Assembly (NCBI GenBank): GCA_964036195.1
Contig: OZ038457.1
Span: 18,441,147-18,505,146, forward strand
DNA from: Sphaerolaimus hirsutus
Taxonomy: Eukaryota > Nematoda > Chromadorea > Monhysterida > Sphaerolaimidae
DNA length: 64,000 nt
Direction of reading: 5' to 3'
The translations under genes were made by a program, and so were the position numbers. Shown here one piece after another: positions 1 through 64,000 of this stretch (within the stretch, counting starts at the first letter, position 1; each line of letters begins with the position of its first letter). The notes under the pieces are model-generated. The model saw only the letters and a program-made list of their open reading frames with translations. It was not told the origin of the DNA and did no database searches.

Positions 1-2569
1 CCCCCCGCTCCCCTTTGGTATGTTTTGTGTCGCGCCGCCCCGCTGCACGGCTGTCATCTGCAATGTCACTCAGATAGTGATGGGAAGTGATAAGTGGTTT
101 TTATTTTTGGTGGTCTATTTGGTTGCACCAACCACCAAACTAGTTGGTCACTGCAGCTGTGGAAAACCTTTCCCTGCATCAATGGTGTAGCGATCGAGTT
201 GAAGATATTTGTTAGTGTTTGGCTTTGTCAGTTGTGTAGCTGTGGTTCACATGTGAACATAGTCCCTTCAGGATACAGTTTTTTTGACTTGTGAATTGTA
301 ACGATAATTTGAATTGTGCATTCACTATGCAGCCAAAATTTCATACATACCTTGACAAAAATTCTTCACTGAAGCCATAACACCAGAGAACACTGCCAAC
401 TGTCACACATAAATATTTCAGTATTCAGAAGATCTGTATTCTCAAAGAGACACACTTATGTACATTCCACTAAAATCAGTCATTAAATATTTTATTATTT
501 ATCTGGTTGTTCAGCTGAAGTGATTGTATTCACTGTTTTCCAACACAACTTTAAATCATAAATTCTTTCTCTCAAAGTGTTCACAAAAGTTTCAGTGTTT
601 TTCCAGCCCTAGTTCAAGGGGGTGGTGCATACAGAGAGGAACACTTGCAACAGTACCAGAATAACCCTGTTGTTTCTTGTGTATATTTTGTATCTAATGG
701 GCTTATTTTAGTGTACTTTGCATTTTAAGGGGGTATGCAAATACATACACGTGTAAAAGTGTTCTGTTTTTGTGATGTTTGTTTTTTGTTTGGGTCGTTG
801 GAAACATCAAAAATTTTGTGACTGTGGGAGATTACTTTTTCCAAGGAGATGGCATTCCACTTTCTCTCTAATGCTCTCAGCCATCCAGATTAGACATGAT
901 GAAATACAAAAAATGTTGGTAAACACTACAATTGAAAATCTGATGCTCAGACAGACTCATCCATTTTTCAGTCACAAAAATATGTGACATTTGATTTGGG
1001 TATTTTTGAACAAAAAGTATGCAAGTGTCTTCTACATCATTGTTGCATGAATGTACATATTACATACTCATTGTATCATACTTGCTTGAAAGAAACAAAT
1101 GGATAAATCGAAATTGACTGAATTTTCTGTGACAAACCATTCTAGATAATTAAAAAATCTATAGCATCAATTTAATTGTAACTTTTCCACCACTGAGCTG
1201 GTATGCCTGTCAACAACCTGCCCCCCACCAATCTACCACATAGTTGTAACAGCCTGTTAACATTTACCTAGAATACCTGGGTATTCAGGGTATTTATACT
1301 TCAGTTTATGGCAATGTTTGCCAAAAGATACAATTTTTGAAGTGAAATAAAAGCGAAAATAAGAATGAAAATAATGCATAACTGCTTGAAATTGTGAAAA
1401 CAGTGGTTTTTTCAAATGCTCAAATATTGGGAGCACTTTATGTTTACAAAATGCCCGTTAACATTCTATATTCTATACTTCTCACGGTATTTTACATTTT
1501 CATAAAAACAATCAACATTTGGAGAAAAAATTACGTTTATGTTTCCCAAAATACCAGTATTTAACAACTCAGTGTTGTCTGCCCCAAAGCTCTGTGACAC
1601 ACATACATGTACATAAATACATACACACTGAACACTGATAGAAAAACTTGGGAGGGGGGTTTCATCAAAATGTTTGCACATCGTGTATGCATGGGGGGGT
1701 ACATCAAATGCATGATCCTGCTACAGGAGGCGTTTGGACATTATGGTGGTTTGTCAAAGAGAAAGCTGTCTTATCGCTTATGTTTAAAGATTATTGTCTG
1801 GTTCCATACATTTTCAATCAAGCTACCTGTCAAGTGCCCAGTCCCTGCTTCAGCAAAATTGTAGCAATTTATTCCTGTAAGTAGCATATGCTAAGGGTCA
1901 AAAGTTCAAATCCCTTGTCAAATAACAGGCAAACTTTCAAATACCATATAAACATTTTTACAAAATCATTTAGGATTCTCCTATGAAATATGACACACTA
2001 TATTGAAATATGAAAATTCAAACAAACAACGACAAATTGAAAAAGTCCAGCATTGATACAATAATGGCCACATGCCTCCCAGCGGGCTGAAACGCTTATG
2101 TGAGCGCGGGGGGAGGGAAAAACACGTGAAACTAGGACGCGTTCGGTGTTCTTGTATGGCCAGCCGCGCTGCCGCGTTCCACCGCACTTCCCCGGTGCGG
2201 CAGAAAAAGTTTCACAATTTTTTTATCGCTTCCAAATTTTTTGGGCAACGCGCACAAATGCGGGTTTTTGACTCCGGTCGGCGCGCATGTACTTTTTTAT
2301 ATTTGTGCGTTACTCTATGTTGTATAACTTTTTGGGCGCAATTAAAAATCGAATATGAACCAGCTCTTACTCGGTGACTGGCTGTGATGCACGCAGTACA
2401 ATGACATCAATGGGTTTTGTCGTGCTGATTGAATCTGCAATAAAATTGCAATTAACTGCGACATCTGTGTGATCGAACCCAATTTGCAATATGTGTCAAG
2501 TCACTTGACTATGTGTCAATATGTGTCACTGCCATATGTGTCACTGCCAAAAGTGCCATGGACCATATT

Positions 2570-2805
2570 ATGTTGCACTAGTGCCAAGCGCCAGCGCCAG
2601 GTGCTTTCGTTCACAGCACAAACAAAAAATAGCACCAACCATCAAAGGTGCCATGACACTTTTATTGAGCATGACACCAAGTGGATGTGCCAATAGCAAG
2701 CACCACAGCAAAATGGTGGCAAGTACCAAAATGGTCATGGTACTTTTTGCATTGGTACTAGTGCAAGGCACCAGCACCATGGTGCTTTTACATCACTAGA
2801 CAATA
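2570..2805. repeat. Dispersed CTAGTGATG-type repeat (family E, degenerate)
   Basis: The sequence carries CACTAGTGCC near one side and GCTTTTACATCACTAG at the other, with GCACC/GGTGC blocks between. The same ends recur at 9995-10453, 46490-46629 and 46706-46883. It is probably a non-autonomous DNA transposon (MITE); the boundary on the left is uncertain. Confidence 0.4.
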
Positions 2806-3489
2806 GATCAGGCACTTTACTGTAGCAGTACTGCTGGCCATAAAGGCACCTAATTTTGAATGAAAGGTATACATATTTACTGCTGAATTTTTACAGCTTT
2901 TACTGATCTTTACTGGGCTTTACTGAACAATGGCTTTTCAGTTTTTCATCTGATCTCAAACAGCCTGAGGTGGCCAAACCCCATTTTCAGGAAAGGGGCC
3001 ACTGGGTTGCCATAGCCACTTGCCATTTTGCTGCAAGTGCTGAGATGTCACACTGTTTCTGATATCGAACTGTCTCCACCAAAATTTCAGTATGCATGCC
3101 GGGTGGCACTGGCATGTGGCACCAGGAGTGACAACAAGCAGCACCAATTTTTGTGGTTGAATGGATAGATTCGCATTAAAGTGAATGAATTTTTGGACAG
3201 TGTTTCTTTTGAGAATTCCTTCCATCCATATATCACCCGTTAAAAAGTGTACCAGACCGACATTTACCATAGATGTCACGTTTTTTTGACCGAAAAAGTG
3301 GAGTAAATTTCGCTCCTGTCCAAAAAGATCATCGAATCTCTTTTGAGACGAGTTTTTATGTCACGGTTGAACTTATCTAATCTGTTTCGGCTCCGTTCAA
3401 ACTTCAAGGGTTCGTTGCTCTAATTCCTGATAGGGAATGATCAGTGTTCGCTTAAGTTTCAAGTCTGTTTACCGCTGTACAATGACTCG

Positions 3490-3605
3490 TAGTGATGATG
3501 GAACGGCGCTAAAAAATGGCGCATAGCGCCTAGGGCGCACAGGGTGCCATAAAAAATGGCGCATTTTACACTACGATGGCGCCATAGAATGGCGCCATTC
3601 CGTCA
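3490..3605. repeat. GGCGCC-rich palindromic repeat
   Basis: Blocks of AATGGCGC and GGCGCCAT alternate and fold back on each other, starting at GTGATGATGGAACGGCGC and ending at GGCGCCATTCCGTCA. It resembles the internal part of the family E repeats. No coding potential. Confidence 0.45.
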
Positions 3606-6600
3606 AGTTACACTTATAACCAGGCGGTCGCGCGTTTTTTCCCCAGCGTTATGTACACTTTCGTTCCGAACAGGGGACACTTTTTGCACATAGACGGCGA
3701 ATACGCCTGCATATGGAAGTTTGGGTCCGAAAATTGCGTCCAAATTGCGAGCTGTTTTTCAAATTTTTTGCAGCGTTCGCTCTCGTTTTCATTATGGGAG
3801 GATATATATGTGTTATAGTTATATTTTTAACGAGAAAAAGCCTACAGTAAGACTCCGTATTAAATAAATATTCTGATATTATTCGACAGTTGGCGTTAAT
3901 TGCTGCCACTGTCGGAATAAACATTTTAAAGAAATTTTTTGACTGCACTTTTTTGTTATCGAAAAACCTTCCGACTTTCGACGGGATCAATTTACGACAA
4001 TATTATTTAGTGCACTACACGGATACAAAAAGTGTACATGTTTAGTTTATAGGGTGAAAATAAGTGCTCCAAATGTTTGTATAAATATGAAAAAAAACGT
4101 GCGCACATTAGAGCACGTTCTTGTTGCGAACTCGTGATTTTTTGGAACGCTGCGTCCCGCCTGGGCCGAATTTCAATTTGTAAAAGTTTACGAAAAATTT
4201 CGGCAAATGCAGAATGGAAAAACATCATTAGACATTGGTGGCAGTAAATGAAGATGAAATGTGAACACTTTCACAGAACAATCACTTCAGGACTGAGTGA
4301 AAAAATACTAGCACTTTGGGAAATATGTACACTGGGCTTTCAGGTTTAAAAAAACATTTGCAGCACAACATGAGGAAATTAATGAACTTTCACACAATGT
4401 GTATCCTTGATTTTCTCTAATAAACACATTTAGTAGGTGCAAAATCTACTTCAGGAAGTCAATATGCAAGTGAGAGATCTGGGAAATACCCAACTTTGGC
4501 TTTATAATAATTTTCTGCAAACTGATAGGTTAATAATAGTATAAGTGAATAGTAAAGGTCATCTCGCATAAATGAACATCTTCATATTTTTCACTCAAGT
4601 GACAATATAGCATTTTACAGATCTCTTATTTGAGGTGCTACTTCATTTGCACGGACTCCATTTACATGTACTTACATACAGAACTACCTAAAGATATTTG
4701 AGCTTCATTGTGAAGTACCAAACATCAAGTGTTATGTGATTGAACATGTCAAATGTGTCAGATGTTGTTGCAGTATACTGCAAAAATTATGACATTTTCA
4801 TGGAAAATTCATGACACACAAATTGGAATAGAGCACAGAGCAGGTATGGCAGGTACAGTGTGACAATATTTTTTACCAAACTCATTATTGAACTGGAGCC
4901 TATAAATGCATAGCTTCCTACATAGTTACCAAATCATTTTTTATTGTAAAAACATATGTCCCCACTACACTAAAAGTTTACAGGTTTTGGTGGAAAATCT
5001 GTATACAAACTGTTGTTTTTTACATTCTTTTTTATTCTACATCATTATGACGAGAAGTTGCAACTGGCATCACAGATTCATAGGTAGGTTTTACATTACC
5101 TGCTGAAGTGACATCAAACACTCTGTCAGTTCAGTAATGTGTGCCGATTTTTTTTGCCAGGAACCAATTCCTCCTACTTTTCTGTGTTCATTTTGCTTTC
5201 CCCATTTTCTTGAGGTTTTTGTTTTTCCCAACATTGAAAGAAATTCACTAGAAACAGTTATAAGGTATTCACAAGTTATTGAATCCAGATATAGAACAAT
5301 CCAAATCCATTAGGCCGGTCAGAAATTGAAACTTCGCCCAGGTTAAAATTTGTTATACCCAATGTTTAAACATATGTCAATACACACATAAATACACGTA
5401 TACCTATGTACATATTTATTTACCTATGTTTTTTGTTTAACCAAGGTACCTAATAATATAAAGGAACACTGAATTTTTTTCTCATATTTATGCAAACGTC
5501 TGCCAGTCTCCACTTGGCACCGGGAGCGAGACTGACTTTTTGCAATAGAATTCGATATTCAAGTGGATAAATAAGTGAAAAAGTGGTCGTAAAATCTTTT
5601 CTTTCAACCTTGTAAAACAGGATTTGCGGGCATAGAAAAAACATCGAAAAATTGAAGTACAAACTCTTTTTTCGTTGCAGATGTTCAAGATGTCTCTTTT
5701 TGTGTTTGCGTTAGATATTTGGATTTGATTTTGTGTATGTATTCTTTTTTCCGCACGCTTTCCGAACTTTTTAAACAAACAAAAATATGCGACAGAAAAA
5801 GCGCCTTTATCATTGTTCTCAACACATTTTATCAATACACTTTACGCAAAAACTGCGCAAGACTTTTTTTGGCGTATCTAAAAACACGTCAAACAAACCT
5901 TTCCATGAAAAGTAAATTACCGTAGTAATTACACGTTCGAAAAACGTGATAGCAGTTCCGAAGTTGGTAAGCCGCTACGCTCGCTGAGCGATGCAAAAGC
6001 GACAGTGCAAAATCATAGGCGCGTAAGGAAACATTTCCACGCAAAAAAATTTTTGCCGCTCTACACAGAAGCAAATTGCTTGTCGATGGTAAACAAAATA
6101 ACAACCGCTGCGTTGAAACTAGTTACCGTATATTCTTGAATATTCCCATGGAACAAATCCACCGCGAGTAACGTTCCCTTGAATAAATCCCCGTCTGACG
6201 TCAATATTGTTCACCCAGAGCGAAGCATCAAGTCATAAAAGTCATTTAAATATGTTTTTTTAAGTCTTCCAAGTAGTGAAGTAGCTTATGAAAAACTTAT
6301 CCCTCAGTTAACGTCTCTGTCAAACTCGTAGTAGTACGTCAAAAAAACTGAGTCATATTCAAAAAAGACGGTAGATGCTCACAAATAATTTACAAATTTG
6401 TAATTTTCACAATTTTGAGCATGCAAATGCACAAAAAAAAACAGTTTACCTACTTTCCAGCCATCGCGCTAAAAGTGGGCGGAGTCGAAATACTTTTTTT
6501 ATAACTTTTGCTTTTCGCCTTTCACAATGACTTTTTAGTTGCAAATATGAATCCGAAATTTTTATGCTAGATTTATCCGATTAAAGACTGAATCAATTTC

Positions 6601-8336
6601 GTGAAATTCAACTGCACTTTTAGTATTTTACGCGTTCATTTGAAACAGGTGAGATTTTCTGTTCGACAATTTATCCGATATTTTTAACTGATATATTTCT
6701 ATACGGTGTGTTTCAAAATAGCTGGGACATTGTGTTAAGTCACTTTACAATATGCGCAATTGTTCTGGGGGCATGATGTCTTTCATTAATATTTACAGTA
6801 GAATGTACTTTTGTTTACACTTTTGTTGAAAAAAAACTTTGTAAAAAGTATTTAGACAAGAATGACTGGGCCACACTATAAAATGTACGGATTCATACAG
6901 AACATGGAAGTGTGGTGTATTCAGGTCGCACTTGTAACAAAATAGTGTTTGAAAAAATACACCTATCATTTTGGACATCTTTTGCCTTTTGTCTCAGCGT
7001 TTTCATCCTTCAAAGATTGGCATGTGAGATGAAAGTCACAATAAATGCAAAAAAAATTCAAAACTTTTTGTGATTCTGGGTGCATTCGGAACAGTGACGC
7101 CAGCTGGCAGGTATCAAAAATATGTACAAACGTTTTAAGGCCTTTGCAAACTATTTTGGATTTGTAAACTAAAATTCTCAGTAGTCCAATAGAAATTATT
7201 GAAGGGACCACGAAATATTCTTCAGATTGTTATTAAACCAGTTATTAAATGGCATTATAATTATAAAATTTCAGTTTGCATACTGTAACTTTGCTGACTA
7301 CCTAACTGTACAGAAACATCTGTCACTGTGTTTTGTACACCGTTCTGAAAATGAAAATTAGAAGGAACATTGATGTTTAAAAACAACAAATTTGTATTAT
7401 TTTCATGTACATATTACATGTAATTATTACACACAAAGATTTTAATTGTAATTAATTTGAACTAGTTTCAATATTGAACACCTTTATGAGTGCGTCAGAA
7501 AACAGCAGTACATAAATATTCTACTTAGGTAATGTGCACATCACGCCAATTTTAATTTTTTTTACAAATGCACAATAATTCAGTAAATATGTATACTCAA
7601 TAAAATTTTTCCCGTCACTATGTCTCCAGCTCAAAATCGCAAAAGTTCAACATTTTTTTCTATCCGCATCCCATGCGTGTAAATTTGATTTCGGCACGAT
7701 TTTCGCAACGAAGATAGGAAAAATGGCGATCAATCAGCGAAATTTTCTGGCGTTCAAAAAAAAATTTCCTTTTGAATCGCGATGACACGCGTGCACTTTG
7801 CGCGGTTTTTTTCCGGATTTTTTTCCGTCCGCAGACTTGATCGATGTTCCCCGTGTTTTTAAATTGACATTTTATCCCCAGGGAATAATAAAACGGGTGG
7901 TAGTATTGATTTCTGACCTTTTTTCGTCAATTTATTCGCGGCGATTCCATTTTTGGCCAATCTTTTTTTTCTTGCAATTTATCTTGATAGTTTCATATTG
8001 TGTTTTTCACTTAACTAAAAATATGTTGTGTTGCATTGTATATTCTTTATTGGATAACACTACCTATATTTCTTGTAACTTCCATTTCAATACACTTTTA
8101 GGTGGCATTACACCTTGGAGAGTGGCATAACATCACCGAGACATATCACTACTATTAATTAATTGGCAATTGGCTCTTTGCCAACAGATCACCATTCAAA
8201 TTGCACCACCAGCGTACATACCTAAATGATAGTTGGTAAAATGCCTCTCTCATTTACCTGAAAAAGTTTCCTTAAAGTTTCATTCAACCAGAGGAGAAAG
8301 CGTTTTTAAAAGTCACTCACAAAAAAAACCCTAAAA

Positions 8337-11300
8337 ATGAGCGGAAATTCATCACCCGAAAGTGAGAAGTTCGGACATGGGTCATCAAATTTGAGGCAGC
8401 CTCATGTGGACACGGCAGCCACAACAAGCAGCAATAGAAGCAGTGAAAATGACCATTGTGATGTGGTGAGCTGGGTTTTCTTGAAATTCGTTGTATTTTT
8501 TTCTCCTTTTTTAAAGATTGAGTGGATGATTGTGTGGCAAAGGCAATAAACATGTTTGATTTGCATAGGGGCGAGGTTTTTCCTGTCTAAAAAAAATAAA
8601 ATGAACAGATTTTGTTCGAAGTATTAAGGTTCCATAACATGGAAATAGCATCCAATTAGGTAGATGCAAATCCAAAGTGTGAGTAAATCAAATCGTGATG
8701 AAAAAAATCAAATAACGGAAACTTCCCGATTCCTTGCATGATTTCTTAAAATTTTCTAATTTCATTTTGCATATGCAAACCAGTCGCTTTGACAATTGAC
8801 CAGGTGCCAGTTCCGCAAAATGAGAAGTGATAAGTGAAATGGCAAAGGCGAAGTAAAAGCGCAAAGGCGAAGTGAAATAAATGGCAAGTGAAATGGCATA
8901 AGCGAAGAGAATTACTTTTTTTCGCTTTTGCCAATTCACTTGCTGTTTCACTTCGCCTTTGCACTTTTACGTCGTCTTTGCCATTTCACGTCTCACTTCT
9001 GATTTTGCGGAACTGGCCCCTGTTTGCAAATTCCTCGTCACACCCCTCATGTTTACTTATCATCTGACAGTTTAAAAAAAGAACGAACGGTGTAGGCGCC
9101 CGAAAGAATGTGCACCACACAATCACTCAACCCAGACACAGAAAAAATACCATTTTTACCCCAAATAACCCCCACCCCCGAAATTCCCGCAGAACGGCCG
9201 GCGAACCCCCCTGGACGGTGGCATAATGCCAATAATTTACGGGCCCAATTGCAACCCGCTAATTCCCACCACCAGTGCGCCGGCGACCGCTACGCAAGAC
9301 GGTTTACTATCCGCGTTTGTGTATTATTGCAATCAGGTGAATGGAGTAGTTGCGAGGGGGGGGTGTTATGTGTGTGCATTTTGGATGAGGTGTTTTTTGG
9401 AGCTCTTTTTGTGTGTGATAATGTTGTGTTAGAAATTTTTTGGGTTTTCCCAGTGAGGTTTATTTTGCGAACAGTTTTCCCAGTGCAGACCGAAAAGAGC
9501 GGGTCGGAATAAGTTCCAACGCACAACACAATTGTGTCGCGCAGTTTTTGCGCGACACAATTGTGTTGTGCGTTGGAAATTCCGGTGAGCCAAAGAGCGA
9601 TCGCTCTTATTTCATTACTAGCCTACTGCCTCTTCCTGCGTTTGAGGTCTTGAAGAGGGGGGGGGGGGTAAATGCGTCCAGAACCTGGTAGACAAATGAA
9701 AAAATGCCAGCCACATGCCCACATTCAAACAGAGCCATTTGCATGATGATGATTTTCAATGTGCTGATTGGAAATTGTCATTTGAGTACGAGTGTTGTGT
9801 AACGTTCGCGATTGACGATAGGTACTCTGAAGATAATGTGAACATTTGTCAGATTATCCATTTGCACCTGCAAATTGATGTTCACCCAGGGTTCGGAACC
9901 ACATCGCAGTCCTTCAGGATTTTGTCAGGGAGTATCGGACATTTGTTGCAGTGCACCGCATACGCATACGCAAGCGACACAATCTGCGTGTCGCGACTAG
10001 TGACGGAAAAAGAACCAGGAAATATGGCACCGCACCGACACCGGTGCCCTTCCACAGAAATGGCACCTGGCACCATGGGCACCGGCAAAAAAATGGCACC
10101 GCACCGCACCGGCACCGGTGCTATTCTGAAAAAATAGCGCCGGCACCGAGGTGCACCGGCCAGTTGCCGGTGCTAGCACTGAAAGGCACCGCACCGGGCT
10201 GTGTTTTTAAAGTAATTATCGTGTATTTTCTTAGAAGCCGCACCTTTGGAGCTGCATATTTACACGAATTCTGTACCGATTTTGAATAAGCACATGCTGT
10301 GGACAAAATTTTACACCCTATGAAGACGTGGCCGGTGCCTTTCCCGGTGCCTTTTACCTTTTGCCCGGTGCCTTTGGCCCTGGTGCTCGCACCTTTGGCA
10401 CCAGCGATAAAATGCCCCGGTGCCAGTGCCCCGGTGCCTTTCCATCACTAGTCGCGACGACGCATTGTGCTGTAACATAAAATTGAGATCAAAGCAGCAA
10501 ATGACTGGGGTGATTTTGCCACCAGGGGACAGTACCAAACCCTGTAAACTACACATAAAATGTCAATCAAAACAAAAAAGAAAATATTTTATCACTGAAC
10601 TTTGCATGACAATTGACACTTTACTTTACATGCGTCATCACAATTGACACTTTGCATGACATTTTACATGACATTTGGCACTTTACTTTACACTTTACAG
10701 GGCTGGGATTGGCACCCGCAATGGTGGCTGGGACTAGGGTTGGAAAGTTAAAAAATTTGAGTTCGGGTATCCGGTCTAAAAGTTTGGGTTGAGTATCAAT
10801 CAGGTGCCAGTTCCAAAAAATAAGTATCGATGTTTGCTATCTTTATTACCAAATGAACCCTATGCCTTTATTGCCAAATGGACCCCCTTTTGCCATCGAT
10901 AGAACCAGTACAACTGAACACATTTTCAGGAAGAAGCAGGTGAACCCTGATATCTGACAACAATTTTGGTCAAGCATAAATAATGATGAGCATGATCTGC
11001 ATTGTGTTCAATTATATGAAATCAATATTGAACACATTTATGCACATTGGCAGCAAGCCAAATCTGATTGTTTCAAATATGAATGAAATAGTGCCAAATA
11101 AAAATATAGATAAAAAAATCAGATCCGAAAAAAATGGAAATCAGCTTAGTACTCTAGTACTTAGTACAGCTTAGGATGTAGCCAGGGGGCTGGCACCTAC
11201 CCTCCCTCCCAGGGACTGACATAAAAGATGCCAGGAATCGTTAAGGATTTGGGGAAAAATGTAGGTTTAGCTAGGTATTTTTGTAGGGTAAAGGGGTTGC

Positions 11301-14300
11301 GTTCGGGTAGTTCAGTCAGGTTCGGGTTCCAGATTTTGGCTCCAAAAATATCCGGGTATCGGTCACGGGTCCGGTTCCCAACACTACATGGGACGTCACT
11401 CGAACAGCCTGACCGTTGTTTTCGGGCTATTCGAGTTGTCCATTTGAAGCTATACGCTGCCCCCCGTTTTTATCAATCAGGGGCCAGTTCCGCAAATTTA
11501 GAAGTGAGAAGTAAAATGGCAAATGCGAAGTGAAATGAGAAGTGAGAAGTGAATTGAGAAGGAAAGCGGCAAAAGCGAAGTAAAATTTCTTTTTCTTTTT
11601 CTCTTTTTTTTCTTCGCTTTTGCAAATTTACTTGCCATTTCACTTCTCACTTCTCAATTTGCGGCTCTGGCACCTGACCACCTTTTCCTTTCACAACTAA
11701 ATTAAATCGCGCATTGTTTTTCTTCTCAACAAGTTGATGCGTTTATAAAAATGATCAATATCGATGAATAATGTTCTTGTTATATTGCGAAAAACCTCAA
11801 TGCTGTCATTTCTGATAGCCAGAATTTCACTCAAAATTTTAACCACAAACTAAAAATTCACGCTTTTCATTCAAATAATTTACCCAGTTTTCGCCACACG
11901 CCATAACTTTAGTAACATAGATTTTTATATTTACATCAGTAAGAAATGCAATATCGCATCACACTATTAACAACTGAAATCTGAATATGGTAGTAGTATC
12001 CATCTAACTCCGCCCACACGCAATTTCGCAAAATTATCGCTATCATTTCACATCACAATTATCACGGCAATTATCAGTGAAAATGACATAGGAATTAAAA
12101 ATTGTTACATTTAGTATCAGGCTAAAAATGTTGCCACAAGGCAGCACGGATACCTGTCACAAAGCTTCCATTATTCCCCATTTTACCATTTTTTTCATGA
12201 ATCACACCTCACGCGCGCATTTTACGGTAGCTAGCGGTGCCTTTGCGATTTGTAAAAAAATTTGCTTAGTCACTTCCGCTGCGCAATTGAACTGAGAAAA
12301 TGACCATTTTCCTTACAATTATTTTCCAGCAATTATTACACATGTAAATGTGACAGGGGTGGGGTAAAAATTTTGCCATATTTTATCATTTGATGACCTT
12401 TTCGGTGGTTATAAATGAAATCGACCACGATTTTTTTGCAGTTAAATGCGTAGGTAGCGTAGTTCACTCATTGGTTGCGGTGCTCATTTTCAGCTCACTT
12501 AGTTTTCATGACATCCTAATACCATTTTTTTCTGGCAATGACTTTTCAAGCCATTTTTATTTTTATTTTTGATACTGATCATTGCATTATCTGCTATCTT
12601 TATGCCAAAATAATTTTTTTATCAATATTGAGAAGAAAAATCTTCAAAAAAGATTCAGATATGTAAACCGAACCTGTGCAGATGCTTCTTAACAAAACAG
12701 TTCAAACCGGAAAATTCTTATTTTTCATGCATTAAAATTTTTAGCATGTTTATGAAAAAAAAGTCATGTAAGTTGAAATGGTTCCGCGTATCATCGTGAT
12801 TTTGCAGTCAGAATTTCATATGCAAATTAAAGTGTTTGCATAGGCGACGACTGAACACAAGGATGCACTTTAACATGGTGCCAATTAAGGAAATTAGATC
12901 TCAAGTTTCTTGCTAACAGAAAATAAGTTGCAAAGTTCTCATGGGAAACACTTCTGTAAATTGACCCATATATTTATTTGAAGCAATCCAGAGCGCTAAA
13001 CAAGCGCCAACACCTCAGAAATCGCCACAATTAACTATGCTACCCACCTAATTACCGTATCACAAAGCTACCATAACCCAAATCTGTTATCAAAGGGGGT
13101 GGGGGGATGCAAAAATGTGACCATGAGGTATGAATTACATCCGGTTGCTAATACTGCTGCCAGCGTCGATTTTTACCTGAGCACATGCAATAAATACATG
13201 CATTGTATGCACGCTATTTACTAGGAGACAATACATAATAATGCATGTGCTCAGCGGATTTGGTGTAGCGGATGTGACATTTGGATGTTGGGGATATGGC
13301 TAAATGAGGTATGAAATAATTACTTGGGGAATGTCATCAAATGTGACTTGTGCTTTCTGGGCTATGGTTATGTTATGGGAAGTATTTCAATATATAAATA
13401 GAGTGGTTTGATCTATATACATGCATTCAGTTGAGTCATGGAAATAATTATTTTTTACAATGTCTTTGGTGAAAGTGTACATCAACATGATGTCTCATGC
13501 CCAAAGAGTAAGTATGTCTAGTTGATAGTTCGGAATAGTTCATTGCAGCTATGTGTGCATCAATTACATGAAAATTTGAAGTTACTGGAAAAGCTAGAAA
13601 GCAGTTACTGTGACTTCACCATCTTCTTTTCAATGCACATGGACAATTGGGCATAAGCAACCATTTGTTTTTGTTCTGAAACCTGATATTTCATGTTTCA
13701 TGGGTTGAGTGAAATTTGGCAAATCATGAACTACTAAAATTACAGAACTGTACAATTTATGGTAACTAGGAGTGTGAACCACAAGCTATAGTGAAAATTC
13801 TTTTCATTCAGACATCTGTAAAACATAAAAACCATGCTTTTTGGGAGAACTCACCAACACTAGCAATAAAAATGTAAAAATATTTATATCAATTGTGCAT
13901 AGTGACTACCAAACAAAGTCACATTTTTCATCCTACCTACAAACAATGCCATTCGCTACAACAAAAAGCGTTCCCCTGACCTCTCGCGCGCAGCCTCCCC
14001 CTTTCACGAAAATGACAAAATATGATGCAGTTGGTCAAAAATGCACTGGACATTTGATGTGTGAGAGTCTACTGTAGCTTTTTTCGTGCTTATTTAGCTT
14101 TTCCAATACACAGGATTGGCTTTTTTATCACTCTGGAAGTTGGGAAAACGTTTTTATAGGGGTAAAAAATGTGTCAATAAATGTAGGTTGGATTACTTCA
14201 ACCATGGTGCCTTATTTTTGATTTATTTTCATGACGCGAATAATCACAAATTAAATGCCAATGGGATTCGCTGCGATTGGGGGATGCATGTGAAATGTTG

Positions 14301-17300
14301 CAAATGCGCGAATTATTAATTTTAATGTGGAGATAATCGGGCGAGATTTGTAGGGAGCGAGTTCCGCATGTGGACGAGTAACGTGTATATTTCTGACGAA
14401 AAGAGTTGTCACTTAACTTAAACACTTACAACAGCACCTATTTATAACTTACCACTTTCTTTTTACCGCGTCCACTTTCGGAATTGGGCATTGTTGGCTA
14501 CCGGCCAAAAACTAGTATAACCAGCGACAAAAAGCATGAGTTCATGGGAAACATCGAAAAAAATCACTTAAGACGAGATCCTTGTCAGGATCGAGAAGCT
14601 TATAATGTCAAATACAACAACTTCTGGCAGCCCGAACAAAAATCGGGCTTTTTACACGACGTTTGACACTTTGCATGACATTTGACATTTCACAGGGACT
14701 GGGACGGGCCCCAGGGTTATATTGTACATCCACAAAATCCCATTTAACCCCCCCCCCCCCCCAATCATCGCAGGCATTCGACACGAAAGCGGAACTGCAA
14801 ATTCACACCCAAGTGCACATGCGCGAGGCGAAACCCTACGCATGTCAACAGTGCCCGAAAAAGTTCGCAAACAGTTCGTACTTGTCGCAACATATGAGGA
14901 TTCACAAGAGAGAGAAACCATTCGGGCCGTGCAAATATTGCGGTAGGATGTTTACGCAGGTGTGGGGGGGTTTTCGACGGAGAAGGCTATTTTTGTTTGA
15001 GGATGGGTATTTAGGGTTGTCGGATAGAACAAAATAATGGAGGGTTTTCCAGCGCCCGAAATGACTTTGTAGGCGACCGAATTTGAGCACGCCCACTCCA
15101 TCTGAATAGAATTTGATTCGTCCGGCGATCCGCCCTGCACGCCCTACCCACGCTGTGCCCTATGCAGAATCCTATGCCCGCCCTATGCATCCGCGATCAA
15201 GATTAAAAAACCTATAATACCGCAACGGTAATTGTGAACATTCTCCATAGCGTAGATAAGTCGAACCGCTTAGCGAGGGTCTTCATCATTCCACACCCTA
15301 CCTACAAAAGACAAAAAGCCCTACAAAATCAGCGCCCTACAAGCCCTAAAAACGAATGCGCAGCTGTCCCATCTACAACAACACATTCGAACGCACACCG
15401 GCGACAAGCCCTACAAATGCAAACATCCCGGCTGTGAAAAGGCCTTTTCTCAGTTGTCCAATTTGCAATCGCACTCGAGATGCCATCAAAGTGACAAGCC
15501 CTACAAATGTAACAGGTTGGAGGGGGCTGGGAATTGGGGGGTCCTGTGAAAATAGGATATTTTTGGAATTTCAAGTCATTTTGTTATGGGTAACTACTCA
15601 ATGTAAAGTTTGAATAGTGCCGAAATTGGGTGAATGAAATTGTCCCAAATTCATGCCAAGTGCTGAGCGGAAGCATTGTTTCATAAATATTAGCTGTTTG
15701 GTGGGGTTGGGTATTTCAATTTTTTTGATTTGAGTATCGGCTCTAAAAACGTTTGGGTTGGGTATAGGTTCTAAAAAAATTTGCAGATATCGGGTGCGGG
15801 TATTGGTGTTGGGTATCAGGTTCGGGTCGGGTTCCCAACCCTAGTTGCTTACATGAACCCTATTTAAATATTTAATGTCCTGAAATCTCAAACAATCCCC
15901 CACATTCAACCATTCAGCTGTTACAAATGTTTCACCGAAGAGCAGCAACTTTTGGAGCACATCCCCAAGCACAAGGAGTCGAAACACCTCAAAGTGCACA
16001 TCTGTCAATATTGCGGCAAATCATACAACCAGGCGACTTATTTGGCTAAACATATGACAATAAAACACAATGAGAGGGTTGAGAGGGAAAAGAGGGGGTT
16101 GTGAGTTTCATAATTTTGTTTTTTATTCTTATCTGAGGAAACGCGAGAAGTTTTTTCTCTCGTGTTACTGCCGCGGGTGAATTTGTGCACAATTTTTCAC
16201 CTGACTTTATTCATCAAAACATGTAACCTTTCCGCACAACCTAACTGCCTACTCACTCTGTAAACTAGAAAGTGTGTTTAAGATTCTAGGACAGACGAAA
16301 AGAGAATTTTAAAATGTCGTAATTTATTGACATCATAATTACCATTGGCACTTTTCCAAATTTCCCAGTTTCCAGAGTGAATTGGAGCAGCACTAAACAC
16401 GCGCATGCATTATTCACGAGCGTTCAAACGCGCCGATGAATGAATCAATTGAAACGGAAGCTTGCGCAGCGCAAACCCAAGTAGAATTAAATGGCAAATA
16501 AAGCCTGTAGCTCGGTAGCTCGGTGGTAAAGAGCGCCGACATAGCTTACGCTACTACAGTTGGGCCATGAAAGTGGCTCCAGCACTGTGCCGTTCTCACG
16601 AACGGCGGAACGGCGCCAGAGATCTGAATAGAGTGATTCTGAAGATTTCGGAGACGACAAACGGACAAACTTCGGCCCACCGGGCTACTAGACAGGCGGC
16701 CGTCACGTCGGAGAGTTCGTGGGTTCGAATCCCACCCGAGCTGCTCACTTTTTGCATTTTTTCTGCGAACGATAAAGTTGAAAAACGGCGAACGGTGAAA
16801 AAATTCGAAAAGTAGAGTGACATTGTTTCGTAGGAGTAAATTGTTATATAGCCGTTCGCCGGCCTCCGTATTCACCCCCGCTCAAAAATCTTGGCTATGT
16901 CCCTGAAATTACGTAGGTATTCACCAAATTCGCCGACAGTGGAAGCAACGGAACGTGATGAAGAAAAATTAAAATGCAAATAAAAGATTAATACGTCAAT
17001 GCAATAGTTAATTAAAAACACAAAAAAATGTTTGTCAAACGTGACCACCAACATACCACCCCCCCCCCCCAGGGACATTGGTGCCAACTTGGCTTCTTCA
17101 TCGTGGCAAGGCACGTCGGGAATTGGCTCCAGCGCTACAGACAACAGATCAGCTGGACTAAATCTACATTCGCCTGTGAGTGTTTTTTCTTCTTAGGATT
17201 TCTTGAAGTGATGATTATTACACTAAGGATGATGAGGAAACGACACTGTAAAGTGTAAAGTTAAGTGGCAAATATCATGTAAAAATGTCAATCAAAACAA

Positions 17301-20300
17301 AAAAGAAAAGATTTTATTGCTGAACTTTGCATGACAATTGACACTTTACTTTACATTTGTAAAGACAATTGACGCTCTGCGTGTCATTTTACATGACATT
17401 TGACACTTTACTTTAAGTGTCATTTAAAGTCACTTTAAAAGTCACTTTGTCACTTTAAGTGTTAAGTGTAAAGTGTCAAATGTCATTTAAAATGTCAGTC
17501 AAAACAAAAGGCAAAAAATCATTACTGAACTTTGCATGAGAATTGACATTTTACTTTACATTTGTCATGACAATTGACACTTTGCATGAAATTTTACATG
17601 ACATTTGACACTTAACTTTACACTTTACATGGTCTGGGATTGGCACATGAAGGGAGTGTTAGGCTTGTCACCATAACAAGAAGTTTCAAATACAACCTAA
17701 AAAATAACGATTGTTGGTTGCTAGAAAAGTGCCACTACGTAAATATGACCCTATTCGAACCGAGCAACAAGAAATAATCCTCAAACTCCACCACAAAAAA
17801 AAAACTCATCAAAAATCCCCCCCAGGTATCCCTCCTAGAAGCCCAACAGTCAGCCGCAGCCAGCCACCACAACCAGTCGCAAGCACCCCAGTCACAACAA
17901 CAGCACTCGTCCACCAGCAACAATGACAATCTTGTCAGTGGGGCCCGTGGTGGCAGCCACTCTGCCAATGTGGCAGCTAGTGCAGCAAGTGTTTATGGCA
18001 GTACATTGTTGGATGATGCTTTGGCTGGGAGCCAGTTCCCTATTGGTGGGTTGGGGTTCTAGCGGGATCGGGATGGTTTTTTGAGATTTCGGGATTAGGA
18101 CATGTTTCCGGAGTGGGGTCGGGATTTTGGAAAAGGTTCTAATATACACGGGTTTGCACCGATTTTTCACGAAAAAATGTCTAAAAACATAGTTGATGTC
18201 AGAGGAGTGGCATAAACTGCACACTGGAGGTTTCCGTACACAGTTATCAGTGCAAAAAATCATCTGGCAAATTTGCCAATTTTTTCTAAAATCGGGATTA
18301 CGGAAATCTTTCGGCATCGGGACTGGGATTTCAAAAGTTTCGGGATCGGGATCCCGTTTGAACCGTATTGGAAGTTGGAATTTATTTGCCGTGTTTTCTC
18401 GACTACTAGTATAATGAATAAATAAGCTTTTGCACATGCAAAACCACCCGAATCGCAGGCATGGCGGCGCACTACGCGTCGGGTCACAGCGGCGCCGCAG
18501 CGACCATCGACCAATCAGCGTTCAGCAGACTGGCGGGGCTGGCCGGCTTGCAGCACAACTTCAACTCCACCACCAGAAACTACTTTAATTATGAGAATAT
18601 TAGGGGTGAGCTGATTTTTATGCTGATTTCAAGTGGGGTTGAGCGAGGAAAAAGGGTCTCATTAAACAACATAACATCGACAAATTTCAGGCGTCTAATT
18701 CTAAAAGTCGACAAGTCCACAAAATGCGATTTTGAGTAGATCACATTTTAAGAGTCGACGATATTCAAGGTCCATGGTGCGTGTCCAATTTGGCTCTCTC
18801 ATGCTTTCCATGGACTTGCCGACTTCTTGCCGAATTTTTTTGCATTTTCCCAAAAAATATTAAATTTGACACTATCTTACGATAGTGTCAAACAATATAT
18901 ACGCATGTGAGGTCAAAAAAGTTATGCAAAACAATGAAAAATGTGAGGGAGTAGCCCAGGGGGCAGTCCCAAGCCCTGTAAAGTGTAAAGTAAAGTGTCA
19001 AATGTAAAGTCAAATGCAAAGTCAAGTGTCAATCAAAAAAAAAAAAATTTTATTACTGAACTTTGCATGACAATTGACACTTTACTTTGCATTTGACTTT
19101 ACATTTGACACTTTACTTTACACTTTACAGGGCTTGGGATTGGCACCAGATGACGTTTTCGGGCCTAACTCGAAATTGTCATATTTTGGACTTGTCGACT
19201 ATCAGAATTAGAAGCCTCATTTAGAAAAATCCGAGGAAATTATCTACCCATAGTGCTTACGCGGGTAATAGTGATTGCGCGAGCTCACTCTGTGAAGTGC
19301 CCGTTATGGTAACTGAAAATTTGGTCAAGTGTTTTTGTATAAAATGAATTCATTATTTGTTTGAATTGACTCGCACAAACACGGATTTTGAAAATGTCTT
19401 GACAACATTCGATATTTTTCCCAACAGCAGTTTTCCAAATTTTCAACTCCCATAAAGAATCAGTCCTCAAGTGTGAACCTGGGGCCAGTTCCGCAAGTGG
19501 CAAAGTAAAGAGTAAGGTTAAAGGTAAGGAGTAAAGTAAAGATATAAGAGTAAAGTTAAAAATAACGTAAATGACAACGGAAAGTAAAAAAGAAGTGAAA
19601 AGTAGCCCCTGCTCAAACACGAGGAAATACCCCCCATACCACCTCCATCAAACTCAAATAACCCCCCCAGGCAATTCAACCAACTCGAGTAGCGGCGGCG
19701 GCGGCGCGGCGCACCAGTCAGTTTCCGCAGCGACGATAGCAGCCAGCAGCGCCGCCAGCCACATCAACGCGTCGCACACGTGAGCTCCTGTTTTTGGTGT
19801 TCAGTTTTTGATTTTGGAGGGTGGGGTCAAGCCAGGGCCAATTGTGCAAGTGGATAAGTTATATGAAGTGGTCAGGTGATAAGTTTTGTCGGAAACAAAT
19901 TTACTCACGGGGCTGGATAGATAGCAAATCGCTTCTCCGGAGGGTTAGATAGCTGATAATTTTTCTGGTGGTCTGGGGGGGGGGGCTTGGCGGTGAAAAA
20001 CAGGTGAAAAACGGCAAAAAATAGGTATATAAACATGTGTATAGGCGAAAGCAGCGATTTTGGAGGTGAAAAAGTATATAAATTCCAAAAATCGCTCCAG
20101 ATGGATAGGCAGCCCCCCCCTAGGAGACCCCTGGCTTGAGCTAATAAAAACAAGTAACCACACTTGGCACATGGGGAATTGACTAGAATTGTAATAGAAA
20201 ATGATACAACGGAAACGACATGCCACATCGGTGAAGGTTAAAGATAAGTGCTCGTCATCTGAACAACACCTCTCACGCCAGTAACTACCCACAACCACAA

Positions 20301-20549
20301 GGCACGGGCAGACCTAAAGCACATACAAAATAAAACATCATCACCCCAACCCCCCCCCCCCTCAAATCGCACCCAAAACCCAACCCCCCTCACAGTCCAG
20401 CTGCATTCCGGCACCAGCTAATCCGCCTGGACGACATCCAACGTTACGCCGGCCAAGCCGCCAGCGCCACCGACAGCAGTTCATCTGCGGTGAGCACGCA
20501 CCAATTTCACCAGTCTTTGCTGGGCGCCGCGGCCAGGCATTATCAGTGA
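8337..20549 (+). CDS. Rotund/Squeeze/LIN-29/ZNF362-384 family C2H2 zinc-finger transcription factor, ten coding exons
   Basis: Coding exons: 8337-8465, 9193-9336, 14774-14959, 15364-15515, 15918-16100, 17073-17175, 17826-18045, 18459-18605, 19671-19779 and 20396-20549. Phases agree at all nine junctions and give 508 aa. Exons 3-5 encode five clear C2H2 fingers after a first finger split by the exon 2/3 junction. Segments such as [55 protein letters not shown] and ICQYCGKSY are signatures of the Rotund/Squeeze/LIN-29 and ZNF362/ZNF384 family of nuclear DNA-binding regulators. Exons 6-10 encode a Ser/Gln/Ala-rich tail ending after [13 protein letters not shown]. Start ATG 8337 is the first in an open exon with a good GTGAGC donor. 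Exons 1-2 are joined on phase and composition, so the N-terminus is less certain than the fingers. Finger 1 lacks its first cysteine. Which vertebrate or fly paralogue it matches cannot be settled by eye. Confidence 0.9.
8801..9022. repeat. Hairpin MITE family B (GGTGCCAGTTCCGCA ends)
   Basis: Inverted ends AGGTGCCAGTTCCGCAAAAT and ATTTTGCGGAACTGGCCCCT enclose arms rich in AAGTGA/TCACTT words. It lies in intron 1 of the zinc-finger gene. Other copies: 11477-11677, 44803-45010, 60507-60642 and 60641-60830; half copies: 19483-19590 and 45475-45600. No coding capacity, so non-autonomous. Confidence 0.75.
9505..9584. repeat. Perfect 30-bp-arm hairpin
   Basis: Arms 9514-9543 and 9549-9578 are exact reverse complements around a 5-nt loop (GTTTT). 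Beyond a three-base bulge, CGGAAT (9505-9510) pairs with ATTCCG (9579-9584). It lies 169 bp downstream of exon 2 of the zinc-finger gene, on the transcribed strand of intron 2. Confidence 0.9.
9995..10453. repeat. Family E repeat, GCACCGG-rich MITE
   Basis: Ends CGCGACTAGTGACGGAAAAA and CTTTCCATCACTAGTCGCG are inverted repeats. The interior is many copies of GGCACCGG/CCGGTGCC, with an unrelated AT-rich segment from about 10200 to 10320. It lies in intron 2 of the zinc-finger gene. Long reading frames across it are a by-product of the GC-rich repeat. Confidence 0.65.
10522..10717. repeat. Hairpin MITE family A copy
   Basis: The copy starts near CCAGGGGACAGTACCAAACC and ends at ACAGGGCTGGGATTGGCACC, with internal AAGTGTCAATTGTCATG-like words on both arms. 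It belongs to the same family as the 195-bp intron at 47944-48138. It lies in intron 2 of the zinc-finger gene and contains no gene. Confidence 0.7.
11477..11677. repeat. Hairpin MITE family B copy
   Basis: Ends AGGGGCCAGTTCCGCAAAT and ATTTGCGGCTCTGGCACCTG are inverted repeats. Interior arms carry GAAGTGAGAAG and CTTCTCACTTC words. Located in intron 2 of the zinc-finger gene. Confidence 0.75.
11690..14650. other. Large part of intron 2 of the zinc-finger gene
   Basis: AT-rich sequence with no recognised exon. Around 13178-13255 a diverged palindrome joins GAGCACATGCAATAAATA to ATAATGCATGTGCTC. The 13841-14077 and 14116-14319 reading frames have no domain motif or phased splice sites. An alternative promoter or unrecognised small exon cannot be excluded. 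Confidence 0.5.
14652..14716. repeat. Half copy of MITE family A
   Basis: One arm only is present: GACACTTTGCATGACATTTG followed by CACAGGGACTGGGACGGGCC. It sits about 60 bp upstream of exon 3 of the zinc-finger gene, just before its polypyrimidine tract. Confidence 0.6.
16507..16745 (+). repeat. tRNA-like element, probable SINE (or tRNA with interrupted anticodon loop)
   Basis: The 5' part carries GCTCGGTAGCTCGGTGG then TAAAGAGCGCCGAC, like an acceptor strand, D arm and 5' anticodon stem. The 3' part carries GTCGG, then a T arm GTGGGTTCGAATCCCAC, then CCGAGC, which would pair with GCTCGG. The two halves are separated by about 170 bases where an anticodon loop would be. The GGTTCGAATCC block is a standard RNA polymerase III B box. 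The antisense frame reads GGIRTHEL, a familiar by-product of tRNA-like sequence. A tRNA-derived SINE is the likeliest reading. It lies in intron 5 of the zinc-finger gene. Confidence 0.5.
17246..17652. repeat. MITE family A, compound copy
   Basis: Repeated blocks of TTTACATGACATTTGACACT and AAAGTGTCAAATGTCA run in both directions, ending in CATGGTCTGGGATTGGCACA. At least two family A units appear nested or in tandem. It lies in intron 6 of the zinc-finger gene. Confidence 0.65.
18056..18364. repeat. Dispersed GATCCCG/CGGGATC inverted repeat (family C)
   Basis: One side reads GGGATCGGGATGG and the other GGGATCGGGATCCCGTTTGA, with a CATTTTTTCGTG-type unique middle. The same organisation recurs at 32871-33213 and 60832-61324, with a diverged copy at 45980-46170. 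It lies in intron 7 of the zinc-finger gene. Confidence 0.6.
18958..19147. repeat. Hairpin MITE family A copy
   Basis: Ends GGGCAGTCCCAAGCCCTGTA and CAGGGCTTGGGATTGGCACC are inverted repeats, and the arms contain AAGTGTCAAATG and its complement. It is of similar length to the intron at 47944-48138. Here it lies inside the much longer intron 8 of the zinc-finger gene. Confidence 0.75.
19905..20135 (-). repeat. Dispersed repeat family D (TAGATAGCTG type)
   Basis: Contains GGTTAGATAGCTGATAATTT, a long G run, then GGTGAAAAACGGCAAAAAATA and GATGGATAGGCAGCCCC. The complement matches 31217-31733 and 35712-36208. It lies in intron 9 of the zinc-finger gene, upstream of the last exon. Confidence 0.6.
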
Positions 20550-23500
20550 GGGTTTTTTTGGTGGGGGCGGGGGGTTTCAGGGTGAGACTTTCTGGATTTT
20601 GGGGGGGTGTGCCTGCCTACCTGGTGCCAGTTCCAGACCCTGTAAAATGTTTTATGTCATGCAAAGTGTCAACGTACGTTTGCCATTTTACATGACTTTT
20701 GACACTTTGCATGACATTCGACATTTTACAGGGTCTGGGACTGCCCCCAGGGTTCAAACGGGACCGGTTTTCCGGCCCAGGACCGCCCAGTACCGGAAAT
20801 TTGCATAACCATGTACCGGGACCGCAGTCCAGTTTGAACCATACCGACGGCAAACAGAATTTTTAGAGAATTCTGTATTTAAACTGCAGTCACCCTTCAT
20901 ATTGATCATTCCCAATCCACAAACAACCAAAAACAAAACCAACATACATTTGCTTATCTACCCAGAGCAAATAATACAGAATTCTCAATTATTAAAAATC
21001 CAAACATCTCACCCTGAAAATACACCACCCTCACAGCAAGTACTTTTCAGTATTGCAACAAGTATTGGGTGAAACTTTCAATCCAACACAAGTGCTAAAT
21101 AATGTTATTTTTGTGACTTTTTTTGGTGTGACTATAAGAAGTACATTTTTTGTAAGATGTCAGTGCAGGGTACATAATTTTTCCTTCAGCCAGCAAAATG
21201 AATATATGTACTAAATTAGCAAATGATCCTAATTAGATATTTACTTTCTGATTTAGGCATTACAACATTTTAACACAAGAAATAGTACCTGATTAGGGCA
21301 TTCAGCAGCTGAATTTTGCATGTTTTATTGCATGTGCTGTACAATTTTCATTGTTTTTCTCACGACATTTTATATTTACTAAGATCTAAACCACCAAAAT
21401 GCAGTTTAAGATATTATGTTGACGGGGTTAATTTGAAGATGAAAATTCCTCTATGACAATCAACCGAATAGTGCTGGTATCAGACTGTATATTTTCATTT
21501 TTTGCTTTTTGCAGGGTAACATAAAATCAGACCAATAGTCAAGTTGAATGGGGATGTGATGAACATTTTTTTTCACCAAGTAAAAAATAGTTGAAAATAC
21601 ACATTCATATTGGTCATGATTTTACCTGTAAAATTAATCAATAGTTGTTGTTCTTATTCAAATTCTAGTAACAAATCATTTTCAGATGACTGACATTTCA
21701 AGAATACATGTAAATAAATAGAATCCATTCTCACATCATTCCAGTTGTCAAAAAAAGGTTTGTTATCGATCTACCACTGCTAATACAAGTTGTTTTGAAC
21801 TTTTCATGTCTACAAAAACAGTGCGGGTGATTACAATATCTCTTGTGGTATTTTGCAGTTTGTTTCTCTCGTACAATCGAGGTTAGGGGCCAGAAATTCA
21901 CCTTATTCTTCCTTATAAAAGCATCAATTCAGAAACCATAATTTACAAAATAACCTAACATGCTAAATTTTTGTGTCTCATCTCAATGTTTGTGAATTGA
22001 TGTAGTTTGTATGCTCAATCAATCATATGCACAAAATTACAAAAAAAATCAATTTGAAAAAAAATTTTGTGCAAATGACTGGTCAATGAAATTCACAAGT
22101 CAATCTCTACTTGTCCCAGTGTCAGAATGGGTGTTGTTGTAGTCAAAAGGTTATATATGACCCATAAATATTTTCCCCTGTGACAAAACACCTGCCACTA
22201 TTGGTCACTGTTGTCATTTGTTGTATTTGTATTTTATCATACTTTGTGTTTGATGTTTTTTTGCCATTTGTCATAGACAGTCATTATTGGAGACTCTAAA
22301 CCAATATTTTATCCTTATTTTTCTGCTGATTGTATTTAGTGGATTACTGAATAACATGTACAATTCTTTCATTTTAAAAATGATGATGTATTTTGTGTAA
22401 GTTTGGTGGATTATTAATGTAAGAAATTATTGACACTGATTTGAAGTTTACATTACTTAATCACCCCCTGCTCACGCAGCCCATTTCGTAACCAAGAATA
22501 ATAAAAGATATTAGACATTTTGTAGAGGAATATGCCACATTTGATTGTTCTATTTTCAAACATACATCTGCATCTCTCAAACATTTTTTTACATTTCATA
22601 CAGAATCTACAACTGTTCCGCTTGATTGAATAGTGTTATTTTTAAGATTTATGATTTTTTCGGATTTCTTTTGCATCAGTTAAGTGGCATTCGCATGGAT
22701 TTGATATTATGAAAATGCTAAGTAAAACATTAAAGTTATATCAAGTATAATATTTTAGCAGCATTCAACCAAAAAGGTATGACTGATTTGTGCCAAATCT
22801 CATTTGCAACATTGAAAAATGACAATTTTTGCACATGCACTTTTGTTGTAGCCGGCAAAAAATAACAAGGGAGTGTGTCTTGCTAGCAAGGCAGTTTTTG
22901 TCACCAATGATAAAATTGCATGCAAAAACTGCCATTTTTCAACATTTCAAATGAATTATGCCCAGTGCCGTGTAAAGTGCAAACGGCACACATGTTTGTA
23001 GCACAAAGGCAACTTTTTATTGCAAATTTTCCTTCTTAAGCATTCACATCAAATTCATGTGAACCAGTGAACACCCTTTCAGAGCAAGTATGTTCCACCC
23101 ATCTAGTTTACGCGTATGGCTGCATTATGCACCCTAATGTCGGTATAATTATGAGAATAAGCAATCAATTGTCAGTGATGGATGCAATCAATGATGATAA
23201 TTTACGTATAATTAGTCAGCAGCATTTGCCGCTTAGATGATGAAATCATTTTTGAAAAATTTTGTTCAAGAAAACAATTGGACATCAAATACATGTTTGC
23301 ATGTGGATATCGTATGGTACAAGTGCAAGATTGGACCAAGTCAGGGTGTGTACAAGAATGAATGAACTTTTTATTTTTAAGATCGGTTGCGTTTATTGGA
23401 TAAAACTATCAGACAGTATTCATTTTCGAAAATCCCAGAACAACAGTGACATAACATTTAGGGAAGAATTTGACATCACAATTCTTGATAAAATTACAAT

Positions 23501-24616
23501 CGACACAAATATGTAAGAGTTTACTACCCCTCGTTAGCTTTCCACATTATAAAAAACCAGACACTCTGCGGAATGGAACATATAAAAGCCCCCATATTGT
23601 TACCAGTAACGTAAAAATATTGGAGTTGCCAAAAATTATGGCTGCAATCACCGGTAGAATGAAACTTGGCAAGTAGCCAAATGAAAAACCCACACTAAAG
23701 AGTTTCAGAAAACGATAATAATATCGAGTGGTTTTCCCATAGACAATAAAAAAGTCTTGCATTATTTACTTGCGAAGTGTAATTGAGGTGAATGCGCACA
23801 CCACAAGTGACTTAATTGTGAAAAAGATCGTAAAATGAAACGTTTCACAGCAACATCACCGAGAGTATTTTAGTTGACCAAATCGAATTATGTTGCTAAT
23901 ATTTTGATTGATTGCTACCTATGTTTGAGCTATGTAAGTATTTAATATGTTTTGGGACAGGTTTTCATTCTAAATCTGTTTTTTTTTAATAAATTTTTTG
24001 CTGTTAAATAAATCAATTTTATCAAAAACCCACGCATAAAAAACACTGTCCCACAACATTCGCAAAACATTCAATTCTAAAAATTCGCAAAACACTCGAC
24101 CTCGACAATATGCAAAACCCGAACAAGGCAAAACCAGGTTGCATTTTGTAAACAGAGACAATCAAAAAAACTAAATAACATAGACCTAGGCCAATTATTT
24201 CGTGAAATGGCCAGAAAACTTGTTAGCCCAAAAGTCGCTTGGAGTAGTAAGTGTATAGTTCCTGCCACCACATAGATGTCTCTCGCAGCAGCGCCTAAAA
24301 CGGGAAAAATGATGGACATTTACATTACAATAACAATCTCCAACAACTGTAAATACTTAAATATAAGTCCACGGAGAAGTTGTTATTCGTCACTTTTTTA
24401 CTAAGGTATGATTCGCGGGGAGGAGCTATTCAAGGAGGGGGATTAATTCAAGCTTTCATGGTAGGACAGGCACGATGCCTATAACAATGCACCCACTGGG
24501 GCAGTCCCACACCCTGTCAAATGTCAGAAAAATTTGTCAAATGCCAAGTAACTTAAAATGCCCAGCAAAATTTACAATTGTATAAAAACAATACAAAAAC
24601 GTAACCATTATAAAAC
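20550..24616. other. Intergenic region between two convergent genes
   Basis: Between the stop of the zinc-finger gene and the stop of the sigma-receptor gene. Apart from a family A copy, a family C-like block at 20752-20842 and a partial family A arm near 24498-24545, it is AT-rich and shows no recognised exon. The two 3' UTRs must lie at its edges; polyadenylation sites were not assigned. Confidence 0.6.
20621..20752. repeat. Hairpin MITE family A, short compact copy
   Basis: Ends CTGGTGCCAGTTCCAGACCC and GGGTCTGGGACTGCCCCCAG are inverted repeats and the centre is ACGTACGT. This is the simplest copy in the window and useful as a family reference. It lies 72 bp past the zinc-finger stop codon, possibly within the 3' UTR. 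Confidence 0.8.
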
Positions 24617-26114
24617 CTAGTCGCCCCCGCCCCCCGCCAAAACGACCAAACCAAACTTGAAACCCTTGCAAACCTGTCCATAAATCTGCGTCAACTTCAG
24701 TGCACCAATTGGGTCACCGTGTACCACTGCGGTATTCAGCACCACGGCCGCGCCACTCAACGGTACCATACCCCTACCGTAACACACCAAAAAGGTGCCC
24801 TGTGGTATGTGCATGGTAGCCGCTTCGAAACGGGTGAAGCGTACCGACTCGCCCGGTTGGTAGGTTTTTCTTGGTTGGGGTGGGAGTAAATTTGTTGTGG
24901 TTGTTGCGGATATTTTGGAAAGGTGCCAGAAAATTGAAGAGATTCGGGGTGACACAATCGAGAATCTAGAGCACGATTGCCCGCTATCAATCCCGAGTAA
25001 CAAACCTGAAATTTGAACGATAATTCCACGATACAGTTGAAAACATATTGTCACAGTAAACAAACTTTTTTCCTGCAGTCACGACTTTGCAAAACTCGTT
25101 TTGGACACGAAAAATGGTTAAAGAGGCCCTAACCTGCCGGCGCCGGCGGTATTTGCATCGGCAATGTGCAGCGCGCCCACGGTCACCGTGCACGATTGGT
25201 TCATGTAGTGGAAACCTGAAGAGATTATGAGATAAATTCACCGATATAGACATAAATAATATTTTTTATTCAGATCGAATATGGTATATATCACTGTAGA
25301 GTCAGGGGTCAGTGGTAGCGTTCAAACGGGATCTCGATTCAGAATCCCGATAATTTCTGGGATTCAGCGGTCACGATCCCGAGACCCCAATCCCAATACC
25401 GAAAATTTAAAATTAAATTCCAAATCGATCTCGAAAAGTCAGTAGGCATCAAACACAACGAGAAAAACCGAACAAAAAACCCCAACCCCTCAAAACCCCC
25501 CTGGCAACCCACCCAAACTGCCAGTCACATCCAGCGGCGCGGCCCAAACACCCACGTACTCGGTCCAACCCGCGTGCAACAACATGAGCCTGGCATGGAC
25601 CCCCGTAGCGGGGGACACCTGCAGCCAGTGCAATTCGTTCGGCGCCATGATGTGGTGGGCGTAGTCGCTGCGCAGGGATGTTGCTAGGGCGGAGGCACCC
25701 CCGTCCGCGCCTAGGGGGCTGCCGCCTGGAAGGGGGTTGAGTGAGGGGTTTCGGGGTTGTTTTGGTTCTTATGCTTTTTTGAGAATATGAATTTATCGAG
25801 CGAGAGGGAATTTCGTGGTCAAAAAATCTGACCGATTTTAAGAACCCTCTAGCCCAGCGGCAAATTTATCAGATAAGGTATTTTCGACAATGTGAACAAA
25901 TCAAACGAGATGTACGCTGATTGAATGAAACCAAAGCGGACAAACCAAAAAAGAGTAACCCCCAAAGAAACCCACTGCCCACAGAAGCTACAACGGCCTT
26001 GAATTTCTTCGCACTGATCGTGTACGATTTGTTCTTCAGCCACCAGTCCGCCACCGTGTAGATCACCACCAGGAAAATCAGGTAGCGAATGGTGCGCGTG
26101 AATAAAAAAGCCAT
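24617..26114 (-). CDS. SIGMAR1: Sigma non-opioid intracellular receptor 1 / ERG2-family protein, four exons
   Basis: Exons in transcript order: 26114-25976, 25725-25513, 25215-25134, 24869-24617; phases 1, 1, 2 agree and give 228 aa (human protein 223). The N-terminus carries one hydrophobic segment (YLIFLVVIYTVADWWL) typical of the ER-membrane anchor. The rest follows the human protein nearly without gaps: ALATSLRSDY, LMLLHAGWTEYVGVW, YQPGESVRFTRF and CYGRGMVP. Family members are ER chaperone-like sterol-binding receptors or, in fungi, C-8 sterol isomerase. Oddities: the positions of human Asp126 (motif SDT) and Glu172 (VEYGRG) are both Cys here (SCT, VCYGRG). The last acceptor is CCAAG rather than CAG or TAG. 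The tail ends in a glycine run. The gene is intact, so it is probably functional, but its ligand chemistry should differ. Confidence 0.9.
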
Positions 26115-26364
26115 TTTGGTGTTTCTGGGTTGGATTCTGGTGATAGATATTATGCCACCTAGAAAGAGAAATGGGAATTGATGCCATGTTCAAAAGTAAA
26201 ACTTCTTGTTTTGTAGAGTGGTGCGCTACGGTGGGCGAATCCACGGTTTTACACAAATTATTATATCGCGGTTTATGGGCCGATTATTAAGTGACCACTT
26301 ATTTAAAGGACGGTTAGTCAACGAATTTTCGAAGCCGTTTTAAACGGGTCCTTACATATTCATA

Positions 26365-26612
26365 GTTTAACCGCGGACCGCACGCTACGCATTTTTCTAA
26401 AGGAATCACTCCATTATCACGCCAATTTAATAAAATGGCAAATGTTCAAAAAGGTTCCAGTGAGAAAAGTTCGTCATTGACTCCGCCTTTTTCGATTTTT
26501 AATATTTTTCTTTCTTTTGTGAAAGCGCGCGCATAAGTTGTCTGCGCGCGCGTAAACGAGTAAGACATAAGTAATTTTAGACACAAAGGTACTTTACGGT
26601 CCAGCGAGTATA
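26365..26612. repeat. MITE family K copy
   Basis: Starts ACCGCGGACCGCACGCTACG and ends GGTCCAGCGAGTATAATT, resembling the ends of the copies at 26862-27072 and 63797-63990. The interior differs, including a GCGCGCG stretch around 26525-26552. Confidence 0.4.
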
Positions 26613-26861
26613 ATTACCGTATTTCTTCACATTGCCCCCCCTTGAACTGCCCCCCTCGAAACACCCCAGGCGCCAATCCCAGACGCTGTAAATTGTAACG
26701 AATCCCAGACGCTGTACATTGTAACGACAAGTGCCAAATGGCATGCAAAGTGTCAAATGTCAACCGAGCAGTGTCAAATGTAATGCAATTTCTTATGACA
26801 ATTGCCACTTCGCCTGACATTTGTGCGATAGCGTTGCCCCCCCCCTGTATTTAGTATAAGA

Positions 26862-27072
26862 TAAAAATAAGCATACTCGGCGGACATAGCACTTAGTGTG
26901 GAAACCTACCATAACCCATGTGAATAATGAAGCAAAAATTATACAGTTTTTTATCATAATTTTTCGTTTTTTTCCCATGGAACAATTAGTAATCACGAAA
27001 ATTTATCACACGATTTTATTCATTAAATTATGGTAGAATTTTGCGCACACTTTGCGCTCCGCAGAGTATAAT
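26862..27072 (+). repeat. MITE family K copy
   Basis: Reads CATACTCGGCGGACATAGC at one end and GCGCTCCGCAGAGTATAA at the other. The interior (AACCTACCATAACCCAT, ATTATACAGTTTTTTA, TTCATTAAATTATGGTAG) matches the reverse complement of 63797-63990. No coding capacity. Confidence 0.65.
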
Positions 27073-27465
27073 TCTATATAAAACAATAACAAAAAATATT
27101 CAGTCAAATTTGACCTCCCAGGCATAATATCAAAGCCGTAAATAGTTCATTCACACGAAACTACTCAAATTTTGGATTTTATTTTATTTTTCAATCGAAA
27201 TGCAAAAATCAGTAATAAATACATAAACTTCAAAGGCAAGGATACTACTAATAAACGCGTAAACGGTTTCATTCTCAAAAGATAAGCCTTTGTAGAACAA
27301 AAAGGTAGATATCACAGAGTGGTGCTTTAAATCATAATTTTCGAATAAATATACCTATCCCGGTGAACGAATTTCTATCCTAACAAAGATAACTAAACGA
27401 AACAAATATTGCATGTCTTAATGCACCACACGGCAATACATTGTAGAAATATGTAAACGCAGATC

Positions 27466-27640
27466 CAGGTGCCACTCCCAGACCCTGTAAAATGTCAAAT
27501 GTCATGCAAAATGTCAAAAGTCATGTGATATGCCCTGCAAACTGGCAACTCGGTTGCCATTTTGCAGGGCATTTCACATGACTTTTCATGACTGACACTT
27601 TGCATGACATTTGACATTTTACAGGATCTGGGATTGGCAC
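27466..27640. repeat. Hairpin MITE family A copy
   Basis: Ends AGGTGCCACTCCCAGACCCT and ACAGGATCTGGGATTGGCAC are inverted repeats; arms read AATGTCAAATGTCATGCAAA and its complement, meeting at a GCAACTCGGTTGC centre. The AG|GTGCCA left edge would act as a splice donor if transcribed in that sense, as in the intron at 47944-48138. Confidence 0.8.
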
Positions 27641-28452
27641 AAAGTGTAAAATATACGCAAAATCATAGATTTCTAACGAAAAAGAAGAGGAAGAAAACGA
27701 ATAAACCAAGCGTATAGAAATCATTGAAATAGGGAATGAAATGCACCAGAAAGTTCCAAAGTGCAGTTTCAATCGGTTCCTAGAAATTTGCATTCAGCGT
27801 ATGAATACAATAAAGTAGATAAATCTAATTGAAAAACAAACAATAAATATCCATAATCTATACAGACACTAGATAACACAATCGTCCAAAAAAACACCAA
27901 AAACATCGATTCGCGAGTGGGGGGGGGGCTAATCTTGAATAGCATCATGGTTAGATGAGCAATTTATAGAATGTGCTATATCTTGACATCATAAAATGTC
28001 AGTGAGTGTAGATCATTCGCTTGTTTGTCAAAAAAAGAGCTGTGAATGAGGCGAACCCCCTAACCCCCCCCCCGGAATCGAAAAATAGGAAAAGAAGGAT
28101 AAACGGCACTAAATATGCAACGATCCCGGATATGGCAATTTTATAAATCTGAGCATTAAAACACGAGCCACAGATCAAATTAAGATTCTATCTGCGTGAA
28201 ACCCGATACTGTACCGAGCTGTGAATTAATCGACAAAATATTGATGCCTAAAATAGACAAAGCCACAGAAAGAGTACGGTCATCATGTAGGGGAAAAAGA
28301 TGACCCCTACAATTCACAGTTCATACTGGTTGGGCAAAATATCGTTCAAAAATCGCCCTCAAATTTTCAAACTAAGCCCGAAATCCACTCAACTACCAAA
28401 CTACCATAACTCCCACACTACCATAATCCAACTAATACAAGGCCTCCACGAA

Positions 28453-31400
28453 TCATTCAACCTTGGCATAAACAGCGCAAGTCCTAGCGGGCACATAGAC
28501 GCAGAAATGGTTGGGTCGCCCGGCATATTCGTGGGGATATGTGACGTGTTTTGAATCGGCATTCACCCTACCCTGTCCGCCCATGTTGTTGTCGTCGGAA
28601 CGAAGTACGGGCATGTATCTGTGAGGGGGGTGGGTTCATTGAAAATTTAATTGGGGGGGGGGTGGGGGGTTCCTATGGGATAGAATTTTGAAGTGGGATG
28701 TGGACGGGAAATTTTATGTTTCGTGTCATGATTAATCCTGGTGTATGCCTCGTATCCAATTCCACGGAAAATCAAGTCACATTTAAGTGACAAAAAGTTT
28801 CAAGGGGACGTAGAGGGGAGTTCCCCTTTTCCCTTATAAGGATGCCTAAATATTCCTATATTTATTTGCAACACATTTCTTACCGCTATCAACACCTTGA
28901 CCGTTACGATGCTCCATTTCCTTTTGTCGCTCACAATTCACACCAAAATACGCCCAATATCAAAATCGACAAAAGAAATCTAGGAAAAAGCCAATCCCAC
29001 TCACGTGCCGGGCAATTTCGCGCCCACTTTATAATCGGTAAACGATTGGCTTTGATGGAAATTGAACACAAACACGCAAACGCCACGATCGAAAACGACC
29101 ATTTTGTCGCCATTGTGCTTCCACGACACGTATGCCTATAAAATGAGAGATTTTGGAAGTTTCAGGGGGTTTTCGGGTGGTTAACAAGCGATAGGCTCCG
29201 CCCACTTGTTTTTTGTGTTTTATTTTAAATAGTACTGCTAGAAAGGTACTCGAAATCTCCAAAGGTGAGGAATGAAATATATCATAAGGATATGGTATAG
29301 TTTGAAAAACCTTATCATTAACCAAAGTATTTGTTTAAACACAAACGCGCAACTCCCTGAGCCATTTTTCTCTTTACTACAAATATTTTTTTAACGAAAA
29401 AAACTGACCGGTCCAGCGTCGAGCCAATGATATTTCTCCTCACACTCATTCATCTGCTGATCCCACAAGTTCAAAAACTTGTACCTGAAATATAATTCAA
29501 CAACCAAAATCAACCAATTTTCGACCAAAAAATTTCAACCAAAATTTCACAATCAAACCTCAATAACTCATCATCTACCAAATTCCACTGCCTTCTAGCA
29601 TAGTGATAACTTTCTTGATTTCCAACACGCGGAAAGTCGAGCCATTCCGGGTGCCCGAATTCATTGCCCATAAAATTGAGCCACGCCTCGCCCCCGAGCG
29701 CGTGGGTCACTAATCTGAGGTGTGTTCGAAAACTTCCATTTTTCTGCAATTTCAGAATCTTGAAATTAAATGTTATGAGCTGGAGAAATTGCTGCGCAAA
29801 AAATAGCTTGGATGAATTAAAATGGGCCGTTGAAAAAAACGCTTTTTCCATCCCTATCTTATTTACAAGCGTATTGTAAGCCAACTGTATCTAATTCCAC
29901 TCGATCAATAAACAATTTTGAACATCTTGAGTGCCTTATAAATAATTACTGGCGTCCAAAATGTCTCGTTACAAGCAGAGAGGTGGAACATCTACACAAA
30001 TCCAGGTGAAAAAAATACAACCAAACAAAGCAAAATCGAACCTGATCATTTTGTGCAGCGCGATGCCCCGCTCCACCACGGGCGTGAACTCAGACAGGCA
30101 GGACATGTTCGTGTACATTTGAGCGTCCATCAGCCAAAATGCCAGCGTTTTGTCACCGACCAAAGCCTGAAAATATGTCAGTTTATTTAGCCCACATCTT
30201 GTCACAGAGAGGAATGTAAATTTTTGTACACTTTGAAGTTGTATTTATTTATTGAAATGAAGAAGTAATTAATGCTGTGTGAAAGCTTGCAAGTGTTTGG
30301 ATTCAAAACAGACAGAGTGCGTAAAAGGGATCTTAAACCTTTGAAAAAAACAAAGTCGTTGGTAAAAAACCTTTGGTTTCAGTATTGGACAATTTTAATG
30401 CCAGTATCGGTATTTGAACCCTACATGAAAATTTTACAACACAAAGTCATTGCAAGTTTTAACTAACAAACTGAATACCGTATTACCTCGAATTATCCCC
30501 CCTCGAAATACCCCCTAAAATTCGGCTGAGGAAAGAATAACCCCCCCCCCCCCCCTCGAAATACCCCCCTAAAATTGAGTGTAAAGAGAACGTACATGAC
30601 AAATGCCGCTGTTTGTCATCTGTACAATGCAGAACACACGTTAAAACTGATGATTGAATGACGTGAGGGGCAGGGTTTATGTGTATATACAGTTATGTAT
30701 GCCTATAAACACACATACATCTGTGTAATTGTTTGATTTTTCTACGTCTGAGTATGGTATAATCTCCGAAAATTTCCGGCGAAATAATAGACCCCCCTCG
30801 AATTATCCCCCCTCAAATTTTGCTGGCGAAATAATAAACCCCCTGGGGGTATTTCGAGGTAATACGGTAATTGTCGTAAAATTAACGCGCCGAACCTGAT
30901 CATGACTCTCCGCGTAAGCTACGCAGCATTCTCCACACCTCCTATTTTCCAGAGTGTGCACAATGGCGCTCATGTCCCAATTTTCATCCTGTTCGTGCTT
31001 CAGCAATTTGATCCACATGTCGGGGATGGCCATGGCCAACCGGGCGTCGAAACCTAGGCCACCCTCCGACACGCCGCGGCACAGCGCCGGCATGCCGGAT
31101 ACGTCCTGGGGGAGGTTGAGGGTTTGGTTGTGTAGGCTGATGTAGGGTTGGCACTTGATTTTTTTAAACTGTTTTTTTTTAATCTGATTTTTTTTATCAC
31201 AGGGTCGAAACCAGGGGTCTCGAATGGGGGGGTTGGGGGGGGGGGGTTACCCCCCCCCCCAAACCGCCCAGCTATCTATCTATCCCGGAGGCCGCTCAGC
31301 TATCTATCTATCCCGGAGGCAAAATTTTGGGCTACTACCCCCTAAACCCCCCCCCCCCAAATCGCCCAGCTATCTACCTATCTGGAGCGATTTTTCAGAA

Positions 31401-34400
31401 ACTATACCCCAATTTTCGCTCAAAATCGCTATTTTTCATACCTATATATAGATTTTCACCTCCAAAGTCACTGGTTCATGCGTCTAACTGCCTATTTTCA
31501 GCTATTTTAAGTACTATATGCCCTTGTATACCCATTTTGAGCTATTTTACACCTACTTTTAGCGATTTTTCTCCCTCTTCTTCCTACTATGCCCCGAAAA
31601 AGCCTATATATCGAACCACCACAACCCCCCCCCAACCCCCCCAGAAAATTTTTCAGCTATCTTTCCTTCCGGAGGAGCGATTTGCTATCTATCCAACCAC
31701 TCGGAGGGTCAAAATTCAAGATACCCCTGGTGGAAACTGATTTTAATTTTTTTTAATCAAAATGAGATACAGTGTGTAGCATCACTGACAATGTATTCGG
31801 CTTCCCTTACAACCTTATTTAAGCACTATTCCATGCTGAACTTCACTTGAAGTCACACGAACGTTCGACAAAAGGCGATATAAGTAATAAGTCGACGTAA
31901 AATGGATATCTTTGAAAGAACTCACTGCTTATAATGCTATCCCATGACTCCACAGTCATAATATGACCACAATAGACATAACAATACATTGTCTGACACT
32001 TAACATACGCATATTTTTCCTCTTTACCCCCATTTTGGGCGATTTAAAAAAACTGATTTAAATTATTTTTTTAAATTGATTTCTTTTTAAATCAAGGCGT
32101 TTAAAAAAATTGATTTTTTTCCAACCCTAGGCTGATGTAGGGTTCGAGTGAGATCGGAACTTAAAAGGTTATAAATATGTACCGAACTTTTTTTAATTTT
32201 TTAACAAATTTAATTTTTTTTATGAATACTTAGCGCTGGCTCAGTTGGTTCTCCACCAATGTACACTATGTACACCGAAAATACTTAGGGTAGCAGAGGA
32301 ACCGGCCTTGCGGTAAACCGTACGATACGGTAAATTTTCCATTTTGCTGCCACCGGTATGGTACGGTAAATCTTCAGTTTTGCGGCAGTGCGGTACGGTA
32401 AATTCTGCCACCCTACCAATACCCCCATCCCTTACCTCAGCGACCGTGTAAACTTCGGGAAACAATTGATGCATCGCGTCATTAGCCAGCATCAAATAAA
32501 CGCCCGAATCCATGTCAGCATTGGGTCCGAAATAGTCATCGTAACCACCCCCGAAGCCGTGGCCCATGCCGTGAGAATGGTACAGCATCGATGTCACGCC
32601 ATCGAAACTGCGGTTTCGGTAGATGGAAATGTGGTAGAAGGAAAAAAGATCGTTAAAAATAGGAGAAAATGACTAAAAATAGGTGTGTAAGCCAGGGATA
32701 GTAGTGATTTTCACCATAGTGATTTTGAAGGTGAAAAACTATAAAACGGGCATGAAAATTTGCATTTTTGTTAAATGGTAAATACAGTCCGGGTTTAGGG
32801 GATTATAGCTACAAACGTTGCCTTGAGATAGGTAGATAGCTAGCTGGGAACGCTTAGGGGTCAACTAGGGTTCAAACAGGATCCCGATCCACAAAATCAA
32901 TCCCGATTCCGAAAACGTTTCCCCAATACCGAAAACGTTTCCCCAATACCGAAAACGTTTCTCCGATCCCAGGAATTTTTCCAAATTTGCCTGATGACAT
33001 TTTGCACGGAGAAATATTAACAAAAAGATCCAGTGAAGCATTTGATGCCACTTCTCTGGTATCTAAGTGTGCTTTTAGAATTTTTGGTGAAGAAAGACCC
33101 TCAATCCAAAATCCTGATCCAGAAAAATGCCAATTCCTATCCCGAGAACCCAATCCCGATCCATAAAACTCAAAAAGCCAAACACAGAACCCAATTCCGT
33201 TCGAACCCTACCCCACCCAATCCACCATAGTAAACCTGTTTTACCGTTACAACCATTTTCTGATGTTACCATCCTGCAGCCCACTGGTAAAATAATTACC
33301 GATTAACAGTGGAATTTTAGTCTACTCATTTTACCAGGCATTCGAAAAGTGGCGATATCACTCTAATTTGTAAAATTTCATTTTTTTGTTGTTTTTATGT
33401 CTCCAAGATTTTCACCCGTGCCCAAAAAAAACTGACCGAAAACCATCAAATCCAAACTCGTCCAGCCACCATCTCAAATTGGACAGCAAAAATCGCAGCA
33501 CCTCCAACTCCGAATAATTGAACAGACGCGAGTCCCACAAGTCGTGAAAACCGCGTTGATTATTGTGAAAATAACATCCATTTGTGCCGTCCCACTGCAA
33601 AATAAAAAACGAAATTGAGAGGGGAAATAAAAAGAAGCTAAGTTTGAAAGGTGGATTGCATTCATAAGGTTATTGTATAGGCGAGTAAATGCATCCGCTA
33701 TGGAAAACTTTTCGCGCAGAGACATAAATATCGCGTATGTATAAAATAAACGGAGTGTAATTTTGCACATGGCACGTTGAACATATCGCGACTTGTTTGG
33801 CATACGCATAATTATATATTTGGAAACAAAACTGAACTTTTCAGTTTGAAAATAAGAAAAAGTCAACGGAAAACTTTTTTACTGGCTATTTTTTATCGAT
33901 TATAGTTTTTCGTCTAGAAAATAACGACCGCAAATCCTTGCAAAAAGAACGACCTCCAGCATAAAATTATCCCGAAAACAGAGTATCAAAAAGCCATATC
34001 ATCCCAACCTAGGGCGCCAACTTTCCGTTTTCCGCAGCCAAAATTTTTACCGTTTCCGTTTAGTGGCAAGCGCAAAAAAATTTTCCGTTTTCGTTTTCCG
34101 GCAAGTGCAAAAAAGTTTTTCCGTTTCCGTTTTCCGGCAAGTGCCAAAATTTTTTCCGTTTCAGTAAAAAAACTTTGCTGACACCCTATCCCAACCCCAT
34201 CGAATCCCCCCTTCTCTAAAAGGACAACAAAAACAACCCCAAAAAACCTGATTCAATCCATCAGCCGTATTCTTGCTCGCGTGCGAATGCACAACGTCCA
34301 AAAGTACAAAAAGTCCGGCCGCGTGGGCCTTATCCACCATGTATTTCAGGTCGTCCGGCGTGCCGCAGCGGGAACTTGCAGCGAAAAAACTGGTCACTTG

Positions 34401-37400
34401 GTATCCAAATGAGGCGTAGTAAGCGTGCTCCATTACGGCCATTAGTTGGATGGAATTGTAGCCTGATTTTGTTATGCTGGTTAATTGCGAGTTTTTGGGC
34501 TACTTTTGATGTATTTTTATATACCAAGTTGATCTTAGTCGATATCGTTGATTCGACAACAAAGATATATCGTATCGACAAAAATTATCGGATAATGCAT
34601 TGAGACAAAATATTGGCATCGACACCACCAATAATGTCAAATACGGCGGTCTGGGGGGGGGAATCCAGAGACATCTAAAATAAAAAACTAATAAACCAAC
34701 CCTGCTTTTTTATCCTTGGCACAATATTATCAGCGAAATGTCTATAACTCGCAACTTTTCCCTCCCAGCTAGAAATTCCCACATGCGTCTCATAGATTCT
34801 AAAAGCCCTGGGCCTTTTAGGTTTAGGCACTTTTAGAATATACTTTTCTGGGGGGTTGTAGAAAACTTGATGGAAGGATACTGAATCTTTTGGCCTCTGC
34901 ACGTAATGTGCCCAGGGGGAGAGTTTGTCGTAGACGTGCCCGTCTTTGCATACCATCACCTGGGGGGGGGGGGGGTTGAATGATATTGAAATTGAATGCA
35001 AATTTGAACGACGTTTTTGACTGTGTGCGGCCACATGTACTTGTTTGCTATCTGAATTTCGGAACATGGTAAATCTGTTCGACTGTTTGACAATTGCATG
35101 ACAGGAATTAATAGATGGCATCTTGATCTTTCCCATTTCGATACAAATCGGATTGACCCGTGGTTGAAAAATTTACAAATCAGGGAAAACAGAAGCGCCA
35201 TCGCTAATTGCAAGTAGGATTCGACGTAATGTTACAACGATAGATGGCATAATTTTTGTATTTGGATGGGATTTCTTTGCAAAGCATGCGCTTACAGGAT
35301 TTCATCCAAAATTCATAAAGACGAACTTCATTCAATGTGCGCGCAGGCATCAGCAAACTATACCCCGCATTTCCGAAACAATTAACCGGGGAGTCCGAAA
35401 ATCAATTATAAATGTATCCAAATAATATCAGTGAACAAAAATCACAATTTTATGTGTGTTTTTTATTACTTTTTCTTTCAATTTTTCCTCAAAAAACGCC
35501 CGACCTTGACAACACTGAGATGGGGAATTGCACAGGATCCATCCGCATTGGGAGGCAGCGAGAGCGACCATTTGCCATATTCCAACTTGTTGTACGGGTG
35601 CGACTGTCGGTTCCAGCCGTCTGCAGTTTTTGTGGGTTTAAATGGAAGATTTGGACCGTGTGTACGTAAACAGGGCACTCAGGCACAACATGAGTGCAGA
35701 ATTAACTTACATCAGGGGTCTGGTAAGGGGGGGGGGGGTTGGGGGCGGGGTTACCCCCCTCAAACGCCCCAGCTATCTATCTATCCCGAGGCGAAATTTT
35801 TGGCTACTATCCCCTGAACCCCCCCCCCCCTCCCCAATCGCCAGCTATCTATCCTGGAGCGATTTTTGAGAAATTTACCCTAATTTTCACTCAAAATCGC
35901 TACTTTTCATACCTATTTATATATTTTCGCCTTTAAAATCATCAATGTGTATGTCTTATCGCCTTATTTCAGCTATTTTTGGCTACTCATGTGCTTATTT
36001 ATGTACCTATTTGGACCTACTCTTAACCTAGTTTAGGCAATGTTTTTCACCTGTTTTTAACGATTTTCCCCCTTTTTAGCTTCTAAACCTCAAAATAGCC
36101 TATATATTGAACCCCCCTCCAATTTTTTCAGCTATCCATCCATCTGGAGGAGCGATTTACTATCTATCTGAACCCCCGCGGGGGTCCAAATCTACAAGAC
36201 CCTTGACTTACATACCCTAGTCATCAGTCGAAATTGCCAAAAAATCTGATTTAATTCAGATTGAACATTTTGAGTTCACCAGAATGAGGTAGGTCGCGTG
36301 AAGCACCTTAAAACCCAAACTACTTTAACATCAAACGGCGATTTGCATGACATTCGAAAATATTTATGCATTCGAGCATTCACCTTTGCGAAAACCCCGA
36401 ACTTTGTCATGTCGCAGCCATCAAAAAGTGGAAATAAATTCCCATCCCACACCCATACTCACTGAAATCGCCGAGCAAAAACAGGGCATCGGCGCCAGGG
36501 GCCCACTCCAAAGCGGACACACTGTTATCTGGCTGAACGATTAATCCGAATTTATTGTATGCGGCCGTGAAGTGGTCGTAGCCGCCGAAATCGCGCTCTA
36601 TGCGCGCGCGGGTACGCTGAGAGAATTTTTAAAAAATGATCAAGTAAATTTGAGGTTATTTAGAAGTTTTTTTCAACGGTAGAAATGATAAACTGTTAAA
36701 GGAACAAAAGAAATTCGGAACTGACTCTACGCGTAAGATGGAAATTCTGTAGTCTCAGTATATAAGGGTTTATACACCACGGGTGTCCTGTATAGGATTC
36801 CGATACGCACTTCGTATATTTTTCAGAATCTTAAAAATATACAGTAGTTGCTACCATAATCCTATGAATAAAATACCGTAACCCTTTCACTACCATAACC
36901 TTCTGAATAAACTACCGTAATCTTCTGAATAAGGGTTACGGTCTTTTTGTTGCTACCGTAAACCTCTGAATTCAAGTGTATTATGTGAAAACTGGTATAT
37001 TAACCAAATGTTGACATGTATCCAAATTAAATTTTTTTCCAAAAGATAAAATACAAAATTTGTTGAAGGAGATAGCAACTTTAAGGGGAGATAGACTGCA
37101 ACAGGTATGTGATCTTTATGTTTTAAGTTGTTGCATTTAGGTGTGTGTACTTTCCCTATTAATTACAATCCCCCAATGGCACACCGCACACTGCAAAGTG
37201 TAATGGGAAGTTCGGACGATTTTTGCATGGGTGAATTTCAAAGGCGGAATTAAAAAGTGGTGGAATTAAAAATTGTCCAAACCGACCCAAATTTCAGTAG
37301 TTTTTTAGATGTGTCGTAAATAAAATCGTCCTAACTGACTTTATAATTCTGCCCGGGCGGAAATTAAAACGTGCGGACCCAATCGTTACACTTTTCAGTG

Positions 37401-39208
37401 TGCGGTGTGCCAATAATTTCTATTAAAAATTCAAATTTTCCTCAAAATCACCATCTTTTTCATCATGCAATATGGAATGGTTTTTGCCCAACCGTTTCAA
37501 GGTAAATACTATTTACCTTGTAATAGTTGGGTAAAAACCACTCTACAGGTCAAGTACAAATGTCATGAAAAGTTTCCCAGAGCGGTTTTTACCCAACTGT
37601 TACAAGGTAAACAGTAATTACTTCATAACGATTGTGTAAAAACTGCTCTGGAAAACTTTTCATGACATATTTACTTGACCTGTAGAGCGGTTTTTACCCA
37701 ACCGTTTCAAGGTAAATACCTTTTCAAGCTATTCACCTTGTAACAGTTGGGTAAAAACTGTTTCAAATGCAAATCCATTCATATGAATGGGCTCAAAATG
37801 TGCTTTACTGCTAGGGTGTCAATTTTCCGTTTCCGGAGGCTAATTTTTTCAGTTCCCATTTCTGTTTTCCAACTGCTCAAATTTTTTTCCATTTCTGTTT
37901 TCCGGCAAGTGCAAAAATTTTCCCGTTTCCATTAAGTCCAAAAATTTTTCCGTTTCCGTTTCCCGTAAAAAAGTGTTTGTTGACACCCTAGTATGAAAAA
38001 TAGCAATTTTGAGCGGATCAGCAGCGGCTGATAATATTTTAATTGATAGCGCCAGCTGCGAATTGCCAGCGCTATAATCACTTAATTGCGCAACACACAA
38101 TTAAGTAATTGGCAATTGGAGGGCAATTGGGCAATTGTCATGCGTCACGTGTGATTTACATGTGCACATGAAAAATCGATCCAGAAAAAACTATTTGCAA
38201 AACCACATTTATCACTAACGTGATGCAGCGGGTTATTTTTGGCCGGAAAATTCAAATTTTTAGCTAGCTTCACACTTTGTTAAAAATTCCCGGAAGTAGG
38301 TACAGAAATAAGGTAAAGTGCATGGGTAAGTACAGGGAAAAACCTAGGCACATGCACAAAGTTCAGATACCCTAATCCTTATTTAATCCCTACATGGTTT
38401 ACACAAAAATGCCATTTTGAGAAAAAAATTAGTGATAAAATGCAAATTATCTCCAAGCTTGACAGCTTGTATTCCAAGGTAAGGCAAACTGCATGAGTAA
38501 TTAGAGGGTAAAATCTAGGCACATGCACAATATCAGGTACCCTAACCCTTGTTTAGTCCCCACATTGTGTACCTGAAAATGCAACTTTGAGAAAAATGTG
38601 CTCTCATTTTACTAACAGATTTTGGTATTCATTTATTATAAATATCACTCAACACTTGACATTCAAACCCGCCCGCTTGCTGGGAGCTATCCCGGCGAGT
38701 GGGCTGCCGCCTGCTGGGCCTACGCCCAGCACTTTGCGTGCGGCATACGGCGCTGCCGGGACCAGTGCCCAACCCAATTTGGGGTTCCGGCACCGGGGGC
38801 TTGTACCTGTACCCGGCCAGTCGCCGGTGCTCCCTGAGCATCAAGGTGCGGTAATACCGTAACCCACCTTTGATGTGCAGGATTTGCAGCATCGGTGAAA
38901 TGCGCATTTGGATACACGTCCAAGTGTATCCAAATGCGCATTTCCCTGATCTTGCTGCAAACCTGCGCATCAGAGATGGGATTACGGTATTACCGTACTA
39001 CCAGAGTACGGTAGGGACATCGGTGGTAAAATAACCGTATATAAGGAAAAGGGTAAATCCGCGAACAAAAAAATGTATGCAAAAAATAACCAACAGAGAA
39101 CACGCCGTATCTTTTAGAAATCGCATTTTCGAACCCGCTCAGGTAACCGTCCAATCGCAGAAGTGTATCAAAATGCGGCGGCTTCTCAGGTTTTCCTTCG
39201 AAGTCCAT
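28453..39208 (-). CDS. GBE1: 1,4-alpha-glucan (glycogen) branching enzyme, thirteen exons
   Basis: Exons in transcript order: 39208-39095, 36616-36463, 35620-35505, 34959-34701, 34462-34248, 33594-33437, 32607-32436, 31105-30896, 30166-30042, 29714-29559, 29484-29409, 29135-29005, 28618-28453. All phases agree and give 683 aa (human 702). The cytosolic enzyme transfers alpha-1,4 glucan chains to alpha-1,6 branch points during glycogen synthesis. An N-terminal CBM48-like region ([19 protein letters not shown]) leads into a GH13 domain with DVVHSH, the nucleophile Asp in GFRFDGVTSM, the acid Glu in VAEDVSGMP, the third Asp in YAESHDQ, and [16 protein letters not shown]. The C-terminal beta domain ends KVE. 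Exon 1 is placed by its alignment across RYGVFS and by phase; it is shorter than the human N-terminus. Introns are loaded with repeats. Six of twelve donors begin GTT. Confidence 0.95.
30476..30874. repeat. MITE family F (ACCGTATTACCTCGAA ends)
   Basis: Starts TACCGTATTACCTCGAATTA and ends ATTTCGAGGTAATACGGTAA, inverted repeats. Interior blocks CCCCCCTCGAAATACCCCC recur. It fills much of a branching-enzyme intron; related fragments are at 42424-42500 and 26612-26665. Confidence 0.65.
31217..31733 (+). repeat. Dispersed repeat family D
   Basis: Begins AGGGGTCTCGAATGGGG with long G and C runs, then repeats of CAGCTATCTATCTATCC, a CCTATATATAGATTTTCACC block and AGCTATCTTTCCTTCCGG near the end. 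Homologous to 35712-36208 and, inverted, to 19905-20135, 32693-32870 and 62080-62215. It lies in an intron of the branching-enzyme gene. Confidence 0.7.
32693..32870 (-). repeat. Family D repeat, partial inverted copy
   Basis: Contains AGGTGAAAAACTATAAAACG and GGTAGATAGCTAGCTGGGAA, the complement of the family D signature. It abuts a family C copy starting at 32871. Confidence 0.5.
32871..33213. repeat. Family C repeat with short tandem inside
   Basis: Starts AGGGTTCAAACAGGATCCCG and ends CAATTCCGTTCGAACCCTA, inverted. Inside, three head-to-tail copies of a 20-bp unit (CCGAAAACGTTTCCCCAATA) occupy about 32909-32968. It lies in an intron of the branching-enzyme gene. Confidence 0.65.
34018..34190. 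repeat. TTTTCCGTTTCCG repeat
   Basis: Three or more imperfect copies of TTTTCCGTTTCCGTTTTCCG with GGCAAGTGCAAAA spacers, ending in TTGCTGACACCCTA. The same motif recurs at 37816-37992, which ends TTGTTGACACCCTA. Both lie in branching-enzyme introns. Confidence 0.6.
35712..36208 (+). repeat. Dispersed repeat family D copy
   Basis: Begins CAGGGGTCTGGTAAGGGG, passes G and C runs, AGCTATCTATCTATCCC and CTATTTATATATTTTCGCC, and ends near GGGGTCCAAATCTACAAGAC. It lies just upstream, in transcript sense, of branching-enzyme exon 3. Its homopolymer runs are prone to assembly error. Confidence 0.7.
37178..37411. repeat. MITE family G with 3-bp target duplication
   Basis: Ends GGCACACCGCACACTGCAAA and TTTCAGTGTGCGGTGTGCC are inverted repeats. 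AAT occurs on both flanks (37175-37177 and 37412-37414), fitting a 3-bp target-site duplication. A relative with similar ends lies at 41883-42157. It lies in intron 1 of the branching-enzyme gene. Confidence 0.75.
37485..37768. repeat. Nested triple hairpin repeat
   Basis: Three hairpins built on TTTTTACCCAACCGTTTCAAGG-like arms follow one another. The middle one sits inside a larger palindrome from CTCTACAGGTCAAGTAC to TACTTGACCTGTAGAG (about 37538-37686). No coding content. It lies in intron 1 of the branching-enzyme gene. Confidence 0.7.
38305..38612 (+). repeat. Direct duplication of about 140 bp
   Basis: Copy 1 (about 38305-38445) and copy 2 (about 38475-38612) share CTAGGCACATGCACAA, TACCCTAA, CTTRTTTARTCCC and TTTGAGAAAAA in order. 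Similarity is roughly 80 per cent by eye. It lies in intron 1 of the branching-enzyme gene. Confidence 0.6.
38850..38994. repeat. Long near-perfect hairpin
   Basis: GGTAATACCGTAA at one end pairs with TTACGGTATTACC at the other. The core arms 38897-38917 and 38924-38944 are exact 21-bp reverse complements around the loop GTCCAA. Between, GCAGGATTTGCAGCA pairs imperfectly with TGCTGCAAACCTGC. It lies in intron 1 of the branching-enzyme gene, about 100 bp from exon 1. Confidence 0.8.
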
Positions 39209-39709
39209 GACTTCAGCGACGTTTCCTTGATATTTCGGTTATTTAAAATTTTGTAATCCCGAATGACACACTTGTACTGAGATTGGCGTATATTTCTGTG
39301 TACATAATACCGTGAAGCGCGAAGTGAAACGTTTCGATCATTTACATATTGTAATCAGGATATTTTTTATTTAACTGGTATGTTTCCTACCGCTTCAATA
39401 TTCCAAATTAGATATTCCCGCTGAGATACATTGAAAATTATGATCATTCATAAGTATTGTGGAAGTTATATTTTATCTATCAGACATTAGACTCATCAGA
39501 CATCTTGAAAAGCGCAAAGCAGACTGAAAATTTGGTTTACGCATTTGAATGAATCTTGTTTGGTTTATGCATTTGGTTTATGTGTTTATGCATTGGCAAA
39601 GTATTAATGCATAACTAGAACCTAAAAGAACAAATCAGAACTCAAAACGAACCTTTCAAAAATCTGTATGGCAGCCTCTTTTTCTCATAACTAAAAACAT
39701 TTGAACACA

Positions 39710-41165
39710 CTTCTGAACACCTTAGTCAAGTTAGCCACCCATTTTTTTATTTCACTTTGGAAGCTATATCTCAGGCTATGGTGGGGCTATAGAGCTTAAA
39801 CTTTGTAAATATATAGTTGTAACATCCCTCTACTCTGAATCAATGGTGGGAGGCATGGCGACAAACTACAGGGAGAGTTGCCCTATATGCAACAATTTTT
39901 TGTGGGGTTTTCAGTGTGCCAAACAAGTTCACCACCCACTTGATTAGCTACACTACAGAGGCTGTATCTCCAGTGGTGGGAGTGGTAGAAAGCTGAAATT
40001 TTGTGGGTGTCTTGGCAACACCCACCCCTACTATACACCAGTGGGGCGGCTCCCAATGACCCACTACAGTGTGGGTTACTGTGTATAAATTTGTTGTTTT
40101 TTGAAAAATGACCCAAGTGTCCCGAACAAGCTCACCACCCAAATGCATTTTAAAAATGTTTTGAGAACACCTGATATAAAAACTTAATCAGGTTTTAACC
40201 CAAGTTCTGCTAATAAATTTTTTTTGCCTTTGTTTAGCCACCCCCATCAAAAATGGCAGACCAAAAATTTCACTCAAAACCAATTTTTTGTTCCACACTT
40301 TAGAAGTTGGTTTACAAAGTTCAGTAGGGGAGAGTCTAATGTTCAAAGTTATGTAAACAACTTGCCCTCCAAAATGGCGACATAATGGAATTTATTTGGG
40401 GTGAATTCTCAGATGTCATAATGATGTCATTCCAGGAACCAAATTTAACAGATTTTTTACTTTTTCATTCCACCCAAATAAATCTCCTTATGTCAGCATT
40501 TTTGAGGTTATGTTGTTTACATAACTTTGAACCTTAGACTCCCCCCTTAGTTACTGAACTTTGTAAACCAACTTTCAAAGTGTGAAACAAAAAATTGGTT
40601 AAAAGTGTAATTTTTGGTCTGTCATTTGTGGTAGGGTGGCTTAACAAAGGAAAAAATTTAATTAACAGAACTAGGGTTAAAACCTGATACAGTTTTTATA
40701 TTGGGTATGTTCTCAAAACTTGTTTTAATGCATTTGGTGGTGAACTTGTTCAGGCACTTGGGTCATTTTAAATAATAATAAAAAACAAATTATACAGTGA
40801 CCCACACTGTAGTGGGTTGTCGGGAGCCACCCCACTGGTGTATAGTAGGGGTGAGTGTTGCCAAGATACCCACAAAATTTCAGCTTTCTACCACCCCCAC
40901 AACTGGAGATACAGCCCCTGTAGTGTAGCTAATCAAGTGGGTGGTGAACTCGTTTGGGACACTGGAAACCCCGCAAAAAAATTTTGCATATAGGGCAACC
41001 CTCCCTGTAGTTTGTCACCATGCCTCCCCCATCGCTTCAGAGTAGAGGGATGTTACAACTATGTATTTACAAAGTTTCAGCTCTGTAGTCCCACCATAGC
41101 CCGAGATATAGCTTCCGAACTGAAATAAAAAAATGGGTGGCTCACTTGACCAGGAAGGTGTTTAG
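39710..41165. repeat. Large palindrome with arms of about 700 bp
   Basis: The left arm, from GCCACCCATTTTTTTATTTC near 39735, reads in the same order as the complement of the right arm, which ends GAAATAAAAAAATGGGTGGC near 41140. Shared landmarks include CATCCCTCTACTCTGAA, AAACTACAGGGAG, TGATTAGCTACACTACAG and CACTACAGTGTGGGT. The centre is near 40430. Arm identity is high but imperfect. No long reading frame is present, so it looks like a foldback element or an inverted duplication. Confidence 0.85.
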
Positions 41166-41882
41166 TTATCTATATATGTGTTCATTTTTTTCCAAAAATC
41201 ATTCAAATGGATAGACCAAATCTTCAGTGTGCTATGTGCCAAATGTCTTCCACGCAATATTCCAGGAATCGCTCCCATCTTTTCATTTAATATGAATTCT
41301 TCAATATGTTGCCCTCTTGTTTATTGTAGTTTTTAATCATTTCAGAAAATGTTTTGCGTTGTGATGTCTACAGCAATAGATGTCTTTCGCTTACGATTTA
41401 ACTCGTTCCTACCAGTAAAGGAAAGCAGAGTAAATGTCAGCTGAACCTTGGGAACGCAGTTTGACATTTGCTGCGTCAGACAAACAAAGTGCACATGCAT
41501 GTAAAATTTGAATAAAATCCACAATGGAAAATTGGGTCCATGCACTTCTTAGCAAAAATAAATTGAATCACGGAAAAGCCATTTTTGATGCAAAAAGCAT
41601 GGTTCCATGCTTTCCAAAAATAAATGCTATTCCACCTGAATCCCACACTTTTGTTTGCATAGCGTCACTGGGTCCCGCTAACGGGACTAGAAACAGTCAC
41701 ATTTTTATGTTTATGTACCCTTTCCCCGGTATTTTAAAAATCCCCTACGCTATAGTATAAAAAATTTTAAACTAGAAAAGGTATTTATTTACGTTTAGGT
41801 ACGCTTTCCAAAAATATCAGTATTTTCACAACTCTGCATGCTAGTGGGTATTACGGTATTAAAAGTAATTTTTGGAGTTGAG

Positions 41883-42157
41883 TGCCGCACGGCACACTGA
41901 AATTTTGCGTTCAGCTTTTGAACGTTTTTGCATGCTGCACGCTTTTGCACGTTGAACTACAAACGCTGTAATAAAAATCTAAAGAACATAACGTTTTTAA
42001 ATTGAACTTGAAATAAATAATTTTTCGCGCAAATTGCATGTGAGCCAAAATTTTACACTTCAAAAACGTCGCGTTCTGTAGATTGTGATTTCAGCGTTTG
42101 TAGTTCAGCGTGCGAAAACGATCGAAACGCTGAACGGAAAATTTCAGTGTGGGATGC
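41883..42157. repeat. MITE family G relative
   Basis: Starts GCCGCACGGCACACTGAAAT and ends AATTTCAGTGTGGGATGCGC, with inner arms GAACTACAAACGCTGTAAT and TTTCAGCGTTTGTAGTTC. It is a hairpin-forming, non-coding element similar in its terminal CACACTG to the 37178-37411 copy. Confidence 0.65.
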
Positions 42158-42573
42158 GCCATTCGATACCGAAAAACAGCGATCTAAAACAGCGACGTCG
42201 AATCTCCCTCTCACAAGTCACAATCACAGGTCTTCACGCGGTGGCAAGTTCATCGCGTGGTCAGGCTTCATATTTTTAGGTAGGCGACAAGCGTCGACAA
42301 CCACGCAGGAGTTGCCGTCGGCGCTGGGTGTATATGGATGGCAGCAGCACTTGCAACGACCGTTTACCCTGAGATGTTGTGCTTTGAAGAGAAGAGGGTC
42401 ATTGTGTGTCATTGTAGCGTGTACCGTAATTCTTCGTAATACCCCCGGGGGTTTATTATTTCAGAGTGCAAATTTTGAGGTGGGGGTAACTCAAGGGGGG
42501 TATTTTTGCCAGTATTTCCGCGTAGTGGAGGAAACCATTGAAAAGTTTTTACCAGGAGTGTCAATGCATTACA

Positions 42574-43352
42574 GAATCCTTGAAAATACCAGAGTTGTTA
42601 AAATACCGGTATTTTTGGAAAGTGTAAGTGTAAGTGTAAATACACTTTCCAAATTCTGAGTATGGATACCAAAAGTGTAAGGTATTTTAAAAATACCTAG
42701 GAAAGTGTAAAAAAAAGTGTAAGTGTAAAAACATTTTTAGAAAGAGCTCTCACTGTTGACCATTAAAAAACACCTCTGTTTTCACCTTTAAATCACTTTA
42801 TTTGTCATTTTCATACATTTTACTGCATTTTATAAAACATTTCAGACTGTAACAAATACTGTAGTGGTATGAAGTTCCCTAATAATGGCACTTTTTTAGT
42901 GTTGATATTTTACTGATTAAGCAATGCGATACACACTGTTTAAATGCAAGAATGGACATGCAGCAAATGTCAATGCAAAAGCCAGTTGACTTTGTGTCCA
43001 GCTGGTGAATTTCCATTGATCTTGTCCTTTTTTACAAAAGAATGATGAACTGTAAATGGAGATCAAAGGCTAGTTTGTACATTTGTCATATTTTCAACAT
43101 TCAATGCATAACTGCATGTGCAGTTATTTTTTGTTCATGACCCTATTTTATGCTTTCTCAAAAGCATAAAACAGGGCCATCTGAAAGAAAAAAATACACT
43201 TTCTGTACCCGGGTATTTTGCTCAGGAGAGTGTAAAAAAAGTGTATGGGTTTTTAAGGAAAGTGTAAGTGTAAGTGTTAATATAAATACCCATTTACCCG
43301 GGTATTTCGGGTAAGTGTAAATACACTTTTGCAACTCTGGAAAATACCCGTG
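42574..43352. repeat. Inverted repeat rich in GTGTAAGTGTAA
   Basis: AATACCAGAGTTGTTAAAAT at one end and TTTTGCAACTCTGGAAAATA at the other are inverted. Inside, blocks of GGAAAGTGTAAGTGTAAGTG occur near both ends around an AT-rich middle. No coding signal recognised. Confidence 0.5.
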
Positions 43353-43462
43353 TAAAAATGAAATGGAAATAACTGTTTACAATTTGGGATTTTTGTATTT
43401 AAATTTGGTAAAAGCCAAAAATGCTCACACTACTGCAGCTATTCCAGAAATTGAACCAGCAA

Positions 43463-46400
43463 CTATAATGTTTGGGCAACTAACTCTACACATTTCCCAA
43501 ATGGCAAATTGGTGAGCAGTTTGGTGATGCCCCGCTTCATGTGATAAGGCAATGATTCAATGACACTCAGCTGATCAGCGGCCACATTGAGAATGTTGTC
43601 AGTGTAGTCGCAGCTGCCCTCCACCTTGGGAAGAGTTGAAGTACATGTAAAACACTTTTCAAAAAGAAGGCATATGTGAATGACTTATTCACATTATCAC
43701 ACACAGGGTTGGTTTTATGAAAATCATTTGTATACAAATTGTATAAAAATGTATTTTATTTTAATTTTATTCTTGTTTCATTTTATTTTATTTTATTTTA
43801 TTCCAAAATAATAATAAAATAATAAAATGGACCATTTTACAAAAAATGTACAAAAATTTTACAGTAATTTTACAAAAAATCAGAATTTTGCATGCAAGGT
43901 CAGAAAAATGTGATAATTAGACCTAAACATGAAAAACGTGTGACAAATTTTTCCATTACTTTGCAAAAGTTGCATGCAGTAGGTATTGTTAGCTTAGTTG
44001 CAAATGTTAAGTTACAATTATCGATAAGAATGGTTTGCATTTTCAGTAGAAGGATTACTGGAGTGTGCTGGGCGCATTTGTAAAACATCATGCAAAGTGT
44101 CAATTGTCATGACAAATGTAGTAAAGCGTCAATTGGCATCTCAAATGTCAAGCAAAGTATAATTGTCATGACAAATGTCATGCAGAGTGTAAATTGTGTA
44201 TCTGAATCTTATGTTTTGGTATCCAAACCTTATACTTTGGTATTCAAATCTTATGTTTTTGTATCCAAATGTTCACATAAGATTTGGTTACAAAAACAAC
44301 AAGATTTGGATACAAAAGATACGATATGGATACAAAAGATAAGATTTGGATACAATTTGCTTTACAGTTTCCACTTTAATTTATATTTGTCATGACAATT
44401 GACATTTTACTTTCCATTCCATTTCATATGACATTTTGACACTTTACATGGCTTGGGACTGCCCCAGCTCCACCAATGAACAGGTTGAACTATAAACAAC
44501 GGAAAAAAACTTTTACAAAAAATAAGAATTTTTATACAATTTTCACAAAAATATTAATTTGTATACAATTTTACAAAAAAGTTACAAAAATTTGAATTTT
44601 TATACAATTTTTATTTTTATTTTGAAATTTTCCATTTTATTTTATTTTATTTTATTCTTCAATTTTCCATTAAAAAAAAAATTTATTATTCTTTTCTGAG
44701 ATTTTGCCAACCCTGATCACACACATTCATCAAATTGTGTATTTAAAAAAAATAGACCATGCCAATTCCCAATCTGGCAAGATGTGTGAATTTTCCAGTC
44801 CAAGTGCCGGTTCCGCAAGTGGAAAAGTTAAGAGTAAAGAGTTAAGAGTCGAGTAAAATGATAAGTAAGAGTAAAGTTCAAAGTTAAGAGTTGAGTAAAA
44901 TCATTCGTCGTTTTACTCAACTCTTAACTTTACTCATAACTTGTCATTTGTCATTTTACTCAACTCTTAAGTTTTAACTTTTACCTTTTCCACTTGCGGA
45001 ACTGGCCCCAGAAGCTGATCCCAACACTTGTGACGAGGAAATGTTTCAGAATAATCTATTGAAAGAGGTGAATGATTAAACTGGTCAATATCTTTATGCA
45101 ACAGCCTTCTAGCCATTTTTCACTTCACCAAATGACACCAATAAAACCTATAATAAAATATCAAATAAGTTTATAAAAAAATTGAAAAAACGATACATAA
45201 ACAAAAAGTACCTTTTGAACATAACCACAAAAAATACCAATTTATGTATTGTATGAACCTTTGGCAGAGTGCAGGGTTCTCCACAGCCAGCACAGTCATC
45301 GGGTCCACATGCGAGCTTCTCTACATCCAGAGGAAAACACACGGGCCTGCCCGACAGCGACTCAGCTGCCCGTTGGCGACACTTTGCCCTGAAGCTGCAG
45401 TAGCCGCACCTGTCGGGCAGCTGGGACCCCTCGGGCACCTTGAACAGGGTGCTCACCCTGCATTGTTGTGATCAGGTGACAGTTCCACTAAAGGTGAAGT
45501 GAAAAATTGTTTGAGAAGTGATAAGTGAAATAAGAAATGAATTAAAAAGTAAAAAACATGATAAATTAATAGAAAATGCAAAAAAAGTCAAATAGAAGAA
45601 CACTTTTTCAAAATTGAAAAGTCACTAAAAGATCTTTAGAAGTTGAAACTCAAGTGACCCTTACAAAGGGTGGTCGATGGATCCCAAATCGATGGCGCAG
45701 TGCTGCTGCAGCGTGTCCACCATATCATTGGCTGGGGTGAACCACGTGCACTTGTCTGACCAATCATTGAACTCCCCCCAAGCGGTACACTGCTCCTCAG
45801 CTGTTGGAATCGGTTCACACCTGAATTGGATTTATAATTGCACTTCTAATTAAACAACAGGTGTAAAGCACATTTCTAAAAGTGGAAATCTCATCTGTTG
45901 AGTTGCAGCCAGTCAGGTAGCTGTAAATTGTCATGAAAATTACTGTTCAAACAAAATCCTCATCTCAAATTTTGATAATTTTCAGGATTTTGCAGCCCCA
46001 ATCCTGATCCCGATCTGATACCACTATCCTGATTCTGACAATTTCTAAATTCCAATTTTTTTATCCGGGAAACTTCCAGAGTGCATTTGATGCCACTTCT
46101 CCGGCATCCAAGTGTGATTTAGACCTTTTTGTGAAAAATTAGAAAAAAAACCCTCAACACCAGAACTTTGTCCTTTATTTTTTATTTTTCCAAAAATAGT
46201 GTTCCAATTTTCAAACTGTCACAGGTTTATTTTCAGATAGCAAACCTGGAACCATCTGCAGATGGCTTGTAGCTTTCGCAGCAGCACAGCACATCGTCGC
46301 CTCCTCTATCAATGCAGTTGAATTTTGGATAACTATCAAAAACACGATTTCTTTCATCACGCCGCCATTGCTCAACATCCACTTGAACAGTGCACTGCCT

Positions 46401-48346
46401 CAGGAACAGCTGCGATTCAATGTGTATGGGTTCTTTCATTGTGATGTCACAGCAAAAAATTGTGTATTGGTGCACAGTGAAGTGTCCTGAATAGTGATGT
46501 AAAAAGCGCCAGGACTTTGACACCAAGCGCCATGGCGCTTTTCCGACCTCCAGCGCCGTGCATCTAATGGCGCCAGAGATAAATGGCGCCAAGCGCCAGA
46601 AACGCTATGGCGCTTTTACATCACTAGTGATGAAGTTGCTTCACACATACTGAAAAAAAAGGTTCGTGAAGTGCACGCTCAAGTGCCTTTTCACTGGCAG
46701 TCTGCACTAGCGATGGAAAAACGCCAGGACTTTGACGCCAAGCTCCAAAAGCGCCATGGTGCTTTTCCAAAACTCAGCGCCAAGTGCCAGAAGCCCCATG
46801 GCGTTTTTGTTTTGGCGCCAGCGCTAAGCGGAAAAATAGCGTCAAGCGCCAACAGCGCCACAGCGCTTTTTCCATCACTAGTCTGCACTTAATTATCCTT
46901 TTTTTGAAATACCTAGGTAGTTTACTCACAACACTGGCATCATACAGGAATACGTCATGTGTGTCGGAGAAGCCAGATCTCCGAAGGTGGCAGACATCAG
47001 AATACTCGTCACAGTTGGTTCGATCGATGTCGATACATCTAGGGGGTAGGTCATTTATGTATTTATGGTATGAGTCACATCATAGTTTTGGATAATACAG
47101 GTTAAAAATTTACATCTTGACTGATAATTTCTGTGATTGTTAACTGCACTGCATGCGAAAACAAATTGAAAATGTGTCAACCTATAATTGATATTAAGTA
47201 GGCTATTTTTTTCGAATACATTTTTCATAAAAATCACAAAATATCTAACACCTTTTGTGTACAACAAAAAAAATGCTTTCGTGAGCTCGTGCAAGCTGGC
47301 TGGATGCGCGTGAAGCGGCACGCTTACACATGCTTCAACAAGCATCACGACATTACATGTGAAGTGTATTCAACAAGCCTCACCTAGCTTCACCGCGCAC
47401 TTCAGGCGCTTCCAAAAGTGTGGAAGACACTTCACGACGCTGGTGCTTCCACATGCTTGACTAACATATACCTAAATATTCACATTTGCATGCCAGCGCC
47501 ATATGGAGGTACGGACGCTAGCTAAACTGTAAACTGTGTACTGGTAAACTCATGCATCGACTTCCAATGCATGTGAGTTTACCAAAATGAAGTGTCTGTC
47601 AACTGCTGTTTATGGGGATAAAGAATAACTCAGTCCAGTAAACTCAAATGCGTTCAAATCCGATTTACCGAACCGATCCAGCACACAGTTTACAGTTTAG
47701 CGTACGCACACGCAGTGCTTCGTATGTTTGTGGAAGCGCTAGCATGTGAGGTGAAGTGTCGGGTAGCATTGGCGTGAAGGCACTTCATGAAGCTTCACCG
47801 CGTTGGTGGAAGCGTGTGGAATCGCACAACATAACGAGTACACTAAATACACATACAAACATACGAGCATCCTTCTTGCATTGGGCGCTTGCGCACCCTC
47901 AGCTTGAATGAACAATGGCCGCAGCGGGCTGGCGGATCCCCACCTGGTGCCACTCCCAGACCTGTAAAATGCCCTGTAAAGTGTCAAATGTCATGCAAAG
48001 TGTCAAAAGTAATGTGAAATGCCCTCGGAAATTGGCAAACGTACGTCTGCCATTTTCCAGGGCATTTTACACGACTTTTGACACTTTACATGACATTTGC
48101 CATTTGACAGCACATTTTACAGGGTCTGGGGCTGCCACCTGGGAAGATGATATTCGGCGCTTCAAACGCGTCTATATCAAAGTTCAGCGCCTCTAGATAA
48201 ATCCTGTCTTTTGCCGTATCAAAATCGCCCCAAATGCACTCGGACCACGGGCCCCAGTCACCCCATCCGGGACAATTTCGTTGGCTACTTGCCAGCGGTG
48301 AAATTAGAGCTATGTGCATAAGCACGGTTGTGAGGGCTTTGGACAT
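43463..48346 (-). CDS. Secreted cysteine-rich protein with two related modules, seven exons, family unrecognised
   Basis: Exons in transcript order: 48346-48139, 47943-47865, 47038-46930, 46409-46246, 45820-45665, 45457-45259, 43624-43463. All six junction phases agree and give 358 aa. A signal peptide (KALTTVLMHIALISPLASS) is followed by CPGWGDWGPWSEC, which resembles the start of a thrombospondin type 1 repeat, then by a cysteine-rich body. Two modules are evident: WGDWGPWSECIW...ARCGHCSF and WGEFNDWSDKCTW...DRCGYCSFRAKC. Between them lie NCDEYSDVC, LFLRQC and GGDDVLCCC. The last exon is less cysteine-rich and ends after CVELVAQTL. Predicted location is extracellular. Intron 1 (47944-48138) is exactly one hairpin transposon. 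I do not know a named family. The exon 4 acceptor (ATCGCAG) is the least certain boundary. Confidence 0.82.
43735..44075. other. AT-rich low-complexity part of the last intron of the cysteine-rich gene
   Basis: Repeated TTTTATTTTATTTTATT, ATAATAAAATAATAAAAT and TTTTACAAAAAAT blocks; a similar stretch is at 44500-44690. No exon signal. Confidence 0.5.
44085..44466. repeat. MITE family A copy with inserted small palindrome
   Basis: Outer parts carry CATGCAAAGTGTCAATTGTC on one side and ACTTTACATGGCTTGGGACT on the other. The middle, about 44197-44355, is filled by copies of TTTGGTATCCAAACCTTAT followed by its complement ATAAGATTTGGATACAAAA. It lies in the last intron of the cysteine-rich gene. 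Confidence 0.65.
44803..45010. repeat. Hairpin MITE family B copy
   Basis: Ends AAGTGCCGGTTCCGCAAGTG and CACTTGCGGAACTGGCCCC are inverted. Arms are AAGAGTTGAGTAAAAT-type words and their complement, meeting near CATTCGTCG. Last intron of the cysteine-rich gene. Confidence 0.78.
46490..46629. repeat. MITE family E copy
   Basis: Ends AGTGATGTAAAAAGCGCCA and TGGCGCTTTTACATCACTAG are inverted repeats; the interior is GGCGC/GCGCC blocks. It lies in intron 3 of the cysteine-rich gene, next to a second copy. Confidence 0.75.
46706..46883. repeat. MITE family E copy
   Basis: Ends CTAGCGATGGAAAAACGCCA and GCGCTTTTTCCATCACTAG are inverted. It is about 75 bp from the previous copy and in the same intron. 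The interior (CCATGGTGCTTTTCC, CCATGGCGTTTTTG) suggests internal duplication. Confidence 0.75.
47283..47832. repeat. Nested hairpin repeats
   Basis: Outer sequence is rich in GAAGCGTGTGGAAG and CTTCCACATGCTTG words on both sides. Inside lies a separate MITE, 47521-47701, with ends GCTAAACTGTAAACTGTG and CACAGTTTACAGTTTAGC. All of it sits in intron 2 of the cysteine-rich gene. Confidence 0.6.
47944..48138 (-). mobile_element. Hairpin MITE family A forming an entire intron (introner-like)
   Basis: In the sense of the cysteine-rich gene it begins GTGGCAGCCCCAGACCCTGT and ends GTCTGGGAGTGGCACCAG, so the first bases are the donor and the last the acceptor. The arms are mutually complementary around an ACGTACGT centre, as in the 20621-20752 copy. 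Removing exactly these 195 bases joins exon 1 (phase 1) to exon 2 with an open, cysteine-rich frame. Both edges read CCAGGTGG, possibly an 8-bp target duplication or coincidence with the element ends. Confidence 0.85.
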
Positions 48347-49689
48347 TTTGGGTATTATGTTTATAAATAGTTTTAGAATATATATTTAATAGCTGTGTCT
48401 GGTGCGTTACTGTACGTTTGTTATATACTTATTTACCTACCTTTCATTGCGCTGTTGTGATTGTGCGTGCAGACCGGACCGGAAGTCACTTCCTGATGCG
48501 CTTTTTTATCGAATGTGATTAGACGTAGGTGAGTTCCTTGGAAAGTATTCCCTTGAATAACGTCCCACTACATGATATTCAAATAAACTATTGGAGGTGC
48601 CCTTCCATTGGAGGTAAATATGCCGTTCTATTAGAAGAAATACGGTACATATTAAAACTTGAAAACAAATGTAAAACAATAGGTTTAACCAGCAGTTCCG
48701 GTGTAAGTGTTATCACCAGGTTGGTGAAAATTATATTTTATGCTGTCTTTTTTGACCAAGCCTACTTTTTTTTTATTTTGCCTCCTTTTTCGAAATCACG
48801 GCGATGTAAAGGACCATGTAAATTGTCATGTGTCGTGTAAAATACCCTGTAATGTATCCTAATCTTATGTTGTTGTTTTTGTCCAACGTCCCTGAACATA
48901 ATAAGAAATCAGATTTGACACATTACATGATTATGACATTTTATAGAGTCTTAATTTAATTTAATTGAAGGGTAGAGCGGATCAATGTACAAGCAATTTA
49001 AAAAAATTTACTCATACATAAGGGACAGCCAAGATAAGGTCTGGTCCTTCTGCACAGGATACAGTATATAGGAAATATATAGTCAATGTCAACACAAGAA
49101 TGAACAAGATTCCAATGTCAACAAAAACATGAAGAACATCACCTAACATCAAGCAACTTGCCAATGGCACACCACCCAGCAAGCAACTTGCCAATGGCAA
49201 TGCATCCCATTATCTGAAAAAAATGTGCTGCACCCGATATTATTTATTGAGGTCTTACGCATGATCACATGGAAAACACTGTTGGAATTAATCAAACATT
49301 TGTTCAAAATATTTGATCAAAGAATTGTTCAAAATATTTGATCAAAGATTTGTTCAAAATATTCAGTTTGGGCAGAATAGCGTTGTTAGGAATTTGATCA
49401 ATCTGCCCCAAAAAAGTGTGTATTTCCACATCTAATGCAATTTTAGCATATGACAGTGTAAAAGTGTGTTTTGATTCTGAAAATCATCACATCAATACCA
49501 CCTGAATTGACCGTTAAAAATTGACCACATCAATCACCACAAAATTTTCCATGTAAACATACTGCTGTAAATGACAAATGACAGTGCATGAATATATATA
49601 CAATCACCCTGACTGAGTATTATTCAGACTTAGGTGATTGTGATACTCAGCACTCATTTACCATTTACAGCAGCATTCAATTACCAGTA
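48347..49689. other. Intergenic region between the cysteine-rich gene and the LINE
   Basis: No gene recognised. It should hold the cysteine-rich gene promoter. A degenerate family A copy lies at about 48810-48960. AAGCAACTTGCCAATGGCA occurs twice near 49150-49200. Three head-to-tail copies of TTGTTCAAAATATTTGATCA are at 49295-49360. The LINE 3' untranslated region and tail must lie next to 49689 but its end was not found. Confidence 0.5.
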
Positions 49690-52600
49690 CTATCCACGAA
49701 AGTATAACCCAGTGCAGACTAACTTATCTATAAAATCTCTGTGTCTGCTGCAAACATTTCCATCAAGTAAATCATATCTAGATGCACAGTTATACATACA
49801 TTTAAGAGTGGCAATGTCATTTTGCATTCTGTCTAATTTTGGGCAGGTATAGAGTATGTGGGTCACACTGCTAGGTATTTTGCAATTGTCAGTGCTACAT
49901 GCTAAACATAATTTTCTACCTGTAATCGCGTGATCGCGAAGCCCGTTATGCCGTGCGGCAAACCAGTTTAAATGAGTGTATTTTAGGCTTTTTGGACTAC
50001 ATTGACTATGTGTTTCTGGGCGTATGTCAGCAATCTTTTGGCTTTGCACTGCCTGCAGTGATGTCACACGTCTATTTTGTTCAACCATTTGTTTTAGGTT
50101 GATCTTTGTCAAACAAAGTGCTGTTTGGTTAGTGATTCTTACATGTTTACATGCCCCCCTGAATTGACTTTCTGATGTTTCACATGTTTTTGAGAGTCGG
50201 GCATTCCCATATAATTTTTTGTCTGAATTAAGCGATATTTTGAGGAGTCTTGAATTATCTAGTAAATGCATGTATCTGTGATATGTTATGACCATTTGGT
50301 GATATTTGTCAGAGGGTAAATTCCCGCCCAGGTCAAGAGTTAAACTCGCTGAACTACATGTGTTTGGCAAGCGGACACAGCGTTTCATTGTCTTGATGTA
50401 TAATTTATCCATTTTAGATAGAATTTTTGTATCCGCACCGGTGACTTCTAATCCGTACATACTTTGTGGCTCGACATAGCCCTTGTAGCATATTTTTGCA
50501 TAGTGCAAGGGCGTAACTGTCTTTTTAGAAGATAAAATTGCTAATGAGCTGAATTTCAACATTTTAGTGTAAGAGTCAAGTATATGTTTGTGGAATGGAT
50601 TATGCTCCGAGGTGATGGTTATGCCGAGGTACTTAGTCTCGTCACATTCATGTATTTCACCTTTGATTTTTTCAGCTGACCAGCCCAGTGGCCATTTCAT
50701 CTGAGTTGATCGTTCCCCCCAGCGTAGGACCATGGATTTTGATGTATTTATACTTACGTTCCAGTTCCAGGCCCAGTCACTGAAGAGGTCTAATATTTGC
50801 AGCAATCCAAGTTCTGTATTTGACGTTAAACACACGTCATCTGCAAAGAATAATCCAGGGATTTTGCTTGTATTTTTGTCCAATTTCGCACCTAGTCCTG
50901 ACTCCTGAAGTATGTGTGCCAAGTCGTGCATGTAAATGGCATACAGTGTTGGGCTCAAGGCACAACCTTGCGCAACTCCATAAGGGTAATCAAGGTCTTC
51001 ACTTGTATAGTCAGCATATGTCATTTTTACCTTAATATTGGAGTAGGCATTAGCAATCGCTGTTACCAGTTTGCTTGGTATACCCATATCCATCATTTTT
51101 TCCCACAATTTGTCTCTAACAACACGGTCGAATGCCTTCTCCGCATCCACAAAACATGTGTAAAATTTATTACCATTAGCCTTTGCATAGCTATTGCATG
51201 TTTTTAGTATTTGAACATTATCACATGTTCTTCTGTTTGGTCGGAAACCCCCCTGCAGTTCTGTGAAGACATTGGTTTCTTCACAAATTGTTATTAAACG
51301 CTTATTTAAAAGTGTCATGTATAGCTTCTTAATGTTACATGAGATTCCTAGGGTTCGGTAATTTTTCATATTAGATTTTGGACCCTTCTTGTGAAGTAAA
51401 ACCATTTTGCAAATTTTTGCTTCTTGTGGGATCTCTGACCCATTCAGCCATGAGTTGTACATCAACCGTAAATTTTCTTTGAATGATACACTCATATGCT
51501 TAAAGTACTCGTGATGAATGTCAGTAGTCCCTGGTGATTTGTTATTTTTTAAATGTTTGATTGCATTATCCAGTTCCGACATTGAGAATTCTGAGGTGGC
51601 ACCTGTATCGATTAGTACAGACGTGTCTAGTAATTTATCAACTGTTGGACATTCTGTGTTCCCTGGGTTCAGTTTCATAACTGTAGCCCAAGCTTTTTTC
51701 ATTTCTACGTTCATTTCAGAGTGAGACTTTATCGGATCACCGTTCTCGTTTTCCATTGTGTGTACTATCCCCAAGTTAACATTTTTGTTTTTGTTCACAT
51801 GTTTATAGATGTGATTAATGTTTTTATGACTTGCTGAAACCAATTTATCCATAAGTTTTCCATTATTCTCCCTTTCTTTTCGCTTTTTTACCTGGCGTAA
51901 TTCCGCTCTAAGTCTTGTTTGATTTTGTTTATGTTGTAGCTCCCCTGTTTTCTTAAATTTGCGGCGTTCCTTAGCCATACGTCGATGCAGTTTTTGGATT
52001 TCTCTGTTAGGCCTATTACCTGAGCCTGTGGTTAATTGTTTGCGCCCAGTTGTAGACTTAATTGCTGCTTCATGAACACTTTTTATCATATCTGTGTAAT
52101 CTGTCGCATGTGCATTTTCTGTGCATGTATGAAATATCTCCCATTCATCTTGAGTTGGTTTTAATATTTTAGCCTTTGGTTTTATTTTATCTGGGTTCAT
52201 GTTGATTTTCATGATTATAGCATGATGGTCTGAGATTAAAGGGCATTGTTCACCACAGTCATCTATGCACCCTGTTATGTCAATATCTGCTGAGGAGAAA
52301 CAAAAATCAATTATCGATTCAGCATTTTTTCTTTCAAATGTCCACAGACCTTTTAAGCGTTCATTGAGCAGGATTGGTGTATATTCACATATCCAATCCC
52401 TGATTAATTTTCCATTTTCATTCACATCCTGTTTGTTTCCCAATATACCTAATTCATCGAATCCAATGTGACCGTTGAAATCCCCTATCAATATTGTTAT
52501 CTCATTGTTCTGTCTGGATCGCACAAGAAGGTGTCCTAGTGTATCTAATATATCACTGTTTAATTTTTGAACTTCCATCGATTTTTTTGCCTTGCTGTTA

Positions 52601-53094
52601 TTTTCTAAATAACAGGCAAAGATGTTATAAGCTTGCCCATGGTTTGTTAATATGCGAACACCTGAGATATAATCAGAATGTGAAGTAGTGTTCACTGTGT
52701 ATCGCAATGTATTTTTCAGATACATTGAAATACCGCCTGTTTTTTTGCCACTCTTAAATGTATGTACAGCTGTGTAACCCTTCAATGAACCTGCATCAGT
52801 AGCACACATCAAGCTTGTTTCGACAAAGCAAAGCAGATCTGCAGCAGTGTTTGAAATAGCAGTCAAAACTTCACTCCACTTTCCTTTCAATGACTGCGTG
52901 TTTTGGTACAACATAGTAAGACCAGCTAGGACATCCAATGTGCCATTTTCTGAGTCAATAGAACAAAGCGATTCTAAATGTGTAGCATGTACTAACTTGC
53001 ACATGTATAAGAGTAAGCATATCCTAACAAAATAGGAGCCTTGAGATCGAAAACCACACCGAGCAGTGCATGACAATCTTTCAAAGTAAGACAT
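49690..53094 (-). CDS. LINE (non-LTR retrotransposon) endonuclease-reverse transcriptase, intact
   Basis: From ATG 53094 the frame runs 1134 aa to the stop without interruption. An AP-type endonuclease comes first: YQNTQSLKGKW, CFVETSL, GDFNGH near residue 204 and SDHHAI near 290. The reverse transcriptase follows: KSPGTTDIHHEYF near 523, FVDAEKAFDRV near 650, YGVAQGCALSPTLY, then the active-site FFADDVCL near 749 and TKYLGITI. A C-terminal cysteine/histidine motif, CLACSTDNC then THILYTCP, is near residue 1063. Such proteins nick target DNA and copy their own RNA into it. No separate ORF1 (gag-like) protein was recognised. The frame stays open far upstream, to 54549, across a tandem array; I treat 53094 as the start because motifs begin only after it. 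The clade was not assigned. Lack of stops or frameshifts suggests recent activity. Confidence 0.93.
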   Translation of the reverse strand: MSYFERLSCTARCGFRSQGSYFVRICLLLYMCKLVHATHLESLCSIDSENGTLDVLAGLTMLYQNTQSLKGKWSEVLTAISNTAADLLCFVETSLMCATDAGSLKGYTAVHTFKSGKKTGGISMYLKNTLRYTVNTTSHSDYISGVRILTNHGQAYNIFACYLENNSKAKKSMEVQKLNSDILDTLGHLLVRSRQNNEITILIGDFNGHIGFDELGILGNKQDVNENGKLIRDWICEYTPILLNERLKGLWTFERKNAESIIDFCFSSADIDITGCIDDCGEQCPLISDHHAIIMKINMNPDKIKPKAKILKPTQDEWEIFHTCTENAHATDYTDMIKSVHEAAIKSTTGRKQLTTGSGNRPNREIQKLHRRMAKERRKFKKTGELQHKQNQTRLRAELRQVKKRKERENNGKLMDKLVSASHKNINHIYKHVNKNKNVNLGIVHTMENENGDPIKSHSEMNVEMKKAWATVMKLNPGNTECPTVDKLLDTSVLIDTGATSEFSMSELDNAIKHLKNNKSPGTTDIHHEYFKHMSVSFKENLRLMYNSWLNGSEIPQEAKICKMVLLHKKGPKSNMKNYRTLGISCNIKKLYMTLLNKRLITICEETNVFTELQGGFRPNRRTCDNVQILKTCNSYAKANGNKFYTCFVDAEKAFDRVVRDKLWEKMMDMGIPSKLVTAIANAYSNIKVKMTYADYTSEDLDYPYGVAQGCALSPTLYAIYMHDLAHILQESGLGAKLDKNTSKIPGLFFADDVCLTSNTELGLLQILDLFSDWAWNWNVSINTSKSMVLRWGERSTQMKWPLGWSAEKIKGEIHECDETKYLGITITSEHNPFHKHILDSYTKMLKFSSLAILSSKKTVTPLHYAKICYKGYVEPQSMYGLEVTGADTKILSKMDKLYIKTMKRCVRLPNTCSSASLTLDLGGNLPSDKYHQMVITYHRYMHLLDNSRLLKISLNSDKKLYGNARLSKTCETSESQFRGACKHVRITNQTALCLTKINLKQMVEQNRRVTSLQAVQSQKIADIRPETHSQCSPKSLKYTHLNWFAARHNGLRDHAITGRKLCLACSTDNCKIPSSVTHILYTCPKLDRMQNDIATLKCMYNCASRYDLLDGNVCSRHRDFIDKLVCTGLYFRG

Positions 53095-53249
53095 TGTTAA
53101 AACCGTCAAATAATAAATTGAAATAAAATGACTAAAAATCGTTAAATTGTGAAATAAAAGTTCCACAAAAAGTATTATTGCTCTCAAAAATATCCCCACT
53201 TCCCTGTTTGGGTTAAACACTACACTAGGGGTTGCATGTTTTGCAGTGC

Positions 53250-54270
53250 CCCATGTATGTGTTTGCCAGTTCTCACTGCATTTTACATGACTTTTAACTC
53301 TTTGCAGGACATTTGACACTTTACAGGGCAGTTTACAATGTTTTGCAGTGCCCCATGTATGTGTATGCCATTTCGCGCTGCATTTTACATGACTTTTGAC
53401 AATTTGCAGGACATTTGACACTTGGCAGACCAATTTACAAACTTCAAAAGTGCCTCTCATATTTGCTTGGCATTTTACAAGACACTTTGCATGACTGTTG
53501 ACATTTTGCAGGACATTTGAAACATTATAGAACAGTTTACAAAGTTTGGGAGTGCCCCTTGTATGTATTTGCCATTTTGCATAACATTTTACATGACTTA
53601 TGACACTTTGCATGACACTTGTCACTTTACAGGAGTGTTTAGAAACTTCAGAAATGCCTCTCATGGTTGCTTGGCATTTTACAAGACATTTTACATGACT
53701 TTTGACATTTTGCAGAACATTTGAAACATTATAGAACAGTTTACAAAGTTTGGGAGTACCCCTAGTATTTGTTTGCCATTTTACATAACATTTTAAATGA
53801 CTTTTGACACTTTGCATGACACTTGACACTTTACAGGAGTGTTTAGAAACTTCAGAAGCACCTCTCATGTTTGCTTGGCATTTTACAAGACACTTTACAT
53901 GACTTTTGACATTTTGCAGGACATTTGAAACAGTATAGAATAGTTTACAAAGTTTGGGAGTACCCCTAGTACATGTTTGCCATTTTACATAACATGTTAA
54001 ATGACTTTTGACACTTTGCATGACATTTGACACTTTACAGGAGTGCTTAGAAATTTCAGAAGCGCCTCTCATGTTTGCTTGGCATTTTACAAGACATTTT
54101 ACATGACTTTTGACATTTTGCAGGACATTTGAAACATTATAGAACCGTTTACAAAGTTTGGGAGTACCCCTAGTACGTGTTTGCCATTTTACATAACATT
54201 TTAAATGACTTTTGACACTTTGCATGACATTTGACACTTTACAGGAGTGTTTACAAACTATGAACTCTAT
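53250..54270 (-). repeat. 204-bp tandem array upstream of the LINE
   Basis: About four and a half units of about 204 bp, each of two related halves of about 102 bp. Landmarks such as TTTACATGACTTTTGACATT recur near 53690, 53894 and 54098. The words GACACTTTGCATGACATTTG and ACATTTGACACTTTACAGG are the same as the core of MITE family A. Because 204 is a multiple of three, one frame stays open throughout, giving a spurious repetitive protein. Position just 5' of the LINE ORF suggests promoter monomers, as in some mammalian L1 elements; this is inference. Confidence 0.85.
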
Positions 54271-55486
54271 AGAATTCATGTCCAGAGGGACACCGCGCAC
54301 ACGTCTTCCGATCACCGCATACATGCACAAGCTGTGTATCGACATTTTTTCGTGTTTTGCTCGTCTGGAAAACACTACAACCGCTGGTAGTATCGGTGTC
54401 TGTATTGTTTGCACCATGGTACACATTCTACCCACCAACATCGATAGCATGTCAAAATCAGACCCAAAAAGTAAAATGCACACTTCAACAGTCACTGGTG
54501 GACGTTTGTCCATCGCGTTACCGATTGTACACACTGATATCGTCAACACATAACGCCACCGACCCGCCTGACTGCGCTCGTTTCGTGCTTTGTCGTTTTT
54601 TGTCGTTTTTACACGCTAAAAAAGATTTGGATACAGGTTGTAAATCATTCACTTGGCAACGTGCCAAAAAATCGATTTTGGGTAGCAGCGTTTGACCCAG
54701 AAAGGCATCGATGCCAAAGCTTGCGATAAGCGGTAATGAGCTCTTTGTGCGAGCAGTTTCACCCATCGGGGGTGTATAGAGTGCTAGAATAACCATGTTG
54801 AATCGTTCTCGTAACGTTTCAGGACATGTTCTAGGCAACTCTAAGTTGAAGACAGAGGCCTGTCGGAGGCATGTACAATCAACTTTTTGGCACGATGCCA
54901 AGAGAACGAAAAACGCCTTTGGAAGCTCAACCCGACTTCCTCGGGACGTCAGACGTTCAGAAAAGGGCCATTGAGGTCCACGCACTACGTCGATCACCAG
55001 CAAACCCACCACAAACACGCAGAACAGTCGCCGCAGCCTGTATAGTTGTCACAAGGCAAGAAAAAAAGATGTCGTTTTTTCTTTTTTTTTTCATTTACGT
55101 CTTTTACATTTTACAGGGTCATTTAGAGGGTCTGTGACTGGCAGATCGAGATTCAATTCTTGCATGCAGCGCAGCAACTGTGAGCTGTCTGGCACGATGG
55201 GCAGGTGGGGCGGAATTAAAAAAAGAAATCTGGGAAATCTGGAATCTTGCCCAACCATTCAATGATTTTTGCATATTTGCAGCATTTGCATATGTGCAAG
55301 TAGCACCATCAGAAACTCTCACATGCATTGTTTCAACGCGCTTTGCCTGTAGTCGTGGATCGGGGGAATTGGAGCACAATTTCAAAAAAATTTAACATCA
55401 CTTTTGGATACATTAAAAAAAACAAATGTGAAATCGTGTGCGAGCAAATACTGTAGGACACGAAAACAGACACTTAACTGACGGCA
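54271..55486. other. Unassigned region with balanced base composition
   Basis: 54271-55060 is less AT-rich than its surroundings and is open in several frames on both strands, including 54518-55018 on the minus strand. None shows a motif I recognise. It may be the 5' part of the LINE, an old transposon or a lost exon. 55095-55145 carries a family A arm (TTACAGGGTCATTTAGAGGG). The GAR1 promoter should lie just before 55487. Confidence 0.45.
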
Positions 55487-58400
55487 ATGTCGTTTCGCGG
55501 CCGTGGGCGGGGACGCGGGGGTGGCGCCAGAGGAAGAGGGGGTCCCAGAGGTGAATCATTCTCATATTCATGCTATGAAGACCTTTTTAGGCATTTTATT
55601 CAATTCTGGACGAGTGCCAAAAGCGATTTTTTTCTTGTCAGCGATGTTCTTTCAACAAGCAGTTCATGGAAATTCCTCAAATGCACTGTATACGCAGGCT
55701 TCCGCGGCGGGGGCAGGGGCGGTGGTCATTTTGATCAAGGACCACCCGACAATGTTATCGGTTGGCGCGCATTTTGGGGTCACTTTTTAGTTGTATTGTG
55801 GGCCGGGCCGGTAACATTGTCGCGTCGCACACAGGAATTTTTTATTATGTGTTCGAACGTTTTTTTAGGCGGAATGTTTTGGACGAAAAAGGCCCACCAT
55901 AAAAGTTTTTTTTTCTATCAGTTTTTTTAATTTTTTAAAATTCTAACCCTCTAATTTTTTCGCGAAGGACAGTGCAAGCACACACACAATGAAGTGTGTT
56001 TAGTGCATAAATTGCCGTAAGGCACACACTAGGGATGGATAGAAAACGCTTTTTTTTAAAGCACTGGCCATCCCTAGCACACACACACACATACCCACAT
56101 GTAAACTTAGGGATCCTTTTCATTGGTTTTGCGTCGCGTGAAATTCGTGTCGCTAAAACTAGGCTATTAAAAACGTTTTTTTGCATCCCTAGCTTCCAGG
56201 GTCGTACCCAGGTTTTTTGAGCGGGTTTGGGCGGGTGTATACGATGCCTCGCAAACGGAGGGGGGGTCGGCGCCCCCTAAATTTTCCCCGTTGCAATAAC
56301 GGAATGGAGTAATCTCACACGGAATTGTTTCTATATAACTTCTGCTCTGACGGAACTGAATAATGTTTCGAAATCTTTGCAGAAGTAGCGTCATTATCGC
56401 ACACTGTGGAAGATGACTTGGTTCTCAAATCGAACACGGAAAAAGTGCCCAAATTCAATTCGGCCGTCTATCTCAAGAATAAACAGAAAGTTGGCAATGT
56501 GGATGAGATATTTGGCAATATTCGCGACCACGTTCGTTTGGTTGAAATGATGTTTCATATGTGCTATTTTCTAAGTGAAAGTGTTGGGGTGGGATAGAAG
56601 AGATGAATAAAAATGCGATTTTTTAAGTCGACCGATAAAAAATCAATTGTACTTTTAAAAATCAATTTCGAATTGCACCTATTTTTTCCAACCCATATGT
56701 TTCAATTCAGGCCACATTTGCTCACGTTCGATTTTTAAAAATCAGTGATGGCACATCCCGATGTTGAAATCAAGTGTAATTAATTCACATTGTGTGTCAC
56801 TTTCATTTAATATTTACTGTTCCCCACTGAAAAATGACCTGCCCCTCCCGCAGTCGTTCACCGTGAAACTGGTAGATGGAACGAAGGCAGCCTCATTCGA
56901 TCCTAAACAGACATTTTACATGGATCCATACCAGCTCATGCCCGTGGAAAGATTCCTGCCCGGCTATAAGCCGCCCCCGAGGGGTGCCAGGTACGGTTTT
57001 GGTTACCATAATCTGGTGGCTTGTTGCAGTCTAGCCTAAGTGGATAAGTGATGGGGAAAGTGGTAAGTGGAGGGACTGGGGAGCTGATAAAAATGTGACA
57101 AAAAAGTTTGTCACTGTAGATACGTGTTTCTTACGAGTTTACACATCCTAAAGCCAACGGAAGATAACTCTGATTTGAAATAATAGAAGGCATGTAATTC
57201 ATATTCATATCCTGGGAGGTAGCGATCATTCATGTTCTGGGAGGATCATTTCTCATCCATAACTTTCGTAGACAATATACTTTAATTTTGCTGAAATTCT
57301 CATTTCCAACTTGTCCCATGGTCGTTCACTACGATTCAAAAAGTGTAAAAAATGTATAAAAATATGTAAATAGGTCAGAATTTGAGCCAAATTGTAAAGT
57401 ACCGTTTACAAACCAATCTCAGAGGCGCCCGTGGGCGGGGCATGCAGCGAGGCGGTCGCGGCTCCTTCGATAGGGGACGAGGTTTGTTTGAGATTTTTGG
57501 ATTTGAAATTTAGCGTTTCGGGAGGACTTTCAATTGGCATTCATTTACGGGATTTTATGTTTCTATGATATGGCTTCGAATATCGTATAATTTTTCGAGA
57601 TACACGTAAAAATCGAGAAATTTGTGAATTATCGACTATCGTTATCCAATTACTGGGGTAGGGTGACGTTACCCGGCACCCGATAACTTTCGAGTCAGAA
57701 ACCATAACGAACATCTACCTATCACATCAATAAGATTTCGATTAGGTAGTCGGCAGTCGGTGTTGCCCAATTTTCCAAATCCGAAATTAGGTTGTCGCTG
57801 ACGCAAAACTCAGAACCTGGACCTCCTTTCACATTTGCCAAAAACACATGTCACTCAGCCCCACTCTTCCAGCATTCAGTGCACTTTAACCACTGGAACT
57901 ACACAAAAACAACGCAACCCGTTTTCGCAGGCCGCGGCGGGTTCACGCCGGGCGGCGGCGCCGGCGGCGGCGACAACAAATGTTTCAAGTGCGGCGAGTC
58001 GGGACATTTTTCGCGCGAGTGTCCCAAAAGCGGCGGGACACCTGGTGGGTTCATTTTGCGTTTTATGGGCACCTTGTTTCTTTCATTGGCGATCTCTATA
58101 CGGAAGCCATTGTTTTAGTGATTTTGCCCAAATTTTCACATTAATTTGCTGATTTTGTTCACCGTTTTGCACTTTTCTCTTCTAAATGCTGTATTTTCTA
58201 TATAAATACATATTACCTAAATATATACCTGTTTTTGACTACTTTGAACATATTTCTGTCTATTTTTTTTGCGATTTATCTCCATTTTCTGTGTTCTACA
58301 CTTTGCCTGTATATTAAAAAGCGGCTGCCAACCCTATTTCGCTTTGGTGCCGTGCCGATCGACTGCATATATGATAAAAAAATTCAAACGTACGCAGGCG

Positions 58401-60311
58401 GCGGCGACAACAAATGTTTCAAGTGCGGCGAGTCGGGACATTTTTCACGCGAGTGTCCCCAAGGTGGTGGGACGCCTGGTGGGTCTCTTTGTTTCATTGG
58501 CGATTTTCGTTGTAAGTGTGTTGGGATTCGGGTTTCCCAGGTGTCAGTAATTTTGGGCTACTATTCCTTGAACCCTCCGCTTTCCAAATCGATCAGCTAT
58601 CAGTATAAAGGGGTCGATTTTTTGTTATTTCCCCCAATTTTTACTTAAATATGCTAATTTTGTTGCCGTTCTGCACTTTTCACCTCCACATAGGTAGCTA
58701 TTTTTGCTATAAAAATTCACACTTATTTTTAGCTGCTTTCAACCCATTTCTGCTACCATTTTAGCGATTGTTCTCACCTTTCTGTTTTCTACACATTGCC
58801 TATATATTAAAAAGTAAGCGTGAACCCTATTTCGCGTTGTGCTGTGCCTATCGCATGTATAAACGATAGCATTTTCAACGTACGCAGGCGGCGACAATAA
58901 ATGCTTCAAATGCGGCGAGTCGGGACACTTCTCTCGCGAATGCCCAAGAGGTTCGAAACCACAGCTCAATATATTTTTGTTATTTTTTTGTTGCAATTTT
59001 TGAACCTTTTCAGGCGGCTTTCGTGGCGGTCGCGGTGACCGCCGCGGTGGCGGGAGAGGATTTAATAGGTGCGTGTAAATGTGTGTTTACTAAAATTTTT
59101 TTGGCAAATGTCCAAACACGATAAAGGAGCACGTCTTTAGATAATTAGCGATGTAATGACAAATGCCTCGGCGTCAGTTTTCTGGCAATTTTTCCATCGA
59201 ACCATCCGTTCGATTTTGCGGAAAGTTTCCTTCACCCCACCTGAAAATTTACATATACACTAGCGGTCAGAATAGTTGAGACTCTCCACTGTCGTCTCAT
59301 AAGGGAAATTTGTTCAGGTGAGGTCCGACTGTTCGCGTGCACGTCACTCATCAAACGCTGAGCGAAAATTGTTGATATTTGAATATAATGTAATTTTATG
59401 TTGGGGCTAACGTAAAAATCGATGGCATCTTTCTACAACTCCCCTGACCCAAGATATGGTGGGTCTGAAAAAAGTAAATTTTTCTAAAAAAATTTGGGTG
59501 TCGCCCAGAAATAACAAAATTTTCACGTCAATAGCTCGTTCATTTGTTGACCTATTTTTGTCAATCGACTTTAAAAATGATAACAAATGATTGGAGAGTT
59601 TATTTTGAGGTCAAATCTGTGATGTAGAATAGTGCATATATCGATTTGACCCTGCTGTTATTGATACAGATGAAAGGCAAAAGTTTGAAGTGCTATAACT
59701 TTTGATTGGTAAGACATATCGATCCGATTCTTTCGTTATTGTGTTTCTCTCAATCAAGAGTATATGATAGCATGTTCAGAAGAAAAAAATATTTTCGTGT
59801 TGAAAAACTGGGTCAAATCGGCATGCGGAATTTATGCATCACCAATCTGACATCAAAAATGGAATCTTCTGGTCGTCCCGATCATTGTAAGAGTTGAATG
59901 ATTAAAATCGGCCCAAAAATGGCCAAGTTATTAAGCTACAAAATCAATCACCCAGATTGGCCAGATTTTTTTATTGACCACCTTTTTATAGACCCCCTTA
60001 TCTAGTGTCTGGGCGATTATTCAAGCAAACAAATTTTTCTAGTGATAGTCCTGACCTGAAAACCCAACATACGGTACTCGAACAGCATCAAAATTCGGCC
60101 AGGGATAAGTAACTGGGAAGCAACAAAAGTGTGGTGGACCCCCATCCTCCCATTTCTCTATGGTGAAAAGTCTCCACTATTCTGACCGTTAGTGTATTTC
60201 ATGGCGCCCTTGAATTTCAGGGGTGGTTTCGATCGCGGTGCGAAGCGATTTTCTGAAGGCGGCAGCGGCGGAGGAACTCCTCAGAATAAGAAGATCAAAT
60301 TTGATGATTAG
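55487..60311 (+). CDS. GAR1: GAR1, H/ACA ribonucleoprotein subunit, with three inserted CCHC zinc knuckles, ten exons
   Basis: Exons: 55487-55550, 55698-55760, 56383-56531, 56854-56990, 57423-57481, 57931-58044, 58398-58478, 58888-58950, 59014-59068, 60221-60311; all phases agree, 291 aa. GAR1 is a nucleolar subunit of H/ACA snoRNPs (pseudouridylation, telomerase RNA) that binds dyskerin. An N-terminal RGG tail leads to the conserved core: DQGPPDNVIEVASLSHTVED, KVPKFNSAVYLKNKQKVGNV, DEIFGNIRDH, SFTVKLVDG, FYMDPYQLMPVERFLPG. The C-terminal RGG tail is interrupted by three near-identical CCHC knuckles (CFKCGESGHFSREC), one per exon 6, 7 and 8, all phase 1-1. Such knuckles bind single-stranded nucleic acid; they are not a normal part of GAR1. 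The protein ends in a lysine-rich KKIKFDD. The last intron holds a Tc1-like element. Confidence 0.93.
58045..58887 (+). repeat. Tandem duplication of zinc-knuckle exon with its intron
   Basis: Introns 58045-58397 and 58479-58887 share a 3' half: TTTCTACACTTTGCCTGTAT versus TTTCTACACATTGCCTATAT, then ATTAAAAAG, AACCCTATTTCGC and AACGTACGCAG, in the same order. Exon 7 and the following intron therefore look like products of unequal crossing-over, giving the extra knuckles of GAR1. The 5' part of the second intron also carries a family D fragment. Confidence 0.8.
59258..60194. mobile_element. Non-autonomous Tc1/mariner-like element
   Basis: Inverted ends CACTAGCGGTCAGAATAGTT and its near complement ACTATTCTGACCGTTAGTG are flanked by TA (59256-59257 and 60195-60196), the target of Tc1/mariner transposases. 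The 937-bp interior has no frame with a transposase motif. It sits in the last intron of GAR1. Confidence 0.8.
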
Positions 60312-60506
60312 AATTTACATTAGTTTTTATTCCTGTTATTGGTTGGTTGTGTGTGTTTTTCGTTTATTTGAATGTTGTATTCAGTTTTTACGTTTTTCGT
60401 ATCTTGTGTTTAGTCTGCGCATAGGTGCGGGTAAACTTTCAACGCCCCTTGATTGTTAAAAATCATCGTGTGCCTTGATGAAAGAAAAAGAAAGTTATTA
60501 GCTACC

Positions 60507-60830
60507 CTGGTGCCGATTCCGCAAGTCGTAAAGTAAAAGCTGAAGAGAAAAGTAAAATGGCAAGTTAAACTTGAATGGTAATTTTAAATTTCTTTCTTCA
60601 GTTTTTACTCTTTACTTGACCACTTGAGGAACTGGCCCCTGGTGCCGATTCCGCAAGTAAAAAGCTATAAATCGTAAGAGAAAAGTGAAGTTTATGTGGA
60701 GTCAAGCGACCGTAAACTGATGAGAAATGAGTTTTTTAAAGGACTCACCATTTACCAGTTCTTCTGTCACTCGCTCAGCTAGCACTTTACTTTTTGTCAC
60801 TTGTCCGCTTGGGAATTGGACCCCCGGACT
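60507..60830. repeat. Two adjacent MITE family B copies
   Basis: The first runs from CTGGTGCCGATTCCGCAAGT to ACTTGAGGAACTGGCCCC (about 60507-60642); the second starts at once with CTGGTGCCGATTCCGCAAGT and ends near CTTGGGAATTGGACCCCCGG. The head-to-tail arrangement suggests one inserted at the end of the other. Confidence 0.7.
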
Positions 60831-60831
60831 A

Positions 60832-61324
60832 GGGTTCAAACGGGATCCCGGATCCCGTGAAATTCCCGGATTTAGCAGTCCCGATCCCGAAATCCAAAAA
60901 TTACAATCCCGATCCCGAAAACTTTGAAATTCCGATCCCGAGAATATCCCAAGTCCGGCATCCCGATCCCGGAAAAAATAGTGGAAATTGTAAAAAGTGA
61001 AAAAATGTCATTTTTGCGTGCAAAAATGTGAATGCAAACCCCCAGCGTCCATTTTATGTCACTCTTCTGGCATCCAACAATGTTTTGAGCCCTATATTAA
61101 CAATTGTGATTGCCAGAACAGTGACGAAAATCTCTATCCCCAGACCCCGATCCCGAAAAAATGCCGATCCCGCTCCCGTGAGCCGTGACCCCAATCCCGG
61201 CCAATCCCGATCCCGAAATCTCAAAATACCAATCCCGATCCCGATCCCGAAACCCCAATCCCGATCCCGAAATCTCAAAAAGTGAATCCCGATCCCGAAA
61301 AGTCAATCCCGTTTGAACCCTACC
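60832..61324. repeat. Family C repeat, longest copy
   Basis: Starts TAGGGTTCAAACGGGATCCC and ends AATCCCGTTTGAACCCTA, a clear inverted terminal repeat. Both flanks are arrays of ATCCCGATCCCGAAA; the middle (CAAAAATGTGAATGCAAACC) is unique. Antisense frames read repeated RDRDWGF, a by-product. Confidence 0.75.
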
Positions 61325-61926
61325 CCGGACAGCTGAATTCATTTTTCACTGTCATCCCCAACTGTAGTACATGTTTACGGAAAATGAGATGTTTACTGCA
61401 TATACGATTTGTTAATTATCAAAGTGAGGTTAATTGATATAAATATGTTAACATACAAGAAAATCGCATATGAAAATAGAATTGAGATTCAATATTTTAT
61501 GCACAAACACGGTGAGTATAGTCATGTTAAAAAGACATCAACTGTCATTAGAACCAGTAGCTTGATTCTGGTGATTTTCATTACCCACTTTTGAATCCTG
61601 TGCAATTGATGAAGTTTCCTCATTTATCTGAAAATAGAAACCTACAATGTGCTCACAAAAACATATCCATAAGAGGAAAATCTGAAAACCATACCGTGCA
61701 AATATTGACATCCTGCCTCTGTGCGTGTCTCAGTGTAACCGCTTGTTTATGCTGCATTGGGCCGTGTGTTGGCACTGTGCCAGAACTAACTCCCATTGTT
61801 CTGTCCACCCCAATTACAATTGAGGCTGCATGGCTTTGGGGATGTGACATTGACGGCCTGAAAAGTGAATTTCATGCTACATTTTGTTGGGTTTTGGGTT
61901 GACTACCGAAGCCCCCTGCTCATCTA

Positions 61927-62622
61927 AAACCTGTGCTCATCTAGCCCCGTACCGGTGCATAAGTTAACCCTGTGCAAAAGTAGTAAAAAGTCGCCATGAT
62001 GCGGCGTACTTCAGCGCACTCTATTGGCGCCATTCGATCACTAATCATGTGTATACTTGTAGTTTTTGGAGTGAGATTGGCAGGGGTTCAATATATAGGG
62101 TTTTTCAAGCTTTAGAAGAAAAAAAGATAAAATCGCCAGATAGATATGTAGATAGCTGGAGCTTTTGGGGGGTAACCCAACCCCCCTCCACCCCCATACT
62201 GAACCCCTGCAGTACCCATGAAGACTCAGTGCTCAAGTACGGGAGCCGTACCTAAGCACCGGGTATTGCTACTTGTGCACCGGGTAAACATGTGCATGGG
62301 GTTCTAGCCCGTGGAGCATGTGCCCGCCGGCCACTGGCTGGCGCGGCGTCCGGCCCGCAGGAGTGGCAAATGGCTGACATCAAAGTCACGTTGCCGGCTG
62401 GTCGGCTCATTCCATCATAACAATTTGAGGTATATTTTTCGACCATTCATGGAAGGGAATGGTCGAAAAAACAGATCAAATTTCTTTGAATGGATGAGTC
62501 GACCAATCGCCTACGTGACGTGACCAGCGGCCGTCGGCACAGGCCCCTTCATGTGCACCGCCGCGGGTGAGGGGGGGGGGGGCTAGTTAAACACCGGGTT
62601 TAGATGAGCACCGGCACAGGGT
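61927..62622. repeat. Probable inverted-repeat element, GC-rich
   Basis: CTGTGCTCATCTAGCCCCG on the left resembles the complement of GGGTTTAGATGAGCACCGGC on the right. The interior holds a family D fragment (62080-62215) and a GC-rich block around 62310-62420. Boundaries are uncertain. Confidence 0.4.
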
Positions 62623-62682
62623 CGTATATTTCTGAGTATAAATGCGCAAAAGTTTGGAGTAGCATCGACAACAGAATATTAC

Positions 62683-62827
62683 CTTTCTTTCTTTATCTTC
62701 GCCTTCACTTGTGCAACTTCCGGGCAATTTTGCACGTAGATAACTCTGTTATATGCGTGCCATCTTTTGCACAGGTGAGCATACATTTTGCACTGGACAT
62801 ACATGAAGACAGCACCGCCCGCTAGAC
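62683..62827 (-). CDS. Weak candidate internal exon, product unrecognised
   Basis: In minus sense the stretch has an acceptor (TTTGTACAG), an open frame reading [20 protein letters not shown] and on to VKAKIKKE, and a donor (GAAAG then GTAATA). The hydrophobic LAGGAVFMY resembles the membrane segment of small mitochondrial proteins such as MIC13/QIL1, but the match is too short to name it. No partner exons were found; the gene may continue outside the window. Confidence 0.3.
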
Positions 62828-63155
62828 CTGTACAAAGATTTCCTTTATGTGAATATTTACAAAATTCACGTTTATATCCGGAGGTGTGCCCCACCGCTAG
62901 TCGTGTGAAAGGATCAGTTAGGAAATTTTTTAGTTTCCGTCGAAGGTTCGCCAAAATCAAGAAGAAAAAACACGTTTGCGCGGTGCGCCCTTTCCCCACA
63001 GCGCCCAGCAGAGTGAAAATACACCTGTATTCAATGATAATCGCCAGCGGCTCGCATTTTTCGCCTGACTACTTGAACAACGTGGGCAGAATGTTTCCAT
63101 TCATTCACGGGCAAGCTCAAACCATGATATTTCTTATTTAGGTTACCTACCCTCG

Positions 63156-63270
63156 AGCCAGTCCCACACCCTGTAAAATGTCACAGGTAAGTTTGTCAGG
63201 TCAATATTGTTATATTTCCACCAGGTATCTTACATTACATTTGACAAACTTACCTGACATTTTACACGGT
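63156..63270. repeat. MITE family A, short copy
   Basis: GCCAGTCCCACACCCTGTAA at the left and CTGACATTTTACACGGTC at the right fold back; inner arms AGGTAAGTTTGTCAGGT and TTGACAAACTTACCTGAC are complementary. Only the terminal arm is family A; the inner sequence differs from other copies. Confidence 0.55.
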
Positions 63271-63796
63271 CAATGGTCCCAAAATAATCCGAACCTCCCG
63301 CTTTGTGTTTCCCAATTCTGCACAAACTAACCCACAACGACCACAGCCAATTTGGTCCAAAATGGCCAGTAAAAATTGCTGGAAACTGCCTCACTAAATG
63401 TCCTGTCAATGAGGACATAAAGTGACCAGGAAACACAAGTGATTGCAACCAGATGAAATGCTATTGAGCAGAGCACTTTGCGACGTTCTGCTGCTGATAG
63501 ATCCAGTTTTTCCCACTGAAAAGTGAGGTTTTGGGTGTTTGAAGGTTTTTAAATGTGCAATTTTTTGTGTTTTGAAAGTTTTCTATATGTGGGTTGTGGT
63601 TTTCTGTTTCTGTTCAAATTGTGGGAGATGGTCATATTTTCGATTAGATAAGATCTTTATGAAAGTTGATTCAATGTTAATCAAAATTTTTTTACATGTT
63701 CAGTGCAAAATATCTCACCTCAATTACCTATCAGTTCACAAATGAGTTGGTGATTAAAGGGACCAGCTTTATATTGGCTTGAATTTTACATATAGG

Positions 63797-63990
63797 TATA
63801 CCCGGCGGACCGCAAAGTATGCGTAGAATCTTATCATAATTTAATGAAGCAAACCCGGTGATAAATTTCGTAATTAATTATTCCATATTGAAATCAAAAT
63901 ATCACGATTAAAAAACTGTATAATGTTCGGTTCATTATTCAGATGGGCTATGGTAGGTTTTCATACCAAGTTCGATGTCCGTCGAGTATA
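63797..63990 (-). repeat. MITE family K copy at window end
   Basis: Starts GTATACCCGGCGGACCGCA and ends GATGTCCGTCGAGTATAC, inverted. The reverse complement matches 26862-27072 along most of its length. Confidence 0.7.
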
Positions 63991-64000
63991 CATACAGTTA

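Follow-up and report, generated by a model that had tools for sequence, protein, structure and literature searches.

The cysteine-rich gene on the minus strand of the window (the whole stretch of 64,000 nucleotides of Sphaerolaimus hirsutus DNA analysed here) is, judged by its predicted protein, a homolog of Trichuris P43. Its first exons matched P43 (PDB 6qix) with E = 1.5e-17 in a phmmer search, and a longer gene model, the exon edges of which are partly guessed, matched the same entry with E = 5.2e-41 over query 20-322. A Pfam search with the P43-like exons gave no match, whereas the PDB sequence search did. Of the dorylipophorins, the family that includes P43, the excerpted part of the review PMC13368735 states that they are known in Dorylaimia (clade I nematodes) alone.

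The predicted intron 1 of this gene has a length of 195 bp (Table 1). In the minus-strand reading, exon 1 ends with ...TTCCCAG and is followed by GTGGCAGCC...GGGAGTGGCAC, by CAG, and then by GTGGGGATC..., with exon 2 beginning at GTGGGG. Joining the exons at the intron ends would retain phase 1, as the sequence-only reading had predicted, and the resulting protein is collinear with P43 (PDB 6qix). If the element occupying the intron were left unspliced, the frame would meet a stop codon inside it. A second in-frame donor, GTAAAA, is located 18 nt inside the element in this copy, so the exact donor in the P43-like gene may be either the GT at the edge or the internal GTAAAA. In the second module of the gene (window positions 45148-45820, minus strand), a nearby intron that is unlike the element lies ~9 codons away according to an alignment made by eye.

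Table 1. Features of the P43-like gene and of the element in its predicted intron 1. Positions are those of the window.
Feature	Position	Strand	Description and basis
Exon 1, P43-like (dorylipophorin-like) gene	48139..48346	-	Signal-peptide-like start, predicted start codon; phmmer match to 6qix_A, query 20-120
Predicted intron 1, P43-like gene	47944..48138	-	Complete hairpin element followed by a single target copy (CAG); GT...AG ends
Exon 2, P43-like gene, 3' end approximate	47865..47943	-	Residues ...GDPPARCGHCSFKLRVRKRP... in the 6qix alignment
Further exons, P43-like gene, including second module copy	45252..47038 (approximate)	-	Translation and phmmer; exon edges approximate
Palindromic element, 192 bp	47947..48138	-	GG-end-first orientation; aligned with 20 copies from the genome and the family consensus, refined edges
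Target-site copy 1 (CAG), exon 1 end	48139..48141	-	Sequence; CWG is the family pattern
Target-site copy 2 (CAG), predicted 3' splice acceptor	47944..47946	-	Sequence; CWG is the family pattern
Hairpin arms	47961-48032 / 48052-48123		72 nt, 85% complementary, 19-nt spacer; repeat finding

Structure and edges of the palindromic element

The family consensus is an almost perfect palindrome of 192 bp, with one end reading GGGGCA (GG end) and the other GTGCCA (GT end). Its predicted RNA fold, including one copy of the target-site duplication (TSD), reaches −169 kcal/mol, and the fold of the 195-bp intron in the window reaches −123 kcal/mol (z = −15.5 relative to 200 shuffled sequences). The 20 aligned genomic copies diverge from the consensus by 4–8% and the window copy by ~9%. 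The window copy is inserted with its GG end first, but its second base has changed from G to T (GTGGCA), which would supply a GT donor despite this reversed orientation.

The sequence-only reading had described the intron as coinciding end to end with a hairpin element that provides both splice sites. One whole copy does fill the intron, but the mobile unit comprises only 192 bp, and the intron closes with 3 bp that are a copy of the target. Hence, the GT donor lies within the element, whereas the AG acceptor is not carried by it and stems from the duplicated CAG target. The 8-bp target duplication that had been proposed, CCAGGTGG, proved to be a coincidence: it consists of a C, the actual 3-bp duplication CAG, and GTGG, which represents element bases on one side and exon bases on the other.

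The family pattern was derived from 100 TIR pairs taken from the fetched loci and the window, some of which are chance or damaged pairs. Their edge triplets were CTG/CTG in 26 and CAG/CAG in 22 cases; among the remaining 52 pairs, 24 differed by one base, 15 by two and 11 by three, and two showed another matching triplet. The frequent CTG/CTG and CAG/CAG edges indicate that the target duplication is a 3-bp CWG.

Family copies and their coding context

At least six more copies had been claimed for the window, and more than six other places indeed match the element, mostly in part (for example near 10657, 14645, 17587, 20684, 26704 and 27468, and in an array at 53261-54245). The tandem array, which extends over 53238-54257 with a 102-bp unit (10 copies) or a 204-bp unit (4.8 copies) and is similar to the hairpin arm of the family, looks like a satellite grown from the element. 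It is located inside a single open frame of 1,641 codons on the minus strand (49690-54615) with endonuclease/reverse-transcriptase-like motifs, which, judged by these motifs, we take to be a non-LTR retrotransposon.

The genome search covered 348 Mb in 762 contigs. Of 4,613 first-look candidates, 40 places were scored, and the 39 apart from the window copy showed 87–91% identity. The exact 21-base TIR core occurred 2,048 times in the genome (reversed-pattern control: 0), and exact element ends comprised 1,900 cases of CTG and 2,183 cases of CAG directly followed by GT (4,083 GT ends in all). The compared copies mostly diverge by ~4–10% from the family consensus, so that the burst is no longer entirely new, and the notion of a live or recent source of introns holds only in part.

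Filtering of 117 element candidates left 105 with acceptable ends and 96 after exclusion of duplicate junctions. The contig-order sample comprised 41 of these 96 copies, located in L048-L098 within 7.2 Mb of the start of contig C1 and not ranked by likeness. Based on a codon model, 22 of the 41 copies had coding sequence on both sides, compared with 53 of 735 control points located in L048-L077 (p = 1.3e-13). The model was trained on frames picked by Pfam or homology and on its own confident calls, and each element was left out when it was scored. Multiplying the 4,083 GT ends by the share of copies with coding sequence on both sides gives ~2,200; lowered for partial copies, this extrapolation, which is based on part of one contig, suggests one to two thousand intron-like copies genome-wide.

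The orientation of the element relative to the gene was determined blindly for the 89 of the 96 elements that have exactly one GT end, with the gene strand called from codon usage and the element ends ignored. Of the 39 coding copies, 35 had the GT end upstream, as opposed to 28 of 50 with a weak call and 14 of 28 with next to no coding signal. These 35 cases split into 19 of 19 from the contig-order sample and 16 of 20 from the similarity-ranked loci and the window; the other four of the 39 coding copies had the non-GT end upstream. The window copy itself, with a codon margin of 2.2, fell below the threshold for a blind call and is not among the 39. Codon scoring placed two copies whose strand is known from Pfam (L056 and L011_2004) on the wrong strand, both with sub-threshold margins (0.4 and 0.8). 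In a wider table the GT end was upstream in 36 of 40 copies, where two GG-TG copies that may be strand miscalls were kept in the counts. A bias of this kind in coding copies is predicted by selection for a splice donor, and would be unexpected for disruptive insertion or for removal driven purely by the hairpin.

Joins in other genes and acceptor letters

After removal of the element and 3 nt, the best frames, chosen independently in the two flanks, agreed for 28 of the 36 copies examined (p = 6e-8) and disagreed for eight. Since excision of any insertion restores the frame, in-frame removal alone proves only that the insertions occurred in exons; the case for splicing rests on the age of the copies, their orientation and their enrichment in coding sequence. 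A calmodulin-like gene (L026) is interrupted between ...REAFQ and VFDKDKDGY by a copy with GT...CAG edges. Compared by eye, this gene is ~80% identical to calmodulin over 80 residues and is therefore perhaps a paralog. GRK2/3 (L013) is interrupted between MADLEAVLQ and DVSYLMAMEKS by a copy with GT...TAG edges.

A Pfam domain extended across the join with E ≤ 1e-3 in seven of 30 joined frames. These domains were a GPCR (L011), LBP/BPI C-terminal (L020), Med8 (L037), CHGN at two joins of the same locus (L075), TSP1 (L016, also in a rerun on the exact letters) and vinculin (L025), the last under Pfam's own cut-off. No join-spanning domain at this threshold was found in the other 23 frames, which included domains on one side only (LIM in L014, LRR in L056, and 7tm_1 as far as the join in L011_316) and weaker matches (C8 in L015, WD40 in L028, VWD in L077). 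A search with the Med8 family gave no signal, and neither did its controls. Copies that fill predicted introns from edge to edge were seen in the P43-like gene, the calmodulin-like gene and GRK2/3 as well as at the seven Pfam-tested joins.

Two loci contain several copies. At a rhodopsin-family GPCR locus (L011, 316-2195, with a near copy in L029), three copies are found within ~2 kb, all GT-first with respect to the gene; two are located at 7tm_1 sequence, whereas for the third, which lies between them, no domain was recognized and the flanking frames did not agree. At the CHGN-family locus (L075, 1494-2701), two copies lie 1 kb apart, one with GT-AG and one with GT-TG ends, each within the domain.

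The last two letters of the 36 GT-first coding copies were AG in 21, TG in 12, CG in two and GG in one, the single GG-ending copy becoming AG if its edge is moved by one base. AG was over-represented (21 of 33, p = 0.012) relative to the coding background of CAG 54 : CTG 78, and CAG slightly outnumbered CTG in front of GT genome-wide (2,183 vs 1,900, p = 1e-5). The median divergence was 7.3% for non-AG copies (n = 15) and 8.1% for AG copies (n = 19; p = 0.29). Three TG-ending copies are located in clear domains (GPCR, Med8 and CHGN). For the TG-ending copies, either TG acceptors work, or another route of removal exists, or the copies are tolerated unspliced. Splicing in C. elegans can reportedly dispense with AG, as stated in 1993. 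Among GT-oriented copies with unmatched TSDs in the fetched loci, which are few, seven had CTG...CAG and four CAG...CTG, and this is the direction expected under selection for AG at the 3' edge.

Alternative pairs of splice sites were also considered. The internal pair GTAAAA...TTTTACAG was rejected as a general rule, as it leaves 37 nt and breaks the frame (counted by hand on aligned ends), and so was the combination of the edge GT with TTTTACAG in CTG copies, where 19 nt remain out of frame. For CAG copies, including the P43-like gene, the internal donor combined with the edge acceptor is a possible alternative that would leave 18 nt in frame. The edge donor is favoured because the alignments of the calmodulin-like gene and GRK2/3 show no insertion.

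Probable origin and proposed removal of the element

The family is probably a NuwaI-type (PIF/Harbinger-like) MITE, as suggested by its ends and target sites. According to the NuwaI part of PMC4482050, this group of the PIF/Harbinger-ISL2EU-Spy (PHIS) superfamily creates CWG duplications, has TIRs of 12–61 bp that usually start with GGG, and has been reported in 12 genomes of bony fish and in those of a beetle, a crustacean, a mollusc and an anthozoan, 16 animal genomes in all; introns do not appear in that section. The element shares with NuwaI the CWG duplication (exact in 48 of the 100 TIR pairs). Of its two ends, one (GGGGCA) starts like most NuwaI TIRs and the other (GTGCCA) does not, and the TIR length given for NuwaI is a further point of difference. 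If GGG is the ancestral state, the GT end may be a derived splice donor. Mobilization was presumably achieved by a NuwaI/PIF-Harbinger-like transposase.

Taken together, the letters of the genome make it very probable that intron 1 of the P43-like gene is an introner: a palindromic DNA transposon, itself non-autonomous, would have entered an exon at a CAG and would be excised by the spliceosome. The element would insert at CWG and duplicate these 3 bp. In the sense orientation it would start with GT and thereby place a donor directly behind the CWG of the exon, and at a CAG target the second copy would close the insert with AG as the acceptor. As the second CAG copy ends the insert in this manner, splicing would restore the original frame exactly. 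We infer that transcripts are spliced at the element edges by the spliceosome. The introner reading, already put forward from the window alone, gained weight from the in-frame removal at unrelated coding sites (calmodulin-like gene, GRK2/3), the coding enrichment, and the GT-end bias, which was confined to coding copies. Further traits by which introners are recognized were found: the family has many genomic copies that form edge-to-edge predicted introns in unrelated genes, it shows TSD and TIR, and its splice sites are carried or recruited in the matching orientation, although AG is present in only 21 of the 36 GT-first coding copies.

Alternatively, the copies could be ordinary MITE insertions that are not removed from exons, so that the host genes or alleles are dead or polymorphic. 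Some loci are in fact near-identical duplicates and perhaps haplotypes (L011/L029), the calmodulin-like gene may be one among several paralogs, and part of the copies have no AG end. However, the copies are mostly 4–10% diverged and yet their flanking frames are open and in phase, the GT orientation bias is restricted to coding copies, the CHGN locus contains two copies in one domain and the GPCR locus two beside 7tm_1, and GRK2/3 is among the interrupted genes. We regard this explanation as very unlikely.

Inverted repeats trigger SOS splicing, and independence from orientation and splice sites is one of its defining features. The hairpin might accordingly mark the element for excision from the mRNA independently of the spliceosome, followed by RTCB ligation, and the splice-site letters would be irrelevant. 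The element is an extreme hairpin, and its copies have diverged to the same degree whether or not they end in AG. As in the SOS splicing of DNA transposons outlined in the excerpt of the review PMC13247085, in which transposable elements are cut from animal mRNAs, a transposon would be removed from mRNA. Hairpin excision should, however, ignore orientation, whereas 35 of the 39 coding copies have the GT end upstream and this bias is seen in coding copies only. Moreover, AG is more frequent than the coding background would predict, and CAG outnumbers CTG in front of GT throughout the genome. Orientation and splice-site letters thus matter here, in contrast to SOS splicing, which makes such a route highly unlikely. 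Least plausible of all, and barely credible, is an older intron at the P43-like site that was later filled or replaced by a member of an intron-dwelling rather than intron-making family: the second module does have an intron nearby (~9 codons off by eye), but the element and its TSD constitute the entire intron from edge to edge, the target duplication is composed of exon bases, and the calmodulin-like gene and GRK2/3 are interrupted in the same way by other copies.

With removal by the spliceosome as the preferred reading, the element resembles the introners in the excerpted survey of Gozashti et al. 2022 (PMC9860276) in being multi-copy, occupying whole introns and bearing TSD and TIR marks. 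It also resembles the arrangement in the legend of Fig. 2C of that survey, where the element carries the 5' site and the 3' site is co-opted from the target copy. It differs from the introners in these parts of the survey in its 3-bp CWG duplication, its complete palindrome and the lack of AG in approximately one third of the GT-first coding copies. The survey excerpt lists introners in only two animal groups, and the string “nematod” is absent from its main text. The excerpt of a paper on nematode intron gain (PMC9169325) cites introners as an example from elsewhere, and a search of the open-access literature found no paper with nematode introners in its title. Like the non-canonical introns of larvacean tunicates in the excerpt of PMC13326754, the present ones would be linked to transposons and depart from GT-AG; unlike those, they occur in another host group, and the donor stays GT while only the acceptor varies. 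Introners as a kind are known; as far as open papers show, what is new is the host group, the probable NuwaI-like origin and the large number of non-AG copies.

The source of new introns is still an open question, and in animals hardly any active one is believed to exist. Here, thousands of copies are found in a nematode, and the choice of the CWG target alone determines whether an AG is present, which allows intron birth to be tested at each copy separately. Together, the copies with CAG and those with CTG represent a natural experiment on what the animal spliceosome needs at the 3' splice site. In its boldest form, which we put forward tentatively and consider somewhat doubtful, the proposal is that approximately one to two thousand introns in this nematode were made by a NuwaI-type MITE, a palindrome that brings its own GT donor, and that roughly one third of these introns, with CTG instead of CAG as target, are spliced as GT-TG. 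If true, this would be a large and fairly young class of animal introns without the AG rule, for which a donor and a hairpin suffice.
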